Program-made: the position numbers and the translations under genes
DNA from: Alcanivorax sp. DP30
Lineage (GTDB): Bacteria; Pseudomonadota; Gammaproteobacteria; Pseudomonadales; Alcanivoracaceae
Direction of reading: 5' to 3'
DNA: 64,000 bases
NCBI RefSeq assembly: GCF_009882945.1
Contig: NZ_WTUY01000005.1
Coordinates: forward strand, 289,816 to 353,815
In this document: piece by piece, positions 1 through 64,000 of the stretch
Position numbering within the stretch: position 1 is the stretch's first letter
Layout of the letters: every line of letters begins with the position of its first letter
The notes under the pieces: generated by a model
Told to the model about the DNA's origin: nothing
Database searches by the model: none
What the model saw: the letters and a program-made list of their open reading frames with translations, nothing else

Positions 1-66
1 ACGACGCCCGAGTCCCTGGCAGGGCGGTGGAGATAGAGTTCGACTCAAGCGGCCGCCGTCATGCAT
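1..66 (-). CDS. lipB: Probable start of lipB (octanoyltransferase), cut by window edge
   Basis: On the minus strand an ATG at 66 opens a frame of 22 codons that runs to the window edge without a stop. The visible residues end in GLGRR, which resembles the N-terminal LGR-type motif of octanoyltransferases, but too little is present to prove it. The main support is context: in gammaproteobacteria lipB directly follows ybeD, and this start lies 7 bases past the ybeD stop in the same direction. LipB moves octanoyl groups from acyl carrier protein to lipoyl domains. Confidence 0.4.
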   Translation of the reverse strand, partial: MHDGGRLSRTLSPPPCQGLGRR

Positions 67-72
67 CCATTG

Positions 73-342
73 TTAGATTGTCATCTTCACGTGGGGGCAT
101 TCGTTGAGCGCCTTGTAGATGGCTTCCACCTGATCACGGTGACGCATGACCACCTGGGCGGTGTAGGACACAAAGGTCCCCTTGCTGCTCGGCTTGCAGG
201 TAAGGTGCGCAGTGGCTTCAAAGTCGTCCAGATGGGTGGACAGGATTTCGATCAGCGCTTCTTCCAGGGGCGCATCGGCGGCGCCCATGATCTTAAGCTG
301 CATGGCGTGGGGAAATTCCCACAGGTGTTCCTGGATAGCCAT
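73..342 (-). CDS. ybeD: YbeD / DUF493 family protein
   Basis: An 89-residue protein with the length and pattern of the DUF493 (YbeD) family, a small ACT-like alpha/beta fold of uncertain function that is linked by gene order to lipoate synthesis. The N-terminal stretch LWEFPHAMQLKIMG matches the usual opening beta strand. It lies 3 bases after the transaminase gene and just before the probable lipB, so the group is likely one transcript. Family assignment is firm; function is unknown. Confidence 0.88.
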   Translation of the reverse strand: MAIQEHLWEFPHAMQLKIMGAADAPLEEALIEILSTHLDDFEATAHLTCKPSSKGTFVSYTAQVVMRHRDQVEAIYKALNECPHVKMTI

Positions 343-345
343 GGG

Positions 346-1221
346 TTACTCCTGGTCCTGGTGGCCGCACAGGCGGCGTTTGAAACTGACGTAATGGCGG
401 GCCACGGTTTTCCACAGAGGGCCGGGTTTGCCGTTGCCCACGGTGACGTTGTTGAGCTGGATCACCGGCACCACTTCCCGGGTGGAGCTGGTAAACCAGA
501 TTTCGTCTGCCTGACGCAGCTGGCTTTCGGTAATTTCCCGCTCTTCCACCGGTATATGGTGGCTATGGCACAGTTCCACAACCAGATCGCGGGTTATTCC
601 GCCAAGAATTTCATGGCTCTTGGGCGGAGTGATCACGGTGCCATTGGCGACGATAAACACGTTGCTGGCTGAGCCCTCGGTGACAAAGCCGTCGCGCAGC
701 AGTATGGCCTCGCTGGCCCCGGCTGCCACCGCCTGTTGGCGAAGCAGGCTGTTGGGGAGTAATGAGACGGATTTGATGTCACAGCGAGCCCAGCGGATGT
801 CGTCCAGAGTGATGGCTTTGGAACCGGTGGCAGTGTCCGGGCTGTCGGCAGCGGGAACCGCAATGTTACCGGTCATCATGAATACCGTAGGTGTCACCGG
901 TGGGTTGGGAAAGGCATGGTCCCGTTTCTCTGTCGCGCCACGGGTGATCTGCAGGTAAAGAGACAGGTTGCCGCCACCGTTACGCTCGATCAGTGCTTCG
1001 CAAAGCTCTCGCCACTGCTCGCGACTATGCGGGTTGTCAATTTGGATCTCGCCCAGGGACCGTTCAAGGCGCGCCAGGTGCTCCTCGAAGCGGAACAACA
1101 CACCGTTGTAGGCCGGGATGACTTCGTAAATGCCATCAGCAAACAAAAAACCCCGGTCCATTGGGGATATGTGTGCATCCTGCGGGGCCATGAAGGCGCC
1201 ATTGAGGTAGACCTGGCTCAT
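346..1221 (-). CDS. dat: D-amino-acid transaminase (fold-type IV PLP enzyme)
   Basis: A 291-residue class IV aminotransferase. The N terminus MSQVYLNGAFM and the stretch MDRGFLFADGIYEV are typical of D-alanine transaminases, which interconvert D-alanine and D-glutamate for peptidoglycan. The PLP lysine is expected in CDIKSVSLLPN and the cofactor phosphate-binding region in EGSASNVFIV. The branched-chain transaminase IlvE shares this fold, but the start and the neighbours (dacA upstream, ybeD and lipB downstream) fit the dat gene found here in pseudomonad-like genomes. ATG start at 1221. Confidence 0.88.
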   Translation of the reverse strand: MSQVYLNGAFMAPQDAHISPMDRGFLFADGIYEVIPAYNGVLFRFEEHLARLERSLGEIQIDNPHSREQWRELCEALIERNGGGNLSLYLQITRGATEKRDHAFPNPPVTPTVFMMTGNIAVPAADSPDTATGSKAITLDDIRWARCDIKSVSLLPNSLLRQQAVAAGASEAILLRDGFVTEGSASNVFIVANGTVITPPKSHEILGGITRDLVVELCHSHHIPVEEREITESQLRQADEIWFTSSTREVVPVIQLNNVTVGNGKPGPLWKTVARHYVSFKRRLCGHQDQE

Positions 1222-1439
1222 GCGATGCGTGCCTGTGATTGAGCGCCAGCCGCTATATGCGTGACGCTATCTTGCTGGAGGCGCGACCCTTGCGGCGCGC
1301 GACCAAACCCGTAGCGAGTACCGAGTTGCGAGAAGCGAAAACCCTTGTTGAATGTCGAAACATGCTTCTCTTGACTCGATACTCCGGGAGTCGCGGCACT
1401 CCTGCAACCGGGAAAACCCAGCGCGGGAGCTAGCGTCAG
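1222..1439. repeat. Spacer with degenerate repeat motif (dat-dacA)
   Basis: This 218-base spacer holds no gene. Around 1329-1350 it carries a core (CGAGTTGCGAGAAGC then GAAAACC) that recurs with small changes near 13527 and 45973, and loosely near 40775 inside the repeat element there. It looks like a decayed member of the dispersed intergenic family. A weak inverted pair (ACTCCGGGAGT) lies near 1381. Confidence 0.45.
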
Positions 1440-2600
1440 TTAAAACAAGCCCTGGAAGAACATCAGAATATGGTGCCAGATTTTGGTCAAAAAGCCGGCT
1501 TCTTCGATGCCTTCCAATGCAACCAGTGGTTTTTCAACCAGCAGCTCGTTGTTCAGGCGCACAGTCACGGTCCCGTATTGTTGGCCTGCATTGATAGGCG
1601 CTTGCAACTGCGGTTTAACGGTTACTTCGGCTTTCAGGTTCTGGTGACTTTCCTTGGGAATGGTCAATACCAGATCCTCGGCCAGCCCGAGGCGAACCTC
1701 GCGCTTTTCACCCATCCAAAGTGCTGCGGTGTCGAGAATGTCTCCGGCGCTGTAGGCCTTGTAGGTTTCAAAGAACCGGAAGCCGTAGGTCAGCAGTTTC
1801 TGCGATTCACGGGCCCGCGCACCTTCTGAATCCGTACCCATGACCACCGCGATGAGGCGCATGTCCCCGTCTTTGGCCGAGGAGACCAGGCAGTAGCCGG
1901 CTTCTTCAGTATGGCCGGTCTTGAGACCGTCGACACGCGCGTCACGCCATAGCAGCAGGTTGCGGTTCTGCTGGGTGATGCCGTTATAGGTGAATTCCTT
2001 CTCCGCGTAGGTGCCATAGTGTTCCGGGAAATCACGAACAATGGCGCGGGCCAGTGTGGCCATGTCCTTGGCGGTGGTGAAATGGTTCTCAGCCGGCCAG
2101 CCGGTGGCGTTCATGAAATGGGTGCTGTGCATGCCCAGTCGACGGGCGTGCTGGTTCATCAGGTCGGCAAAGGCATCTTCCGAGCCGGCCACGAATTCGG
2201 CCATGGCGACACTGGCATCATTGCCGGACTGGATGATTATGCCCTTGAGCAGGTCGCCCACACTGACACGGGTCCCTTCCCTGATGAACATCTTGGAGCC
2301 GCCCATGCGCCAGGCCTTGACGCTGACCGGGGCCATGTCGTCCTCGGAGAGGTTGCCTTTCTGTAGTTCGGCCTCGGCAATATAGGCGGTCATCATCTTG
2401 GTCAGGCTGGCAGGGGGCAGGCGCTGTTCGGCGTTGTGTTCAACGATGATGCGGCCACTGGACGCATCCATCAGCAGATAGCCGCGAGCATCAATTTGCG
2501 GGGCGCGGGGAACCATGCTGGCACTGGCCTGCAAGGTGATGAGAGAACCAATAAAAGCAAAGAGCACAAAAAAAGAGCTGCGTATCGACTGGGAGCGCAT
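1440..2600 (-). CDS. dacA: D-alanyl-D-alanine carboxypeptidase (PBP5/6 type)
   Basis: A 386-residue low-molecular-weight penicillin-binding protein that trims the terminal D-alanine of peptidoglycan stem peptides. The three active-site motifs are visible: SLTK at 65-68, SGN at 125-127 and KTG at 227-229. The N terminus from the ATG at 2600 is a clear signal peptide ending ASA near residue 27; the frame extends to 2675, but that part is not signal-like. The C-terminal end (about 345-386) is amphipathic, as in PBP5, which anchors to the inner membrane. It follows rlpA and mltB, so the region groups wall-trimming enzymes. Confidence 0.95.
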   Translation of the reverse strand: MRSQSIRSSFFVLFAFIGSLITLQASASMVPRAPQIDARGYLLMDASSGRIIVEHNAEQRLPPASLTKMMTAYIAEAELQKGNLSEDDMAPVSVKAWRMGGSKMFIREGTRVSVGDLLKGIIIQSGNDASVAMAEFVAGSEDAFADLMNQHARRLGMHSTHFMNATGWPAENHFTTAKDMATLARAIVRDFPEHYGTYAEKEFTYNGITQQNRNLLLWRDARVDGLKTGHTEEAGYCLVSSAKDGDMRLIAVVMGTDSEGARARESQKLLTYGFRFFETYKAYSAGDILDTAALWMGEKREVRLGLAEDLVLTIPKESHQNLKAEVTVKPQLQAPINAGQQYGTVTVRLNNELLVEKPLVALEGIEEAGFLTKIWHHILMFFQGLF

Positions 2601-2805
2601 GGTTATCTGCCTGTAGTTCCTTGTCTTCCTGACAAAATGAATAGGTTTAAGGGGCGGTTTGCAGGGCTTTGACACGCAAATGGCAAAAAATTCCCCGAAA
2701 AACCGTCAGCCCCTAAACACCATGATGGCGGCATTTTAGGGCCTGGGTATCAGAATTTGTACCGCCGGGTAACTGTTGTCGGACGATACTGCATTGCCCG
2801 GTCGT

Positions 2806-3687
2806 TTATGGAGTGACCGGCATGGGGCGGTCAAAGCCCGCGCCGGCGACTTGCTGCCGCATTTGTTGACGGCTCATGTCGTTCTGGTATGGACCGAGCC
2901 AGACCCGAAACAGGGGGGGCTGCTCACGGATCTCGGCTTCCAGTCCCAGCTGTTCCCGCAGGGATTGGCGCAGCCGTTCTGCGCTGTTGCGATCCTGAAA
3001 GGCGCCCGCTTGCAGGTACAGTCGCTCCGCTGCCGGTGCGCTGGCGGTATTGGGGGGCGGGCTGTCCACCGCAGCGCGAACGGCGGTGGGGACCGTGCCG
3101 CTGGGAGCCTTGTCATTGTTGGCGCTCAGGGCTTCAACCCGCACCCTTCCAGTGCCAGCCTGTTCGATCCCGAGGCGAACGGCCGCGGCCCAGGACAGAT
3201 CAATGATCCGGTTCTCGTGGAAGGGGCCGCGGTCGTTGACGCGCACAATCAGTGACTTGCCGTTATCCAGGTTGGTCACGCGCACGTAAGTGGGCAGTGG
3301 CAGGCTGCGATGGGCGGCGGTGAACTGGAACATGTCAAAGGCTTCACCGCTGGAGGTGCGGTGGCCGTGGAATTTTCGCCCGTACCAGGAGGCATTGCCC
3401 TCGGCCACATAGCCTTTGGCATCGGGCAGTACGTGGTAGGTTTTGCCCCACACACTGTAACTGTCCATGTTGCCGTAACGGCTGCGTGGCTCCTGCCGGG
3501 GAACCGGCTCGGGCAGCTTGGACACATCCTTTTGCTCATGGGGAGCGGGAGCGGTGTCCTGCTGCAGGCTGTAGCGGTCGGAGCCGGGGGCGCCGTTTGC
3601 GTCCGTCTGTTTGCCTGCAGGGGGCGGGGTGGTGACACAGGCGCCGAGAAAGGCGCTTGCTGTCATCAGTGTTGCCAGGCGTTTCAT
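2806..3687 (-). CDS. rlpA: RlpA family septal-ring lytic transglycosylase lipoprotein
   Basis: A 293-residue lipoprotein. The signal sequence ends in the lipobox LGAC, placing the lipidated cysteine near residue 17. A double-psi beta-barrel domain follows (about 95-190, with GNASWYGRKFHGHRTSSGE and VRVNDRGP), then a C-terminal SPOR domain (about 215-290) that binds denuded glycan at the division site. RlpA cleaves glycans lacking stem peptides, so it acts after amidases and complements DacA. Its ATG overlaps the mltB stop by four bases, showing translational coupling. Confidence 0.93.
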   Translation of the reverse strand: MKRLATLMTASAFLGACVTTPPPAGKQTDANGAPGSDRYSLQQDTAPAPHEQKDVSKLPEPVPRQEPRSRYGNMDSYSVWGKTYHVLPDAKGYVAEGNASWYGRKFHGHRTSSGEAFDMFQFTAAHRSLPLPTYVRVTNLDNGKSLIVRVNDRGPFHENRIIDLSWAAAVRLGIEQAGTGRVRVEALSANNDKAPSGTVPTAVRAAVDSPPPNTASAPAAERLYLQAGAFQDRNSAERLRQSLREQLGLEAEIREQPPLFRVWLGPYQNDMSRQQMRQQVAGAGFDRPMPVTP

Positions 3688-4733
3688 TGCGAGCTCTCCA
3701 GCGCTGCGGCCAGCTGTCGGGACAGTTGTAGCACGGCCATGGCGTAGAGGCGACTGTGGTTATAGCGGGTGATGGTATAGAAATTGTCAGTGGCCAGCCA
3801 AAACTCTGCGCCGTCGGTGCCTTGCAGATCGAGCAGGGCAACCCGGGTGTTGTCCGGCAGATCAAAGCAGTATTCGCTGGTGATGCTGGCGTTGCAGCTG
3901 ATCGGGGTAACCCCGGCCTCACGGGCCTTGGCCAGGGTGAAGCCTGGTTTGTAGCCCTTCTTGGCCAGCGGGATGTAGCCCTCGCCCTGAATGCGGGTGC
4001 GAGCCGCCACAGGCAGGCCAGGGGTCCATTTGTGTTCGCTGAAATAGTTGGCCACGGAGCCAATGGCATCTACCGGGTTGTTGACCAGGTCGGTGATCCC
4101 ATCGTTATCGAAATCCACGGCGTAGGCCAGGTAGCTGGTGGGGATGAACTGGCCAAAGCCCATGGCCCCGGCATAGGAGCCGGTGATGGTGTCTGCATCA
4201 ATGTGAGCCTGCTGCTCGAGGACAAATAGTGCCTTGAGCTGCTTGCTGAAGAAGGCGCCGCGGGGCGGATAGTCGAAGCCCAGAGTGGCCAGGGCGTCGA
4301 CCACACGGTAGGTGCCCATGTGTTGGCCATAGCGGGTTTCCACGCCAATGATGGCGAGGATAATCTCCCGCGGCACGCCGTAGGTCTGTTCTGCTCGGGT
4401 GAGGGTGTCTGCATGCTGGCGGGCGAATTCCACCCCTTTCTGCACCCGGCTTTCCTGCAGAAAAATCTTCTGGTAAGTGGCCCATGTATGCGTCTTTTCC
4501 GCCGGACGGGCGATGGACTCGAGAATCTTCGGCTGGCATTCGGCGCTGCCCAGCACGGTACGGATACGCTGCTCATCCAGCCCTTGTTTCACCAGCTCGG
4601 CGATCATGGTCTTGGCTGCAGGGCGTTCCAGGTAGGGGCTGTTATCCGGGCAGGTGTGCTTGAGCTCAGCCTGGGCAGTGAGCGCCGCAATGGAAAGCAG
4701 GGAACCAATAAGTCCTTGATGAAATCGCCGCAA
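3684..4733 (-). CDS. mltB: Lytic murein transglycosylase B (TTG start)
   Basis: A 349-residue GH103 lytic transglycosylase that cleaves the MurNAc-GlcNAc bond with 1,6-anhydro ring formation. The catalytic glutamate is E132 in GVETRYGQH, and the substrate-binding GAMGFGQF and the calcium-site-like DFDNDGITD are present. The start is TTG at 4733, with AAGGAG spaced eight bases upstream; no in-frame ATG precedes the signal peptide. The signal looks like type I (TAQA then E) with no lipobox, so this enzyme appears to be soluble in the periplasm rather than a lipoprotein like E. coli MltB. Confidence 0.93.
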   Translation of the reverse strand: MRRFHQGLIGSLLSIAALTAQAELKHTCPDNSPYLERPAAKTMIAELVKQGLDEQRIRTVLGSAECQPKILESIARPAEKTHTWATYQKIFLQESRVQKGVEFARQHADTLTRAEQTYGVPREIILAIIGVETRYGQHMGTYRVVDALATLGFDYPPRGAFFSKQLKALFVLEQQAHIDADTITGSYAGAMGFGQFIPTSYLAYAVDFDNDGITDLVNNPVDAIGSVANYFSEHKWTPGLPVAARTRIQGEGYIPLAKKGYKPGFTLAKAREAGVTPISCNASITSEYCFDLPDNTRVALLDLQGTDGAEFWLATDNFYTITRYNHSRLYAMAVLQLSRQLAAALESSQ

Positions 4734-4805
4734 AGCCTTTACTCCTTGTTGTCTTCTTTTGCTTCTTCTGCGTGTTGCGTGAAGCGTGCTGCCTGATATG
4801 TATTG

Positions 4806-5951
4806 TTAATAACTGATCAGCCGCCGGTGTGTCTGTATCGACATCAACATCCCGAAGCTGGCCAGCAGGGTAACAATGGAGGTGCCGCCATAACTCACCA
4901 GAGGAAGCGGTACACCCACCACCGGTAGCAAGCCGGTGACCATGCCGATATTGACGAAGACGTAGATGAAAAACGTCATTATCAGACTGGATCCCAGCAA
5001 TCGGGAGAAAGTGTCTTGCGCCTGCCAGCTTATGAAAAAGCCACGCCCCACAATCACCAGGTACATGATTAGCAGAACGCAGACTCCGATCAGACCGAAT
5101 TCCTCACTCAGTACCGCCAGAATAAAGTCGGTGGAGGATTCGGGCAGAAAATCCAGCCGCGACTGGGTGCCGTCAAGCCAGCCTTTGCCATCGATGCCAC
5201 CGGAACCAATTGCTGTCTTGGACTGGATAATGTTCCATCCGGTTCCCCGCGGATCCGCTTCCGGGTTCAAAAAAGTGTCTACCCGGTTGCGTTGGTAGTC
5301 ATGCATGACGAAGAAGTACATCAACGGTGCTGCGGTGACGACAACAATCACGGCAACGGCGATCAGTCTCCAGGACAGTCCGGCCATGAACAGCACCACC
5401 AGGCCGCTGGCAGCGATCAAAATTGCGGTACCCAGATCTGGCTGCAGGCCGATCAGCATGGCAGGCAGGCCCAGCAGTACCATGGCGCCCAACACATCAA
5501 TCAGTTTCGGTGGCAGGTTTCGTTCGCTGAAGTACCAGGCCACCATGGCCGGCACCGCCAGTTTCATCACTTCGGAGGGCTGGAAACGGCCGAGTCCGGG
5601 TATCGACAGCCAGCGTTGGGCCCCTTTGGCTTCCGTGCCGGCAACCAGAACCAGCATCAGCAAGACCAGACCGATGGTGTAGATCACCGGGGCCCAGAAG
5701 CGGTAACTGCGTGGTGGAAACTGCGCCAGCACAAACATGGCGGTCAAGCCTGCACCAAAGCGGATGCACTGGCGAATGACCAGTTCCATGCTTTCTCCGC
5801 CGGCACTATAGAGAACAGTGAGACCGCCCAACATGAGCAGCATAAGCGCCGCCAGCAGTGGTGCGTCCAGGTGCAGTCGCTCGGCCAGTCCGGGGGACAG
5901 CGATGCGCCGGTCTGGCCGGGCATCTGGCGGAAGAATTCGCGCTGGCTCAT
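4806..5951 (-). CDS. rodA: RodA peptidoglycan glycosyltransferase
   Basis: A 381-residue SEDS-family polytopic membrane protein with about ten hydrophobic segments. It polymerises lipid II into glycan strands during cell elongation, in complex with PBP2. Family hallmarks include the FQPSEVMKL region (about residues 125-135), the large periplasmic loop around WLDGTQSRLDFLPES, and the C-terminal PLPLVSYGGTSI. The start overlaps the mrdA stop by four bases. The spacer to mltB is about 70 bases and contains an imperfect TGCGTGTTGCGTG repeat seen elsewhere in the window. Confidence 0.96.
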   Translation of the reverse strand: MSQREFFRQMPGQTGASLSPGLAERLHLDAPLLAALMLLMLGGLTVLYSAGGESMELVIRQCIRFGAGLTAMFVLAQFPPRSYRFWAPVIYTIGLVLLMLVLVAGTEAKGAQRWLSIPGLGRFQPSEVMKLAVPAMVAWYFSERNLPPKLIDVLGAMVLLGLPAMLIGLQPDLGTAILIAASGLVVLFMAGLSWRLIAVAVIVVVTAAPLMYFFVMHDYQRNRVDTFLNPEADPRGTGWNIIQSKTAIGSGGIDGKGWLDGTQSRLDFLPESSTDFILAVLSEEFGLIGVCVLLIMYLVIVGRGFFISWQAQDTFSRLLGSSLIMTFFIYVFVNIGMVTGLLPVVGVPLPLVSYGGTSIVTLLASFGMLMSIQTHRRLISY

Positions 5952-7867
5952 TGGCTGTCCTCGTCGCTGTCATCCGGGGTCGATGGCGGAGTGTCTGTCC
6001 CGGCTGGGCCGGTGTCGGAAAAAACCGCAGGAACGTCCAGTTCGCCCTCGTCATTGAGGAGCCAGGCGTCCATCACCTGACGTGCCACCGGACCGGCGGT
6101 GGAGCCACCATGACGGCCATTTTCCACCAGTACGCCCACTGCAATGGCGGGCTTGTCGGCTGGTGCGAAGGACACCATCAGGGCATGGTCGAGCATGCGT
6201 TCAGCCAGCTCTTCTTCTTTATAGGTTTCATCCTGGCCAACGGAAAACACCTGGGCGGTGCCGGATTTTGCGGCAATGGGGTACTGGGCATCCACGGCCA
6301 TGATGCGGGCGGTACCCTTGGGGCCAGTCACATCTACCATGGCATTGGTCATCTTGTCCCAGTTGCTTTCATCCTTCAGCAACAGGTCGGTTCGCTCCAC
6401 TGGCTGGCGCTCGCCCGCCAGGGTGGGGATCACGGTTTTGCCGTGGCTGGCCACGGTGGCCGTGGCGGTGGCCAGTTGCAGCGGGGTGGCCAGCACGAAG
6501 CCCTGGCCAATGCTAGCGTTGATGGTGTCGCCATGGAACCAGGGGCTGTTGCGGAACGCTTTCTTCCATTGTTTGGACGGCATCAGACCTTTGGACTCAC
6601 TGTCCAGGTCAATGCCGGTGGGCTGTCCCAGGGAAAACTGGCTCATGTAGTCGTGCATGTTGTCGATGCCGAGCTTGAAGCCCATGTCGTAAAAATAGGT
6701 GTCGCAGGATTGAACCACAGCCAGATGCAGGTCAACGCGGCCATGCCCCCAGCGTTTCCAGTCACGGTAACGATGCGGATCGTTTTCCAGTTGATAGAAG
6801 CCCGGGTCGCGAATGCTGCGCTGCCAGTTGGTAACCCCAGTATCCAGCCCGGCAAGACCCAGCATGGGCTTGATGGTGGAGCCCGGTGGGTAGCGACCCT
6901 GCAGGGCACGGTTGAATAGCGGGTTGTCGTGATCGGTGCGGTAAGCGGAATAATCCTTGTGGGAAATCCCGGTCACGAACAGGTTGGGGTTAAAGCCTGG
7001 CCGGCTGACAAAGGCCAGCACGCTGCCATCGCGGGGGTCAATGGCGACCACAGCGCCACGCCTTTCGCCCAGGGCATCATAGGCGGCTTGCTGGACACGC
7101 ATGGACAGCCGCAGGCGCAAATCCTGGCCCGGTACCGGCGGTTGTTCCTCCAGGACACGCAGAATGCGTCCGCGGGCATTGGTTTCCACCTGCCGATAGC
7201 CTACCTGGCCATGCAGTTGGTCTTCGTAGAAACGCTCGATACCGGTGCGGCCATAGAAGTGGGTGCCGGCATAGTCTCTCTGCTGGTCCAGGGTCATGTT
7301 GTCCAGATCCTGGGCATTGATCCGGTTTACGTAACCAATGACATGGGAGAACAGTATGTCGTGGGGGTAGTGGCGCACCGGATCGGCGGAAATGCGCAGC
7401 CCCTGCAGGCGATGCTGGTTGACGACCAGGCGGGCAATTTCTTCTTCAGTGAGTCGGCCCCGAAGCGGAACGGGTTCCCAGGGGCGGCGTGCTGCCCGGC
7501 GGCGTTTCTCGAACCGCTCCAGGTCTCCTTCGTCCAATTCCACCAGTCTGGCGACTTCCACCAGAAGAGCATCCAGATCGCGGGTCTGCTCGATGATCAC
7601 TTCCAGGGAAAAATCGGGCCGGTTTTCGGCCAGAATAATCCCATCCCGGTCTGTGATCAGCCCTCTCGGAGGCGATACGGCCTGGGTTTGAACCCGGTTG
7701 TTGTCGCTTAGTGTGGTGTAGCGACTGTGCTCGAACACCTGCAACCAGATCATGCGGCTGACCAGAATTCCGGTGAGCAACAACACCAGAAAGACGCCCA
7801 CGACCAGACGCACGCCAAAAATGCGTTGCTCATGATGGTGGTCTTTCAGGGTTAAAGGTCGACGCAT
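5948..7867 (-). CDS. mrdA: Penicillin-binding protein 2
   Basis: A 639-residue class B transpeptidase, the cross-linking partner of RodA in elongation. It has one N-terminal membrane segment (about 25-45), a pedestal region, and a transpeptidase domain with STIK (PPGSTIKPM), the second motif as SCD (QSCDTYFYD) and KSG (AKSGTAQVF). I prefer the ATG at 7867 because it gives the usual MRRPLTLKD opening; a GTG at 7885 would add six residues. It is preceded by rlmH and rsfS, the standard order for this block. Confidence 0.96.
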   Translation of the reverse strand: MRRPLTLKDHHHEQRIFGVRLVVGVFLVLLLTGILVSRMIWLQVFEHSRYTTLSDNNRVQTQAVSPPRGLITDRDGIILAENRPDFSLEVIIEQTRDLDALLVEVARLVELDEGDLERFEKRRRAARRPWEPVPLRGRLTEEEIARLVVNQHRLQGLRISADPVRHYPHDILFSHVIGYVNRINAQDLDNMTLDQQRDYAGTHFYGRTGIERFYEDQLHGQVGYRQVETNARGRILRVLEEQPPVPGQDLRLRLSMRVQQAAYDALGERRGAVVAIDPRDGSVLAFVSRPGFNPNLFVTGISHKDYSAYRTDHDNPLFNRALQGRYPPGSTIKPMLGLAGLDTGVTNWQRSIRDPGFYQLENDPHRYRDWKRWGHGRVDLHLAVVQSCDTYFYDMGFKLGIDNMHDYMSQFSLGQPTGIDLDSESKGLMPSKQWKKAFRNSPWFHGDTINASIGQGFVLATPLQLATATATVASHGKTVIPTLAGERQPVERTDLLLKDESNWDKMTNAMVDVTGPKGTARIMAVDAQYPIAAKSGTAQVFSVGQDETYKEEELAERMLDHALMVSFAPADKPAIAVGVLVENGRHGGSTAGPVARQVMDAWLLNDEGELDVPAVFSDTGPAGTDTPPSTPDDSDEDSQ

Positions 7868-7894
7868 GTTGGCGTTAGCGCACACTCATAAAGG

Positions 7895-8377
7895 TCAGCG
7901 ATGATAGGGGTGGCCAGTGAGCAAGGTCCAGCCACGGTAAATCTGCTCCGCCAACAACACCCTTACCAGCGGGTGGGGCAGGGTCAGCTTCGACAGGCTC
8001 CACTGTTCATGGGTGCTGGCGGAAAGTTGCGGGCAGAGTCCGTCAGGCCCGCCGACCAGAATCACCAGATCTTGTCCCAGATCTTTCAGCTCACCCAGTT
8101 TACGGCTGAGTGCCGGGGTGTCCAGTGCGCGGCCTTTTACCTCCAGCGCTATTGTCTTGGCGCCGGGGCTTTTTTTCACAATCGTATCCAGCCGCTTGCG
8201 AATGACCTCGGCTTCACTGCGAATCTGGCTGTTGCTGTCGCCCTTGCCGCGTTTGGGCATGGGGATCTCTTCCAGTTCCAGACGCATCTCTGGTGGCATG
8301 CGCTTCTGGTACTCGGCGAAGCCTTCCGTGACCCAGCCGGGCATGCGGGTGCCCACCGCCAACAGAAAGATGCGCAT
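7895..8377 (-). CDS. rlmH: 23S rRNA pseudouridine-1915 N3-methyltransferase RlmH
   Basis: A 160-residue SPOUT-family enzyme that methylates pseudouridine 1915 of 23S rRNA in assembled 70S ribosomes, using S-adenosylmethionine. The C-terminal trefoil-knot motifs are clear: LVILVGGPDGL and the end region SLSKLTLPHPLVRVLL with EQIYRGW. The length matches the family (about 155). It sits between rsfS and mrdA with three bases to rsfS, so it is probably part of the rsfS transcript. Confidence 0.96.
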   Translation of the reverse strand: MRIFLLAVGTRMPGWVTEGFAEYQKRMPPEMRLELEEIPMPKRGKGDSNSQIRSEAEVIRKRLDTIVKKSPGAKTIALEVKGRALDTPALSRKLGELKDLGQDLVILVGGPDGLCPQLSASTHEQWSLSKLTLPHPLVRVLLAEQIYRGWTLLTGHPYHR

Positions 8378-8380
8378 GGC

Positions 8381-8743
8381 TCAGGCGTCTTGACCCTTGT
8401 TGCGGTCGGGATGGTGGTCCGGATTGCGCCACAGGCGTTCCAGATCATAGAACTCCCGGGTGGCCGGCAGCATCAGGTGGACGATCACATCACCCAGATC
8501 CACAAGAATCCACTCGCCGGTGTCTTCGCCTTCGCTGCCCACAGGGGGATGGTCCGCCTTTTTGGCGGCTTCGATCACGTTATCGGCCAGGGCCTTCACG
8601 TGGCGGTTGGAGGTACCGCTGGCGATCACCATGTGATCTGCCATGCTGGTCATGTCGCGCACGTCCAGTTCGGTAATTTTCTGGGCTTTCATTTCTTCCA
8701 GGGCATTGATGACCAGGGACAGAAGCGGGGTGTCTGCGCTCAT
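8381..8743 (-). CDS. rsfS: Ribosomal silencing factor RsfS
   Basis: A 120-residue Iojap/RsfS family protein. It binds L14 of the 50S subunit and blocks subunit joining under nutrient limitation. The conserved core [19 protein letters not shown] and the later [15 protein letters not shown] are present. The start overlaps the nadD stop by four bases. The extension after [10 protein letters not shown] is short and hydrophilic, as usual. Confidence 0.95.
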
Positions 8744-9426
8744 GGTGCCTCGTGATTGGTTGATGGAGTCAAAGTGGTCGCATTATACAGGTGATGGCGG
8801 CGAATATGGGCGCTGACTGCAGGATCCAGCTCGGGGCAGTCGCCTTTTTGTTCCAGGGACTCGCGAATGGCGGTGGCCGATACATCCAGAAATGGCCGTT
8901 TCAGCATCAGGCGAAGGCCGCTGGGGTGCTGCATGAGTTGTGCCGCATCACTTTCCGGGAACGCAGCCTGCACCTGATCAGCGGCCAGTTCGCAGTCCGG
9001 CCGCGGTACAACAGCCAGATGGCAGAGGGTGGTGTAATCCTGCCAGCGGTGCCAGTGATGCAGGTTGGCGAAACTGTCTGCACCGATCATGAAGACCAGT
9101 GGCCGCCCACTGTATTGCTGGCGGAAGTGGCGCAGGGTGTTAAGGCTGTAGCTGGGGCCGGATTGACGCAATTCCCAGTCGTCGACCACCAGTTCCGGGT
9201 AGTCCTGGCAAGCAAGACGCAGCATGGCCAGGCGCTGTTCGCCATCGGCCATGGGCTGGGGCTTGTGCGGTGGCACGGCGTTGGGCAGCAGGTGCACTGG
9301 CGCGCCGCCCAGCACCTTCGAGACTGCCCGCGCGGCACTGATATGCGCCCGGTGGACAGGATCGAAGGTGCCGCCGAAGAGAACCAGCGGCTGAAGGCTG
9401 GACGCCGGATGCTGGACGCTAGGCAA
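8740..9426 (-). CDS. nadD: Nicotinate-nucleotide adenylyltransferase NadD (TTG start)
   Basis: A 228-residue nucleotidyltransferase that makes nicotinic acid adenine dinucleotide in NAD synthesis. The signature [11 protein letters not shown] is at about residues 18-28, and the C-terminal [10 protein letters not shown]-like motif appears as [12 protein letters not shown]. The start is TTG at 9426, with a full AGGAGG seven bases upstream. The first 14 codons are built from a repeated GCGTCCAGC-type sequence, so the N-terminal tail ([12 protein letters not shown]) looks like repeat-derived padding ahead of the domain. Confidence 0.95.
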
Positions 9427-9476
9427 GGTGCGTCCTCCTTTTCAGCGTCCGGCGCCCGGCGTCAGTCATCGGGCGC

Positions 9477-10733
9477 TTACTGCCTGATATGACCATCACC
9501 CAGCACCACCCATTTCTGGCTGGTCAGCCCTTCCAGCCCCACCGGGCCACGGGCGTGGATCTTGTCGGTGGAGATGCCAATTTCGGCGCCTAATCCGTAC
9601 TCGAAGCCATCCGCGAAACGGGTAGAGGCATTTACCATCACCGAACTGGAGTCCACTTCCGTCAGGAAACGCCGGGCCAGGGTGTAGTTTTCGGTAATGA
9701 TCGCCTCGGTGTGGCCGGAGCTGTAACGGTTGATGTGCTCAATGGCCTCATCCAGACCCTTGACGATTTTCACCGCCAGAACCGGCGCCAGATATTCCTC
9801 ACTCCAGTCGGTTTCTGTGGCTTCTGCCATGCCTTCCACCAGGCTGCGTGCCTGCTCACAGCCGCGCAGTTCCACGCCGGCTTCCTGGTAGCGGGCAGCC
9901 AGCTGTGGCAGCACCTGGCCGGCGATGGCATTGGCGACCAGCAGGGTTTCGGTGGTGTTGCAGGTGCCGTAGCGCTGGGTCTTGGCGTTGTAAGCCACTT
10001 CTATGGCCTTGGTGATATCTGCCTGATCGTCGATGTAGGTGTGGCAGTTGCCATCCAGATGCTTGATTACCGGCACGCGGGCCTCGTTGCTGATGCGCTC
10101 AATCAGCCCCTTGCCGCCACGGGGAACAATTACGTCGACGAATTCGGGTTTGCTGATCAGCTCGCCCACTGCGGCGCGATCTGTGGTTTCCACCACCTGG
10201 ACGGCGGTGTCAGGCAAACCGGCTTCACGCAGGCCAACGCGGATGCACTCGGCAATGGCCTGGTTGGCATTAATGGCTTCGGAGCCGCCGCGCAGGATGG
10301 CCGCATTGCCGGATTTCAGGCACAGCGCCGCCGCGTCGATGGTCACATTGGGCCGCGACTCGTAAATGATACCGATAACCCCCAGCGGTACCCGCATTTT
10401 GCCTACCTGGATGCCGGACGGACGGTAGGCAAGGTCAGTGATAGTGCCAACCGGGTCAGCCAGACTGATGATCTGCTCCAGGCCTTCCACCATGCCGTCG
10501 AAACGGGTCGGGGTCAGTTCCAGGCGATCAAGCAGGGCCGCATCCAGGCCGTTCTGGCGGCCGTTGTCCAGATCCTGCTGGTTGGCTTGCAGAATGGCGC
10601 TGCGGTGGCTGCGCAGGGCGCTGGCGATGGCTGCCAGGGCCTTGTCCTTGTCACCGGAGCTGGCGCGGGCCATGGCCCGGGAAGCCTGGCGAGCCTGCTC
10701 GCCAAGACGCTGCATGTATTGCTGGATATTCAT
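9477..10733 (-). CDS. proA: Glutamate-5-semialdehyde dehydrogenase (gamma-glutamyl phosphate reductase)
   Basis: A 418-residue member of the aldehyde dehydrogenase superfamily that reduces gamma-glutamyl phosphate with NADPH, the second step of proline synthesis. Hallmarks are [18 protein letters not shown] (about 115-135), the catalytic cysteine in [10 protein letters not shown] and the C-terminal [16 protein letters not shown]. The length is normal. It leads the leftward block with nadD 50 bases downstream. ATG start at 10733. Confidence 0.97.
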
Positions 10734-11045
10734 AGGGTCACAAACTGAATGAGGTAAAGGGCGATATTATAGCGATAACTGGTGCTTTACGCTTGCACAC
10801 AAATGGTGAAGAATTGAAATCCTTTGCTACACGAATAATGCTAACCCATTGTTTTGTGGTACTAAAGTGCCACTTTTATGGCGCAAATCATTAAAGCGCA
10901 GCAGCGTGTGGCTTTTGCACACACCAGAGTGGCGGGCCCCGGCCGACCTTCTGGTAGAGAAAGCATGAAAAACAGGCACTTCTAGAGGCACCCAAAAACG
11001 CCATAAGGCGTGCCAAACAACAAGAACAAGATACGGAGCCAGCCA
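10734..11045. other. Divergent intergenic region proA / RhlA-like gene
   Basis: This 312-base spacer separates divergent genes and must hold promoters for both. I see no gene. Two short hairpins are visible: GTGGTACT against AGTGCCAC at about 10858-10875, and ACGCC against GGCGT at about 10998-11010. The Shine-Dalgarno GGAG at 11035-11038 decides the start of the following gene. No confident promoter hexamers were found. Confidence 0.5.
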
Positions 11046-12335
11046 ATGGGAATCCATTACGAGGAATATACCCGCGCCTCCATCAAGGCAGACCCTCTGC
11101 AGATGTGGGTAGGTAAATGGCGGATCGATTATCTGGCGTTTGCCCATCCCGACAATGCCCACAAGCCGCCTTTGCTGGTTGTAGGGGGGGCGTTCCAGAA
11201 CTTTACCTCTTACAAGTATTGCGTTGAACGCATTTACGAGGACTTCCCCGTGGTGCTGGTGGACTTGCCGTCCCTGGGCAACAACACCCAGATAGCGCCC
11301 GATCTGAGCATGGAAGATCTGGCTGATCTGCTGTACGAATTTTCCCGCCTTTCCGGTCTGGCCAAGGTGCACCTGATGGGCCTGTCCCTGGGCTCTGCCA
11401 TTGCCAGTACCTTCGCCTACAAGTACCCGGAAGCCACTGGCAAACTGATTGTGGCGGGCATCGTCACCCGTCCACGCAAGAGCTGGCGCATGCTGGTGGA
11501 TGAATCCAAGCGCGTACTGGCGGAAGGCCGCATGGATGAGTTCAGCCAGGCGGTGGTGTTGTACCTGGTGAACTACAACCGTATCAAGGAAACCGGCATT
11601 ACCCCGACGGCTCGCAAATTGTTCTACCGGCAGATGAAGCGGCTGTCCGAGAACGAGCAGGAGCGGTATGTGATCAACGGCAGCCGTCTGCTGTCCGTGG
11701 AGGGCCTGCTGGGTTACCCGGAGTGCGACACCCTGGTGACCACCGGGGAGTACGACAGCTTTACCCTGCCCTGGGAAAACGCCTCCTTTGCCGAGAAGTG
11801 CCCCAACGCCCAGTTCGTGTTGATCAAGGATGCGGACCATTTGCCGCAGCTGGAAAAGCGCGAAGTGTCCCTGGATCTGTTCTCCACCTTCCTGCGTGGG
11901 GAGTCCATCGAAAACGTGGCAGGCACGCGCTACTTCAGGAAAGGCGAATCGAAGACACTGGATCGTCGCCGTGCAGAACGCCTGGTGCCCTGTAACAGCC
12001 ATGGTCATGTCACCAGCGAATCCCGTATTGGTGATCAGTACCGTTTCAACAAGCCGGTGAAGGTGGTGGACATTAACTTCTTCGGTTGTCTGATCAAGCT
12101 GGACGAGCCGGGGTTCTCCCTTGCCGACCATGCCCGGGATTGCACCCTGACCATGGAAAGCCCGGATCTGAAACTGGACCTGCTGGTCTTCGATTACGAT
12201 GACGAAGGCTATCTGCGTTGCCTGTTCAAACACGGCAACATCGCGCTGGCCGATCGTTTCACCGAACTGCTCAAGGACAGCCAGTACTTTCTGAGCCCGA
12301 AAAATGACGGCAAGGTGCACCGGATTTATGGCTAA
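11046..12335 (+). CDS. RhlA-like alpha/beta hydrolase with C-terminal PilZ-like domain
   Basis: A 429-residue cytoplasmic protein. Residues about 40-285 form an alpha/beta hydrolase with nucleophile elbow GLSLGS (S114), an acidic residue in TGEYDS (D237) and H265 in DADHLP. The stretch VVLVDLPSLG and the GEYDSFTLPWE region resemble RhlA, which joins two 3-hydroxyacyl chains for rhamnolipid-type surfactants. Residues about 305-410 look PilZ-like: an RRxxR motif at 308-312 and a degenerate DxNxxG at 342-347 where DxSxxG is expected. The start at 11046 is set by GGAG seven bases upstream; a longer frame from 11010 is less likely. Substrate and c-di-GMP binding are inference. Confidence 0.75.
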   Translation: MGIHYEEYTRASIKADPLQMWVGKWRIDYLAFAHPDNAHKPPLLVVGGAFQNFTSYKYCVERIYEDFPVVLVDLPSLGNNTQIAPDLSMEDLADLLYEFSRLSGLAKVHLMGLSLGSAIASTFAYKYPEATGKLIVAGIVTRPRKSWRMLVDESKRVLAEGRMDEFSQAVVLYLVNYNRIKETGITPTARKLFYRQMKRLSENEQERYVINGSRLLSVEGLLGYPECDTLVTTGEYDSFTLPWENASFAEKCPNAQFVLIKDADHLPQLEKREVSLDLFSTFLRGESIENVAGTRYFRKGESKTLDRRRAERLVPCNSHGHVTSESRIGDQYRFNKPVKVVDINFFGCLIKLDEPGFSLADHARDCTLTMESPDLKLDLLVFDYDDEGYLRCLFKHGNIALADRFTELLKDSQYFLSPKNDGKVHRIYG

Positions 12336-12353
12336 TCTAAAAAGCAATTAATA

Positions 12354-12482
12354 GGTAATAATGAATAATTAATAGCTAAAGGCAAAAGAAAGGTCCAAAC
12401 CTAAAAGGCCGCACCAAGATTTGGGCGCGGCCTTTTTGTTTTCGGGTCTTCGTTATTAATTATTAACTATTAATTATTCATT
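12354..12482. repeat. Terminator cassette copy 1: inverted AT-rich arms around a GGCCGC hairpin
   Basis: Two AT-rich arms, 12361-12378 and 12451-12482, are near-perfect inverted copies of ATGAATAATTAATAG. Between them lies the GGCCGC terminator hairpin. The right arm overlaps the last codons and the TAA stop of the leftward methyltransferase gene. The same layout recurs at 43878-44013 and, one-sided, at 61248-61350. Confidence 0.8.
12403..12439. terminator. Bidirectional rho-independent terminator
   Basis: The stem AAAAGGCCGC (12403-12412) pairs with GCGGCCTTTT, followed by TTTGTTTTC on the plus strand. On the minus strand the A-run becomes a T-run, so it can end transcripts from both convergent genes: the RhlA-like gene from the left and the methyltransferase gene from the right. 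Confidence 0.85.
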
Positions 12483-13331
12483 GCCTTTCACGCTTGCTTC
12501 CATAATCCGCACCATCGGATTGCCGCGGGTTTGCGGGATGGGAAGCTGCCCGTAGTGATCCGCCGGGTTGTGGATCTGCAGGTCGTCGAAGCCGAGCTGT
12601 TTGAAGTGATTGATGGCTTCATCGTCGGCATGGAAATGAAAACCCACCTGGCTGCGCGACACGGCGCCGAGCATGTTGCCGAGCACTTTCAGGGTGCGGT
12701 AGAAGGGCATGCCGCGGTAGAGCGGATAGTTATCCGTGAGGTAGGTGCCTTGCGGGAACGCGCCCAGGGACGCTGCCAGTTTCTTCCAGAATTCGGAAAT
12801 CACGTCCAGCGGGAAGTAGTTCACCAGCCCTTCGGTAATCACAACCACCGGTTTGTTCTGGTCCAGTTGCCCAAGGACATGATCCAGACTCAGTGCTCCC
12901 TCATCGGCAAAGATGTTGATCGGCATAACCCTGTGCCGATTGCTTAGCACCTTATGTTCCTGCAGCAGTTGTTGCTTGCGGCGGGCCATGTCTGGCAGGT
13001 CTGTCTCGATGTAGGTCAGTTGCGGGTATTGCTGGCAGAAACGGTGGCCGCGGGGAGACAGACCGCAGGCAATTTCCACCACCTGGGTGACGCCGCTGTC
13101 GATCAGCTGGTGCAGGCGGTGGTCGATCAGGTGATGACGTTGCAGCAGAAATGTACGAATGTTGCCGCCAACGATGTGGCGTCCCACGTATTCAAATGGC
13201 GCCAGTGCGCCGTACAGGAAGGCGCCTCCACGGGTGCGGAAGAACGGCGCAGAGATGCCGTCACGGGTCCAGACGTGGCCAGTGTACAGGGCGGTAAAGC
13301 TGATGGAGGAGGTATCGCGGGGTTCGCTCAT
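12474..13331 (-). CDS. Class I SAM-dependent methyltransferase (leucine carboxyl methyltransferase-like)
   Basis: A 285-residue protein of the LCMT/PPM1-like O-methyltransferase type. Features include a SAM-binding opening VTQVVEIACGLSPRG (about 85-100), an acidic strand end ETDLPDM and VVVITEGLVNYFP, a typical motif IV of this family. The C-terminal stop lies inside the AT-rich repeat arm. I prefer the ATG at 13331 (MSEPRDTSS); the frame is open to 13427 but that part has no Shine-Dalgarno. Bacterial members often modify small carboxylic acids or polyketide-like molecules; the substrate here is unknown. Confidence 0.75.
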   Translation of the reverse strand: MSEPRDTSSISFTALYTGHVWTRDGISAPFFRTRGGAFLYGALAPFEYVGRHIVGGNIRTFLLQRHHLIDHRLHQLIDSGVTQVVEIACGLSPRGHRFCQQYPQLTYIETDLPDMARRKQQLLQEHKVLSNRHRVMPINIFADEGALSLDHVLGQLDQNKPVVVITEGLVNYFPLDVISEFWKKLAASLGAFPQGTYLTDNYPLYRGMPFYRTLKVLGNMLGAVSRSQVGFHFHADDEAINHFKQLGFDDLQIHNPADHYGQLPIPQTRGNPMVRIMEASVKGNE

Positions 13332-13465
13332 TGTTGTTCTGCTGCTGTTGATCGTGGACTGACAGGCTAGCAGAGTTTGAGGTTCCGGTGATGGCCATTT
13401 GGGCCAAATGGCTGTTCGGAAAGGCAAGATTCAGAGTGGGAGCATGGCTGGGCTGGTGACGCGCT

Positions 13466-13550
13466 CTGCAGGAGCCTGCCTCCAGGCGATTCGCTTGGGT
13501 AAGGGATGAGTCTCGAGGGACAAGAAGCGAGCTGCGAAAGGCAAAAAGCC
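13466..13550. repeat. REP-like dispersed repeat (single copy)
   Basis: Positions 13466-13505 begin with CTGCAGGAGC, contain a short hairpin (GCCTGCCTCCAGGC) and end in TTGGGTAAGG. This matches, with gaps, the arm of the inverted element at 40868-40916. A conserved internal core (CGAGCTGCGAAAGGC) follows at 13527-13541. The rest of the 13332-13600 spacer has no gene; a TGCGTGTTGC motif is at about 13563. Confidence 0.6.
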
Positions 13551-13600
13551 GGTAGTCTGTTTTGCGTGTTGCAGGAAGTGTGTTGTGTGCAGCGTTCCTG

Positions 13601-14602
13601 CTACCGCTCCATACTCCGCGGCAGCGGCTTGCCCGCCAGCCGCAGCGCCAGATTGGTAATGTGCTGCCAGGGATCGCCCTTGGCCATACCTTTGACGCAC
13701 TGGTCGGCGCGGATGGCGCTGGCCTGGGCGGCGCGGATCTGTTGCGAGTTGAGTCGTTGGGCCTGGGCCTGCATGGCGCGGGCCCGTTGTGGTGGCAGAC
13801 GTGGCGGCGGGCCGCCGGCGATCATGCCATCGAGCATGCGGATGTCGCGGCTCAGGGCCCACAGGAGAACCGGGGGTTCGACACCCTCGGCTTTCAGGGT
13901 CTGGATGATATGCATTACCCGATGGGCATCGCCCTGGGCGGTGGCTTCAGTGAGATCGAAAGGGGAGTAGCGGCTGGAATCGCCCACCGCCTGCTGTACG
14001 TCTTCCGGACTGACCTGGCCGTTTTCCACCAGCAGGGACAGCTTGTCCACTTCCTGTGCGGCAGCCAGCAGGTTCCCTTCGCTGCGCTCGATCAACAATG
14101 CCATGGCATCATCGTTGGCATGCAGGCCACGACTGGCGAGACGGTCCTGAAGCCAGTTACGCAGGTTGTTGCCTTCCACTGGCCACACCTCAACGATGGC
14201 GCCAACTTCATCCAGGGCTTTTACCCAGGCACTGTTCCAGTCCTTGCGACGATCCAGCTTGGAGCACTGGATCAGCAGCAGGGTGTCTGAGGAGGGCGCG
14301 GCGAAAAGATCGCGGAGGATCTGGCTGCCATTCTTGTCCGGTCGTTTGCTGCCCAGCATCAGTTCCAGAATGCGGCGGCCACCAAACAGACTCATGCTCT
14401 GGGCTTCGTTCAGCAGGGCGTTCCAGTCGATTCCGGTATCGGAAGAAAAACGATGGCGTTCCTCAAAACCTTGATCACGGGCGGCCCGGCGCAGGTCGTC
14501 GAGCAGTTCCTGTTGCTGCAGGGGTTCGTCACCGGCGACCAGATACACCGGTTTCAGGTCCGCAGACAGGTGCTTGCCGAGTTGCTCCGGGCGCAGCCGC
14601 AT
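13601..14602 (-). CDS. holA: DNA polymerase III subunit delta
   Basis: A 333-residue clamp-loader subunit that opens the beta clamp. The N-terminal Rossmann-like part (PVYLVAGDEPLQQQELL), the middle SEGNLLAAAQEVDKL helix and a C-terminal collar domain ending IRADQCVKGM match the family. It starts one base after the lptE stop, as in the usual leuS-lptE-holA order. In E. coli nadD follows holA; here nadD is in a separate block about 4 kb away. Confidence 0.95.
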   Translation of the reverse strand: MRLRPEQLGKHLSADLKPVYLVAGDEPLQQQELLDDLRRAARDQGFEERHRFSSDTGIDWNALLNEAQSMSLFGGRRILELMLGSKRPDKNGSQILRDLFAAPSSDTLLLIQCSKLDRRKDWNSAWVKALDEVGAIVEVWPVEGNNLRNWLQDRLASRGLHANDDAMALLIERSEGNLLAAAQEVDKLSLLVENGQVSPEDVQQAVGDSSRYSPFDLTEATAQGDAHRVMHIIQTLKAEGVEPPVLLWALSRDIRMLDGMIAGGPPPRLPPQRARAMQAQAQRLNSQQIRAAQASAIRADQCVKGMAKGDPWQHITNLALRLAGKPLPRSMER

Positions 14603-14603
14603 C

Positions 14604-15098
14604 TCAGTAGGGCTCCCAGCGCTGTGAGGCGGTGGCGACCTGGTTGATCAGGCGGATGGTCATGTCCTCATAGAGGTCATCACGGACCAGATCTTCTTCA
14701 TCGGAAGAGGCGGTGGCGTTTTCCGGGTACCAGGGCAGGGTCCGAATGGCGCGCAGTCGGGCCGGGGTGGTGAGCAGGGCGCCGGTTTTGCGGTCCTGGA
14801 GATGCCAGTAAAGGGTATAGCGCAACTCAATTTCTGCCTGGCGGCCCTGGGCATCCACTGCTGAGGTGCGGCGCATCCAGTCTTCGTCATCAATAATCAG
14901 CAGGTAGGGGGACTCGCCGTGCACCAACACGCCTTGTTTCTCCAGCTGGTCTTCCAGGCTGTAGCGCAGCTCGGTGCTGGCCCCGCTGAGAGTGAGGCTT
15001 TCCACATTGGGTTTGTGGGTTGCGCCACGTAGCTGCCAGCCACAGGCGCTGAGCAGCAGGGTCAGTAGCAGGGTGATGATGCCAGCAACAGCCTTCAT
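14604..15098 (-). CDS. lptE: LPS-assembly lipoprotein LptE
   Basis: A 164-residue outer-membrane lipoprotein that plugs the LptD barrel and helps insert lipopolysaccharide. The signal peptide ends in the lipobox LLSAC and is followed by GWQLRG, the LptE signature after the lipidated cysteine. The two-layer alpha/beta pattern and the C-terminal DDLYEDMTIRLINQV helix fit. It lies between leuS and holA, the conserved arrangement. Confidence 0.94.
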   Translation of the reverse strand: MKAVAGIITLLLTLLLSACGWQLRGATHKPNVESLTLSGASTELRYSLEDQLEKQGVLVHGESPYLLIIDDEDWMRRTSAVDAQGRQAEIELRYTLYWHLQDRKTGALLTTPARLRAIRTLPWYPENATASSDEEDLVRDDLYEDMTIRLINQVATASQRWEPY

Positions 15099-15134
15099 GG
15101 AAACCTCATGATCGGGCAGCGGTTCGGTTTATTT

Positions 15135-15178
15135 CAGGGCGGAATTCCTGCGGGAAAAGTCCGCCGGTTTCCGCCCTG
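15135..15178. other. Hairpin in the leuS-lptE spacer
   Basis: A perfect ten-base inverted repeat (CAGGGCGGAA at 15135-15144 with TTCCGCCCTG at 15169-15178) encloses a smaller nested pair. There is no T-run after it on the minus strand, so it is not a standard terminator. It sits between the lptE start and the leuS stop, both read leftwards, so it lies in the mRNA between leuS and lptE and may tune downstream expression or stabilise the message. Confidence 0.5.
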
Positions 15179-15182
15179 CAGT

Positions 15183-17633
<2,451 letters not shown>

Positions 17634-17801
17634 TCACAATAACAACGGAAATGGGGTGCGGAACCTTTGGGTGGCTTTTGGGCCAGAATAGATCAAGGGT
17701 ACCGGCAAAGGAGACATAGGATACATGAGCTGGGCACGGATTTCTCAATGCGCTGGGGGTATTCGCGGTTTTTGTCGGACCGGATACCGGGAGTCTTGCC
17801 C

Positions 17802-18413
17802 ATGGCGCTGACCTGGCTGGCACTGATGGTGCTGGTGGGGGCAACCCTGCCGGCCATTGTGCGGGGGCTTTTGCCGCCGTTGCCACGACGCATTGCCGGG
17901 GTGACGCCTCAGGCGGTAGTGGTGCTGGGCGCAGGCCGACGGCAGCGAAACGGCCAGTTTTCCCTGACCACGCGCGGGTTGCGACGACTGCAGCTGGCGG
18001 CCAGATTGGCCTATGAGCATGGTTTGCCGCTCGTGGTCAGCGGCGGGATGAAACATGGGCTTAAGCTCAGCGAGCCTTCCGAGGCGGAACTGATGGCGGA
18101 GCAGGTGCGTCGCCACTGGCCTCAGTTAACGGTGTTGCTGGAAGGCGATAGCCGTAGCACCTGGGAAAATGCGGTCAAGACCGCCGAGTTGCTGGCGGAT
18201 CAGCAAATTGATGAAGTGATTCTGGTCAGCGATCGCATCCATTTGCCCCGTGCGCTGCTGTGCTTCCAGAGTCAGGGGGTGCTGGCCCAGGCCGCCTGGC
18301 AAAAACGTCTCCCCAAACAGGCCTGGCGTCCCTCCGCCGGAGCGTTATCCATGGTGCCGGAGATCTGGTACGAGTGGCTGGCGTTGGTGTGGTATCACCT
18401 GCGGTACTTATAG
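17802..18413 (+). CDS. YdcF/ElyC (DUF218) family membrane protein
   Basis: A 203-residue protein with one N-terminal membrane helix (about 3-25) and a DUF218 domain starting at QAVVVLGAGRRQRNGQ. The later motifs LVVSGGMKHG and DSRSTWENAVKTAELL are the family core. ElyC-like members affect envelope integrity and lipid-carrier metabolism. Starts are ambiguous: ATG 17802 has GGGAG eight bases upstream and is preferred; ATG 17748 would add 18 residues. It is divergent from leuS. Confidence 0.8.
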   Translation: MALTWLALMVLVGATLPAIVRGLLPPLPRRIAGVTPQAVVVLGAGRRQRNGQFSLTTRGLRRLQLAARLAYEHGLPLVVSGGMKHGLKLSEPSEAELMAEQVRRHWPQLTVLLEGDSRSTWENAVKTAELLADQQIDEVILVSDRIHLPRALLCFQSQGVLAQAAWQKRLPKQAWRPSAGALSMVPEIWYEWLALVWYHLRYL

Positions 18414-18432
18414 CTACGAGCTACGAGCTACG
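18412..18432. repeat. Short tandem repeat AGCTACG x3
   Basis: Three exact copies of the heptamer AGCTACG begin two bases into the stop codon of the DUF218 gene and are followed by CTCG. A single GAGCTACGA also occurs at about 30345. Length-variable tracts of this kind can slip, but nothing shows that this one regulates a gene. Confidence 0.6.
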
Positions 18433-18853
18433 CTCGATTTGATAGAAAAACCTGGAAAAGTTCCCCGGGTTTTCCGAAGAACGTGAATGCCTTCCAGATC
18501 GTTGAGTTCGGCGCAACCAGATATCCTGTGACCCAGTAGGAACGTGGCGCAGCGGAGTAACGCACGAAGTGTGGCCCCGAAGTGGGCGTAGTGAATAACC
18601 TATGCTTGCATGGCGATACGAGCCACAGCGAGGAATGGGAGATGCCTCTTTTCTACGAAGCCCTGCAGGAACACCGTTTAGGTTGCGAACCGTGCGTAGC
18701 ACGGCATCCACTGAAGGGCGATCAGGCGCTTCAGTGCTCCACAGGTCTCTGGGAAACCTCCCCCTTTGGTTGGCTCGCTGCGCTCGGTTCGTCCCCTGGA
18801 AGGGAACGCCTACTGATTTATTGCCGCATTGCGGCTAGCGGTTTGCAGCGAGC
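18414..18853. other. Gene-free 440-base spacer with repeat remnants
   Basis: No gene is supported here. From 18533 to 18600 lies copy 1 of a dispersed repeat (see separate entry). Around 18655-18675 a second CTGCAGGA core follows ACGAAGCC, as in the elements at 40700 and 45912. The remaining sequence has short frames only, with no Shine-Dalgarno or family likeness. It looks like a landing zone for repeat elements between two converging transcripts. Confidence 0.6.
18533..18600 (+). repeat. Dispersed repeat D, copy 1
   Basis: About 68 bases. The core AGCGGAGTAACGCACG followed by AGTG, then GTGAATAACC, is shared with 57168-57243 (same strand) and with 46072-46139 (opposite strand). The left end is a degenerate form of the CTGCAGGA start seen in the other copies. 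Confidence 0.7.
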
Positions 18854-19279
18854 CTACCCCCGACGCTGATCCAGCCTGCCGGTCAAACCACTCAGGTCGT
18901 AGCCTGCGGCCGCGGCAGTCTTGAGGATGGTGTCGTTGTCCAGTTCATCGGCCTGGCTCAGGGCCCACAGGGTGGTGCAGCGGGTGCCGGTGCGGCAGAA
19001 GGCGAGTATCGGGGTTTCCGCCAGGGAAACGATGGCGTCGAAACCGTCTATGTCGGTTTCGCTGATGTTGCTGCCCACTACCGGCTGATGGGCATACTCC
19101 AGTCCTGCGGCTTCGGCGGCGGCGGCCATTTCGGCGCTGCTGGGCTGGTCTTCCGCTTCACCATCGGGGCGGTTGTTGATGACCATCTTGAAGCCCGCTT
19201 TGGCCAGTTCGGCCATGTCTTGCGGTTGCAGCTGTTCGGCGACAAAGAGGGTATCGGTCAATTTCCTGGTAGTCGTCAT
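18854..19279 (-). CDS. DUF442 / TIGR01244 phosphatase-like (rhodanese-like) protein
   Basis: A 141-residue stand-alone DUF442 domain. Its fold is that of dual-specificity phosphatases, and the P-loop is AFCRTGTRC (C95, R100). In bigR-type sulfide operons this domain is fused to the persulfide dioxygenase Blh, where it acts as a sulfurtransferase-like module. Here it is a separate gene at the end of an operon that also encodes the dioxygenase. The role is probably sulfane-sulfur handling, but the exact reaction is not shown by sequence. Confidence 0.82.
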   Translation of the reverse strand: MTTTRKLTDTLFVAEQLQPQDMAELAKAGFKMVINNRPDGEAEDQPSSAEMAAAAEAAGLEYAHQPVVGSNISETDIDGFDAIVSLAETPILAFCRTGTRCTTLWALSQADELDNDTILKTAAAAGYDLSGLTGRLDQRRG

Positions 19280-19302
19280 GGGGACTCCTTGATGATTTGT
19301 TG

Positions 19303-21075
19303 TCAGCTTACCGGGGTGTGTGGGGGCTGCAAGTCCTCTTCGCGTTTAGGGGGCTGTTGTTCGATGCATTCCGGTGCCAGATCCTGCATGGCCAGGTAGT
19401 GGGTCAGGTAGATCTTGCCGCTGAGTTGTTCGGTAAAGTCGGCCCGTTTCATCTGGTCCATCACCGGGCCCTTGATCTCCGAGAAGTGAAGGGTGATGCC
19501 CGCGTCGTTTAGTCTGCGGTTGAGGCTGAGCAGTCCGTCAATGGCACTGGCATCAAGATGGTTGATGGCGGTGCCCATCAGGATCACGTGTTCGGTCTGT
19601 GGTCGTTGCAGCGCCGCATCGTAAATCTGGTCTTCCAGACGGCGGATGTTGGCGAAGTACAGGGATTCGTCGATGCGCATGCCCAGAATTCGTGGTGAGA
19701 CCTTCACCTCGTGGCGCTGCACATTGCGGAAATGCTCGGTGCCGGGCACCAGACCAATCTCGGCCACATGGGGCTGGTTGGTGCGCCACAGATACAGGGC
19801 CAGGGAGCTGATCACTCCGGCCATGACGCCGGCTTCCACGCCCCAGCCCAGTACACCGACTATGGTGATCATCATGGCGGTGAAATCCAGCCTGGAGAAA
19901 TGCCAGGTGTGCCTGAGGGTGGGCAGGTCCACCAGCGACAACACCGCCACCACAATGGTGGCGGCCAGGGTGGCCTTGGGCAGGAACACGAATAGCCCGG
20001 TGAGAAACAGTGCTGTCAGTGCGATGCCGATGGCGGTGAAGACACCGGCCATGGGGGTCTGGGCGCCGGCGTCGAAGTTCACCACCGAGCGGGAAAATCC
20101 ACCGGTTACCGGGAAGCCGCCGCTGAAGGCGCTGGCCAGGTTGGCGGTGCCCAGGCCCATCAGTTCCTGGTCCGGATTAATGCGCTGGCGCCGCTTGGCC
20201 GCCAGGGTCTGGGCCACGGAAATGGATTCCACAAATCCGATCAGGCTGATCAGCAGGGCAGGGACCAACAGTTGCTGCCACAGCCCCAGGTCCATGGTGG
20301 GCAGGATGAAGCCGGGCAGGCCTCCGGGGATGTCTCCGACAATGGCCATGCCGTCCTGATCCAGACGCAAGCTGGCGGCAAGCAGGGTGGTGACCAGCAC
20401 CGCCAGTACCGGCCCGGCCTTGCTGATCAGGTCCGCCCAGAATGGCGACAGCCCCATTTTTTGCAGCAGGGGCTTGAACGATTTGCGCACCCAGAACAGG
20501 AAGGCGGTGGCAAGGCCACCCAGAATCACCGTGGGCCCGTGAATATCGGGCAGGTGATGGTAAAGAGATGCCCCCAGTTCATAGAGATTGTGTCCACTGA
20601 GGGGCACGCCCAACAGGTGCTTGAGCTGGCTGGCAGCAATCAGGATGCCGGAGGCGGTGATAAAGCCGCTGACCACCGGGTGCGATAACAGGTTGGCAAT
20701 CCAGCCCAGTTTGAACAGGGCCATGAGCATCAGGATGGCACCGGACAGGGCGGCCAGAATAATGGCTGCAGCAATGTATTCCGGCGTGCCAGCCGCAGCA
20801 ATTTCACTGGCGGCGGCGGCGGTCATCAGCGATGCCACGGCTACCGGGCCCACGGCCAGAGTGCGGCTGGAGCCAAATACGGCATAGGCCACCAGTGGCA
20901 GAATGCTGGCGTAGAGCCCCACTTCCGGGGGCAGGCCGGTGAGCATGGCGTAGGCCAGGCTCTGCGGTATCAGCATGATGGTCACGATGATCGCCGCGAC
21001 ACCATCCTGGGCCGCGGTCTGCCGGTTATAAAGCGGCAGCCATCGGGAAGCGGCTACCCAGCCAGGAAGTTTCAT
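19303..21075 (-). CDS. SulP family anion permease with STAS domain
   Basis: A 590-residue inner-membrane transporter. The N-terminal part (about 20-410) has ten or more membrane segments with the SulP signature YAMLTGLPPEVGLYASILP. A cytoplasmic STAS domain follows (about 440-560, core VILMGTAINHLDASAIDG). SulP proteins carry sulfate, bicarbonate or other anions. In this operon export of sulfite or sulfate made by the upstream oxidation enzymes is the natural guess. An upstream GTG at 21078 would add one residue. It lies 9 bases from sqr. Confidence 0.9.
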   Translation of the reverse strand: MKLPGWVAASRWLPLYNRQTAAQDGVAAIIVTIMLIPQSLAYAMLTGLPPEVGLYASILPLVAYAVFGSSRTLAVGPVAVASLMTAAAASEIAAAGTPEYIAAAIILAALSGAILMLMALFKLGWIANLLSHPVVSGFITASGILIAASQLKHLLGVPLSGHNLYELGASLYHHLPDIHGPTVILGGLATAFLFWVRKSFKPLLQKMGLSPFWADLISKAGPVLAVLVTTLLAASLRLDQDGMAIVGDIPGGLPGFILPTMDLGLWQQLLVPALLISLIGFVESISVAQTLAAKRRQRINPDQELMGLGTANLASAFSGGFPVTGGFSRSVVNFDAGAQTPMAGVFTAIGIALTALFLTGLFVFLPKATLAATIVVAVLSLVDLPTLRHTWHFSRLDFTAMMITIVGVLGWGVEAGVMAGVISSLALYLWRTNQPHVAEIGLVPGTEHFRNVQRHEVKVSPRILGMRIDESLYFANIRRLEDQIYDAALQRPQTEHVILMGTAINHLDASAIDGLLSLNRRLNDAGITLHFSEIKGPVMDQMKRADFTEQLSGKIYLTHYLAMQDLAPECIEQQPPKREEDLQPPHTPVS

Positions 21076-21084
21076 CACTGTGCC

Positions 21085-22317
21085 CTACAGCTTTTCCGGT
21101 TTTGCCAGCCATTCGTGCCCTTTCAGCATCATGGAGAAGTAGATGCGTGGCATGGCGTAGCGCTTGAGCCACCACATGCTGGTGCGGGCCACAGCAGGGT
21201 TGAGCGGGAAGCTCGGTTGCAGCTTGCCACCATAACCAAACTCGGCCAGCACCACCTTGCCCTGTTCCACGGTGAGCGGGCAGGCGCCGTATCCGGTGTA
21301 GCGGGCGGTCATGGGGCGGTTGTCGAGGTGGGCGAGCAGGTTTTCTGCTACCACTGGCGCCTGCTTGCGCACGGCGGCCGCGGTCTTGGCATTGCTGGCA
21401 CCACATGCATCTCCCAGGCTGAATACATTGGTGTAATGGGGGTGTTGCAGGGAGGCCTCATCCACGGCGACCCAGCCGCCTTCATTGGCCAGTTCGCTGT
21501 CGCGGATGAATGCCGGGGCGCGCTGCGGTGGCACCACATGGAGCATGTCGAAGGATTCGGTACGCTCGCGGGTGCTGCCGTCTTCAGCGGTATCACGGAA
21601 GGTGGCAGTCTTCGCCGGACCATCCACGGCAATCAGGGTGCTGGTGAAATTCAGGTTGGCGCCGTAGCGCTTCACGTATTCCATCAGCGGTGGCACAAAC
21701 TCGGACACACCGAACAGTACGCCGCCGGTATTGTGAAACTGCACGTCAATGTCGCCCAGGTGGCCCTGCTTCTCCCAATGATGACAGGACAGGTACATGG
21801 CTTTTTGCGGGGCGCCGGCACACTTGATGGGCATGGCCGGTTGGGTAAACAGGGCACGGCCTTTCTTGAGCGATTGCACGCACTCCCAGGTGTAGGGTGC
21901 CAGGTCGTAACGGTAGTTGCTGGTGACACCGTTCTTGCCCAGGGTCTCTTGCAGGCCGGCAATGGCGCCCCAGTCAAGTTCCAGGCCGGGGGCCACCACC
22001 AGGCTCCGATAGCTCAGATGCTGGCCATTGTCCAGGGCCACCAGGTTGTGCTGCGGCAGGAAGCGTGTCACCCGGTTGCGAATCCACTTGGCATTAAACG
22101 GGATCAGCGAGGCAGTGGAGCGGCAGGTTTCAGCGGGGTTGAAACAACCGCCCCCCACTAGCGTCCAGGCCGGTTGATAATAATGGCGATCGCTGGGCTC
22201 CACGATCGCCATGGACAGAGAGGGGTTGCGCTTGAGCAGGCTGGCCGCCGCTGCGATGCCGGCAGCGCCGCCACCCACTACCACCACGTCCCAGACAGAC
22301 ATCTCATCCATTGGCAT
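21085..22317 (-). CDS. sqr: Sulfide:quinone oxidoreductase, type II (SQOR-like)
   Basis: A 410-residue FAD-dependent oxidoreductase. The dinucleotide site is VVVVGGGAAGIAAA (11-24). Two redox cysteines are visible: C166 in IKCAGAPQKAMYLS and C305 in GDACGASNAKTAAAV, the same layout as mitochondrial SQOR (the two-cysteine type II class). It oxidises sulfide at the membrane, gives electrons to quinone and passes sulfane sulfur to a thiol such as glutathione. It lies 10 bases after the persulfide dioxygenase gene, whose product would use the resulting persulfide. GGAG precedes the ATG at 22317. Confidence 0.93.
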   Translation of the reverse strand: MPMDEMSVWDVVVVGGGAAGIAAAASLLKRNPSLSMAIVEPSDRHYYQPAWTLVGGGCFNPAETCRSTASLIPFNAKWIRNRVTRFLPQHNLVALDNGQHLSYRSLVVAPGLELDWGAIAGLQETLGKNGVTSNYRYDLAPYTWECVQSLKKGRALFTQPAMPIKCAGAPQKAMYLSCHHWEKQGHLGDIDVQFHNTGGVLFGVSEFVPPLMEYVKRYGANLNFTSTLIAVDGPAKTATFRDTAEDGSTRERTESFDMLHVVPPQRAPAFIRDSELANEGGWVAVDEASLQHPHYTNVFSLGDACGASNAKTAAAVRKQAPVVAENLLAHLDNRPMTARYTGYGACPLTVEQGKVVLAEFGYGGKLQPSFPLNPAVARTSMWWLKRYAMPRIYFSMMLKGHEWLAKPEKL

Positions 22318-22327
22318 GGCGCGCTCC

Positions 22328-23194
22328 TTATAATGCGTTCAGCGGAATTTTCAGGTAGCTGACGCCGTTGTCTTCTGCGGGGGGCAGGTGGCCAGCGCGC
22401 ATGTTGACCTGCACCGACGGCAGGATCAGGCGCGGCATGTCCAGAGTGGCATCGCGGGTTTCTCGCATGGTGACAAAGTCTTCCTCGCTGACACCTTCGT
22501 GCACATGAATGTTGTGCTGGCGTTGATCGCCCACGGTGGTTTCCCAGACAAACTCCTGGCGGCTCTCCGGCAGGTAGTCGTGGCACAGGAACATGCGGGT
22601 TTCGTCCGGCAGGGCCAGCAGTTTCTGGATGGACTGATACAGGGTGCGAGCATCACCACCGGGGAAATCGCAGCGGGCGGTGCCGTAGTCGGGCATGAAC
22701 AGGGTGTCGCCGACGAAGACCGCATCGCCAATCACATGGCTCATGCAAGCCGGGGTGTGGCCTGGCGTGTGAATAGCCCGGGCTTCCAGATTGCCTACCT
22801 TGTAGGTTTCGCCATCCTTGAACAGATGATCGAACTGACGGCCGTCGCGGGCAAACTCGGTGCCGGCGTTGAAGACCTTGCCGAAGGTTTCCTGCACGGT
22901 GCGGATGTGTTCGCCAATGGCCAGCTGGCCACCCACCTGTTGCTGAATCCAGGGCGCAGCAGAGAGATGATCGGCGTGCACGTGGGTTTCCAGCAGCCAG
23001 TCGACGGTGAGGTTTTCCTGTTTCACATAGTCGACGATCTGCTGGGCACTGGCGTGTTCTGTTCGCCCCGCATTGGGGGCGTAATCCAGCACGGAATCCA
23101 CGATGGCGCAGTGGCGGGTTTCCGGATCGGTGACGACATAGCTGACCGTATTGGTGTCGTGATCGAAGAACGCTTTAACTTCTGGGCGTGACAT
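22328..23194 (-). CDS. Persulfide dioxygenase (ETHE1/Blh-like MBL-fold protein)
   Basis: A 288-residue metallo-beta-lactamase-fold enzyme. The metal ligands are HVHADH (H71, H73, D75, H76), H146 in HTPGHTPACM, D163 and H205. ETHE1-type enzymes use a single iron to oxidise glutathione persulfide to sulfite. The gene leads an operon with sqr, a SulP transporter and a DUF442 protein, which explains its role. Unlike Agrobacterium/Xylella Blh it carries no fused DUF442 domain; that domain is encoded separately. No regulator gene is adjacent, but an operator-like palindrome lies upstream. Confidence 0.93.
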   Translation of the reverse strand: MSRPEVKAFFDHDTNTVSYVVTDPETRHCAIVDSVLDYAPNAGRTEHASAQQIVDYVKQENLTVDWLLETHVHADHLSAAPWIQQQVGGQLAIGEHIRTVQETFGKVFNAGTEFARDGRQFDHLFKDGETYKVGNLEARAIHTPGHTPACMSHVIGDAVFVGDTLFMPDYGTARCDFPGGDARTLYQSIQKLLALPDETRMFLCHDYLPESRQEFVWETTVGDQRQHNIHVHEGVSEEDFVTMRETRDATLDMPRLILPSVQVNMRAGHLPPAEDNGVSYLKIPLNAL

Positions 23195-23262
23195 GGTGCT
23201 CTCCCGTTGGGAATCGACAATGTCACAGTTATAGGCCGCCTGGCGACCAAAGTCAAATTAGC

Positions 23263-23274
23263 TATAAGCATATA
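23263..23274. promoter_or_regulatory. Possible ArsR/BigR-type operator
   Basis: TATAAGCATATA is an imperfect 12-base palindrome (10 of 12 positions symmetric) in a markedly AT-rich stretch about 70 bases upstream of the persulfide dioxygenase start. Sulfide-responsive ArsR-family repressors (BigR, SqrR) bind AT-rich palindromes before homologous operons. No such regulator is encoded in the window, so this is a candidate only. Confidence 0.35.
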
Positions 23275-23292
23275 TCAAAAAGAAATATGCGG

Positions 23293-24765
23293 TCATTTCC
23301 TGATTCGGAATCGTGCTCCCGCCACCAGCAAGATCACTGCCAGCACCAGCCAGGGCCAGACGCCGGTGATCATGAACGGGGTCGTGCCCTGGCGGGGCTG
23401 GTACTGACTGAGCAGTACATCCCGCTCAAATTGGGGCAGGGCATCCACCACCTTGCCGTGATCATCAATCACTGCCGTGACCCCGTTATTGGTGCCGCGC
23501 AGTAACCAGCGGCCGGTTTCCAGGGCGCGCATCCGGGCCATCTGGAAATGCTGAAGCGGGCCGGCAGAGGTGCCGAACCAGGCGTCGTTGCTGATGGTAA
23601 TCAGGGCATCGGCGCCATGGCTGCGGCTGGCCACCTGTTCCGGGTAGAGGATCTCATAACAGATAAAAGGCGCGATGGTGTGGCCCAGTGCATTCAGGTT
23701 GGGCTGTGTCGGGTTGCCTGCCGTGAAGCCGGACATGGGCAGGTCAAAGAACGGAATCAGGCCGCGGATCAGCGATTGCATGGGGACATACTCGCCGAAT
23801 GGCACCAGCTTCTGTTTGTGATAGACCCGCTCGAGCCCGTCCTCCCCGCGCAGGGGAATCGCCGCAATGCTGTTGCGGTAGGTGATGCCGCCGTTGTCCA
23901 CCGTGCGCCAGGGGACCCCGGTGATAAAACCACCGCCCCGGGCTGCCAGTGCTTCACCTTCCTGTTCCACAAAATCAGTAATGGTTTGATAGAACTCGGT
24001 GAGCGCCGATTCCGGCCAGATCACCAGATAGCCATCAGGGATGGTGGCGGTGAGATCATGATAGATCTCCCGGGTGCGCTCACGCATGGAGAGCTGCCAC
24101 TTGAGGTCCTGGGGGATATTGCCCTGCACCAGGGCCACTGGCTGCATCTCGCCACTGGGGCGAGTAAAGGTCAGCGTATGGGCGATGCCTGTGCTAGCCA
24201 GTACCAGCACAGACAAGGCCGCGGCCAGCCATCGCTGGGGGCCCGGCAGGCGAAGCTGAATTACCGTGCTGGCGAGCAGAACAGCGGTCAGGGTGAGTAG
24301 CCACACGCCACCGATGGGGGCGAGCGGGGAGAAGGGAGTATCGATCAGGCCATACCCGGCATACAGCCACGGGAAGCCGGTGAGCAACCAGCCTCGCACC
24401 CAATCCAGTACCAGCCAGCTCCCGGCAAAGACCAGGGCGGAGCGCCCCAAACGCCAGCTGACATAAAAACTCAGCCCGTAGAACAGTGCCAGGAAGGCGG
24501 CAAAGATGGCGGTAAACGGAATGGCCATCCACAGCGGCATAAAGCCGTAATCATGCATGGAAACATGCACCCAGCTGATGCCGAAACCGAATATGCCCAG
24601 CCCGTAGAGCCAACCGCGCAGAAAGGCTTCGCGGGCAGAATCGGCCTGTTGCAGGCAGAAAAAGCCGGCGCCGATGCTGACAAACAGCATGGGCCACAGG
24701 TCGTAAGGTGCAAATGCCAAGGGAAAGAGCAGGCCGGCAATCAACGCCAGCAAACGATCTCGCAT
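23293..24765 (-). CDS. lnt: Apolipoprotein N-acyltransferase
   Basis: A 490-residue inner-membrane enzyme that adds the third acyl chain to the N-terminal cysteine of lipoproteins. About seven membrane segments precede and follow a nitrilase-fold domain. The catalytic triad is expected at the Glu in IWPESALTE, the Lys in KQKLVPFGE and the Cys in FICYEILYPE. ATG 24765 is chosen because AGGA lies seven bases upstream; a longer frame to 24900 lacks support. In most gammaproteobacteria lnt directly follows corC; here two membrane-protein genes separate them. Confidence 0.95.
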   Translation of the reverse strand: MRDRLLALIAGLLFPLAFAPYDLWPMLFVSIGAGFFCLQQADSAREAFLRGWLYGLGIFGFGISWVHVSMHDYGFMPLWMAIPFTAIFAAFLALFYGLSFYVSWRLGRSALVFAGSWLVLDWVRGWLLTGFPWLYAGYGLIDTPFSPLAPIGGVWLLTLTAVLLASTVIQLRLPGPQRWLAAALSVLVLASTGIAHTLTFTRPSGEMQPVALVQGNIPQDLKWQLSMRERTREIYHDLTATIPDGYLVIWPESALTEFYQTITDFVEQEGEALAARGGGFITGVPWRTVDNGGITYRNSIAAIPLRGEDGLERVYHKQKLVPFGEYVPMQSLIRGLIPFFDLPMSGFTAGNPTQPNLNALGHTIAPFICYEILYPEQVASRSHGADALITISNDAWFGTSAGPLQHFQMARMRALETGRWLLRGTNNGVTAVIDDHGKVVDALPQFERDVLLSQYQPRQGTTPFMITGVWPWLVLAVILLVAGARFRIRK

Positions 24766-24940
24766 GGAATTCCTCATTTCATACCGGCAAGCCAGCCGCC
24801 TGGCGGTGGGTAATGGAGCTGCCGAAAAAAATTGAATAAAGTGGCAGCAATAATAACGATCAACCGTCGGGGGGAGTTGAACTTTAAACGTTCGACTCAA
24901 TCAGCCCCGAAACCGGAATGATTGCTTTGGGGGCATCATA
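24766..24940. other. Divergent spacer with hairpin (lnt / B-box protein gene)
   Basis: A 175-base divergent promoter region. GCTGCC at about 24812 pairs with GGCAGC at about 24842 around an A-rich loop. The plus-strand gene starts at GTG 24941 after GGGGG eight bases upstream. Confidence 0.45.
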
Positions 24941-26323
24941 GTGAATCGCTTTTGCAAGTACCATCCGGGCACGGAAGCGCTCTGGTTTTGTGTTCATGAT
25001 GGGCTGTTTCTGTGTCAGCAATGTGTGGATGGCCATGATGACAATTACCACGAGGCCCGTTGCCTGCTGTGTAACCAGTCTGTTGAGCCCACCGAGCAGG
25101 AAGGCTCTTCGCCGCTCTGGCAGCAGGTGGATCAATACCTGCAATATCCTCTGAATTTCAAACTGCTGCCGGTGTTGCTGATCTGGGCTGTGGTGGCGGC
25201 AGTGATTCCTCCTCTTCCCATGTTGCTTGCCTTCACTGTTTTGGGCGGTATACCGGCGTTTGGTTTTGCTCAGGCGATCATGGCAGACAAGGCGCAGCCA
25301 CGACGCAGTCATCAGCGTGGACGGCTGCCGGGCTGGCAGGATCTGTCATCGGGTCTGGGTTGGAAAGGGGCTCTGTTGCAGGCAGTGCCGGCCATCATAT
25401 TGCTGACTGCAGCAGTGACCGTGATGATCTGGGTATCGGCCCCTGTCGGCCTGGTATTAGGGGTGGTAGCCATGTTGCTGATGCCAGCCCTGTGGTTATC
25501 GATTCAGGTTCAGGGGGTTGATCCAGGTGCCTGGGCGGCAGCGCTGACTTACATGGTTTCTGCCCCCCGGGATTATCTGGCGGCCGCATTGCTGGGCGCG
25601 GTCGGCTGGTTGTCCAGTGTGGCGATAGTCATGGTGCTCATGGATGTCCTGCCCGAACCGCTTGTTCAGGCGGTGGGCGGCGCTCTGGCCGGATACTGGT
25701 GGCTCTCCCTGGCAGCAGCTTGTGCTGCCATGCTGGGGCGTCACGGTCGTCTCTGGGGGTTGAATCCCGGTGCAACCAGGGTGACCCAGCCTCTGGCAGA
25801 GCGACGCCAGCGTGTCCTGCTTTGTGCTGGTCGTTTCGAGAAAGTGTTGCTGTCCACGGCGAAGGTGGTGAAAACAAAGAAAGCCAGGCTGGCGGACTGG
25901 AAACAGTACGATCAATTGCTGCGGATTACAGGAAAAGACCAGGAGCGCCAGCAGCAGGTGGAGCCATACCTGGATGCGCTGGTTGTGGCCGGAGACTGGG
26001 CGACCGTGATGCAAGTGCTTAATGAGCAGCGTCAGCGGGATGCCAGTTGGTTGCCTGCGGCACCGTCAATCAGGCTGGCCATCGCTCAGGGGGTTTACGA
26101 TCAGGCGCCGAAGATGGCGGTAGCTCTGCTCAAGGATCTGCACCAGCGTCACCCGGATTTCACCGGGTTGGGGGAGGCGTATTTGTTGCTGGCCAAAACC
26201 CTGAATGAAAAATTTGGCCTTGCCGGTAAAGCGGAGCAGTATCTGCGCTTTGTGGAAGGGCATTGCCGGGAAGCGAAATTGCGGATGCAGGTGAGCGAGT
26301 TGCGACAGGCATGGTCAGAATAG
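24941..26323 (+). CDS. B-box zinc-finger membrane protein with C-terminal helical repeat region
   Basis: A 460-residue protein I cannot assign to a named family. Residues 5-37 fit the B-box pattern exactly: C5-x2-H8-x8-C17-x2-D20-x4-C25-x2-C28-x3-H32-x4-H37, followed by C41-x2-C44. Four or more hydrophobic segments lie at about 70-105, 145-185 and 215-255. The C-terminal 170 residues are helical and TPR-like (repeats of the AxxGxxxxA type around 350-440). B-box-like fingers in bacteria are known fused to membrane and rhomboid domains; here the neighbour is a rhomboid-like protein encoded convergently 74 bases away. GTG start. Confidence 0.7.
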   Translation: MNRFCKYHPGTEALWFCVHDGLFLCQQCVDGHDDNYHEARCLLCNQSVEPTEQEGSSPLWQQVDQYLQYPLNFKLLPVLLIWAVVAAVIPPLPMLLAFTVLGGIPAFGFAQAIMADKAQPRRSHQRGRLPGWQDLSSGLGWKGALLQAVPAIILLTAAVTVMIWVSAPVGLVLGVVAMLLMPALWLSIQVQGVDPGAWAAALTYMVSAPRDYLAAALLGAVGWLSSVAIVMVLMDVLPEPLVQAVGGALAGYWWLSLAAACAAMLGRHGRLWGLNPGATRVTQPLAERRQRVLLCAGRFEKVLLSTAKVVKTKKARLADWKQYDQLLRITGKDQERQQQVEPYLDALVVAGDWATVMQVLNEQRQRDASWLPAAPSIRLAIAQGVYDQAPKMAVALLKDLHQRHPDFTGLGEAYLLLAKTLNEKFGLAGKAEQYLRFVEGHCREAKLRMQVSELRQAWSE

Positions 26324-26397
26324 TCTTCTGTCTTGACTGGTCAAGGTGGGATCAAATTTTTGATTGTTGTAACTCGACCTTTTTATTTCCGCTGACT
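26324..26397. terminator. Convergent spacer with two short palindromes
   Basis: CTTGAC against GTCAAG at 26332-26345, then ATCAAA against TTTGAT at about 26350-26364, followed by pyrimidine-rich sequence with a T-run (CTTTTTATTTC). It probably ends transcripts from the two converging genes, though neither stem is strong. Confidence 0.4.
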
Positions 26398-27810
26398 CTA
26401 GTCCGGCAGCGCCTTGGCCCGGTGATTCAGTCCTTCCCTGAGCAAAGCTTCCCGTAGAATCTGTAGCGCCGTTTTGCAGTGTTCCTTCTCGGCTGGGTTC
26501 GCGGCGTGTTGCATGGCAAGCTGCTCTGCATGCTGGAATTCCCGGGCGTGGGTGAGTGTGATCACCAGTTGCCAGAGGGTGGCTTCCGGTAGTGGTTCTG
26601 CGGTGCGTTGCTTGTACTGTTTCCAGTGATGAACGATCTGGGTGGCCTGGCCTGTATCGTTGGCGTTGTGGTTGAACAGGGCGGTGGCGGTTTGCTGCAA
26701 GTCTTCCTCCGTCGCCTGTCGCATTTGCTGGGCAGTGAAAAGACCTGTGAGTGCGTCAAACAGCTGCGGATCGGTTTTCAGTGCGTCCTGGAAATGCCGT
26801 TCGGCGCTAGCGCCTTCCAGTTTGCCCAGTGCATCCCATCCCCGCGCCAGGGCCTGCTGTTGATCGGGACTGAGCGATGGTCCGAATTGCCGGGTTTCGG
26901 GTGCAGCATTCTGCCGTGGCTGTATCAGTATGGCGAGCAGGGCGCCGCCAAGACCTGCCAGCAAGCCCGCTGACAGGTTCGCCACCCAGGGCGGCTGGCT
27001 CAAAGTGAGGGCTGCCAGCAGGGTGATCGGAAGCAATACCAGGCTCCAGGCCGGAAGTGTCCGCGTCGTGCGTTTCGTCTTGCCGGTGGGTAGAGAGAAC
27101 ACCACGGGCGTGCGTGATAGGGCGCTAGTGGCTGCAAGCAGCCCAACGATACTGGGAGCCAGACCATGCAGAGGAGCCTGCCCCGGGGTAACCATAATCA
27201 GATAGCCGGCACCTGCCAGCAGGCTGCTGGCTAGCCAGATCACTACGACACGACCCGGGCCTAGCTGTCGTTCAAGGCGCAAAGCCGCCAAGCCAAGTAA
27301 AAACAGTGCCAGCAAGGTCAGCCACAGGGCGCCGCCAGTAAAAGGCGCAGTGAAGAAACGGGATGGACGGGGATCTGCGGCCGGCAGCCCCCAGCGGTAC
27401 AGGGGGGACTGGGCCAGTTGCTGTGGCACCTGGTCGCGCAGCGTTCGCCATTGCTCGATCTGCTGGGCAGACCAGAAGTCGCCGGCACGTTTGTTGCTGT
27501 CTTCGATAAATTGTGGCGACAGAAGCGCGCTGGCATAGGCGTGCGGATTCCCGCTGCGGGCTTGCTCATCCAGGGTTTTGGCCTGCCTGGCGTTGCCGTT
27601 GAAGCGCAACCAGGAAAGATAGTTATTCCACTCCAGTTGTTGTAGGCCGCTGTTTGCATACCAGCTCAGGGCCGTTTGCTGGCCTTGCCCCGAATTCAGG
27701 AACTGGCTGGCCAGCAGCAGGCAACCCAATACCATGAGTGCCCAGGGAAGCGTCTTCCAATTGATGCCGGGACTGTTGTCAGTCGCTGGTCTGTTCTGTG
27801 GTGGGTTCAT
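26398..27810 (-). CDS. Rhomboid-like membrane protein lacking catalytic residues (pseudoprotease) with helical C-terminus
   Basis: A 470-residue protein. Residues about 138-300 follow the rhomboid pattern: an RLERQLGPGR segment (178-187) like the ErrlG loop, then helices TM4 and TM6. The catalytic serine motif GxSG is replaced by GLAP (216-219, alanine at the serine position), and the TM6 histidine is absent (WVANLSAGLLAG, 275-286). A single helix precedes at about 20-40, and the last 160 residues are TPR-like. It should therefore bind, not cut, membrane clients. Its start overlaps the end of corC by 32 bases, implying coupling. The family call rests on pattern, not on a search. Confidence 0.6.
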   Translation of the reverse strand: MNPPQNRPATDNSPGINWKTLPWALMVLGCLLLASQFLNSGQGQQTALSWYANSGLQQLEWNNYLSWLRFNGNARQAKTLDEQARSGNPHAYASALLSPQFIEDSNKRAGDFWSAQQIEQWRTLRDQVPQQLAQSPLYRWGLPAADPRPSRFFTAPFTGGALWLTLLALFLLGLAALRLERQLGPGRVVVIWLASSLLAGAGYLIMVTPGQAPLHGLAPSIVGLLAATSALSRTPVVFSLPTGKTKRTTRTLPAWSLVLLPITLLAALTLSQPPWVANLSAGLLAGLGGALLAILIQPRQNAAPETRQFGPSLSPDQQQALARGWDALGKLEGASAERHFQDALKTDPQLFDALTGLFTAQQMRQATEEDLQQTATALFNHNANDTGQATQIVHHWKQYKQRTAEPLPEATLWQLVITLTHAREFQHAEQLAMQHAANPAEKEHCKTALQILREALLREGLNHRAKALPD

Positions 27811-28663
27811 TATTGTTTTCCCCCGGTGGTGTTACGCGCAGCAATCGTATGGTTCGGCCATCGGCGCTGAGTACAGTGAAGCGGTAGCCGTTCAGGTCCA
27901 CGCTTTCATCGCGCCCGGGTAGCCGCCCGAACTTCTGCATCACCAATCCCCCGATGGTGTCGAACTCTTCGTCGCTGAAGGTGCAATCAAAGTGTTCGTT
28001 GAAGTCGTCGATGGGCGTTAGCGCCTTGACGGTATATTCGTCGTTATCCAGATCCTTGATCAGGTAATCGTCGTCCTCGACATCATGTTCATCCTCGATT
28101 TCGCCGACGATCTGTTCCAGCACGTCTTCAATGGTGACAAGACCTGCAACCCCGCCGTATTCATTGACGACGATGGCCATATGGTTACGGCTGATGCGGA
28201 ATTCTCGCAGCAGTGAATCGAGACGTTTGGATTCCGGTACTACCATAGCGGAACGGATGTGATCCTTGATGGCAAAACGGTCCATACGGGCAGGATCGAG
28301 GATCAGCGGTAGCAGATCCTTGGCCAGCAGCACCCCAATGACTTCATCCGGATCGTCACCAAGCACCGGGAAGCGCGAGTGCGCACAGTCGATGATGGTG
28401 GGCAGGAAGTCGCGTGGGTCCGAGCTGGAGCGGATGCTGACCATCTGCGAGCGCGGAATCATGATTTCCCGCACTTGCATGTCGGCCACACAGATGGCCC
28501 CTTCAATGATGCCGAGGGTATCCCCGTCAATAACGTCGCTATCGCGCATGGAGCGAATCAATTCCAGTAATTCTGACCGGTCACCCGGTGTGGATGTGAA
28601 GAACTGGCCGACACGCTCCAACCAACTTCGGCTGGTACCGTTATCCGAATAATCGTCTGACAT
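27779..28663 (-). CDS. corC: CorC (YbeX) CBS-domain protein
   Basis: A 294-residue protein with tandem CBS domains (about 68-190, with MIPRSQMVSI and VVNEYGGVAGLVTIEDVLE) and a C-terminal CorC_HlyC domain (about 205-285, TIGGLVMQKFGRLPGR). It is linked to magnesium/cobalt efflux and, through YbeX, to ribosome maturation. It starts at the last base of ybeY (stop-start overlap) in the conserved ybeZ-ybeY-corC order. Confidence 0.94.
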   Translation of the reverse strand: MSDDYSDNGTSRSWLERVGQFFTSTPGDRSELLELIRSMRDSDVIDGDTLGIIEGAICVADMQVREIMIPRSQMVSIRSSSDPRDFLPTIIDCAHSRFPVLGDDPDEVIGVLLAKDLLPLILDPARMDRFAIKDHIRSAMVVPESKRLDSLLREFRISRNHMAIVVNEYGGVAGLVTIEDVLEQIVGEIEDEHDVEDDDYLIKDLDNDEYTVKALTPIDDFNEHFDCTFSDEEFDTIGGLVMQKFGRLPGRDESVDLNGYRFTVLSADGRTIRLLRVTPPGENNNEPTTEQTSD

Positions 28664-29172
28664 CAGGGGGCTTGCTCCATGGTGTTGTCTGTTGCCTCGG
28701 CATAGGGATCATCAAACCCCTGGTCTGCCATGGCACGAATTTCCAGTGTTTCCATCACGATGGCGTCATCATCGTCGATATGGTCATAGCCGAGCAGGTG
28801 CAGCACGCCATGGGTGACCATGTGTGCCCAGTGTGCCTGCAGGGTTTTGTTTTGTTCATTGGCTTCCTGGCGCACCACGCTGTCGCAGATGATGATATCC
28901 CCAAGCAGGGGCTCGACAGCATCAGCGGGTAAGCCTTCCGGCATTTCGAAGGGGAAAGACAGCACATTGGTGGGTTTGTCCTTGCCGCGATAATCCCGGT
29001 TCAGTTCGCGGATTTCGTCTTCGTCCACAATGCGCAGGGTGATGTCTCCCACCACGCCACCTGCCACCTGAACGGCATGGCGCGCCCACGCCGATAACTG
29101 GCCGTCGTCCGGGGCATCCGGGGCCTCAGTTGCCCATTGGATATCAACGCTGGGTATCGGTATCCCGTTCAT
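28663..29172 (-). CDS. ybeY: Endoribonuclease YbeY
   Basis: A 169-residue zinc-dependent endoribonuclease for 16S rRNA 3' end maturation and 70S quality control. The zinc-binding H-x3-H-x5-H motif is [11 protein letters not shown] (about 128-138), and the upstream [19 protein letters not shown] is the family core. The start lies inside the ybeZ 3' end (29-base overlap). The C-terminal tail after the zinc site is longer than in E. coli, by acidic residues only. Confidence 0.95.
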
Positions 29173-30148
29173 GGCGGTCGTAGGCCTCTACAATACGTTG
29201 AACCAGCGGATGACGAACCACGTCCTTGCTGTCGAATTTAGTAACGCCAATGCCTTTTACGTCTTCCAGCACTTCCAGGGTGTTGACCAGCCCGGAGCGT
29301 TGGTGGCGGGGCAGGTCCACCTGGGTGACGTCGCCGGTGATCACGGCACGGGTGCCGAAACCAATCCGGGTCAGGAACATCTTCATCTGTTCCGGGGTGG
29401 TGTTCTGGGCTTCATCCAGAATCACGAAACTGTTGTTGAGGGTGCGGCCGCGCATGTAGGCCAGCGGGGCAACTTCGATGATCATGCGATCCATCAACTT
29501 GGCCACTTTTTCGAAGCCCAGCATTTCGTACAGGGCGTCGTAAAGCGGGCGCAGATACGGGTCAATCTTCTCTGCCAGATCCCCGGGCAGAAAACCCAGC
29601 TTCTCACCGGCTTCCACCGCGGGGCGCACCAGCAGGATGCGCTGCACTTCTGCCTTTTCCAGGGCGTCCACCGCGCAGGCTACCGCCAGCCAGGTCTTGC
29701 CAGTACCCGCCGGACCCACGCCGAAATTGATGTCGTATTTCTGCACGCTTTTGACGTATTCGCGTTGATGTGCGCCGCGGGGCTTGATCTTTACCCGGCG
29801 GGTGCGGATGACCACATCGTCAGAAGGGAAGGGCACGGTATTGTCGGCACTGGTGCCGGTGGCTTTTTCGGCCACACTGGATTGCTGCAGGTGCAGATGC
29901 ACCATTTCCGGCGTCAGTTCAGTGCCATCCAGAGTCTGCTCATAGAGTTCTGAAAGAATGGTCCCGGCAGCATCCACGAGATCTGCTTCACCAGACAAGT
30001 GAAACTGGTTACCGCGGTTGTGGATATCCACGTGCAGTCGGGTGGCTATCTGTTTGATGTGCTCGTCCAGATGGCCGCACAGACTGGCCAGGCGACGGGA
30101 ATCGTTGGGTTCTAGACGAATGTGCTGTGAAGCGAGTGGTGTGTCCAA
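29144..30148 (-). CDS. ybeZ: PhoH-like ATPase YbeZ
   Basis: A 334-residue PhoH family ATPase. The Walker A is GPAGTGKT (about 143-150) and the Walker B is FVILDEAQN (about 239-247). It partners YbeY in RNA metabolism, and the genes overlap. The only reasonable start in frame is TTG at 30148, with no strong Shine-Dalgarno; no ATG or GTG precedes the conserved [12 protein letters not shown]. Normally miaB lies directly upstream; here a lipoprotein gene and 0.3 kb of spacer intervene. Confidence 0.94.
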
Positions 30149-30464
30149 GATGGAAAAGGTGGCCCTGCGGGCTGTTGCAAAGGGTTTCAGAATACTCCGA
30201 AGGCGGGCTTCGGGGAAGTGAATTTGCTGTGTCGGATGATGGGCACCCTACCGCCGCAGACCACCAGGCTGCAAGAGGGGATGAATGACTGTCTGACAAG
30301 GAGGTCGAGGGGCCTTTTTGTGGCCTCTGGTTTGGTTACCCTTGAGCTACGAATCATTGCCGTTTGCTACATCTGACAGGCCCACTGTGCCGTAACTCTT
30401 CGGTGCACCAGTTTTTCTCCCCCTGGTGCCAATTCACGGACTCAATCAGATCAGGAGCGTCAAG
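30149..30464. other. Divergent region ybeZ / propeller lipoprotein
   Basis: A 316-base spacer with no gene. A GAGG-type stem around a TTTTTGT loop lies at about 30307-30327, and the trinucleotide-rich GTGCACC/GGTGCC pairs at about 30403-30430 can form a weak hairpin. AGGAG at 30452-30456 is the Shine-Dalgarno for the rightward gene. Promoter hexamers are not clear enough to call. Confidence 0.45.
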
Positions 30465-32507
30465 ATGAAGCGGGAATTACAGTGGTTGACGGGGTTTACA
30501 GTGGCAGCGACCCTGACAATGGCCGGGTGCGGCGGTAACGGCTCCAGTAACAGCAACAGACAGCCCTCGCCTCCCAGCGCCCGTTCGGCGCCTCTTCTGG
30601 TGGTCCATAACGGGACGGGGAACAAGGGGGTTATCGACCGTCTGGGACCCAATCTTGCTGTGGAGGCCAGTTTCCAGTCCGATGCCAATGAAGGCATCGT
30701 GCTTGACTTGCTGGGCAACCTGTATGGCGCCAGTGACATCACGGCGTCTCCCAGCCAGTTTCAGGTGGTCCATAAAGCCTCGTCTCGCCTGGATGGGGCC
30801 ATGAGCAATCTGGCACTGGATCGTGCCGTGGCTGCGCCGGGCTCCACCAATTTGAAGGGCATTGCCATTGCTCACCAGGCGGGGCTGCTTTTCGCCGCCA
30901 ACGTAGGTGGTAACAGCATCGAAGTGTATGGCACGGCAGCGGGGGGCAGTGCCACGCCGTTGGCGACTACCGCTCTGCCCGGCAATGCCTGGGATCTGGT
31001 CTACAACGAAAGCCAGGATCGCGCCTTCCTGGCCATGACCAATGGCACGGTGCTGGTGATCGATAACTATGTTGCCGGTGACTTTTCCGCCATGAACGCT
31101 CGCACCATTACCCCTGGCGATGGTATGACGGTCTCTAATATTCATGGCATTGCCTACCGGGCTGATATCGACACGCTGGTGGTGAGTGATGTGGGCGATG
31201 CCGGGGTGGCAGATGATGGCAAGATCTATGTGATTTCCAGCGCCAGCACTGCTGAGGGAATGGTGACGCCGGATCGCACCCTGGCTGGCCCGTCTACGTT
31301 GTTGGGCAATCCGGTAGACCTGATTCTGGAGGGGAACCGGGCCTTTATCGCTGAAAAATCCAATGATGCCATCCTGGTCTACAACAATATCTTTGTCGGC
31401 GAGTCCGGCGATGTGGCGCCGTCCCGGGTGGTGGACTCGGTGAAACCGGAATCCCTGGTCCGTGATGCCACGGTGCCTCTGGGCGAGGATGTGTCCGACA
31501 TTGATGACACCCGCATCGCCATTGACGGTGTGCTGGTAACCAGCAACCCGCCATTGATGGGCGAGCCGGATGTGGTGGTGCTGGATACGGCGCTTTCCGG
31601 TATTGCCCGCAGCTTCACGGTGGGTGAATCGCTGGAGAGTGTCAGCGTGAATCAGCTGGGTGATGTGTACTTGACTGCGGATGATGGCACCAATACCAAG
31701 GGGATACTGGCCGTGATCAACCGTCTCGGCGTGGCCCGGGACGGTGAGATGTTCTCGCTGAGTCGTGATCGCATGGTGAGCGGCTCTAACACCGGCCTGG
31801 TCAGCCCGAAAGGCTTCGATGTGGCCGACGGCTTGGGGCTGGTGCTGGTCACCGACAATGGCGACCCGGCAGTGAAGGTGTTTGGTGCCCAGGCTGGCGG
31901 CAACGTGGCGCCGTTGTACACGACCGCGCTAAGCGTAGCGCCATGGGATCTGGATTATGACCCGGACAGCGATACCCTCTATGTGGCTCTGGTGAATGGT
32001 ACCGTGGCGGTGTTCGAGGATTACAGTGTCGACCGCGGCACCGGTGGCCCCGACCGCACCATCACGCCAACCATCGGCGGCATGCCCGTGGCAGCACCCA
32101 CCAACCTCCATGGCATCGTCTACGTGGCGGACCGCAAGGCCCTGATCGTGTCTGATGTGGGCAGCGGTGCCAACCCCACTGACGGCAAGCTCTACGTGAT
32201 CGAAAAGGCTGACCGCGCCGACGGCAATACCCCGGTGGTGATCAGTATTGATGATGGCGACAACAATGCGGTGGGCAATACACAGCTGGGCAACCCGGTG
32301 GATATCGCCTGGGATGGCTCAAGCCTGTATGTGGCAGAGAAGTCCCAGAAGCAGGTGTTGCGTTTCGACAACCTGTTCAACAGTGCCGGTGGCGATGTGA
32401 CGCCGGATGCCAGCTTTGCCCAGAACAACCCGGAATCGGTGGTGTTGCTGCCGGACTATCTGGCGCCAGCGGGGGACAATGACGGGCTGTTGCAAAGCAA
32501 CCCGTAG
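30465..32507 (+). CDS. Secreted beta-propeller-like lipoprotein with internal duplication
   Basis: A 680-residue lipoprotein: signal peptide with lipobox MAGC (lipid on C22), a Ser/Asn-rich linker, then two homologous halves (about 46-331 and 404-661). Each half repeats VVGNSIEVYG/VKVFGAQAGG, AWDLVYN/PWDLDYD, NLHGIxYxAD and VSDVG-DGKxYVI blocks, as in NHL or YncE-like propellers. The family is not recognised by name. Its gene lies between miaB and ybeZ on the opposite strand. A surface binding or scaffolding role is inference. The frame is open to 30426, but AGGAG fixes the ATG at 30465. Confidence 0.75.
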   Translation: MKRELQWLTGFTVAATLTMAGCGGNGSSNSNRQPSPPSARSAPLLVVHNGTGNKGVIDRLGPNLAVEASFQSDANEGIVLDLLGNLYGASDITASPSQFQVVHKASSRLDGAMSNLALDRAVAAPGSTNLKGIAIAHQAGLLFAANVGGNSIEVYGTAAGGSATPLATTALPGNAWDLVYNESQDRAFLAMTNGTVLVIDNYVAGDFSAMNARTITPGDGMTVSNIHGIAYRADIDTLVVSDVGDAGVADDGKIYVISSASTAEGMVTPDRTLAGPSTLLGNPVDLILEGNRAFIAEKSNDAILVYNNIFVGESGDVAPSRVVDSVKPESLVRDATVPLGEDVSDIDDTRIAIDGVLVTSNPPLMGEPDVVVLDTALSGIARSFTVGESLESVSVNQLGDVYLTADDGTNTKGILAVINRLGVARDGEMFSLSRDRMVSGSNTGLVSPKGFDVADGLGLVLVTDNGDPAVKVFGAQAGGNVAPLYTTALSVAPWDLDYDPDSDTLYVALVNGTVAVFEDYSVDRGTGGPDRTITPTIGGMPVAAPTNLHGIVYVADRKALIVSDVGSGANPTDGKLYVIEKADRADGNTPVVISIDDGDNNAVGNTQLGNPVDIAWDGSSLYVAEKSQKQVLRFDNLFNSAGGDVTPDASFAQNNPESVVLLPDYLAPAGDNDGLLQSNP

Positions 32508-32528
32508 TTAGCCTGAACCAAGACAGTC

Positions 32529-32554
32529 GCAATCCGGGCGTTTAGCCCGGGTTG
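32529..32554. terminator. Hairpin between converging propeller gene and miaB
   Basis: GCAATCCGGGC pairs with GCCCGGGTTGC around a GTT(TA) loop, with one wobble mismatch. It overlaps the miaB stop codon. There is no T-run, so it may be a weak terminator or a pause for both transcripts. Confidence 0.5.
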
Positions 32555-33879
32555 CGCGGATCACTGCCCAACAGTGAATTGCTGTAGGCCTCGGCGATGG
32601 TTACATCCACAAACTTGCCGATCAGGTCGGTATCGTCACAGCGGAAGTTTACTACCCGGTTATTCTCGGTACGGCCTTTGAGTTGGCCGGGGTCCTTCTT
32701 GGAAAAACCGTCCACCAGAATGCGCTGGGTGCTGCCCACCATCTTGCGGGAGATGTCCTGGGCGTTCTGGTTGATGCGTTGTTGCAGAATGGCCAGACGC
32801 TGCTTCTTTACCTCCATGGGCACATCATCGGGCAAGTCTGCTGCCGGAGTGCCGGGGCGGGCGCTGTAGATGAAGCTGAAGGACATGTCGAAGCCAATCT
32901 CGTGGATCAGATCCATAGTGTCTTCGAAGTCCCGGTCGGTCTCTCCTGGAAAACCGATGATAAAATCAGAGCTGAAGGAAATGTCCGGGCGAATACGCTT
33001 GAGCTTGCGCAACTTGCTCTTGTATTCCAGCACCATGTGATTGCGCTTCATCATTGCCAGAATGCGATCGGAACCGGATTGCACAGGCAGGTGCAGGTGG
33101 CTGACCAGCTCCGGCACTTCTTCGTATACCTGAATCAGGGCATCGGAAAATTCCACCGGGTGGCTGGTGGTGTAGCGGATACGGTCGATGCCGTCGATAT
33201 CCCGGATCAGCAGAATCAGGTCGGCCAGGTCGAGGGTTTCGCCACTGGCGCCCTTGCCCTGATAGGCATTGACGTTCTGCCCCAGAAGGTTGACCTCACG
33301 CACGCCCATTTCCGCCAGATGCTCGATTTCCGCCAGCACCGGCTGCACCGGGCGGCTGACTTCCTCGCCACGGGTGTACGGCACCACGCAGAAGGTGCAG
33401 TACTTGGAGCAGCCTTCCATGATGGAGACAAAGGCGGATGGGCCGTCGACGCTGGGTTCAGGCAGGTTGTCGAACTTTTCGATCTCCGGGAAGGTCACAT
33501 CAATGGCCAGCTCCCTGGTGCTGGCGGCCTGGGTGATCAGGCCGGGCAGGCGATGCAGGGTCTGGGGACCGAAGACCACATCCACATAAGGGGCCCGCTC
33601 GCGGATGGCGTCCCCTTCCTGGCTGGCCACGCAGCCGCCCACGCCGATAATCATGTCGGGGTTGGCGTCTTTGAGCTTTTTCCAGCGACCCAGCTGGTGA
33701 AAGACCTTTTCCTGGGCCTTTTCACGGATCGAACAGGTGTTGAGCAGCAGGACATCCGCTTCATCGGGGTTGTCGGTCTGCTCAAGGCCGTGGCTGGATT
33801 CGAGCAAATCCACCATGCGGGTGGAATCGTACTCGTTCATCTGGCAGCCATGGGTCTGGATAAACAGCTTGCGTGCCAA
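32542..33879 (-). CDS. miaB: tRNA-2-methylthio-N6-dimethylallyladenosine synthase MiaB (TTG start)
   Basis: A 445-residue radical-SAM methylthiotransferase modifying A37 of tRNAs that read UNN codons. It has an N-terminal UPF0004 domain ([11 protein letters not shown], Cys near 11 and later [11 protein letters not shown]), the radical SAM cluster motif [12 protein letters not shown] (near 155-165) and a C-terminal TRAM domain. The start is TTG at 33879 after GGAGG six bases upstream; no ATG fits the frame. A 9-base hairpin (33901-33923) lies just upstream. In related genomes ybeZ follows miaB directly. Confidence 0.97.
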
Positions 33880-33900
33880 GGGGCACCTCCATCAATGGGC

Positions 33901-33923
33901 GGCAAGGCCTGTTTGGCCTTGCC
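33901..33923 (-). promoter_or_regulatory. Perfect hairpin in miaB leader
   Basis: GGCAAGGCC and GGCCTTGCC form a perfect nine-base stem with a five-base loop, about 20 bases upstream of the miaB TTG and close to its Shine-Dalgarno. Such a structure in the 5' leader could restrain translation or stabilise the message. Confidence 0.5.
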
Positions 33924-33975
33924 TAACCGCTGAATCGCGTCAAAATGGGCGCGGATTATACCAACCGGAGCGATC

Positions 33976-34557
33976 ATGCGAAAACTGCCGTACATCCTGC
34001 CATTTCTGCTCATGCTTCTATTGGCCGGATGTGACAAACCGGAAAGTGATTTGCCGGTAAATACACGTCTGGGCGGTGAGTTTACGCTTACCGACCATAA
34101 TGGCGAGCCTTTCAGTGATTCCGATTTGAAAGGGCAGGTATCGATACTGTTCTTCGGCTATACCCATTGCCCGGATATTTGTCCGGCAGTACTGGCGCGG
34201 GTGGCCCAGGTGTACCGGACCCTGGATGAAGCCGGTCTTGCAGGCCAGGTCCAGCCCGTGTTCGTCACCTTTGATCCGCAAAGGGATACGGCTGCACACC
34301 TGAGGGAATACCTGCCCTGGTTCAAGGCGGACATGATCGGACTCACCGGCTCCCTGGACGAGATTCGCCAGGTGGCGGAACAGTTCGGAGTGGTATTCAT
34401 TAAAGGTGAAGAGACCAAAGGGGATGAGGGGGCTGGCTATCTCTTTACCCACAGTGACTATATCTACCTGCTGGATGATCAGGCGCGGGTGCGCAAGCTG
34501 TATCCGGCGGATTTCAATATTGATGAGGTGGCAAGTGATGTGGAAAGTCTTCTCTAG
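33976..34557 (+). CDS. SCO1/SenC copper-delivery lipoprotein
   Basis: A 193-residue thioredoxin-fold lipoprotein (lipobox LAGC, lipid on C19). The copper site is C65-x3-C69 in GYTHCPDICP with H159 in LFTHSDYIYL. SCO proteins insert copper into the CuA centre of cytochrome oxidase. The downstream PCuAC gene overlaps its end by 20 bases, and the two proteins are known to hand copper to one another. The ctaA-ctaB oxidase genes lie 27 kb away in this window. Confidence 0.93.
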   Translation: MRKLPYILPFLLMLLLAGCDKPESDLPVNTRLGGEFTLTDHNGEPFSDSDLKGQVSILFFGYTHCPDICPAVLARVAQVYRTLDEAGLAGQVQPVFVTFDPQRDTAAHLREYLPWFKADMIGLTGSLDEIRQVAEQFGVVFIKGEETKGDEGAGYLFTHSDYIYLLDDQARVRKLYPADFNIDEVASDVESLL

Positions 34558-34984
34558 AGTGACGGGTGTGGGCCTGGCAATGCTGCTGGCGGGCAACGCG
34601 CAGGCTGATCTGGTGCTTAGTGATGCCTGGTTGCGTGCGGTGCCGCCGGTTTCGCCGACCATGGCAGGCTATGTCACGGTGACCAATAACGGAGAAACGC
34701 CGGCGATTATTACCGGGGCGCATACCGAAATTGCCGGGCATGTGATGCTCCATGACATGGCCACGCAGAAAGACGGTACTCGCAAGATGCGCCATCTTTC
34801 CCGGGTGGAGATTCCGCCGGGAGAGAGCGTCTCTTTTGCGCCGGCGGGCATACACTTGATGTTGATGCATCTGTCCCGGGTGCCAGTGGAAGGGGAAAGC
34901 GTGTCCATTTGTATCGAGCAGGGCCCGGAAAGCGCTGTATGCAGTGATTTTCAAGTGAGCAGGACGTCCCCTTTTGACGCTTGA
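34538..34984 (+). CDS. PCuAC-type periplasmic copper chaperone
   Basis: A 148-residue periplasmic protein with a type I signal peptide ending AQA (near 23). It contains the H-M-x10-M-x21-H-x-M type copper motif: HDM at about 75, a later M in TRKMRHL, and HLML with M after GIHL. PCuAC loads Cu(I) onto SCO or directly onto the CuA site. The ATG at 34538 lies inside the sco 3' end; the open frame further left is only shadow coding. Confidence 0.9.
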   Translation: MWKVFSRVTGVGLAMLLAGNAQADLVLSDAWLRAVPPVSPTMAGYVTVTNNGETPAIITGAHTEIAGHVMLHDMATQKDGTRKMRHLSRVEIPPGESVSFAPAGIHLMLMHLSRVPVEGESVSICIEQGPESAVCSDFQVSRTSPFDA

Positions 34985-35031
34985 TGTGTCCACAAAGATC
35001 CGCATAATGTCACCCGTTTGTCGTATTTCTT

Positions 35032-35037
35032 TATAAT
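35032..35037 (+). promoter_or_regulatory. Candidate -10 element for porin gene
   Basis: A consensus TATAAT lies 27 bases upstream of the porin start, in an AT-rich stretch. No good -35 hexamer sits at the expected distance, so an activator may be needed if this is used. Confidence 0.35.
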
Positions 35038-35064
35038 GAAAACGACGTAGAAGATGGGGCGATC

Positions 35065-36291
35065 ATGAAAAGAACCATATCAGCCGCGCTGATGCTGGCG
35101 CTGGGCACGGGTCCGGCCTTGGCGGAAACGGCGGACAATAATATCGAGCAACAGCTCAAAGAGTATGAGCAGCGTTTGCAGCGCCTGGAGCAACAGGAGC
35201 TGGACGGAGCCATCAACGAAGAACAGCGAATTACCATCAACGGTTTCCTGTCAGCCGGTATGAGTCAGGCTGATGCCCCGACTGAGACTGGCAATGCGTC
35301 CTACGTGGATGGTTCCGGCAAAGACTGGAGCCATGACTCTCTCACCCGTGCCGGGGTCCAGTTCAACGCCAAGATCAACGAAAAGGCGCAGGCAGTGGTT
35401 CAGCTGTTTGCCTCTGGCGAGGACGATTTCGATGCTGAAATCCAGTGGGGGTATCTGGATTACGAGATTACCGAGTCTGTCAGTGCCAAGGCCGGTCGAA
35501 TCGTTGCGCCTTTCTACATGCATTCCCAGTACGTGGATGTGGGGTATGCCTACCCTTGGGTGACCCCTCCGGCAGAGGTGTATCTGCTGGCACCGGTTAA
35601 AACCATGGAAGGGATGGAGCTTGCCTGGTCCTTCGCCACTGGCCCCGTGTTCCATCGCGTTTCCGGTTTTTGGGGCTCCAGCACCGTTGATGGCGGTGCC
35701 CGTACGAGCAATGCGCAATTTCAGGCCGACGACCTCAGTGGCATCAATCTGACTAGCCGCTGGAATGACTGGACCTTCCGTGCGGCCTATTCCGGTGCCT
35801 CTGTCACCGTGCCGCAGGATGACCTGGATATGTTGATCCCGGCTACAGCTCTGGGATTGAGCATTGACGATGTTTACACCTACTTTGCCGGGGCCGGACT
35901 GCAGTTTGACAACGGCAGCTGGTTCTTCGCCACGGAAGTGGCACAGCTGAGCTTCGGCAACTGGTATCCCTCCAGTGAAAGCGGTTATGTCACCGCGGGG
36001 AAATATCTGGGCAAATGGATGCCGTTGGTGACCTGGGCAGCGGTCTACCCCAAGAAACTGGATGATGATCTGCCGCAAGCCTTGAATGATGGTCTTGCTG
36101 AGCGCCAGAAGAGCTGGACGGGGGGGCTGCGATATTCGTTGACCGATTCCATAGCCCTGAAAGGGGAATATAGCTATTACTACGATTTCGCAGAGGAAGA
36201 CGTGAGCACCACCGGCTTCTTCGTAACCGATAGTCCGCTGAAAGACGACCATGCATCCGTGGTTCGCCTGTCTGTCGATCTGGTTTTTTAA
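35065..36291 (+). CDS. Outer-membrane porin-like protein with N-terminal coiled coil
   Basis: A 408-residue beta-barrel protein. After a signal peptide (cut near 21, ALA) comes a short glutamine/glutamate-rich coiled coil (about 24-55: EQQLKEYEQRLQRLEQQ), then alternating strands ending with a C-terminal aromatic (VDLVF), the barrel signature. It resembles OprP/DcaP-type porins in layout. Directly downstream (13 bases) is a short phosphate-binding-like protein, which suggests uptake of phosphate or another anion. Substrate is not shown. Confidence 0.8.
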   Translation: MKRTISAALMLALGTGPALAETADNNIEQQLKEYEQRLQRLEQQELDGAINEEQRITINGFLSAGMSQADAPTETGNASYVDGSGKDWSHDSLTRAGVQFNAKINEKAQAVVQLFASGEDDFDAEIQWGYLDYEITESVSAKAGRIVAPFYMHSQYVDVGYAYPWVTPPAEVYLLAPVKTMEGMELAWSFATGPVFHRVSGFWGSSTVDGGARTSNAQFQADDLSGINLTSRWNDWTFRAAYSGASVTVPQDDLDMLIPATALGLSIDDVYTYFAGAGLQFDNGSWFFATEVAQLSFGNWYPSSESGYVTAGKYLGKWMPLVTWAAVYPKKLDDDLPQALNDGLAERQKSWTGGLRYSLTDSIALKGEYSYYYDFAEEDVSTTGFFVTDSPLKDDHASVVRLSVDLVF

Positions 36292-36303
36292 AGGGGAATT
36301 ACG

Positions 36304-36726
36304 GTGAAGAAAGGATTGTTAGCCAGTTTCCTGATTGCAGTCGGAGTCTTATTTGGCGGGGTTGCACTAGCCGGTCCGGTAGTCGTGGTCAGTGCCGACA
36401 GCACGATTGGCACCCTGTCCAAAAGCCAGGTCCGACAGTTGTTCAATGGCCAGTTGCGACGGGTATCCGGCGTGGCCGTCAAGCCGCTTGATTTGCCCGG
36501 TGGCGGGGCAACCCGTGATGACTTTTACAGACAAGTGATTGGCAAGTCAGCGGAGCAGATGAAAAGTTACTGGGCCAGGATGATCTTCACTGGCCGAGGC
36601 ATGCCGCCCCGGGAAGTCTCCAGCGAGCGCGAGCTGGGGATGCTGGTAATCAGTGATCCTGCGTTTGTCGGCTATCTGGAAGAAACCCGGGTGCCATCGG
36701 GTATGAAGGTGGTGTATCGCCCTTGA
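36304..36726 (+). CDS. Short PstS-like periplasmic substrate-binding domain protein
   Basis: A 140-residue exported protein (signal peptide to about 23) carrying half of a phosphate-type binding fold: STIGTLSKSQVRQLFNGQ and GGGATRDDFYRQV are typical of PstS-like periplasmic proteins. Full PstS is about 330 residues, so this is a single-lobe version, a known small group often next to porins or sensor kinases. GTG start with GGGG nine bases upstream. It is probably cotranscribed with the porin. Confidence 0.78.
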   Translation: MKKGLLASFLIAVGVLFGGVALAGPVVVVSADSTIGTLSKSQVRQLFNGQLRRVSGVAVKPLDLPGGGATRDDFYRQVIGKSAEQMKSYWARMIFTGRGMPPREVSSERELGMLVISDPAFVGYLEETRVPSGMKVVYRP

Positions 36727-36948
36727 ATAAGGAGTAGCCCGGCTTAACACCGCCGCGCTTTGCGGGCTGATGCTCCAGGGCCGGTGGTGCTAGGTGAGTG
36801 TCGGGTGGCGAAGGATTCAATAAACGGGGGCATGTCAGCACTGCCGGGTTCCGTCCTTTGAAACTCGAAACTCCCTCTCGCTATTTCCTACTCTGAAATC
36901 AGTGATTGTCCACTGTCTCCTCCGCCAGTCAGACCCTAAACTGTGGTC

Positions 36949-37887
36949 ATGCGACTGATACTGATATTGCTTGTCCTGCTTTTTGCTGTTCCGGTTCAGG
37001 CGGATTGCCGGAATCTGGAGGCTCCCCGTGGTGTGTCTGCACCGGCCGAGAATCAATTGACACTGGCCACACTGAATCTGTGGCGATTACGGGATGAGCG
37101 CAAGGATGCGGATTTTGATGATCCGCTTTCTCCCTCGCTGCTCTCCCAGCGCCTGGATGCCATTGCCAGAACGGTGGCGGATTCCCTGAACGCTCCGCAC
37201 CTGTTGGCCGTGCAGGAAGTGGAGAACCGTGCCCTGCTGGATTCGCTGGCGGCGCGTCTGGCTCGTCGGGGCTGGCAATATCGAACCGTGCTACTGGAAG
37301 GCAATGATCCCTCGGGAATGGATGTGGGGCTACTTTATCGTGCGCCGGTGGCACTGAATGGTGCGGATGCCCTGTTCGCCAGTGAACGCTTTCGTGGGCA
37401 CCACCTGTATTCGCGTCCGCCACTGAAAGTATCAATCCGCGAACCGTTTCGTGCTGATCTGGTGGTGGTACACCTGCGCAGCGCGCGGGATCTGAAATCT
37501 TCCCGGGTGTTCGAGAAGCGCAGGCGTCAGGCAGCGACACTGGCCGCATGGGCAGAAGAACAGGAGGCCCCGCTTATCATTGCCGGAGACTTCAACAGCA
37601 CCTGGGACGCAGGCCGTTTTTCCGATAGTTACCAGCATTTTTCCGCTTCGGGCTTGTTCAATGTATGGCAGAAGCTGGCGCCCAATGAACGATACAGCTA
37701 TCGCCACCGGTGCCGCCCCCAGGCGCTGGATCACATCTGGGTGTCTGCGACGGTGAAAAGCCGGGTTGAGGCCGTGGCTGTCACCCGTGGCAATGCCGGA
37801 CGCTACAACGCCCTGTATGGCTCAAACGGGGTGTCACCCATTTCCGATCACGAGGCACTGGTGGTGTATTTTTCAGAGGGAAATTAA
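36949..37887 (+). CDS. Secreted endonuclease/exonuclease/phosphatase family protein
   Basis: A 312-residue exported protein (signal peptide MRLILILLVLLFAVPVQA). The EEP fold is evident: TLATLNLWRL at the first strand, AVQEVENRALLD with the metal-binding Glu, VVVHLRSARD, IIAGDFNSTWD and the C-terminal SDHEALVVYF with the catalytic His. Such proteins cleave phosphodiesters of nucleic acids, inositol phosphates or lipids. An extracellular or periplasmic nuclease role is likely. GTG 36943 is an alternative start two codons earlier. Confidence 0.88.
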   Translation: MRLILILLVLLFAVPVQADCRNLEAPRGVSAPAENQLTLATLNLWRLRDERKDADFDDPLSPSLLSQRLDAIARTVADSLNAPHLLAVQEVENRALLDSLAARLARRGWQYRTVLLEGNDPSGMDVGLLYRAPVALNGADALFASERFRGHHLYSRPPLKVSIREPFRADLVVVHLRSARDLKSSRVFEKRRRQAATLAAWAEEQEAPLIIAGDFNSTWDAGRFSDSYQHFSASGLFNVWQKLAPNERYSYRHRCRPQALDHIWVSATVKSRVEAVAVTRGNAGRYNALYGSNGVSPISDHEALVVYFSEGN

Positions 37888-37930
37888 AAGCAAGGTTTTG
37901 CGTGTTGCGTGGGGGCTAGCGGATTGACTA

Positions 37931-37990
37931 AAAAGACGCCGCGGGGTTGCTTGCGTGTTTGCGAGGACCAGGGAGAGCCCCGCGGCGTTG
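37931..37990 (-). terminator. Rho-independent terminator of the TorF-type porin gene
   Basis: On the minus strand ACGCCGCGGGG pairs with CCCCGCGGCGT over 37936-37987 with a loop of about 30 bases, followed by TCTTTTTAG. It ends the leftward porin gene transcript. The long loop is unusual. Confidence 0.75.
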
Positions 37991-38027
37991 AAACGTTGGG
38001 CGGCCTAAGCCGCCCGTGTGTTCTGTC

Positions 38028-38732
38028 TTACAGGGCGAATTCGTAAGCAACGCTCAGTACGACATCGTCGTCCCAGGTGTCTACGCCTGCTACATCTTCC
38101 TGATCAACGATCTTGGAAGCAGTGAAGGTGAATTGATCAGTCACTGCATAGCTGACATCGACATGGGTGTAATCGGCGAGAGTGCCATCCACTTCCGGGT
38201 CACCGTCAAAGTCATAGTAACCGGCAGTGATGCCGTACTTGTCGTAGCCATAGCCCAAAGCGAAGTAATTGTCTTTGTTGTCAGTGGCGTCGTCACCGTG
38301 ATCCACTTCGCCAACACCGATAAACGCGTCAGCGCTGAAACCTGCGAAGCCCAGACCGAGGTGCACTTCTTCGAAGTCTGCACTGGACGCCGGTGAAGCA
38401 GCGGTAGTACCACCAGTGGTGTAGTTGTAGTCAATGTAGCTGATGTCGTAGCTCAGGCCTTCAATTTCACCACCGAAACCTGCGTACAGATCGTACTCGG
38501 TATCATCGGTTTCAGAAGACGCCCAGGCACCAGCATAGAGACCGGAAGCGTGGGAGTAGTCAACGCTACCGTAGACCGCAGCACCGTCGGTCAGCTGCTG
38601 GCCACGCCACAAGTACTGGCTGGACGCACCCAGTGTTCCGCTGACTTCAGCAGCAGCGATGGCAGGCGCCATGCTGGCAGCGACAACAGAAGCGGCCAAA
38701 ACGGTTTTCTTCAGGCTAAATACGTTTTTCAT
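38028..38732 (-). CDS. TorF family (TIGR02001) putative porin, sigma-54/NtrC-type promoter
   Basis: A 234-residue outer-membrane protein with a signal peptide (KTVLAASVVAASMAPAIAAA, cut near 28) and an alternating barrel pattern ending SVAYEFAL. The stretch GTLGASSQYLWRGQQLTDG is the family opening. Function is uncertain; homologues are often near glnK-amtB ammonium genes. The upstream region has a close sigma-54 promoter match and two NtrC-like sites, which fits a role in nitrogen limitation. A terminator follows. The ATG at 38732 is placed by GAGGG upstream; the frame to 38783 is not signal-like. Confidence 0.85.
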   Translation of the reverse strand: MKNVFSLKKTVLAASVVAASMAPAIAAAEVSGTLGASSQYLWRGQQLTDGAAVYGSVDYSHASGLYAGAWASSETDDTEYDLYAGFGGEIEGLSYDISYIDYNYTTGGTTAASPASSADFEEVHLGLGFAGFSADAFIGVGEVDHGDDATDNKDNYFALGYGYDKYGITAGYYDFDGDPEVDGTLADYTHVDVSYAVTDQFTFTASKIVDQEDVAGVDTWDDDVVLSVAYEFAL

Positions 38733-38809
38733 TTGCAACCCTCTTAACAAGTCTAATTCGTTCAGTGTGCGCTGGTGACGCACCGCCTTCTTCGGCTCGC
38801 ATGAGATAT

Positions 38810-38825
38810 TGCAGAGAGTGTGCCA
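38810..38825 (-). promoter_or_regulatory. Sigma-54 promoter (-24/-12) of TorF-type porin gene
   Basis: Read on the minus strand, TGGCACACTCTCTGCA matches the sigma-54 consensus TGGCAC-N5-TTGCW at 15 of 16 checkable positions, with exact GG/GC spacing. The implied transcription start is about 65 bases upstream of the porin ATG. Two NtrC-like sites lie about 110-130 bases upstream of that start, the normal enhancer distance. Confidence 0.75.
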
Positions 38826-38901
38826 ACTATTTTTTATCTAATTAAAACAGCGGCCTAGCTATCGAGGAAGGAGGAAAGAGTAGGTTAAGTGATGCCTGGG
38901 G

Positions 38902-38936
38902 TGCGCAAAAATGGTGCTGCGCACCGCATTGGTGCA
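38902..38936. promoter_or_regulatory. Two NtrC-like enhancer sites
   Basis: Site 1 at 38902-38918 (TGCGCAAAAATGGTGCT) matches the NtrC consensus TGCACY-N4-TGGTGCA at about 14 of 17 positions. Site 2 at 38920-38936 (GCACCGCATTGGTGCA core) carries the full GCACC-N5-GGTGC palindrome. They lie in tandem upstream of the sigma-54 promoter and just after the stop codon of the adjacent lipoprotein gene. Confidence 0.7.
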
Positions 38937-38940
38937 ACCG

Positions 38941-39411
38941 TTATGGGCACTGCCAGTCGATTTGCACAGCATCGACGTTCGCCCCCGAGGCGTCCTCCAG
39001 CGACAGCCCACACTGACCCTTGTCGTACACAAAGTGCGCGCGGTACTGGGCATCGGCCTGAGGCGAAAATTGCAGGGCAACACGGCAGCGGTCGCGACTG
39101 TTGTCCGCCTGGCGACGGTTGTAGATCACTCCGATGCGGCTTGCGTGGCTGGTAGAGAGGGTTGTCGTGACCTGTGGGCTTTTCTTCATGGTCTCCAGCA
39201 GCTCGTTCAGGGCGTCTCCGCTCATCGGATTCTGTGATATCGCATATTCGGTGGGCTTGAAGCCTTTGCCGGGCACGCAGACGACAGGCTGGGCGGCGGT
39301 GTTGTTACTGGTAAACGTGATCTGGGCGGTGTCGCCAGTGGCAGGCGCCTGGTAGTTGAGGTGCTGACAGCCGGCGAGTAGTGCCAGGGGAACGAAAATC
39401 AGGGCTTTCAT
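38941..39411 (-). CDS. Hypothetical lipoprotein
   Basis: A 156-residue protein with a lipobox LLAGC (lipid near C15). The mature part is mostly beta with four further cysteines (VVCVPG, RDRCRV, KGQCGL, WQCP) that could form two disulfides in the periplasm. I do not recognise the family. The 3' end lies next to NtrC-like sites for the porin gene downstream, so readthrough of its transcript into the porin gene is also possible. Confidence 0.65.
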   Translation of the reverse strand: MKALIFVPLALLAGCQHLNYQAPATGDTAQITFTSNNTAAQPVVCVPGKGFKPTEYAISQNPMSGDALNELLETMKKSPQVTTTLSTSHASRIGVIYNRRQADNSRDRCRVALQFSPQADAQYRAHFVYDKGQCGLSLEDASGANVDAVQIDWQCP

Positions 39412-39562
39412 GGTGTGTCCTTTTTAAGGCGTTTTGCGAAGTGTAAGTCAGCCGGGCGGCGGACCCAATGGCTAAGCAGCTGCAAAGTCGGGGCCATGGT
39501 TGGATTGGCAGGTTTTTTTTTATCAAAGGGTGGCGGTGGTGACGGGAAATCCAGGGTTCCTG

Positions 39563-40609
39563 TCAGTCTGTTTCTCCAAACCAGTGCACAGCAGCCTGGT
39601 GAGTCAGTGTGGATTTTTCCCGCGTCGTGGGCAGCCAGCTGCCCGCATTGGCTGTCATGGCGGTGAGAAATTCAAACAGCGGCAAATGCTGACGTAGCAC
39701 CCGGTGATGACGATGGGAAATGACCGGGTTGAAGTAGCCAAAGAAATCCAGCATCTGGCGAGGGTTTTTGCGTACCCAGAGCCAGGACCCCATTTCCAGT
39801 GTGAAGGGCAGAAAAGTATGGGCCGGGGCCCGTTCCTGGGCATCATCATAAAGATAGTCCCAGAGATCCCCATGGGTGGTGTAGTTGATGGACTGAGGCT
39901 CAATCAGATAGGGATGGTGATGGGGGTAGGTCTGTTCCAGAACCTGTTTCAGCCGGAACACCTCGCCGATATGCGGAATCGGGCGATGGGAGCGTGCATA
40001 GCAGCACCAGATCCGGTCCCGTCGACCAAAGCCGCTGTGGCAATCAATACTCATGGAGAAGGGCGCCGGGAACAGTTTCTCCTGTACCACCCGGATCATG
40101 GCCTGGGCTTCCGGCTCCATGGGGGCGCCGCTCTTGCCCCGATACCAGGGCAGATGCCGGCTGATGCGGTGACCGCCGACCAGAAACGGGACTTTGCCCA
40201 TGGCATCCACCGGCGCGTTGCGCATCAGATCCACGCCATTGGGGTTGCTGCGGGTGCGCTTCCAGATGCCGCCAGGGTTGATCATTGGCATGAATACCAG
40301 TCTGACCTGTTCCAGGCGGCGATGCAGCTGATCATCCCACTGCAGGCGGTGGATCAGACTATGCAGCCAGGACATCAGCACCTGGCTGCCGATCCGTTCC
40401 ACCCCGTGCACACCGCCGAAGAAACCAATGACGGGCACCCGCGGTGATGTGGAGCCCATCTCGATGACTTTCACTGGCAGGGAAAGCTCCCCCATGGGCA
40501 CCTGATGCACCGTGCTCACTCGCAAGTGCCGCTCCCCCTCACGAATCAGCGCTTCCAGATCCAGCATTTCCGGGAGGTGGCGTTGTAGCAGATAGAGTCG
40601 GTCTTCCAT
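39563..40609 (-). CDS. M14-like zinc carboxypeptidase (DUF2817-type)
   Basis: A 348-residue cytoplasmic protein with an M14 peptidase/succinylglutamate-desuccinylase fold. Candidate zinc ligands are HGVE in GFFGGVHGVERIG (about 70-80) and H in MSIDCHSGFG; the catalytic Glu is in TLEMGSWLW. INPGGIWKRTRSNPNGVDLMRN is the substrate-binding region, including the Arg-Asn pair. It may trim peptides such as murein stem peptides. ATG 40609 is chosen; GTG 40624 would add five residues. No strong Shine-Dalgarno is visible. Confidence 0.8.
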   Translation of the reverse strand: MEDRLYLLQRHLPEMLDLEALIREGERHLRVSTVHQVPMGELSLPVKVIEMGSTSPRVPVIGFFGGVHGVERIGSQVLMSWLHSLIHRLQWDDQLHRRLEQVRLVFMPMINPGGIWKRTRSNPNGVDLMRNAPVDAMGKVPFLVGGHRISRHLPWYRGKSGAPMEPEAQAMIRVVQEKLFPAPFSMSIDCHSGFGRRDRIWCCYARSHRPIPHIGEVFRLKQVLEQTYPHHHPYLIEPQSINYTTHGDLWDYLYDDAQERAPAHTFLPFTLEMGSWLWVRKNPRQMLDFFGYFNPVISHRHHRVLRQHLPLFEFLTAMTANAGSWLPTTREKSTLTHQAAVHWFGETD

Positions 40610-41029
40610 AGGTGAGGGGCACACAGGGCGCGGAAAGTGTCGGAAAGGTTACCGTAGCGAGATAACAGAAATGTGACGGACGGGACTCCCTTCTCTCCAC
40701 GAAGCCGCTGTAGGAGCGGAGCTTGAGCCGCGATCCGAGCCTAAGCGAGGAGTGAGTTTAGAGTTACCACAAGCGCGTTTCGAAAGGCAAAACCGCACAC
40801 CTCTTTCTCGGCAGCTATCTTTGGATTTTCGCAATTCGTGACTCGAAAATCGCCTCTGGAATCCTTACCTCGCCAAGGCTCGGATCGCGAGCAGGCTCGC
40901 TCCTACAGCGGCTTCGCAGATTTGCGGGAGGCGCCGTCATCAAACCGTGACGTTGTTGTCAGCGATCTGTCACTCGACAGGCATAGCGTGCTCTCAACGG
41001 GATCAATCAGAAATCTGGGAACGTCTGCG
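40610..41029. other. 420-base spacer holding an inverted REP pair
   Basis: A divergent spacer whose main content is the repeat element at 40700-40916. I see no gene; an open frame from 40838 continues into the downstream papain-like gene but is built from the repeat. GGGA at 41017 supports the ATG at 41030. No clear promoter hexamers. Confidence 0.55.
40700..40916. repeat. BIME-like element: inverted REP pair
   Basis: Two arms of about 50 bases (40700-40750 and 40868-40916) are inverted copies at about 43 of 49 positions. Each opens CGAAGCCGCTGTAGGAGC, holds an internal hairpin (GCGAGC...GCTCGC type) and ends in GCGATCCGAGCC. The 117-base interior contains the shared core TTTCGAAAGGCAAAACC. 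A diverged relative sits at 45912-46075. No transposase is present; elements of this kind are mobilised by RAYT-type enzymes encoded elsewhere. Confidence 0.85.
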
Positions 41030-41734
41030 ATGACACTCACTCTGGATTCTGCTTTTACCCTGCGTACCGGGGATATCCTGCTGTTCTCGGGACGCGGTCT
41101 GACCAGTGAGGTGATTCGGGTATTTACCCGAAGCGCCTGGAGTCATATCGGCATGGTGGTTTTTCTGCCCGGTAGTGCCGAGCCGCTGGTGCTGGAGTCG
41201 ACCACCCTCGGAGAGTCGGAGGATGTGCGGCTCGGGAAGCCGGTGGCAGGGGTATCGCTGGTGTCCCTGGCCAGCAAGCTGCAGGACTATCCTGGCTCCG
41301 TGGTGGTGCGTCGCCGTCATGGCCCCGATTTAACCCCCCGGCAGGAAAAGTTGTTGCAGCGCCTGCTGCGGCGGCTCATGCATCGCCCTTACAAGAATTA
41401 CCTGCTTTGTAACGCCATTGATGTGCTCACCGGATTCCAGCGCAAGCCGGACCAGCGTGGCTGGTTCTGCTCCGAGCTGGTGGCAGAGCTGTATCGCAGG
41501 CTTGGCTGGCTACCCAGAGACACGCGGGCAAGTACTCTGGTGCCGGGTCATTTCGGTTCCCGATATATGCGACTGCAGAACGGCAAGCTGGGGCAGGCGC
41601 ATTGGCTCAAGCAGGGACCGGGAAGTCAGCGGATCAGATCCAGCGTCGGGTTTTGCGGCAGTAGTCCTTCCACGCCTCAGCAAACCTTTCGGCATGAAAC
41701 GCCTCTTCCGCGGCAATTACATGGGAATGGATAA
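41030..41734 (+). CDS. Permuted papain-like amidase (YiiX/YaeF type)
   Basis: A 234-residue protein of the circularly permuted NlpC/P60 group. Motifs: TGDILLFSG near the N terminus, the His in WSHIGMVVF and the nucleophile Cys in GWFCSELVAELY. Members are lipid- or peptide-directed hydrolases or acyltransferases. The ATG at 41030 fits, with GGGA upstream. The last 30 residues (after IRSS) run 101 bases over the antisense methyltransferase gene and look unlike the domain, so the true functional end may be near residue 205. Confidence 0.75.
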   Translation: MTLTLDSAFTLRTGDILLFSGRGLTSEVIRVFTRSAWSHIGMVVFLPGSAEPLVLESTTLGESEDVRLGKPVAGVSLVSLASKLQDYPGSVVVRRRHGPDLTPRQEKLLQRLLRRLMHRPYKNYLLCNAIDVLTGFQRKPDQRGWFCSELVAELYRRLGWLPRDTRASTLVPGHFGSRYMRLQNGKLGQAHWLKQGPGSQRIRSSVGFCGSSPSTPQQTFRHETPLPRQLHGNG

Positions 41735-42095
41735 CCCAGACCACGGGAATCAGCATCAGCATCATGCCGGCGCTGTGCTGGCTCAGCGCCATGGCTGCCG
41801 CCAGACAGGTGAAACCCAGGTAAATGGGATTGCGACTCAGGGCAAAGATACCGGTTGTCAGCAAGGTGCTGGCGGCCCGGTGGGGCATGACTGTGGTTTT
41901 TGCCAGCCGTAACTGAATGGCGGCAGCGAGCACCAACAGTATCCCGATAACGGCCAGTGCCAGTACCAGCCACTGGTCGCCGGCAAAGCCAACGGGAGGA
42001 AAGTGAATGGCTCGGTCAAGGCCATAGCCCATCAGCAGGCCGCCGAGGTAGAGCGCTGGCGGGGGCATCATTACCTGTGGGTGTTCGAGAGACAT
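41634..42095 (-). CDS. Isoprenylcysteine carboxyl methyltransferase-like membrane protein
   Basis: A 153-residue polytopic protein of the ICMT/PEMT type: four hydrophobic segments, GIFALSRNPIYLGF (the SAM-binding RNPxY motif) and EEAFHAERFAEAWKDYCRKTRRWI at the C terminus. Such enzymes methylate isoprenylated or phospholipid substrates; in bacteria the substrate is usually unknown. The 3' end overlaps the converging papain-like gene. ATG 42095 is preferred; 42149 would add 18 unlikely residues. Confidence 0.82.
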   Translation of the reverse strand: MSLEHPQVMMPPPALYLGGLLMGYGLDRAIHFPPVGFAGDQWLVLALAVIGILLVLAAAIQLRLAKTTVMPHRAASTLLTTGIFALSRNPIYLGFTCLAAAMALSQHSAGMMLMLIPVVWVIHSHVIAAEEAFHAERFAEAWKDYCRKTRRWI

Positions 42096-42413
42096 GGGCG
42101 CCGTCTTTGGGTTGTCGGGTCGGGAGCCTAGTGTAGCGAAGAGAGACAACGGACAGAACGGGCGGATGAGCCGCTGACGAAAAAGTTTTCGGGAGTAACT
42201 ATTGATCGATTCAAAAAAACTGGGTTATGGTAATTCCAACACCCGCCATAGCGGGAGTGATCGCGATCAAAAGCTGTAACAGCTTAATGCAACTGAACCG
42301 CCAAAAGGTATAAAACCAGGGCGGCAGGTGTAGGCGTCACTCTCGCATTTTCAGCGACGCCCCAGCCAGCTTCCCTACAATGCAACTAACGTGCACCTGC
42401 ACAGGGGATACGC
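42096..42413. promoter_or_regulatory. Divergent 318-base region with stacked palindromes before PIN-PhoH gene
   Basis: Within 90 bases there are four inverted repeats: CCCGC/GCGGG at 42242-42255, the perfect 12-mer TGATCGCGATCA at 42258-42269, AAGCTG/CAGCTT at 42271-42285 and CCGCC/GGGCGG at 42298-42324. No gene is evident. The stack could be operators for the methyltransferase gene or for the PIN-PhoH gene, or RNA structure in the latter's long leader. Confidence 0.5.
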
Positions 42414-43880
42414 ATGGAAGAGCGCGCGGCCAGACTCCACACCCTTTCCATCAACCACCACGCGAGCGCCAGCCAGAACGACAGCACCATCGAGCAAGAA
42501 CAGAAAAAAACCTACGTTATCGACACCAACGTCCTGATCCACGATCCCAACTCCCTGCTGAACTTTGAAGAACACCGCGTGGTCATTCCCATGACGGTGC
42601 TGGAAGAACTGGACAAGCTGAAGAGCGGAAAGTCGCATACGGCGGCAGATTGTCGGGCTGCCATCCGGCAGATCGACAAGGTGCTGGGGCATTGCACCCC
42701 GGAGCAGGTTGAAGCCGGCATCCCCATTCCGCGCGGCCCGGATAATTCCACCCAAGGCACGCTGACGGTGCTGATGTCTTCCGTGGAAGACGTGAAATCC
42801 CCATTGCCGGACCATCTCAACGACAATCGAATCATCAATGATGTACTTGCCATGAAAGCCCAGGCACCGGATGAACGTTTTATTCTGGTGACCAAGGACA
42901 TCAACATGCGCCTCAAGGCGCGGGCCTGTGGCATTGAGTCCGAGGATTATCACAACGATCAGCTGGTCACCGATATCAAACAGTTGACCCGCGGTTACTT
43001 CGAAGTGCCGGGATCATTCTGGGACCAGGTGACCCAGGTGGAGACCGAGCAAGACGGTGCGGATACGTTGCATTACCTGTCTCATGGTTTGCTTGTCAGC
43101 GAAATCCTTGGCGAGGAGGTATACCCCAATCAGTACATCATTGACGAGCAAGGCTTTGTCGGCCGCGTCATGAGTATCGAGAATGGGGTGGTGATGCTGA
43201 AGCACTACAAGGCGGACAGCATGCTGGAGCAGGAAGCTTGGGGCCTTAAGCCCATGAATATCCAGCAGGCCATCGCGCTTCAGTTACTGCTGGATCCGGA
43301 TGTGCATCTGGTGAATCTGACCGGTGCCGCGGGGTCCGGTAAAACCATTCTGGCCCTGGCCGCCGCCATCGAAATGACCGTGGAGCAGAAACGCTTCAAT
43401 AAGATCATCGCTACTCGCTCCACACCGCCGCTGGCGGAAGATCATGGCTTCCTGCCCGGTACTGAAGAGGAAAAAATGGATCCCTGGCTGGGTGCCATCA
43501 ACGATAATATCGAAGCCTTGCACCTGAACGATGAAAATCCCACCGGCAGCATCCAATATGTGAAGGAGCGGGCCAATATCCAGTTCAAGGCCATGAACTA
43601 CATCCGTGGCCGCAGTTTCCAGAAATCCCTGATCCTGATTGATGAGAGCCAGAATCTGACGCCTCATCAGATGAAGGCCATCATTACCCGGGCTGGGGAG
43701 GGCTCGAAGGTGGTGTGTCTTGGCAACCTGGCGCAGATCGATACGCCTTACCTGTCACCGACAAGTTCAGGACTGACCTACATGACCGAACGTTTCAAGC
43801 GATTTGTGCATGGTGGCTCGGTGCAGTTGAATGGTGTGCCGCGTTCATTGCTGGCGGAATATGCGGAGTCGTTCCTTTAA
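42414..43880 (+). CDS. PIN-domain PhoH-type ATPase (PhoH2/YlaK)
   Basis: A 488-residue fusion. An N-terminal PIN nuclease domain (VIDTNVLIHD with D37) is followed by a PhoH ATPase: Walker A GAAGSGKT near 304 and Walker B LILIDESQN near 410. PhoH2 proteins are RNA-unwinding RNases, in some species paired with an antitoxin-like PhoAT peptide. No clear PhoAT frame lies upstream here. GGGGA seven bases before the ATG supports the start. It ends in an AT-rich repeat arm and a terminator. Confidence 0.93.
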   Translation: MEERAARLHTLSINHHASASQNDSTIEQEQKKTYVIDTNVLIHDPNSLLNFEEHRVVIPMTVLEELDKLKSGKSHTAADCRAAIRQIDKVLGHCTPEQVEAGIPIPRGPDNSTQGTLTVLMSSVEDVKSPLPDHLNDNRIINDVLAMKAQAPDERFILVTKDINMRLKARACGIESEDYHNDQLVTDIKQLTRGYFEVPGSFWDQVTQVETEQDGADTLHYLSHGLLVSEILGEEVYPNQYIIDEQGFVGRVMSIENGVVMLKHYKADSMLEQEAWGLKPMNIQQAIALQLLLDPDVHLVNLTGAAGSGKTILALAAAIEMTVEQKRFNKIIATRSTPPLAEDHGFLPGTEEEKMDPWLGAINDNIEALHLNDENPTGSIQYVKERANIQFKAMNYIRGRSFQKSLILIDESQNLTPHQMKAIITRAGEGSKVVCLGNLAQIDTPYLSPTSSGLTYMTERFKRFVHGGSVQLNGVPRSLLAEYAESFL

Positions 43881-44013
43881 TTAATAATGAATAGTTAATA
43901 ACGCCGCGACCCTCATTGGGTTTAACCTGGAATGCAAGAGGCCGCACCCGTTTGGGTGCGGCCTCTTTGTTTTCAAAAAAAGAAAAAACTGGCTGGTGTT
44001 AACTATTCATTAT
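43878..44013. repeat. Terminator cassette copy 2
   Basis: Left arm at 43878-43902 and right arm at 43998-44013 are inverted copies of ATAATGAATAGTTAA, 15 of 15 identical. The right arm supplies the last three codons and the stop of the leftward hypothetical gene. The terminator hairpin lies between. Confidence 0.85.
43936..43974. terminator. Bidirectional terminator (GGCCGC stem)
   Basis: AAGAGGCCGCACCC pairs with GGGTGCGGCCTCTT around a four-base loop, then TTGTTTTC. The stem is 14 perfect base pairs, and both strands carry T-rich tails. It ends the PIN-PhoH gene and the converging hypothetical gene. Confidence 0.9.
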
Positions 44014-45000
44014 CTTCTTGCACGTTTCAGACTCGTAAAAATCATCCAGCGACCAGGCAATAAACGGTTCCAGTACGCCTTGCTCCACCAGAACGGATGC
44101 GCCTTTGGCGAGGGCGGGGGCGGTGAATTCACGAATCTTTTCTTCGCTGATCTGCATGCCTGAAAGGATGTCAGTCAGCGATTTTTCGCACAGGGCCTCC
44201 ACGGCAGCCTGGATGCCAACACGGATCAGGCGGCGGGTGTAATCAAGGCGTGCGCTCTCGTCACCGATCTGACAACCCTGTTCCACCAGCTCCTTGACGG
44301 TGCCAGCCGGAATCTGGGAAAGGTAGTCCGCTGGCTTGAGCGGAGAGACGCGACGATAGCCGTCGCGGGCCAACTGCTCGATACGCTCGTTGGTGAGCTG
44401 CCTGTTGAGCCATTGCTCACCGGTCTTGAGGGTTTCACGAATATTCTTCTGCAAATACCCGCGAATGGATTCCTCCATGCCGCCCATGGCTTTACCAACC
44501 ACACTCTTGCGGCCCATTTTCATGACGCTGCTGACGCCAGGCAGTTTGGCCAGCGCGTTCTCTTCCAGCAGGAAATTCTTGATGCCGGTGTAGAGCATCT
44601 CGCTAACCATTTCGCTGACCAGCGGATGGTTCATGCCGGCATGAATCGCTTTTTCTCGCAGTGATTTTAGCTGCAGGGATTTCTCCAGCACCGCCTCGAA
44701 GTGTGCTTCGCTGAGTAACTCGCCAACCGTGGCGTCGTCCTGCTCGGCCGCCTTGATTACCGCCTCTGTGGTTTGCACGATGACGTCCTGCAGACCCTGT
44801 GCGCTGTTCGCTTCCAGTACCCACTGCTCCACTACCTGACACAGACTGTCACTGTCCACCAGGTTGCCAAGAGGGGTGTCACCCAGGGTGGTGCTGACCT
44901 GGATCATGATGGCTTGCCAGTGATCCGGATTTTGAAGTTGTTGGCAGAGATGTTCCTTGTGGGCGTCGCGCAGTGCGCTAATCAGTTCAGAAGACGACAT
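43999..45000 (-). CDS. Conserved-type hypothetical protein, mostly helical
   Basis: A 333-residue protein without signal peptide or membrane helices that I can see. It is rich in amphipathic helices (for example KSLQLKSLREKAIHAG and KGASVLVEQGVLEPFI). I do not recognise the family. It is divergent from ompW, with the FNR-like box 21-34 bases upstream of its start. The stop lies in the repeat arm of terminator cassette 2. Confidence 0.6.
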   Translation of the reverse strand: MSSSELISALRDAHKEHLCQQLQNPDHWQAIMIQVSTTLGDTPLGNLVDSDSLCQVVEQWVLEANSAQGLQDVIVQTTEAVIKAAEQDDATVGELLSEAHFEAVLEKSLQLKSLREKAIHAGMNHPLVSEMVSEMLYTGIKNFLLEENALAKLPGVSSVMKMGRKSVVGKAMGGMEESIRGYLQKNIRETLKTGEQWLNRQLTNERIEQLARDGYRRVSPLKPADYLSQIPAGTVKELVEQGCQIGDESARLDYTRRLIRVGIQAAVEALCEKSLTDILSGMQISEEKIREFTAPALAKGASVLVEQGVLEPFIAWSLDDFYESETCKKIMNS

Positions 45001-45020
45001 AGTGACAGGCCTCGTTTTTA

Positions 45021-45034
45021 TTGATTTGGAGCAA
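45021..45034. promoter_or_regulatory. FNR/ANR-like box in ompW promoter region
   Basis: TTGATTTGGAGCAA matches the FNR/ANR consensus TTGAT-N4-ATCAA at nine of ten positions. If it is centred at -41.5 a rightward promoter would start near 45069, with a weak TTCAAT as -10 at 45057-45062. ompW is an FNR-regulated gene in enteric bacteria. Confidence 0.4.
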
Positions 45035-45148
45035 TGCTCATTGTTGCGTGGAGTTGTTCAATAGCTGTGTAGAGTGAACGTTGACTATCTTGCCCGGCAA
45101 TCGGGGCGTGGTCATTGACTGTATATTGCGTTATCAAAGGGGATCTGT

Positions 45149-45829
45149 ATGCAACTGCGAGGACAAGTGAAAGGGGCGCTACTGCTAACTGGTATGCTGC
45201 TGGGGAGTCCGCTGATAGCCCATGAAGCGGGAGATTTTATTGTGCGTGCTGGCGCGATCAAGGTTGATCCCGATGTCAGCAGTGATGCCTTTAATCCAGC
45301 GTTGCCGGCTGTGGGGGGGCTGGAAGTCGATGTCGATGATGATACCCAGTTGGGATTGACGTTCGCCTATATGGTGAATGACTCCTTTGGCGTGGAGCTG
45401 GTAGGAGCTACCCCGTTTACCCATGACATTCTGCTCGATACCGGGGGCGGCGTTGTGATTGGCGAAACCAGCCATTTGCCGCCGACGCTGCTGGCCCAAT
45501 ACTATGCTCCGCAAGTCGGCCCCATGCGGGCGTATGTTGGTGCGGGTTTGAACTACACGATTTTCTTTGATGACAGTATCGATGATGCGGTGGTCAGCCC
45601 GTTGCTGGGTGGCGCTGACGCCGATGTGAAGCTGAGTAACTCCCTGGGCTTTGCCTGGGAAGTCGGTGCGGATTTCGACCTCACGGACCACTGGCTTTTC
45701 AATGTCAGTGTCTGGAACATCGATATCGATACCGAAGCAAGGCTGTACGTGAATGATGCCCGGGTAGACAAGATCGATGTAGAGATTGATCCGTGGGTGT
45801 ATATGGTGGGGCTGGGTTACCGGTTCTAG
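45149..45829 (+). CDS. ompW: OmpW family outer-membrane protein
   Basis: A 226-residue eight-stranded barrel. A signal peptide ends near residue 25 (SPLIA, HEAGDFIVRAGA). Family hallmarks include VDDDTQLGLTFAYMVNDSFG, GVELVGATPF and the C-terminal VYMVGLGYRF. OmpW/AlkL channels admit small hydrophobic molecules; in alkane degraders this fold imports hydrocarbons. AAAGGGGA precedes the start. Its promoter region contains an FNR-like box. Confidence 0.92.
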   Translation: MQLRGQVKGALLLTGMLLGSPLIAHEAGDFIVRAGAIKVDPDVSSDAFNPALPAVGGLEVDVDDDTQLGLTFAYMVNDSFGVELVGATPFTHDILLDTGGGVVIGETSHLPPTLLAQYYAPQVGPMRAYVGAGLNYTIFFDDSIDDAVVSPLLGGADADVKLSNSLGFAWEVGADFDLTDHWLFNVSVWNIDIDTEARLYVNDARVDKIDVEIDPWVYMVGLGYRF

Positions 45830-45911
45830 TCACGCTGGACGTTTGAGGCCTGATGCCGGACGCAGGGAGGCGATTGGCGGATGGCCCAGGCGATACGACT
45901 TTGGCCATTCT

Positions 45912-46075
45912 GCGAAGCCGCTGCAGGAGTGGCCGTTCGGCCGCGATGCGAGTCCAGGCAAGGACTGCATTTCGAGCTGCGAGAAGCAAAACCAGATGCA
46001 CGGAGAGAGGTTTGGCTTTCGATCTTGGAGACTGGATTCGGGAAGCCTTACTTTGCCGAGGCTTGGGTCGCTTGC
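45912..46075. repeat. Composite REP element B (diverged pair)
   Basis: The left arm (45912-45962) shares GCGAAGCCGCTG then CAGGAG and a GGCCGTTCGGCC hairpin with the arms of 40700-40916. The right end (about 46045-46075) matches the inner end of the right arm of that element at about 21 of 26 positions and then is replaced by repeat D. The interior holds TTTCGAGCTGCGAGAAGC. Confidence 0.65.
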
Positions 46076-46139
46076 TGGCAGGTTATTCGCTTCGGTCCGC
46101 ACTGCGTGCGTTACTTCGCAGCGCCAGGTTCCTGCAGCC
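46072..46139 (-). repeat. Dispersed repeat D, copy 3 (minus strand)
   Basis: Read leftwards it gives CTGCAGGAACCTGGC, then AGTAACGCACGCAGTG and GCGAATAACCTGCCAG. It matches 18533-18600 and 57168-57243. It abuts element B, which suggests one repeat landed in the other. Confidence 0.7.
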
Positions 46140-46192
46140 AGGGATAGCGAAATTTGGAGGCCCGTCCGGCTTATCGAGCGGGCCTTGCTGTT

Positions 46193-46513
46193 TCAAGCGT
46201 CAGGCGCTTCCAGTGTGTCCGGAAACTGTTGTTTGAACACCTCGTAGCCGCCATCCAGACTCACCGCTTGAAAGCCCTGCTCGGTCAACCAGTCCGCTGC
46301 CCCCTGGCTACTATTACCGTGGTAACAGTAAATCACCAGAGGGCGAGTCTTGTCGGTATCGGCAAGAAACTGATCCACATTGGCATTGCTCAGGTGCACG
46401 GCACCACCAAGGTGGCCGTTGGCAAAGCTGTGCGGATCACGAATATCTACAAACAGCGATTCGCCTGCGTCATAACGCGCCTTGCCTTCCTGAGGGCTAA
46501 TGCGTTCAGGCAT
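46193..46513 (-). CDS. glpE: Thiosulfate sulfurtransferase GlpE
   Basis: A 106-residue single-domain rhodanese. The active-site loop is [11 protein letters not shown] with C63. The domain opening [17 protein letters not shown] is typical. GlpE moves sulfane sulfur from thiosulfate to cyanide or thioredoxin. The gene starts 8 bases inside the end of rhlB and probably shares its transcript. Confidence 0.94.
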
Positions 46514-47744
46514 TGCTGGCTTCCTTTTCCTGCAGCAGGTCGGCTGGTGGGTATTCGCATTCCAGCTTCATGCTGATGGCGTTTTCCAGTTCCGGCAGCA
46601 GGAAGGCGTCGTCTTCGCAGGCGAAGCTTATGGACATGCCGCTGGCGCCCGCCCGGCCGGTACGACCGATGCGGTGTACGTAGTCCTCCGGGTCTTCCGG
46701 CAGGTTGTAGTTCACCACGTGGGATACGCCATCGATGTGGATGCCGCGACCGGCCACGTCGGTGGCAATCAGCACCTGCAGATCGCCGGAGCGGAATCGC
46801 TCCAGGGTTTTCATGCGCTGGTTCTGTGGCACATCGCCGGAAATCATGGAGACTTTCAGGCCTTTCTTCTGCAGCCTGTCGTTCACCCGGCGGGTGATGT
46901 CCCGACGGTTGGCGAACACGATGACCTTGTCCATGTTCAAACCGGTGATCAGGTTGTAGAGCAGCTTGAACTTGTCTTCGGTGTTGGTGATGTAGACCTT
47001 CTGTTCCACGGTTTCCGTGGTGACCTGGGTCGGCTCGATCTCCACGACTTCCGCGTCTTCGGTCCAGCGACGGGCCAGATTCATGACATCATCGTTGAAG
47101 GTGGCGGAAAACAGTTGAGTCTGACGGTACTTGCTGCGCGGGGTCATGCTGACAATGCGTTTCACATCGGGGATAAAGCCCATGTCCAGCATGCGGTCGG
47201 CCTCATCCAGCACCAGAAACTCGACTCGATCCAGCCACAGGTCGCGGCGCTTGGCGAAATCCAGCAGGCGCCCCGGGGTGGCCACCAGAATATCGATTTC
47301 GCGGGTTTGCAGACGTTCCTGCTGGCGGTTGAAGTTCATGCCGCCTACCACGCTCATCACCTGCAGGTCGGTGTATTTGGTCAGTCCTTTGGCGTCTTTC
47401 TCGATCTGCATGGCCAGTTCCCGGGTGGGGGCCACGATCAGGGCGCGGGGTTCGCCAGCGTAACGCTTTACTTCCAGCGGATGGTTGAGCAGATCGTTGA
47501 TCACAGTAAGCAGGAAGGCTGCTGTTTTGCCGGTGCCGGTCTGGGCCCGGCCGATGGCATCGGCACCGGCCAGGGTGTGCTCCAGCACTTCGGCCTGAAT
47601 GGGGGTGCAATACTGGAAGCCCAGATCCGCAATGCCGCGCATCAGGCGCAGATCCAGATCAAAGTCGTGGAAGCGGCGCTCGCCGTCTTTTTCGGGTACC
47701 TGGAATTGATCCAGGCTCCAGGCATTTGCCTTGTCTTTTTGCAT
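46506..47744 (-). CDS. rhlB: DEAD-box RNA helicase RhlB
   Basis: A 412-residue helicase with all motifs: Q motif [20 protein letters not shown] in [17 protein letters not shown] in FSATFND, and [10 protein letters not shown]. The N terminus [14 protein letters not shown] is characteristic of RhlB, the helicase of the RNA degradosome, as is the short basic-free tail. It unwinds structured RNA for degradation with RNase E and PNPase. Confidence 0.93.
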
Positions 47745-47909
47745 GTATTCGCTCAGTCTGAATGCGAGTGATTGTTTTTGCTTTGTCTGCGTCAGGCAGA
47801 GTCGGCGTACGGGATCAGGGTGGTGTTTGTGATTGTCAGTGCACCCCGGCCCTCGCCCTAATCACGCATTGTAGAAAAAATAGCCAGCGCTGTCAGAGGA
47901 TCTTTAGCG

Positions 47910-48179
47910 ATGAACATCCTGCGTGGAGGCATTGTAGTGTTTTGGCTGGGGGTACTGTTAGCCATTTTCATGGATTTACCGGCCCCTTTCGACCGCTTGT
48001 TGCTGATTGCCGGTGCGGTAATCGCCTTTCTGCATCTGCTGGAACTCATGGGGTTTGCCTTCTGGATTCGGCGCCATGGCGTGTTTCACTGGCGAGATGG
48101 GCTGATGACCATGCTGTTTGGTGTGCTGTATCTGAAGCCGAGAATGCATGCGGTGCGCATGGCGGCACGGGTGCCGTAG
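47910..48179 (+). CDS. DUF1145 (YhhL-like) small membrane protein
   Basis: An 89-residue protein with two to three hydrophobic segments. It matches the DUF1145/YhhL family in length and in the C-terminal DGLMTMLFGVLYLKP motif. Function is unknown. AGAGGA precedes the ATG with nine bases spacing. It is divergent from rhlB. Confidence 0.75.
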   Translation: MNILRGGIVVFWLGVLLAIFMDLPAPFDRLLLIAGAVIAFLHLLELMGFAFWIRRHGVFHWRDGLMTMLFGVLYLKPRMHAVRMAARVP

Positions 48180-48294
48180 CCTGGAGGCGTGTCCAGTATC
48201 CAGCCTGCTGCTGAGGTAGTGGGGGAGGAAGTGACGCGCTTATTTGATACACCAAGCCCGAGCAGGTGCTTCCCCTGTCAGGCACTGCCTTCAA

Positions 48295-48885
48295 TTACCC
48301 AAACACCAGCACCTTGTTATTGGCCGGTAGGGCATGATCCGCCACCAGCCCCAGGCCATGGCGTGCAAACTGCGCCTCGATCCATGCCTGATCCCGAATG
48401 CCGCGCTGCGGGTCGATTTCCCTGAGCCACTGGTCGAAGCTGGCGTTGGATTCACTGGTGAAACGGCCATCCACATTGAAAGGACCATAGATCAGAAAGC
48501 GGCCACCCTCGGACAAGTGTCCGCAACCTGCGTCGATACAGCGCACAACCTGATCCGCAGACATGATGTGAAAGGTGTTGGCGGTATACAGATAGTCAAA
48601 CCGCTCTTCAGGCCAATCCCCAGCCACATCCAGTACCAACGGCTCCAGGGCACGGCTACACGCATCCTGTAACCAGAGACGAATCCCCGGGAGGTTGGCG
48701 GCGACGTCGGTGGGTTGCCAGATAAGATGGGGCAGCTGCGCTGACAGCCAGGCAGCATGCTGCCCGGTGCCGGCGCCGATTTCCAGCAGCGTCCCGGCTG
48801 CCTGACAGTGCTGTTGCAGTACTGCCAGGATAGGCCCCTTGTTGTTCTCGCAGGCCTGGGAGAAGGGGCGCTCGCCGGAGGCCAT
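48295..48885 (-). CDS. DUF938 SAM-dependent methyltransferase
   Basis: A 196-residue class I methyltransferase-fold protein. The SAM-binding glycine loop is LLEIGAGTGQHAAWL, with a family-specific WQPTDVAANL and YTANTFHIMS. DUF938 proteins are widespread in proteobacteria; the substrate is unknown. It overlaps the upstream dehydrogenase stop by one base, so the two are translationally coupled. Confidence 0.9.
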   Translation of the reverse strand: MASGERPFSQACENNKGPILAVLQQHCQAAGTLLEIGAGTGQHAAWLSAQLPHLIWQPTDVAANLPGIRLWLQDACSRALEPLVLDVAGDWPEERFDYLYTANTFHIMSADQVVRCIDAGCGHLSEGGRFLIYGPFNVDGRFTSESNASFDQWLREIDPQRGIRDQAWIEAQFARHGLGLVADHALPANNKVLVFG

Positions 48886-49724
48886 TACTTCTTGGCCATG
48901 TACTTCTGGCCCATGGCGATCAGTTTCTGGTAGCTGGTGGGCAGCAGACGTTGCATGGTGTCCACTGCGACCGCATCAGAGCCAATCAGCACTCGACGCT
49001 TGTTGCCACGCACCCCCTTGAGAATGGTGCTGGCCGCTTCTTCCGGGGTGGTGCGGAACATTTTCTCGAAATCCTGGATGGATTGGTCCTTGCCAGCACC
49101 GGTAAGCTTTTCAGCGCTTGCGTCAAAACGGGCAGCCTTGGCGATATTGGTTTTGATGCCGCCGGGATGGATAGAAGTGCAGGATACCGGGCTGCCTTCC
49201 ATCTCCAGCTCAATGCGCAGGGACTCGGTGAAGCCGCGGACGGCAAATTTGGCGGCGTTGTAGGCAGACTGGGTAGGGATGCCCACCAGGCCAAAGATGG
49301 ACGAGATGTTGATGATATGGCCTTCGCCGGCCTGCTTCAGGTAAGGCAGGAAGGCCTTGGTGCCGTAGACCACGCCCCAGAAGTTGATGTTCATCAGCCA
49401 TTCGAAGTCATCGTAGTTCATGTCTTCAACGGTGGCGCCAAGGGCCACGCCGGCGTTGTTGAAGATCATGTTGGCATAGCCAAAGTGGTTTACCACGTCA
49501 TCAGCGAAATCATAGAACGCCTGACGGTCTGCCACGTCCAGTACGCGGGTCATCAGGCGATCCTCTGCCAGGCCCAGGTCGGAGGCAGTCTTTTTCAGGC
49601 CTGCTTCGTTAATGTCGGACAGGGCCAGCTTGGCGCCAGAAGCAGCCAGTTCCTGGGCCAGTGCGCGGCCAATCCCTGAGCCGGCACCCGTGATGACGGC
49701 AACTTTGTCTTTGAAATTCTTCAT
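48885..49724 (-). CDS. Short-chain dehydrogenase/reductase
   Basis: A 279-residue NAD(P)-dependent reductase. Motifs: TGAGSGIGRA (cofactor loop), NNAGVA, the Ser and YxxxK triad in SAYNAAK, and PGGIKT after the active site. The substrate cannot be told from sequence; relatives act on acyl or hydrophobic alcohols. GAGGAG precedes the ATG at 49724; an earlier M at 49778 lacks this. Confidence 0.9.
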   Translation of the reverse strand: MKNFKDKVAVITGAGSGIGRALAQELAASGAKLALSDINEAGLKKTASDLGLAEDRLMTRVLDVADRQAFYDFADDVVNHFGYANMIFNNAGVALGATVEDMNYDDFEWLMNINFWGVVYGTKAFLPYLKQAGEGHIINISSIFGLVGIPTQSAYNAAKFAVRGFTESLRIELEMEGSPVSCTSIHPGGIKTNIAKAARFDASAEKLTGAGKDQSIQDFEKMFRTTPEEAASTILKGVRGNKRRVLIGSDAVAVDTMQRLLPTSYQKLIAMGQKYMAKK

Positions 49725-49946
49725 GATGACTCCTCGATTCGCTCCGCAAAGGAGACGTGATAACGGTTCGAGTTTCAAGCTGAACCTGCAGATGGCAGAA
49801 AGTGCTGCTCTCTGCAGGGGCTATTCAACGTTGGTTTGGCAAGGAGTGTAGACACTTTGTCAGTGCAGAATGGGCCAATACCGCCGGGTATGCTTCTCAG
49901 TGGCTGGCAGCAACGCCGGACCATGCCGGCGCTGGGGATATTCCGT

Positions 49947-50693
49947 TCAGGCGAGTACCTGGGGGCCGGGCTGGCTCAACGGCGCGGCGATGGCGTCGTG
50001 ACTCAGCTGCATGAGCTTGTTCAGCTCGGTGTCGTCATGCCCACTGACTGGCAAGGGTGCGTGCAGGGTAAGGGTGGCCTGGTGGCCAGGCTGCAAGCGA
50101 ATGGTGCCAGGAGGAAGAATGTCAAAGGTGCCGGTGAGAGTCACCGGCAGCACTGGCAGCTGGAGTTCCTGGGCCATCTTGAAGGCCCCTTTCTTGAACG
50201 GCTTCAGCTTGCCGTCGCGGCTTCGCGTGCCTTCCGGAAAAAACAGCACGCTGGCACCATTGTTAAGTCGGGCGCGGGCCTCATTGAGGCTGGCAATGGC
50301 GGCCTGCTTGTCGGACCGATCGATGAAGATATGGCCGAGCTTTTCGCAGCAAATGCCGATGATCGGTACCTTGCGCAGCTCATGCTTCATGACCCAGCGG
50401 AAATCCATGCCCAGATAGCCATACAGCACAAGGATGTCGAACTGGCTCAGGTGGTTGGCGACAATCACATAACTTTGGCCGGGTTGCAGGTCATGCCCGC
50501 CATATATATCCACGCGAACGCCACTGTAGAGCAGACACAGTTTGGCCCAGGGCACGGCGGTGTAACGGGCGACCCGGTCAGCAGGAAGAAAAGGAGTCAG
50601 TATCAGGCACACAAGCCCGCAAATCAGGGTGGTGGCAGCCATCAGCGGTACAAAGACCAGCCAGCTATAAAGAAAGAAAAGCAACCGTGACAT
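49947..50693 (-). CDS. plsC: 1-acyl-sn-glycerol-3-phosphate acyltransferase (PlsC)
   Basis: A 248-residue membrane acyltransferase with two N-terminal hydrophobic segments. The catalytic HX4D is NHLSQFD and the substrate-binding FPEGTRSR follows. It makes phosphatidic acid from lysophosphatidic acid. Several PlsC paralogues are common in hydrocarbon degraders, which also make wax esters and triacylglycerols. ATG 50693. Confidence 0.93.
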   Translation of the reverse strand: MSRLLFFLYSWLVFVPLMAATTLICGLVCLILTPFLPADRVARYTAVPWAKLCLLYSGVRVDIYGGHDLQPGQSYVIVANHLSQFDILVLYGYLGMDFRWVMKHELRKVPIIGICCEKLGHIFIDRSDKQAAIASLNEARARLNNGASVLFFPEGTRSRDGKLKPFKKGAFKMAQELQLPVLPVTLTGTFDILPPGTIRLQPGHQATLTLHAPLPVSGHDDTELNKLMQLSHDAIAAPLSQPGPQVLA

Positions 50694-50782
50694 GGCGGTC
50701 CTCTCCGATTACCAGTGAGGGGCTATGGTAACGGAGAGCTGGCCGAAAATGACAGGGTGATAATCACTTTGTTACGTTTTCA

Positions 50783-51505
50783 TTATTTGTTCTGGCTGGC
50801 CACGCTGCTGGCGTTGTCTGGCCGGCCCGGCCCATTGAGCTTGTCCAGATAATCGTAGTAGTGGTTCTGGTATTCGGGCTTGCGGATGATCCGGCGAAGC
50901 CGTTCCAGCGTGAAGTAGGGGGCATCGCGCAGCAGGATGTTGGCAATCCAGGCGGGGATGTAGCCGCCGGGATCGAGGATCAACTCGTAGGTCATCTCCA
51001 CCTGGTTGTCCCCCAGACGAACAAAGCCCAGCTTTCCCCACATTTCCGGGAAGCGGATATAGTCGTTATTGGGAGGCAGGGCGTCGGGCTGATTGATCAG
51101 CTCGATCATCACAGACTGCTGCTCTTCGGTCATTTTTTCGTGGACATCGGCCTGCAGGACCGCTTCCCTGTCAGCCAGCGGCCAGGGCAGCTGGGTGGTG
51201 AAGCGAAGACTGCGATCCAGGGGGCCCCTGCGATCAAACTCTTCGGCGCTGTCCACGAAATGCAGCCATTTGGGAATCGACGGATAGTCGTTCAACACCG
51301 CGACCAGTGCATATTCGTCTTTCAGCTCGAAACGGGTAACACCGCGAAAGGTTTTCAGGCGGGATTCGTCCCGGTGCTTCATGTACACCTGGATGTCATT
51401 TCGGTCACTGACCAGTTTCCAGTCCTGTAGGTCATCCTCTGCGTGAGCAGCTGACAACACCAGCAGACAAAGAAGCGCCAACCCGATCTGTACAAATCGT
51501 TCCAT
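50783..51505 (-). CDS. Exported START-domain lipid-binding protein
   Basis: A 240-residue protein with a signal peptide (MERFVQIGLALLCLLVLSAAHA) and a START-like domain (about 28-220: DIQVYMKHRDESRLKTFRGVTRF and WGKLGFVRLGDNQVEMTYEL). Bacterial START proteins bind lipids or hydrophobic ligands. The ATG at 51505 gives the signal peptide; a frame from 51571 is not exported. It is next to plsC, which hints at lipid handling, but it is likely a separate transcript. Confidence 0.82.
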   Translation of the reverse strand: MERFVQIGLALLCLLVLSAAHAEDDLQDWKLVSDRNDIQVYMKHRDESRLKTFRGVTRFELKDEYALVAVLNDYPSIPKWLHFVDSAEEFDRRGPLDRSLRFTTQLPWPLADREAVLQADVHEKMTEEQQSVMIELINQPDALPPNNDYIRFPEMWGKLGFVRLGDNQVEMTYELILDPGGYIPAWIANILLRDAPYFTLERLRRIIRKPEYQNHYYDYLDKLNGPGRPDNASSVASQNK

Positions 51506-51842
51506 GGTTGGAGTATTAATCCTTAATGTTATTTTTGGCATATCAACTGCAATCATTATGACACCAATCACGGGGAGATGGACATATTGTGATCACATTG
51601 CGGCAGATGCGTTTCCGGGTTCAGATGGTCGGCCCCGTTCCCGAGGGTTAACGGCAGGCAATTTTATGAATGCTGTAATAGGGTATGCAGCCAGTGCGAG
51701 AGAGTCGCTTTTGGCGAGAATGTACGAGAGCTCGGGCGAGTCCGCCCGGGATCTCTGCTGAAGCGGTGTCGCGCACTGGTGTAGCGTGCTGTTTCATGGA
51801 CAATAGGCGACCCAATAAACACTCTGTTGTGTAGAAATCAAA
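51506..51842. promoter_or_regulatory. 337-base divergent spacer with hairpin and palindrome
   Basis: No gene. The perfect 10-base palindrome TGTGATCACA is at 51588-51597. A strong hairpin lies at 51728-51755, CTCGGGCG against CGCCCGGG. The START and sialidase-like genes diverge from here. Either element could be an operator; a CRP/Vfr site would need a six-base spacer, so that is not fitted. Confidence 0.45.
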
Positions 51843-53144
51843 ATGAAGCGTTTTTTCCATTTGTTGGTGGGGGCTGGATTGGTGGCCGGGTATTTTGCCG
51901 CGTCACCGGCACATATCTGGGAGCCGGCTCCTGACTTTGCCGTGCCCGACACCCGGCCTGCCCCGGCGCATGATGGTTGGCAGCTCCGCTTCGCTTCGGA
52001 TGCCGATACGCCGCTGGTACACGCGCCGGCCATGGTAGAGCTTCCCGATGGCCGTCTGCGTGCGTTCTGGTTTGCTGGCAGCCGCGAAGGCGCCCCGGAT
52101 GTGAATATTCACAGCGCCGTGTTCGACCCGGCCCAGGCGGCCTGGAGCGACGAGGCCGTGGTGGTGACCCGTGAGCAGATCAGCCAGGGCTGGGGGCGCC
52201 ATGTGCGCAAGCTTGGCAATGCGGTGCCGGTGCTGGATGACGATGGCCGCATGCGTCTGATCGTGGTGGCGGTCAGCTTTGGCGGCTGGGCAGCCAGTCG
52301 TCTGGTGGTACTGGAATCGTTTGATCAGGGAGCCAGCTGGACGTTCGACAAGCCCTTGGTCACGACGCCGTTTCTAAATGTCAGCACGCTGGTGAAAACG
52401 CCCCCGATTCGTTATTCCGATGGCTCCATCGGCTTGCCGGTGTATCACGAGATGATTGGCAAGTTTGGTGAGATTCTACGCCTGGACGAGGATAGTCATG
52501 TGCTTGGCAAGTCCCGTATTGGCCATGGTCGCAAGGCGATTCAGCCGCTGGTTCTGGTGGATTCTCCCCGGCAAGCGGTGGCTTTTCTGCGCAACGAGAA
52601 TGAGCCGAATAACGGCTATCTCTACCAGTCTGCCAGCCGGGATGGTGGCTGGCAGTGGGATGCGTTGAGTTATTCCGGGCTTGAAAACCCCAGCGCAGCC
52701 CTGGGTGGCCTGGTCCTGGGCCAGGGCCACTGGCTGGTCGTGGCCAACTGCAACCGTGAAGAGCGGGATGATCTGTGTGTGCGCGAGACCCGCGATGCTG
52801 GTGAGAGCTGGCAGAGGCGCTGGGTGTTGCATGACCGGGAGCCATGGCGGGATGTGCGGCTTGATGAGGAGGATTTTGCATCGCTGATTCAGCAGGAAAT
52901 GGCCGATGGCAAACTTCCGGAGAATCCGGACAAGCTGCTGGCGCGAGTGCAGGGTAACAAGTGTGATCAGCGCCATGGTTGCCGCTTCCAGTACGACTAC
53001 CCCTACATGATTCGTACTGCCAATGGTGATCTGCATATTCTTTATACTTGGAACAAAAGCGCCATCCGCCATGCCTGGTTGAAAGCGGAGCCTGTTTCGC
53101 TACCGCAGACGTCTGCCGAGGGAGGCGCTGGCCATGACCTTTGA
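51843..53144 (+). CDS. Exported sialidase-like (BNR repeat) protein
   Basis: A 433-residue protein with an N-terminal membrane/signal segment (MKRFFHLLVGAGLVAGYFAA). A six-bladed beta-propeller is indicated by three Asp boxes: SFDQGASW, SRDGGWQW and TRDAGESW, and by FWFAGSREGAPDVNI, the exo-alpha-sialidase-like opening. The classical FRIP arginine motif is not evident, so true sialidase activity is doubtful. The next gene overlaps by 11 bases and encodes a membrane protein. Confidence 0.75.
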   Translation: MKRFFHLLVGAGLVAGYFAASPAHIWEPAPDFAVPDTRPAPAHDGWQLRFASDADTPLVHAPAMVELPDGRLRAFWFAGSREGAPDVNIHSAVFDPAQAAWSDEAVVVTREQISQGWGRHVRKLGNAVPVLDDDGRMRLIVVAVSFGGWAASRLVVLESFDQGASWTFDKPLVTTPFLNVSTLVKTPPIRYSDGSIGLPVYHEMIGKFGEILRLDEDSHVLGKSRIGHGRKAIQPLVLVDSPRQAVAFLRNENEPNNGYLYQSASRDGGWQWDALSYSGLENPSAALGGLVLGQGHWLVVANCNREERDDLCVRETRDAGESWQRRWVLHDREPWRDVRLDEEDFASLIQQEMADGKLPENPDKLLARVQGNKCDQRHGCRFQYDYPYMIRTANGDLHILYTWNKSAIRHAWLKAEPVSLPQTSAEGGAGHDL

Positions 53145-53766
53145 TCTATTGATTGCTGCTCTGGTACTGGTGGCGGTGCAATTGCGAATTTCCGCTGCGC
53201 TGTTGTCCAGGCCTGCCCGTATTGTGCTGTCGCTGGTGGTGTTCCTGTGGGCGCTGTTGCCTTACCCGTGGGGGCCGGCGGCCTGGCTGCTGAGTTACTT
53301 GGCCAGCTTCAGCGTGGCGTCCGGTTTGCTGGCGGTGCTGGCGATAAAACACCGGATAACCGGTATTTACTGGTTGCCGGTGAATCAACTACGAGGCGCC
53401 TGCTTGCTGCTTGTCGTACTGGCACTGTGGTTTTACCCGGCCAGCATGGGCTCTACGTATCTGGATCCTTACGCGATGGGGTACGGGAATTTCAGTCTGA
53501 GCACTGGACTGTTGCTGGTGGGCCTGTTGGCCTGGGTGCTGCGTGCCTATGCATCGTGTCTGATACTGGTGGCGGCGCAGCTGGCGTTCCGGATGGATCT
53601 GCTGGCCAGCGACAACTTGTGGGATTACCTGCTGGATCCCTGGTTGGTGTGCTGGGCTGCAGGATGGCTGATCCGGGATCGGCTGCTGCGGTCCCGGAAC
53701 GGTGAGGGGGGCGCTCAGTCAGCGGCCGCCGCTGATGATGCGGGCCACAATGATGCGGCGAAATAG
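53134..53766 (+). CDS. Polytopic membrane protein, unknown
   Basis: A 210-residue protein with about five to six hydrophobic segments and no recognised family. It starts inside the sialidase-like gene after GGAGG, so the two are translationally coupled and may act together at the membrane. The 3' end overlaps the converging symporter gene by 52 bases; the last 20 residues are alanine-rich and probably not structured. Confidence 0.65.
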   Translation: MTFDLLIAALVLVAVQLRISAALLSRPARIVLSLVVFLWALLPYPWGPAAWLLSYLASFSVASGLLAVLAIKHRITGIYWLPVNQLRGACLLLVVLALWFYPASMGSTYLDPYAMGYGNFSLSTGLLLVGLLAWVLRAYASCLILVAAQLAFRMDLLASDNLWDYLLDPWLVCWAAGWLIRDRLLRSRNGEGGAQSAAAADDAGHNDAAK

Positions 53767-55247
53767 CCCACCACAAACATCAGAAGATTGCCGATAAGGC
53801 CGGTGTAGTAGAGATCAAAGGGGGCGCTGAGCACATCCGGCAGCAGCCCCTTGTTGGTCAGCACTGTCCAGCCGGTGAACACCAGGGTGCAGCCAATCCC
53901 GCACCATGCTGCCCGCGCATCTCCCCGCTGGCTGAAGAAACCCAGCAAATACAGCCCCAGCATGCCGCCGCCCAGCAACGAGACAAGGATGGTGGACGTG
54001 TCCTGCAGGGTCTTGGTTTCTGCGTCGTTAAGCCATAATGCTCCGCCAATCATGAATACGGTTACTGCAACGGCGATGGCCCATGCCACCTGCAGATAAT
54101 GGCGATCATCCCGTCCGGGGCGCAGGTGGCGCCGGTAGAGATCCACCACGCTGACGGTGGTCACCGAGTTGATGCTGGAATCCAGCGAACTCATGGCGGC
54201 GGCCAGAGCGGCGGCGATCACCAATCCGGCCACGCCGGCGGGGAGGTAGCCGGTTATAAAGTGTGGCATGAGCGTTTCGGCGCGCGCCTCGCCCTGCAAA
54301 ATGGCACTGGCTTGCACGTCCGGGAAGACCTGAAAGAACACCCACAGTGCGGTCCCCAGGAACATGTAGAATGCCCAGATCGGCAGGGCGGTGAACAGAT
54401 ACACCCACAGGCCGCGGCGGGCCTCTTTGGTAGATTGGGAGGCGCAGTAGCGCTGCACCGTGTTCTGATTGCTGGAATATTCGGTGAGCCAGTTGGTCAG
54501 ACCGATCAGCAACATCATGGTGGCGGTTTTCTCACTCAGGGAAAACGACCAGGACGTCTCACCGGGGCCACCGTCTTCCCAAGGCGCGAGAGCGAATTTA
54601 CCGGCGTTACCGGCCATATCGAAAATCTGCCCCAGACCACCGGGAAGCGCCTCCAGAATCACCCACAGACACAGGATGCCGCCCAGAAGCAGGATCACGG
54701 TTTGCAGCACATCGGTCCAGATCACCGCATCGATGCCGCCGATCACGGTATAGAGCCCGACAAAAAGGCCGCCCAGAACAATGGCGGTAGTTGGCGTCAC
54801 GCCGGTGACTTCCTGAATCAGCAGTGACAGCAGCCACAGGATCATGGCCAGTCGCACTAGTTGGGCTACCAGAAAGGCGATGGCGCCATAAACCCGAATG
54901 GAAGGGCCGTAGCGGAGCTCCAGAAACTCGTAGGCACTGGTCATGTTGCCGCGCCGGAAAAACGGCAGGAAAACAAACGCTGCCACCAGCATGGCCGGCA
55001 GCAGTGCAAGATTGGGGAGGTAGCGAATCCAGTCGGTCTTGAAGGCGTCCGCAGGGTAAGCCAGGAAGGTAATGGAGCTGATGGAGGTGCCCACCAGCGA
55101 CAGACCGATCACCCAGCCACGAAAGCGGCGACCGCCGACGAAGTATTCTTCAGTGCTGGTATTTTTACGGGAAAAATAGACCCCGATACCTAGAACCACG
55201 CACAGGTAGCCAGCCAGAACGATCCAGTCTGCAATTGCCAGTTTCAT
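53715..55247 (-). CDS. Sodium:solute symporter (SSS family)
   Basis: A 510-residue transporter with about 13-14 membrane segments. Features: VYFSRKNTSTEEYFVGGRR at the N terminus and SLVGTSISSITFL (first sodium-site helix). The family includes SiaT-type sialic acid carriers, proline, pantothenate and sugar carriers; the substrate is not readable here. The sialidase-like protein encoded convergently downstream makes a sugar-like ligand a natural thought, but this is inference. Confidence 0.88.
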   Translation of the reverse strand: MKLAIADWIVLAGYLCVVLGIGVYFSRKNTSTEEYFVGGRRFRGWVIGLSLVGTSISSITFLAYPADAFKTDWIRYLPNLALLPAMLVAAFVFLPFFRRGNMTSAYEFLELRYGPSIRVYGAIAFLVAQLVRLAMILWLLSLLIQEVTGVTPTTAIVLGGLFVGLYTVIGGIDAVIWTDVLQTVILLLGGILCLWVILEALPGGLGQIFDMAGNAGKFALAPWEDGGPGETSWSFSLSEKTATMMLLIGLTNWLTEYSSNQNTVQRYCASQSTKEARRGLWVYLFTALPIWAFYMFLGTALWVFFQVFPDVQASAILQGEARAETLMPHFITGYLPAGVAGLVIAAALAAAMSSLDSSINSVTTVSVVDLYRRHLRPGRDDRHYLQVAWAIAVAVTVFMIGGALWLNDAETKTLQDTSTILVSLLGGGMLGLYLLGFFSQRGDARAAWCGIGCTLVFTGWTVLTNKGLLPDVLSAPFDLYYTGLIGNLLMFVVGYFAASLWPASSAAAAD

Positions 55248-55272
55248 TGTTGTTATTCCGGTTCAGGCAGCA

Positions 55273-55314
55273 GCGACACGCAACATGCCATGGGTGCAGC
55301 ATGTCGCGTGTCGC
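55273..55314. other. Strong hairpin between cold-shock and symporter genes
   Basis: GCGACACGCAACATGC pairs with GCATGTCGCGTGTCGC at 15 of 16 positions around a 10-base loop. It lies between two leftward genes, so it can act as a terminator, an attenuator or a message-stabilising structure. The TGCGTGT element also occurs at 4769, 13563 and 37899. Confidence 0.6.
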
Positions 55315-55323
55315 GTGATGCGT

Positions 55324-55929
55324 TTACTGCTCGATGTAGACGTTATCGGCTTGCTCGCCACGGTCGGACATGCGGGTGTCGAAGCGCACCTTGGTACCGG
55401 TGCGCAGGCTGCGGCGCCCACCGTTCTGCACGGCCTTGAAGTGGACGAACAGTTCTTCGCCCTTGTCAGTGAGAATGAAGCCGAAGCCCTTGTTGGGGTT
55501 GAACCACTTCACTTCGCCACGTTGTTGGCCGTTGCTGCCTGGCAGCGGCAATGGCAGGTTGGCGGGTGCCAGTTTACCGAACGGAATCAGCGGCAGCAGA
55601 TAGACAGCTGCGGGGAGCCACATCCACCACTGGTCGGCGAAAACCCGGCCGCCATGGCTGGCGACCAGACCGGCCAGGTAAAAGAATACGGCAACATGTA
55701 ATGGCAGACGTGCTGAGCCATCACGCAGGCAGACCAGATTGACGGCCGCCGCCAGCAGCAGGCCCAGGCCGGTTTGCTGGCTGTGGACGTTGGAAAGCTG
55801 GATGGTAGCCAGGTTTTCGTGAATGGTGACAATGGCCATTTCCGGCGCGAATAACAGCCACGCGCCTGGGATGGCAAGCAAAAGTGCCGCAATAGCATAA
55901 AATGCGGTCAAAGGTTTAGAGACATTCAT
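55324..55929 (-). CDS. Membrane-anchored cold-shock-domain protein
   Basis: A 201-residue fusion. The first 120 residues have about four hydrophobic segments; residues 137-201 are a complete cold-shock domain with RNP1-like KGFGFI and RNP2-like LFVHF. Such a fusion places an RNA/ssDNA-binding domain at the inner membrane. ATG 55929 fits the frame; the longer frame to 56052 is not membrane-like. Function is unknown; proteins of this build are found in several gammaproteobacteria. Confidence 0.82.
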   Translation of the reverse strand: MNVSKPLTAFYAIAALLLAIPGAWLLFAPEMAIVTIHENLATIQLSNVHSQQTGLGLLLAAAVNLVCLRDGSARLPLHVAVFFYLAGLVASHGGRVFADQWWMWLPAAVYLLPLIPFGKLAPANLPLPLPGSNGQQRGEVKWFNPNKGFGFILTDKGEELFVHFKAVQNGGRRSLRTGTKVRFDTRMSDRGEQADNVYIEQ

Positions 55930-56106
55930 GGATTTGACGTTACCTTGTGAAGATTGAGAGTTAACTAAAGATATAGAGCCACCGGTATCAAGGTGGCATT
56001 GCCCGGTTTGCGCATTACGCATTAAAAGTGCCAAAAAAGCGCCTTGTACCACCGTGCAATGCGCGCATTGTACCCAAGCCGGTGCGGAAACTCATGTGGA
56101 GTGACA

Positions 56107-57150
56107 TTGTCCGACTATCCCTTTCTTGATAAGGCCTATCTGGGTGCCCTGGAAAACAGTGGCGCGGTCACAGCAGAGCGTGGCTGGACCCCCTGTCACC
56201 TGGCGCTGGAGGACGCATGGTTGCCGCTTTATGCGCGTAGTCATTCCCGTGGCGAGTATGTCTTCGACTTCAGCTGGGCAGAGGCCTATCAGCGTCATGG
56301 TCTGGCCTACTACCCGAAACTGGTGACCGCCATTCCCTATACCCCGGTGACGGGACCGCGGTGGCGTGGTTCCCCGGATCCGGGGCAATTGTGGGATGCT
56401 GTACAGGCGCAGATGGTCGAGACGGGGGCCAGTGGATGGCATCTGTTGTTCCCGGATCAGCCCAGCCGCGAGGCGCTGGAGGAGCTGCCGCTGGTGGCTC
56501 GGCAGGCCTGTCATTTTCGCTGGCTGAACCGGGATTACCGCGATTTCGATGATTATCTGGCCCGTTTCCAGTCCCGCAAACGCAAGAATCTACGCAAGGA
56601 ACGTCAGCGAGTGTGGGATCAGGCGGTGACGGTTCAGCGTATCCCCGGCCCGGCAGTGACGCTGGATCAGTGGCGAGTGTTCTATCAGTGCTACGCCAGT
56701 ACCTATCTCAAGCGCGGCCAGTACCCCTATCTGGATGAGAGCTTTTTCCTGCAGCTGTCAAAAAAACTGGCGCCACAGATTCTGCTGGTGCTGGCATATC
56801 GCAAGGACAAGCCGGTTGCGGCAGCATTGTATTTTCAGGACTCGCAACAACTGTACGGACGTTACTGGGGGTGTCTGGAGGAAGTGGATGGTCTGCACTT
56901 CGAGCTGTGCTATTACCAGGGCATCGAGTATGCCATCGAGCGAGGATTACAGGTGTTTGATCCCGGGGTTCAGGGGGAGCACAAGATCCTGCGTGGTTTT
57001 GAACCCGTTATCACCTGGTCCCTGCATCATCTGCGTGAACCAGCTTTCCAAAATGCCATTGCGGATTTCTGCAAGGAAGAGGCGGAGCATGTGCAGCGCT
57101 ATCGGGACGAGGCCATGACGTTGTTGCCGTTCAGGAAGGATGGGGGGTAA
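56107..57150 (+). CDS. DUF482 / FemAB-like GNAT acyltransferase
   Basis: A protein of about 347 residues of the DUF482 (peptidoglycan-biosynthesis/GNAT-like) family: SDYPFLDKAYLGALENSG at the start and RKRKNLRKERQRVWD and LHFELCYYQGIEYAIERGL later. The N terminus is near the family start. Starts compete: TTG 56107 has GGAG five bases upstream and is preferred; GTG 56101 and ATG 56059 are possible. It is divergent from the cold-shock gene. Substrate unknown. Confidence 0.82.
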   Translation: MSDYPFLDKAYLGALENSGAVTAERGWTPCHLALEDAWLPLYARSHSRGEYVFDFSWAEAYQRHGLAYYPKLVTAIPYTPVTGPRWRGSPDPGQLWDAVQAQMVETGASGWHLLFPDQPSREALEELPLVARQACHFRWLNRDYRDFDDYLARFQSRKRKNLRKERQRVWDQAVTVQRIPGPAVTLDQWRVFYQCYASTYLKRGQYPYLDESFFLQLSKKLAPQILLVLAYRKDKPVAAALYFQDSQQLYGRYWGCLEEVDGLHFELCYYQGIEYAIERGLQVFDPGVQGEHKILRGFEPVITWSLHHLREPAFQNAIADFCKEEAEHVQRYRDEAMTLLPFRKDGG

Positions 57151-57167
57151 GGCGCTTGGACCGTGCT

Positions 57168-57243
57168 GCTGCAGGAGCATGGCTCAGCGGAGTAACGCAC
57201 GCAGTGCATGCCCAAAGGGGGAGCGAAGTGAATAACCTGCCAG
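57168..57243 (+). repeat. Dispersed repeat D, copy 2
   Basis: CTGCAGGAGC, then CTCAGCGGAGTAACGCACGC and GTGAATAACCTGCC; see copies 1 and 3. It lies just after the DUF482 stop. The spacer to 57358 holds no gene. Confidence 0.7.
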
Positions 57244-57358
57244 CAGCCCAGGGAAGGCAAGGGTTCCAGAATCGGGTGTCGAGTGACGATTTTTTGAAAG
57301 ACAAAAACTAATTAGCCCCCATCTTCCGGGATTTCAGCTTTTCGAAACGCGTCCGGCG

Positions 57359-57724
57359 TTACGCGGCCACCTGCTCCTCACGGTGATAGAGGATGGACAT
57401 GGTGATCAGGTCGCAGGGGTCGGACTTGGGATGCTCGGGAGACTTGGGGCCCAGGGCATGGGTAACGTCATCCATCTCGCTGGCGGCCGGTTCATTCAGA
57501 TCTGCCAGGAACTCCCAGACGCGTCCATCGCGGTCCACCAGGGTGCCGGTATAGATGCCATCATCGAACAAGCCGACACTTGAAAATACGGTGTTGTCCA
57601 GGTCGAGCCCCTGTGCAAGTACCCATTGGGAGAGTGCGGGGTTCAGGTCACCATTACGAACCTGCCGGGTAAGATGATCCACCGCGGCCCAGGCATTTCG
57701 TGTGCTGGCTTTGTTGAGTTCCAT
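57359..57724 (-). CDS. Hypothetical protein, 121 residues
   Basis: A small soluble protein with no recognised family. GLFDDGIYTGTLVDRDGRVWEFLADL looks like a beta-rich core; the C terminus is basic. A start at ATG 57724 is plausible. The upstream palindrome at 57829-57842 may be its operator. Weakly supported; it could be a spurious frame. Confidence 0.4.
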   Translation of the reverse strand: MELNKASTRNAWAAVDHLTRQVRNGDLNPALSQWVLAQGLDLDNTVFSSVGLFDDGIYTGTLVDRDGRVWEFLADLNEPAASEMDDVTHALGPKSPEHPKSDPCDLITMSILYHREEQVAA

Positions 57725-57828
57725 ATCCGCTTACCTTGTATCTGCTGCTGATCCCAGTATGTCTGTTTCCTGAACAACTATCCGGGGATGGACAGGCCAA
57801 AATGCCCGAGCTGACCTGAGTGATTTTT

Positions 57829-57842
57829 ACTTGTACACAAGT
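57829..57842. promoter_or_regulatory. Inverted repeat ACTTGT-AC-ACAAGT
   Basis: Two six-base arms with a two-base spacer, about 105 bases upstream of the hypothetical gene at 57724. Its regulator cannot be named. No promoter hexamers are clear nearby. Confidence 0.35.
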
Positions 57843-57919
57843 GCCAGCATATAGCCATATTCTGAAATCAGTGTAAGCGATTGGCTATTCGTGAAGCAGA
57901 TTCATGCAATAAATTGCGA

Positions 57920-59821
57920 CTAACGGCGGTCAAAAAGAGGTGGAAGGGGGCACTCCAGCAGGCTGGAAAGTGCGCGAAGCAGTTCGCGTTCTGCGGTTTT
58001 CAGTGTGCCATCAGCCATGGCCAGGTCCACGGCACAATCGATGATCGGACCTTTCAACAGCGGGGACAGGTCTGCAAGCCGATCCACGGCGCTGAACAGT
58101 TTGGCGCTGCTGCAATGACTCAGGGGAAGAAGGCTGCGCGCTGCCGGGAGCAGGCTGCCCGCGTGCTGACGGAATAGCGCTTCAGCCTGGGCCTCGCTTG
58201 CACCACCCGCCCATACCAGTACAGAAAACAGTTGTTGCAGCTCCTGGGCAACGGCTCCAAGCCGATGGAAACGGGTATGTCGGTTGCGGCCGGCATTGTC
58301 GTCAAGCTGTTGCCGGGCCAGCGCCAGCAGGGTCCATTCAAACAGGCTGAAATGCTGGTCGGCGTTGCACAGCCTTTCCAGATCCGCCAGCAGCTTGCGG
58401 CGACTGTCGCGGGGCTGGCTCTTCAGGCTCGGCAAGGCCATGTCGATCAGGGGAAGGCGTGTTTCAGGCCCGAGCTCGCGCACCGCACGGGTCAGTGACT
58501 GGAACGCTTGAGAGTCGGCAAGCTTGCAGCGGGCAAGCAGCATGGTGCTGTCTGCACGGCTGCCGGCCAGTACCAGTGCAAACAGGACTTGCCGGGCCCC
58601 CTCCGGGGTATGGGCTTGAGAGCGAATGGAGCCCGGCAGGGCGGACAGTAGTTGCTGTGCATATGCCATGTCTCCCTGCTGAACGGTTCCCACCTGTTGA
58701 GAGGGGGCCGCTGAAGCGGAGTTGTTGCCTCTCCCGGCGGCGAAGCCGGCTGCGCCTTCCGGGGGCGCTACGCTGGATGCGCTGGCAGGGGATGACGAAT
58801 CCTGTTGTCTGGCACGCGCCCTGGCGCGGGCAACCCATTCCGGCCCAAGGGCGGCAAGCCGCTCGTCCAGAGAAGGGTGGGTGGCCAGCCATTGCTTGAG
58901 CTTCATGGGGATAGAGGGCGCAAAGCACATGTGGCTCATATCTTCCGCGTGGGACGACGCCAGGTGGGACCCGCCATCATTTCGGATATGGATCAACGCA
59001 CCCGCCAGTCCGGCCGGGTTGCGGGTGAACTGCACGGCGGAAGCATCGGCGAGCAGCTCACGCTGACGACTGATGGCAGCCTTGATCAGGCGGCCAAAGA
59101 ACAGCCCCACGTAGCCGATCACCACGAGTGCCAGCCCCAGTGCCGGCAAACCATTGTTCTTGCTGCGGGAAGAATACGCGCGCCGTGAGCGACTTCCGCT
59201 GCGCAACAGGATTTCGCCGATTTTTCCCACCGCCAGAATGCCGGCGAGTACGGCGACCATGCGCAGATTGATGCGGATATCCGAATTGAGGATGTGGCTG
59301 AATTCATGGCCGATGACCGCCTGCAATTCGTCCCGGGAAAAGCGATCCAGGCTACCACGGGTCACGGCAATAACGGCTTCGGAAGGGCGGAAGCCTGCGG
59401 CGAACGCGTTGATGGTGTTTTCCTGATCCATGACATACACCTGCGGCACAGCAATGCCGGAGGCGATGCTCATTTCTTCCACTACGTTCAGAAGTTGTCG
59501 TTCGGCTTGATCGGTGGTGGAGGCATTGATCAGGCGCCCCCCCAGCATTTCCGCCAGAGCGCTGCCCCCCTTGCGCAGTTGCCAGGTTTTCAATAGGCAG
59601 CCGCCCACAATGACGGCAAAGGTACCCAGCGCGGTCCAGTAAATGACGGGGTTGAACAGAAGCGTGCCGTTTTGCGGATAAAGCTGGATGTTGGCCATCC
59701 CGAGCAATAACACCACGGCGGTGGTGACACAGACCACCACCGCGATGACCGCCAAACAAAAATAGAGAACCAGCAAGCCGGTGCGCTGTTTGGCTTTCTG
59801 CTGCTGCTGGAAAAAGTCCAT
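57920..59821 (-). CDS. M48 family metallopeptidase with C-terminal extension (HtpX-like)
   Basis: A 633-residue membrane protease. Two membrane segments (about 15-40, 60-78) precede the zinc motif HEFSH (H172, E173, H176) with a downstream membrane pair (about 195-245). The last 300 residues form a helical extension that HtpX (about 290 residues) lacks. It lies downstream of lemA with about ten bases between them, a pairing seen in other bacteria. Likely role: inner-membrane protein quality control. Confidence 0.85.
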   Translation of the reverse strand: MDFFQQQQKAKQRTGLLVLYFCLAVIAVVVCVTTAVVLLLGMANIQLYPQNGTLLFNPVIYWTALGTFAVIVGGCLLKTWQLRKGGSALAEMLGGRLINASTTDQAERQLLNVVEEMSIASGIAVPQVYVMDQENTINAFAAGFRPSEAVIAVTRGSLDRFSRDELQAVIGHEFSHILNSDIRINLRMVAVLAGILAVGKIGEILLRSGSRSRRAYSSRSKNNGLPALGLALVVIGYVGLFFGRLIKAAISRQRELLADASAVQFTRNPAGLAGALIHIRNDGGSHLASSHAEDMSHMCFAPSIPMKLKQWLATHPSLDERLAALGPEWVARARARARQQDSSSPASASSVAPPEGAAGFAAGRGNNSASAAPSQQVGTVQQGDMAYAQQLLSALPGSIRSQAHTPEGARQVLFALVLAGSRADSTMLLARCKLADSQAFQSLTRAVRELGPETRLPLIDMALPSLKSQPRDSRRKLLADLERLCNADQHFSLFEWTLLALARQQLDDNAGRNRHTRFHRLGAVAQELQQLFSVLVWAGGASEAQAEALFRQHAGSLLPAARSLLPLSHCSSAKLFSAVDRLADLSPLLKGPIIDCAVDLAMADGTLKTAERELLRALSSLLECPLPPLFDRR

Positions 59822-59830
59822 GGGTCAGCC

Positions 59831-60418
59831 CTAAAAGCTGACTTTGGAGGCCTGCCGTGCGGCTTCGTTTTCGATTTTCAGCAGCTGGGCTTCCTTGAAA
59901 CTGCCAAACAGACCACCAATGAAATTCTGCGGGAACTGTTCGCGGTAGGTGTTGTAGTTCATGACCGCATCATTAAAGGCCTGACGGGCAAAGCCGATCC
60001 GGTTTTCGGTGCTGGTCAGCTCTTCCATCAGCTGGGACATGGTTTCGTTGGCTTTCAGATCCGGGTAGTTCTCGCTGAGGGCAAAGAAATTTGCCAGCGA
60101 GCCGGAGAGCAGGGATTCGGCCTTGCCCAGTTTCGCCATTGCAGCGCCATCGTCCGGATGGGCGGCGGCGGCTTTCTGGGCGCTCACTGCCTGGTTTCGC
60201 GCCTCGATCACCTGGGTCAGGGTTTCCTTCTCGTGGCTCATGTACGCCTTGGCAGTTTCCACCAGATTGGGAATCAGGTCGTGGCGGCGCTGCAACTGCA
60301 CATCGATCTGGGCAAAGCCGTTCTTGAAGCGGTTTTTCAACGCGATCAAGCGGTTATAGATGGCGATGATGTAAACAATGATGGCGACGATAACGCCCAA
60401 AAAGATCAGCATGCCCAT
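59831..60418 (-). CDS. lemA: LemA family protein
   Basis: A 195-residue protein with one N-terminal membrane segment (MGMLIFLGVIVAIIVYIIAI) and a helical periplasmic or cytoplasmic domain (LIALKNRFKNGFAQIDVQLQ). LemA-M48 gene pairs are common and may act together in envelope proteolysis. The ATG at 60418 is two residues before an alternative at 60412. Confidence 0.9.
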   Translation of the reverse strand: MGMLIFLGVIVAIIVYIIAIYNRLIALKNRFKNGFAQIDVQLQRRHDLIPNLVETAKAYMSHEKETLTQVIEARNQAVSAQKAAAAHPDDGAAMAKLGKAESLLSGSLANFFALSENYPDLKANETMSQLMEELTSTENRIGFARQAFNDAVMNYNTYREQFPQNFIGGLFGSFKEAQLLKIENEAARQASKVSF

Positions 60419-60505
60419 GGTGGGTAATCCTTCCCCAAGCGAAAAAAGTTGTGGTTATAACCTACTGCAAAAGTGCTAGCGGGGGAAGGCGGTTCGGAGA
60501 AGTTA

Positions 60506-60657
60506 CTGTAGGAGCACCTCTCGAGGTGCGAACCTGAGCTTGGGCGAAGGAATGGCAATAATGCCAGCTCCAATGCGTTATCAAATAAAACTGTCGGCAC
60601 AGGCTTGGAATTCATCCTCGCTGTCGCTCGGTTCGCACCTCGAGAGGTGCTCCTGCC
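60506..60657. repeat. Inverted REP pair C
   Basis: Arms of about 28 bases (60506-60534 and 60630-60657) are inverted copies at 27 of 29 positions: CTGTAGGAGC followed by a perfect 16-base palindrome (GCACCTCTCGAGGTGC). About 95 bases separate the arms. It sits upstream of lemA in its leader-side spacer. Confidence 0.8.
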
Positions 60658-60677
60658 GCGGCCCTGGAGAAATGCAG

Positions 60678-61133
60678 TCAGTATTTTATGCCCCACTTGC
60701 GATACAGGAACCCCATGATCCAGGCGGGGCCGATCATCAGATATTGGATGTCTTCGAAGAAGGAGGGTTTCTTGCCTTCAACCTTGTGCCCCCAGAATTG
60801 ACCAATCCAGGCCAGCACGAATACCACCAGAGAGAATAGCCAGATGGTCACGCCGGCGCTTTCCAGTAATGACAGCGCCAGCAGACACAACAGGCTGAAT
60901 GCAAGCATGCCTGCGGCAATGGGCGGAGACAGGCGAGCGTAGTAGAGCGTGACCCCTATCAGTGCCAGGCAGGCCCAGAAGCCGGTAAATAGCGGTGCGG
61001 GTATGGCCCACAGGAAGCCGACAATGGTAAAGAAAATCACCGGCACACAGACAAAGTGCACCTTCTTGTTGGTGGGGTTCTGGTGGCTTTCGCCGTAGGC
61101 GTTCAGCCAGTCATCCATGCTGCGGGTTGCCAT
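60678..61133 (-). CDS. Mpo1-like (DUF962) membrane protein
   Basis: A 151-residue protein of the Mpo1/YGL010w family: four or more hydrophobic segments with conserved His residues (HQNPTNKKVHF and QFWGHKVEG). The yeast member is a non-heme dioxygenase acting on 2-hydroxy fatty acids. A role in fatty-acid oxidation here is inference. ATG 61133 is preferred over the longer frame to 61262. Confidence 0.85.
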   Translation of the reverse strand: MATRSMDDWLNAYGESHQNPTNKKVHFVCVPVIFFTIVGFLWAIPAPLFTGFWACLALIGVTLYYARLSPPIAAGMLAFSLLCLLALSLLESAGVTIWLFSLVVFVLAWIGQFWGHKVEGKKPSFFEDIQYLMIGPAWIMGFLYRKWGIKY

Positions 61134-61247
61134 GGTTGCCTCCCGATTATTGTTCGGTTCTGACAGTATAACGCGATGTGATGGGCTTAAAGCGAGTGCA
61201 AGCAATGGAAAACGGTGAGGAATGGCAGTGTGGCTGCCTGCAGTCAA

Positions 61248-61350
61248 AGAGGCCGCGTCCATGGTCGGGGCGCGGCCTCTGGCGTTTGAGAACCTTTAAT
61301 TCTGGCTCGCGCCAGTTATTAATTATTCATTCTCAATTATTAATTAATGG
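61248..61350. repeat. Terminator cassette copy 3 (one-sided)
   Basis: A GGCCGCG stem (61248-61257 with 61271-61280) has a loop of 13 bases, followed by GGCGTTT. The AT-rich arm at 61315-61350 then matches the arms of the other two cassettes in reverse orientation, and lies just before the ctaB stop. No left arm is present. Confidence 0.7.
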
Positions 61351-62262
61351 TTACGCCCCCAGCCAGATCGCCACGTCGGTGGGCTTGATCGCCAGGTAAT
61401 GATCCACCAGCAAAGCGGTGAACAGGGCGAACAGGTAGGTGATCGAATAGCCAAAGGTTTTCATGGGCAGCTTCGGGTCATCGGAGAAGCGCAGTCGCAC
61501 CGCATGGTAGAGGAACACCAGACCGAGGATCAGGGCGGCCAGCAGGTAAATCAGGTCACTCATGCCCGTGAGGTAGGGCAGCAGGGTGCAGATGAACAGC
61601 AGGATGGTGTAGTACAGCACCGATTCACGGGTGAACGGAATGCCGTGGGTCACCGGCAGCATGGGAATGTCTGCCTTGGCGTATTCGTCCTTGCGGTGAA
61701 TGGCCAGGGCCCAGAAGTGCGGCGGAGTCCATACGAAGATGATCAGTACCAGCAGCCAGGCATAAGGATGCACGTCACCGGTGACGGCAGCCCAGCCCAG
61801 TAGCGGCGGGATGGCACCGGCAATCCCTCCAATCACGATGTTCTGTGGGGTGGCCCGTTTCAGGTACAGGGTATAAACGAAGGCGTAGCCCACAAAACCG
61901 AACAGGGTCAGCCAGGCGGTAAGTGGGTTGACCATGAAATACAGCATCACCATGGATGCGCCGGCCAGCAGCACCGCGAAAGTAATGGCGGCTTTGGGGC
62001 TGAGCTTGCCGGCCACCAGCGGGCGCTTTTCGGTGCGCTTCATGATCGCATCGATTTTCTGGTCCATGATCTGGTTGATGGCGGCAGAGGACATCATCGC
62101 CAGGGTCAGCCCGATGAAGGACGGGATGAAGATATCCAGCGGCACCATGCCCGGCGGATCGGTGGCCAGAAACATGCCGGCCACTGCGGTGACCATCAAC
62201 AGCATGACCACACCAGGTTTGGTCAGAGCCAGATAATCGCGCCAGGTAGCGTTTTCAGTCAT
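61351..62262 (-). CDS. ctaB: Protoheme IX farnesyltransferase (heme O synthase)
   Basis: A 303-residue UbiA-family prenyltransferase that adds a farnesyl group to heme B. The two Asp-rich/aromatic motifs are NQIMDQKIDAIMKRTEKRP and DEYAKADIPMLPV; the KRATPQNIV stretch is typical. ATG 62262 has GGAG nearby; the gene overlaps ctaA (ATGA). The product feeds heme A synthase CtaA. Confidence 0.95.
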   Translation of the reverse strand: MTENATWRDYLALTKPGVVMLLMVTAVAGMFLATDPPGMVPLDIFIPSFIGLTLAMMSSAAINQIMDQKIDAIMKRTEKRPLVAGKLSPKAAITFAVLLAGASMVMLYFMVNPLTAWLTLFGFVGYAFVYTLYLKRATPQNIVIGGIAGAIPPLLGWAAVTGDVHPYAWLLVLIIFVWTPPHFWALAIHRKDEYAKADIPMLPVTHGIPFTRESVLYYTILLFICTLLPYLTGMSDLIYLLAALILGLVFLYHAVRLRFSDDPKLPMKTFGYSITYLFALFTALLVDHYLAIKPTDVAIWLGA

Positions 62263-63317
62263 GACGGGTCTCCTTGCTGGCGCGGGCTGAGAATGCCGCA
62301 TTTCACATTGATGGCACGAATGAACAGCACCAGGGTAGCGAGCAGGATCACCGCCACGAAGTTGTGGGCCACCGCAACATCCAGGGGCACTGCGAAGACC
62401 ACATTGCTGATGCCCAGCGCCAGTTGCAGGGCCAGCAAGCCGAGAAGGACAAAGGCAAAATTACGGAAGAAGGTGCTGCGGGCCCGAATCAGGATTTTGG
62501 CCACAAGTGCCAGCAACAAAATGGTGACGACAAGGGCGCCGAAGCGGTGCATCACATGGATAGTGGTGCGGGCGTCGTTATCCAGCACACCGTATTCGTA
62601 GTCTTCCTTGTCATGCTCATGGCCCCAGAAAATAAAGGCCTCATCGAAGTCTAGCCGTTCCTGCCAGCCCTCTTCGCAAACCGGCAGTTCAGTGCAGGCC
62701 ACGGCAGCGTAGTTGCTGGCGGTCCAGCCGCCCAGGGCAATTTGCAGGATCACAGCAAGCAGCGCGAGCGAGGCGATGGGCTTGAGCATTCGCACATCGC
62801 AGTCGTTCAGGAAACTGGGCCAGCGGAACACACGGGCGGTGAGCAATACCAGCAGGGTAAAGGTGGTAAAGCCGCCCAGCAGATGCAGCATCACGATGGT
62901 GGGTTGCAGTCCCATGGTCACCGTCCACATGCCGAGGATGCCCTGGAAAATGACCAGTGCGACCAGGAATAGCGGCAGCTTGAGTGGCTGTTTCTCGCGT
63001 TTGCGATTCACGAAGGACAGCGCGGCAATAATGATGATGACCAGCCCCAGAGTGGATGCAAAGTAGCGGTGCACCATCTCCGGCACAGTCTTGTGGGCTT
63101 CGCGCAGGCTGCCAGGCTCAGTCTGATTGGTGGTGTTGACGTGGTCGATGGCCTTGCGGACATCCAGATGACCATAGCAACCGGGCCAGTCCGGACAACC
63201 CAGGCCAGCATCAGACAGCCGGGTCCAGGCGCCGAGGGTGATGACGCCGGCGGCCAGGATGACAGCAAAAATACAGAAACCGCGCAGCCAGCGCTGCGAC
63301 ACAGTAGGAGTAGACAT
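62259..63317 (-). CDS. ctaA: Heme A synthase CtaA
   Basis: A 352-residue polytopic protein that oxidises the C8 methyl of heme O. About eight membrane segments carry conserved histidines (EMVHRYFAS, MLHLLGGFTT, HVMHRFGAL, VAHNFVAV). A Cys pair in the middle loop (ACTELPVCEEGW) is present. It is translationally coupled to ctaB and eight bases from the upstream oxidase-assembly gene. Confidence 0.94.
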   Translation of the reverse strand: MSTPTVSQRWLRGFCIFAVILAAGVITLGAWTRLSDAGLGCPDWPGCYGHLDVRKAIDHVNTTNQTEPGSLREAHKTVPEMVHRYFASTLGLVIIIIAALSFVNRKREKQPLKLPLFLVALVIFQGILGMWTVTMGLQPTIVMLHLLGGFTTFTLLVLLTARVFRWPSFLNDCDVRMLKPIASLALLAVILQIALGGWTASNYAAVACTELPVCEEGWQERLDFDEAFIFWGHEHDKEDYEYGVLDNDARTTIHVMHRFGALVVTILLLALVAKILIRARSTFFRNFAFVLLGLLALQLALGISNVVFAVPLDVAVAHNFVAVILLATLVLFIRAINVKCGILSPRQQGDPS

Positions 63318-63324
63318 AAGTCAG

Positions 63325-63939
63325 TTAACCGATCAGTGACCCTTTCAGGGTGCGTTTGAGGTCTACGCGGATGTTCTCCGCTTCTTCCAGTGTGGCTTCC
63401 ATGTTTTCATGCGTGGGATAACGCATGAAGATCTGGCCGTCCGGGCTGACCAGAAAAATATCGCCAATGGGCTGGCTGGCGTTGGGCGCATAAGCCGGAG
63501 CCAGCGCCTGCTCTACCGCTTTTGGAGAGGCCTGGATGGAAATCATGCCTTCCACATTATCGTTCAGGAACTCACTGAGGCTTGCCGCTGCCGGGGCGGT
63601 GTGCAGTATCACGCGGCGCACCCGGTCGATGTCCTCGCCGAGTGTCAGGCGAACCTGGCGAACCTGGTAGTAGAGGCCGTTCTTGCAGCGCGTGTCACAC
63701 TCGCTGTCAGCAATATAAAGAATGGACCACATTCCCTTGGTGTCGTCCGCGCCGAAAGGATGGCCTTCTGTGTCACTGGCTTTCAGGGACGCTACGTCGA
63801 TATGCGGGATCAGCAACTGCCCCTTGTTCTGCCGCGGCAGTTCCCAGGGGTTGATCAGGAATCGGCCCGCCAGGGCAAACAGCACAAAGGGGCTGATGAT
63901 AGCGACCAGGGTAAGGATGTTTTTGGTCTTTGGTGACAT
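63325..63939 (-). CDS. Membrane-anchored oxidase-assembly protein with thioredoxin-like fold
   Basis: A 204-residue protein with an N-terminal membrane segment (NILTLVAIISPFVLFALAG) and a periplasmic SCO/thioredoxin-like domain with a C-x3-C pair (ADSECDTRCKNGLYY). In related genomes this gene lies between surf1 and ctaA and is annotated as a cytochrome oxidase-associated protein. It probably helps cofactor insertion; the exact role is not known. Confidence 0.82.
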   Translation of the reverse strand: MSPKTKNILTLVAIISPFVLFALAGRFLINPWELPRQNKGQLLIPHIDVASLKASDTEGHPFGADDTKGMWSILYIADSECDTRCKNGLYYQVRQVRLTLGEDIDRVRRVILHTAPAAASLSEFLNDNVEGMISIQASPKAVEQALAPAYAPNASQPIGDIFLVSPDGQIFMRYPTHENMEATLEEAENIRVDLKRTLKGSLIG

Positions 63940-63940
63940 A

Positions 63941-64000
63941 TCAGTGTCTGTTCTCCGTGGTGGCCCCGGATAATGAGGCGCACACCTTATTGTGGCTTGC
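63941..64000 (-). CDS. C-terminal end of a probable surf1-like gene (partial)
   Basis: On the minus strand a frame of 19 codons enters from the window edge and stops at 63941-63943, one base before the next gene's ATG. In related gene orders SURF1 lies here. The residues are too few to confirm it. Confidence 0.35.
   Translation of the reverse strand, partial: ASHNKVCASLSGATTENRH

Follow-up and report, generated by a model that had tools for sequence, protein, structure and literature searches.

A putative sigma-54/NtrC enhancer promoter upstream of a TorF-family porin gene in Alcanivorax

The porin gene and the elements upstream of it

The window, by which we mean the whole 64,000-nucleotide stretch of Alcanivorax sp. 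DP30 DNA that was analysed, carries on its minus strand a porin gene preceded by a leader and a compact array of promoter-like elements, which lie in the following order going upstream from the coding region.

38028..38732, minus strand: TorF-family (TIGR02001 / Gcw_chp) outer-membrane porin gene, 234 aa, signal-peptide-like start
38739..38745, minus strand: ribosome-binding site AAGAGGG, invariant in 27 aligned leaders of two genera
38767..38783, minus strand: predicted leader stem-loop GTGCGT-CACCA-GCGCAC, close to the implied transcript 5′ end
38810..38825, minus strand: sigma-54 -24/-12 element TGGCACACTCTCTGCA, one mismatch to the consensus TGGCACRNNNNTTGCW
38845..38857, minus strand: IHF-like element, offset -32 from the -24 box; TAGGCCGCTGTTT in the window, 3 mismatches to YAANNNNTTGATW
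38902..38918, minus strand: weaker, promoter-proximal NtrC-like site AGCACCATTTTTGCGCA, 3 mismatches to TGCACCNNNNNGGTGCA
38920..38936, minus strand: strong NtrC-like site TGCACCAATGCGGTGCG, one mismatch to TGCACCNNNNNGGTGCA, holding GCACC-N5-GGTGC

The gene product scores 75.6 bits against the TIGR02001 profile ('TorF family putative porin'; curated cut-off 47.15) and also matches PF09694, which bears out the TorF-family assignment made in an earlier note on this DNA. The genome has one such match, and the porin of A. jadensis T9 is 93% identical to the window's. Residues Y40, R43, G44, W70, E79 and G85 are invariant in the alignment, and an AlphaFold2 model built with 63 family sequences returns a predicted 12-strand barrel (pLDDT 82.6, pTM 0.80), by which the protein is predicted to be an outer-membrane beta-barrel. 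A profile search for a relative of solved structure gave no close one, with weak matches to OmpG at E 0.0093 and worse, and Foldseek with the model returned, among its best 50 rows, generic barrels with query TM-scores of 0.27-0.60, topped by those of invasin and intimin. Fold homology to a channel of known substrate was rejected on these weak and generic matches. The protein is strongly acidic, with a net charge of about -35 once the first 22 residues are excluded, and the medians are -27 for family members linked to glnK and -24 for the others. As acidity is common to both groups it says nothing specific on ammonium, and we rejected it as a sign of ammonium specificity. The gene is convergent with one at 36943-37887 encoding an endonuclease/exonuclease/phosphatase-family protein (PF03372) with a signal-peptide-like start, a putative secreted nuclease that could likewise serve nutrient scavenging. 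Directly upstream of the enhancer lies a lipoprotein-like ORF of 156 aa (38941-39411, minus strand), which matched neither a Pfam nor an NCBIfam family at E 0.001.

The earlier note had credited the -24/-12 element with 15 of 16 consensus positions; the element is real and correctly spaced, but that figure counts N positions, and of the specified positions 11 of 12 match. Its two NtrC-like sites, with the full GCACC-N5-GGTGC palindrome in 38920-38936, are likewise present, at 1 and 3 mismatches. Sigma-54 transcripts begin some 12 nt beyond the GC of the -12 box, a rule that gives an implied start at ~38799 and a leader of ~65 nt. The centres of the two NtrC-like sites then fall ~129 and ~111 bp upstream of the start, in agreement with the 100-140 bases proposed before. 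A pattern scan of 37880-39100 found no sigma-70-like promoter, and a sigma-70 promoter in this region was rejected. Within the leader, AGAGGG is found near the porin start in 42/44 family genomes, and the predicted stem-loop, which occurs in both genera aligned, may perhaps act as an mRNA stabiliser; region 38600-39000 gave no Rfam match at E up to 1.

Conservation and spacing of the elements within the family

Taken singly, each site is within chance expectation for 64 kb: sigma-54 matches at ≤2 mismatches number 24 in the window where shuffled sequence gives 29.6, and for NtrC matches at ≤3 mismatches the figures are 63 and 56. The porin-promoter sites exceed chance through their combination, which the earlier note had called hard to get by chance, and through their conservation across the family genomes. 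The family sample comprised 46 Alcanivoracaceae genomes, of which 44 (the window's and those of 43 relatives) have the porin; the two porin-less assemblies are 86% and 64% complete. With the consensus TGGCACRNNNNYTGCW, in which Y is allowed at the first T of TTGC, and with the best element in the searched upstream stretch scored, a -24/-12 element is kept in 44/44 porin-bearing genomes (32 without a mismatch, 9 with one and 3 with two), whereas shuffled sequences reached ≤2 mismatches in 261/4400 cases (236 at two, 25 at one and none at zero). The best pair of NtrC sites spaced by 18 bp totals ≤8 mismatches in 42/44 genomes, against 39/4400 shuffles, the two genomes without a convincing pair being G031 and G045. 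When the spacing was left free between 14 and 40 bp, 18 bp was the single best value in 36/44, tied in 4 and beaten in 4. Several relatives share with the window a weak second site. Conservation in orthologues, the check on which the earlier note had staked its reading, was thus found for the -24/-12 element in all 44 genomes and for the NtrC pair in 42. In 31 loci outside the family the best pair has 5 mismatches and all others at least 7, and the idea that the 18-bp pair is common to TorF promoters in general was rejected on this ground. In the whole Alcanivorax genome TGGCACRNNNNYTGCW occurs 13 times, against 3 for its reversed control, several of these exact matches sitting inside reading frames and not before genes, and GCACC-N5-GGTGC occurs in 15 places, against 6 for its control.

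Between the enhancer and the -24 box lies a further conserved element, which was found by looking for an IHF site. We take the IHF consensus to be WATCAANNNNTTR, of which YAANNNNTTGATW is the reverse. Anchored on the -24 box, YAANNNNTTGATW at offset -32 has a mean of 2.27 mismatches, against 6.1 over all offsets, and in 35 less redundant promoters this signal was reached at any offset in 0/2000 mononucleotide-shuffled sets. A match with ≤2 mismatches is present at -32 or -31 in 38/44 family genomes, while the window's own copy, with 3 mismatches, is degenerate. Among loci of other families that have a good -24/-12 element, the best such match lies at -30 to -33 with ≤2 mismatches in 13/24 glnK-linked loci and in 3/7 others, and is therefore not peculiar to linked copies. 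That the -32 element is a binding site for IHF is our guess from its sequence.

The distance from the start of the NtrC pair to the -24 box is 121 bp in 28 genomes, 120 in 3, 99 in 6, 132 in 3 and 111 in 2, the window's genome being one of the last two; its 111-bp distance coincides with a gap of 10 bp when it is aligned to four close relatives. The two genomes with poor pairs have distances of 92 and 168. Among the 42 genomes with good pairs the distances of 99, 111, 120/121 and 132 are close to whole helical turns, with steps of ~10-11 bp or double that. The phase coherence of 99, 111, 121 and 132 at 10.5 bp per turn was equalled in 0.9% of random sets (p ~0.009), and in 0.7% when the period was free to vary, under a null of random indels (three changes of 1-25 bp) that treats the values as three independent events and omits 120, 92 and 168. 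These figures are modest evidence that enhancer distances are coherent in helical phase.

Linkage of the porin family to glnK-amtB and the Ntr genes of Alcanivorax

Across the Pseudomonadales, TIGR02001 is matched in 68/116 genomes. A P-II gene lies within 3 kb of the porin on the same strand in at least 39 of these 68 (19/28 families), among the P-II matches listed, and for 24 of these 39 genomes 23-135 nt separate P-II from the end of the porin match. A tblastn search of 30 fetched order-level loci adds three P-II-linked genomes (L132, L135 and L143), so that P-II (glnK) is close downstream of the porin in at least 42/68. In 19/30 order-level loci both glnK and amtB lie downstream of the porin in the same orientation, with amtB first in L132. 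At class level (30 loci from 140 genomes) glnK and then amtB lie downstream on the same strand in 14/30; the exceptions include L184, where both genes are divergent, and L177, where amtB stands alone. Near the porins of five Alcanivoracaceae genomes, the window's included, there was no P-II gene among the matches listed.

The -24/-12 element is more frequent in glnK-linked porin copies than in others. The 60 loci were grouped as linked or other by tblastn and P-II distance, with L184 and L177 counted among the others. Three at contig ends (L146, L156 and L169) are unreadable upstream, leaving 57 outside the family, in which L158 and L159 are second porin copies located elsewhere in their genomes and not linked. 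A -24/-12 element at ≤1 mismatch precedes 24/31 glnK-linked loci and 7/26 other TorF loci (Fisher p 0.0002, with species that are not independent), such that 7/31 linked loci are without a good element and 7/26 others have one. The combination of such an element with an NtrC site of ≤2 mismatches is found in 18/31 linked loci and 2/26 others (p 7e-5, again with non-independent species).

The Alcanivorax genome encodes the corresponding regulators: an NtrC equivalog (C22; 745.8 bits, TIGR01818 cut-off 558.6), an adjoining NtrB equivalog (377.7 bits, cut-off 240) and RpoN. PF00158 has three strong and four weak matches in the genome. Two of the strong sigma-54 activators resemble NtrC without reaching the TIGR01818 cut-off of 558.6 (they score 386 and 322.9) and are, beside NtrC, candidates for the activator of the porin promoter. 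Similar elements lie before other genes of the same genome. Upstream of ntrB is a perfect NtrC site, TGCACCTTTATGGTGCA, together with a -24/-12 that at best has 2 mismatches. NtrC-like sites of 2 mismatches accompany two further sigma-54 elements: an exact one before a nasT-like ANTAR response regulator, whose next gene encodes an NMT1_2 protein, and one with a single mismatch before nirB. Exact -24/-12 elements with weak NtrC matches (3 and 4 mismatches) stand before the gene for a NarK-type transporter and before one for a circularly permuted ATP-grasp protein. The element of the ATP-grasp gene (PF14403; L009, G000:C20:676272) is just upstream of it. An exact -24/-12-like element, TGGCACAATTATTGCT, also lies ~60 nt upstream of the rpoN start (L129:7210-7225; G000:C21:443209-443224), hinting at sigma-54 autoregulation.

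The glnK-amtB pair of this genome is on another contig than the porin, and the genes share no operon. Upstream of glnK the same scan found several NtrC-like sites (L122:6440-6660) and no clean -24/-12; a glnK promoter sharing the architecture of the porin promoter was thus not found by that scan. Within L122:6440-6660, TGGCCTGATTCTTGTA may be a weak -24/-12 element of glnK. Most likely, the porin of the window is a member of the NtrC regulon that has been split from an ancestral porin-glnK-amtB operon.

A model for nitrogen-starvation control, its alternatives and known systems

We propose that the array upstream of the TorF-family porin gene is a sigma-54/NtrC enhancer promoter that places the gene in the nitrogen-starvation (Ntr) regulon, a reading of the sequence to which we give a probability of about 0.88. 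The elements and their conservation, the regulator genes and the linkage of the family to glnK-amtB were observed, and from them we infer NtrC binding, induction, a part for IHF and the substrate. The same reading had been put forward in the earlier note, and it is supported by conservation, by the encoded NtrB, NtrC and RpoN and by the family's position upstream of glnK(-amtB). Phosphorylation of NtrC by NtrB, the established response to a shortage of fixed nitrogen, is in the model the first step at the porin promoter as well. NtrC would then bind the tandem sites, spaced by 18 bp, ~110-130 bp upstream of the start, and bending of the DNA, perhaps by IHF at the -32 element, would bring it to RNA polymerase-sigma54 waiting at -24/-12. 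ATP-driven opening would yield a transcript with a ~65-nt leader bearing the 5′ stem-loop and the strong ribosome-binding site. The porin so produced would make the outer membrane more permeable to small nitrogenous solutes, for which ammonium and small cationic amines are the most plausible candidates, and inner-membrane Ntr transporters (AmtB and others) would take these up. As relatives of the gene often adjoin ammonium-uptake genes, the channel probably aids nitrogen uptake and so helps the cell to take in scarce nitrogen.

Two alternatives concern the promoter itself. The inverted repeats might serve to terminate transcription of the lipoprotein-type gene upstream (38941-39411, minus strand), and the -24/-12 match might be a product of chance. 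The strong NtrC site does begin 4 nt past the stop codon of that gene, and a pattern scan marks 38925-38913 as terminator-like (5 pairs and then ATTTTTGCGC), one of 2 such sites in 37880-39100 where 1.0 is expected in shuffles; however, conservation falls on the consensus for NtrC and on the spacing of 18 bp, not on a stem with T behind it, all 44 genomes keep the -24/-12 element, and the scan of 37880-39100 found no sigma-70-like promoter. We rejected the terminator or chance reading on conservation and consider it extremely improbable. The promoter could instead depend on sigma-54 and answer, through a different enhancer-binding protein, to some signal unrelated to nitrogen; of the three strong and four weak PF00158 matches, the candidates are the two strong ones that score below the NtrC cut-off. 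It also speaks for such an activator that of the 7 unlinked TorF loci with a good -24/-12 just 2 have an NtrC site at ≤2 mismatches. Yet the palindromes upstream of the porin agree with the consensus for NtrC as well as with the perfect site that precedes ntrB, the sites are conserved in pairs, and the gene to which the family is linked is glnK, and we regard control by another activator as unlikely.

A different alternative accepts the proposed regulation and makes the porin a general or non-nitrogen channel, serving for example osmotic or envelope adjustment in starvation. The acidity of the whole family and the generic barrels that alone came out of the structure and profile searches speak for this, against which stands the recurrent operon linkage to P-II and amtB; we consider it a serious possibility, if short of an even chance. 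At the other extreme, TorF-family porins at large may be the outer-membrane arm of ammonium and amine scavenging in bacteria, a strongly acidic 12-strand channel, ancestrally in a porin-glnK-amtB operon and switched by NtrC, through which ammonium or small cationic amines reach the periplasm for AmtB and its companions. In the Alcanivoracaceae the gene would then have become an independent unit, its NtrC-pair enhancer shifting by full turns of the helix and by no other steps, about an IHF-like bend that kept its place. We put this broader picture forward tentatively, as doubtful in its full extent.

Should NtrC control hold, a large porin family without known function is tied to nitrogen starvation by sites, spacing and operon linkage, and its role becomes testable by simple deletions. 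Growth of oil-degrading Alcanivorax in the sea is generally nitrogen-limited, and for these marine bacteria the porin is a likely outer-membrane component of the starvation response. Furthermore, an enhancer moved by whole helix turns offers a natural test of NtrC looping onto the sigma-54 polymerase.

The promoter type is classical and of an already known kind. Enterobacterial promoters of the glnAp2 type combine -24/-12 with two NtrC sites at about -110 to -140, and the window promoter shares both the element and the two sites at similar distance. The NtrC sites of glnAp2 are ~32 bp apart, whereas those of the window's family are 18 bp apart with a nearly invariant spacing. The family name TorF derives from the torF gene of the Shewanella TMAO system; the window porin is a member of that family by TIGR02001, but its control is probably of the nitrogen type.

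In the open-licence literature searched we found no paper on TIGR02001 in nitrogen regulation, and none on TIGR02001, gcw_chp, PF09694 or a TorF porin, the phrase 'TorF family putative porin' appearing, in the excerpts retrieved, only in a Methylophilus gold-nanoparticle study. Open-licence papers on NtrC or RpoN in Alcanivorax hold nothing on the porin gene and no expression data, among the matches listed, and excerpts of the Burkholderia, Paraburkholderia and Azoarcus literature do not describe a porin beside glnK. Two systems come closer. The amine porin BCAL3473 of Burkholderia cenocepacia is, according to excerpts of its description, an outer-membrane protein whose induction follows nitrogen depletion; its possible sigma-54 element has an extended spacer, and an sRNA represses it, while statements there on the effect of NtrC deletion disagree (PMC10117139). 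It and the predicted window porin are alike as outer-membrane porins with signs of nitrogen and sigma-54 control, and the extended spacer and the sRNA are features of BCAL3473. In Herbaspirillum seropedicae, as excerpts of the study report, the nlmA-glnK-amtB operon is NtrC-dependent and NlmA, of unknown function, is seen in membrane extracts under nitrogen limitation, its location being given by the authors as 'most probably in the periplasm' (PMC3023670). The gene order is like that of the TorF porin-glnK-amtB loci, a likeness by order, and nlmA adjoins glnK-amtB whereas the Alcanivorax porin gene does not. By analogy of order and control, as far as these excerpts go, the Herbaspirillum operon is a probable precedent for the porin of the window.
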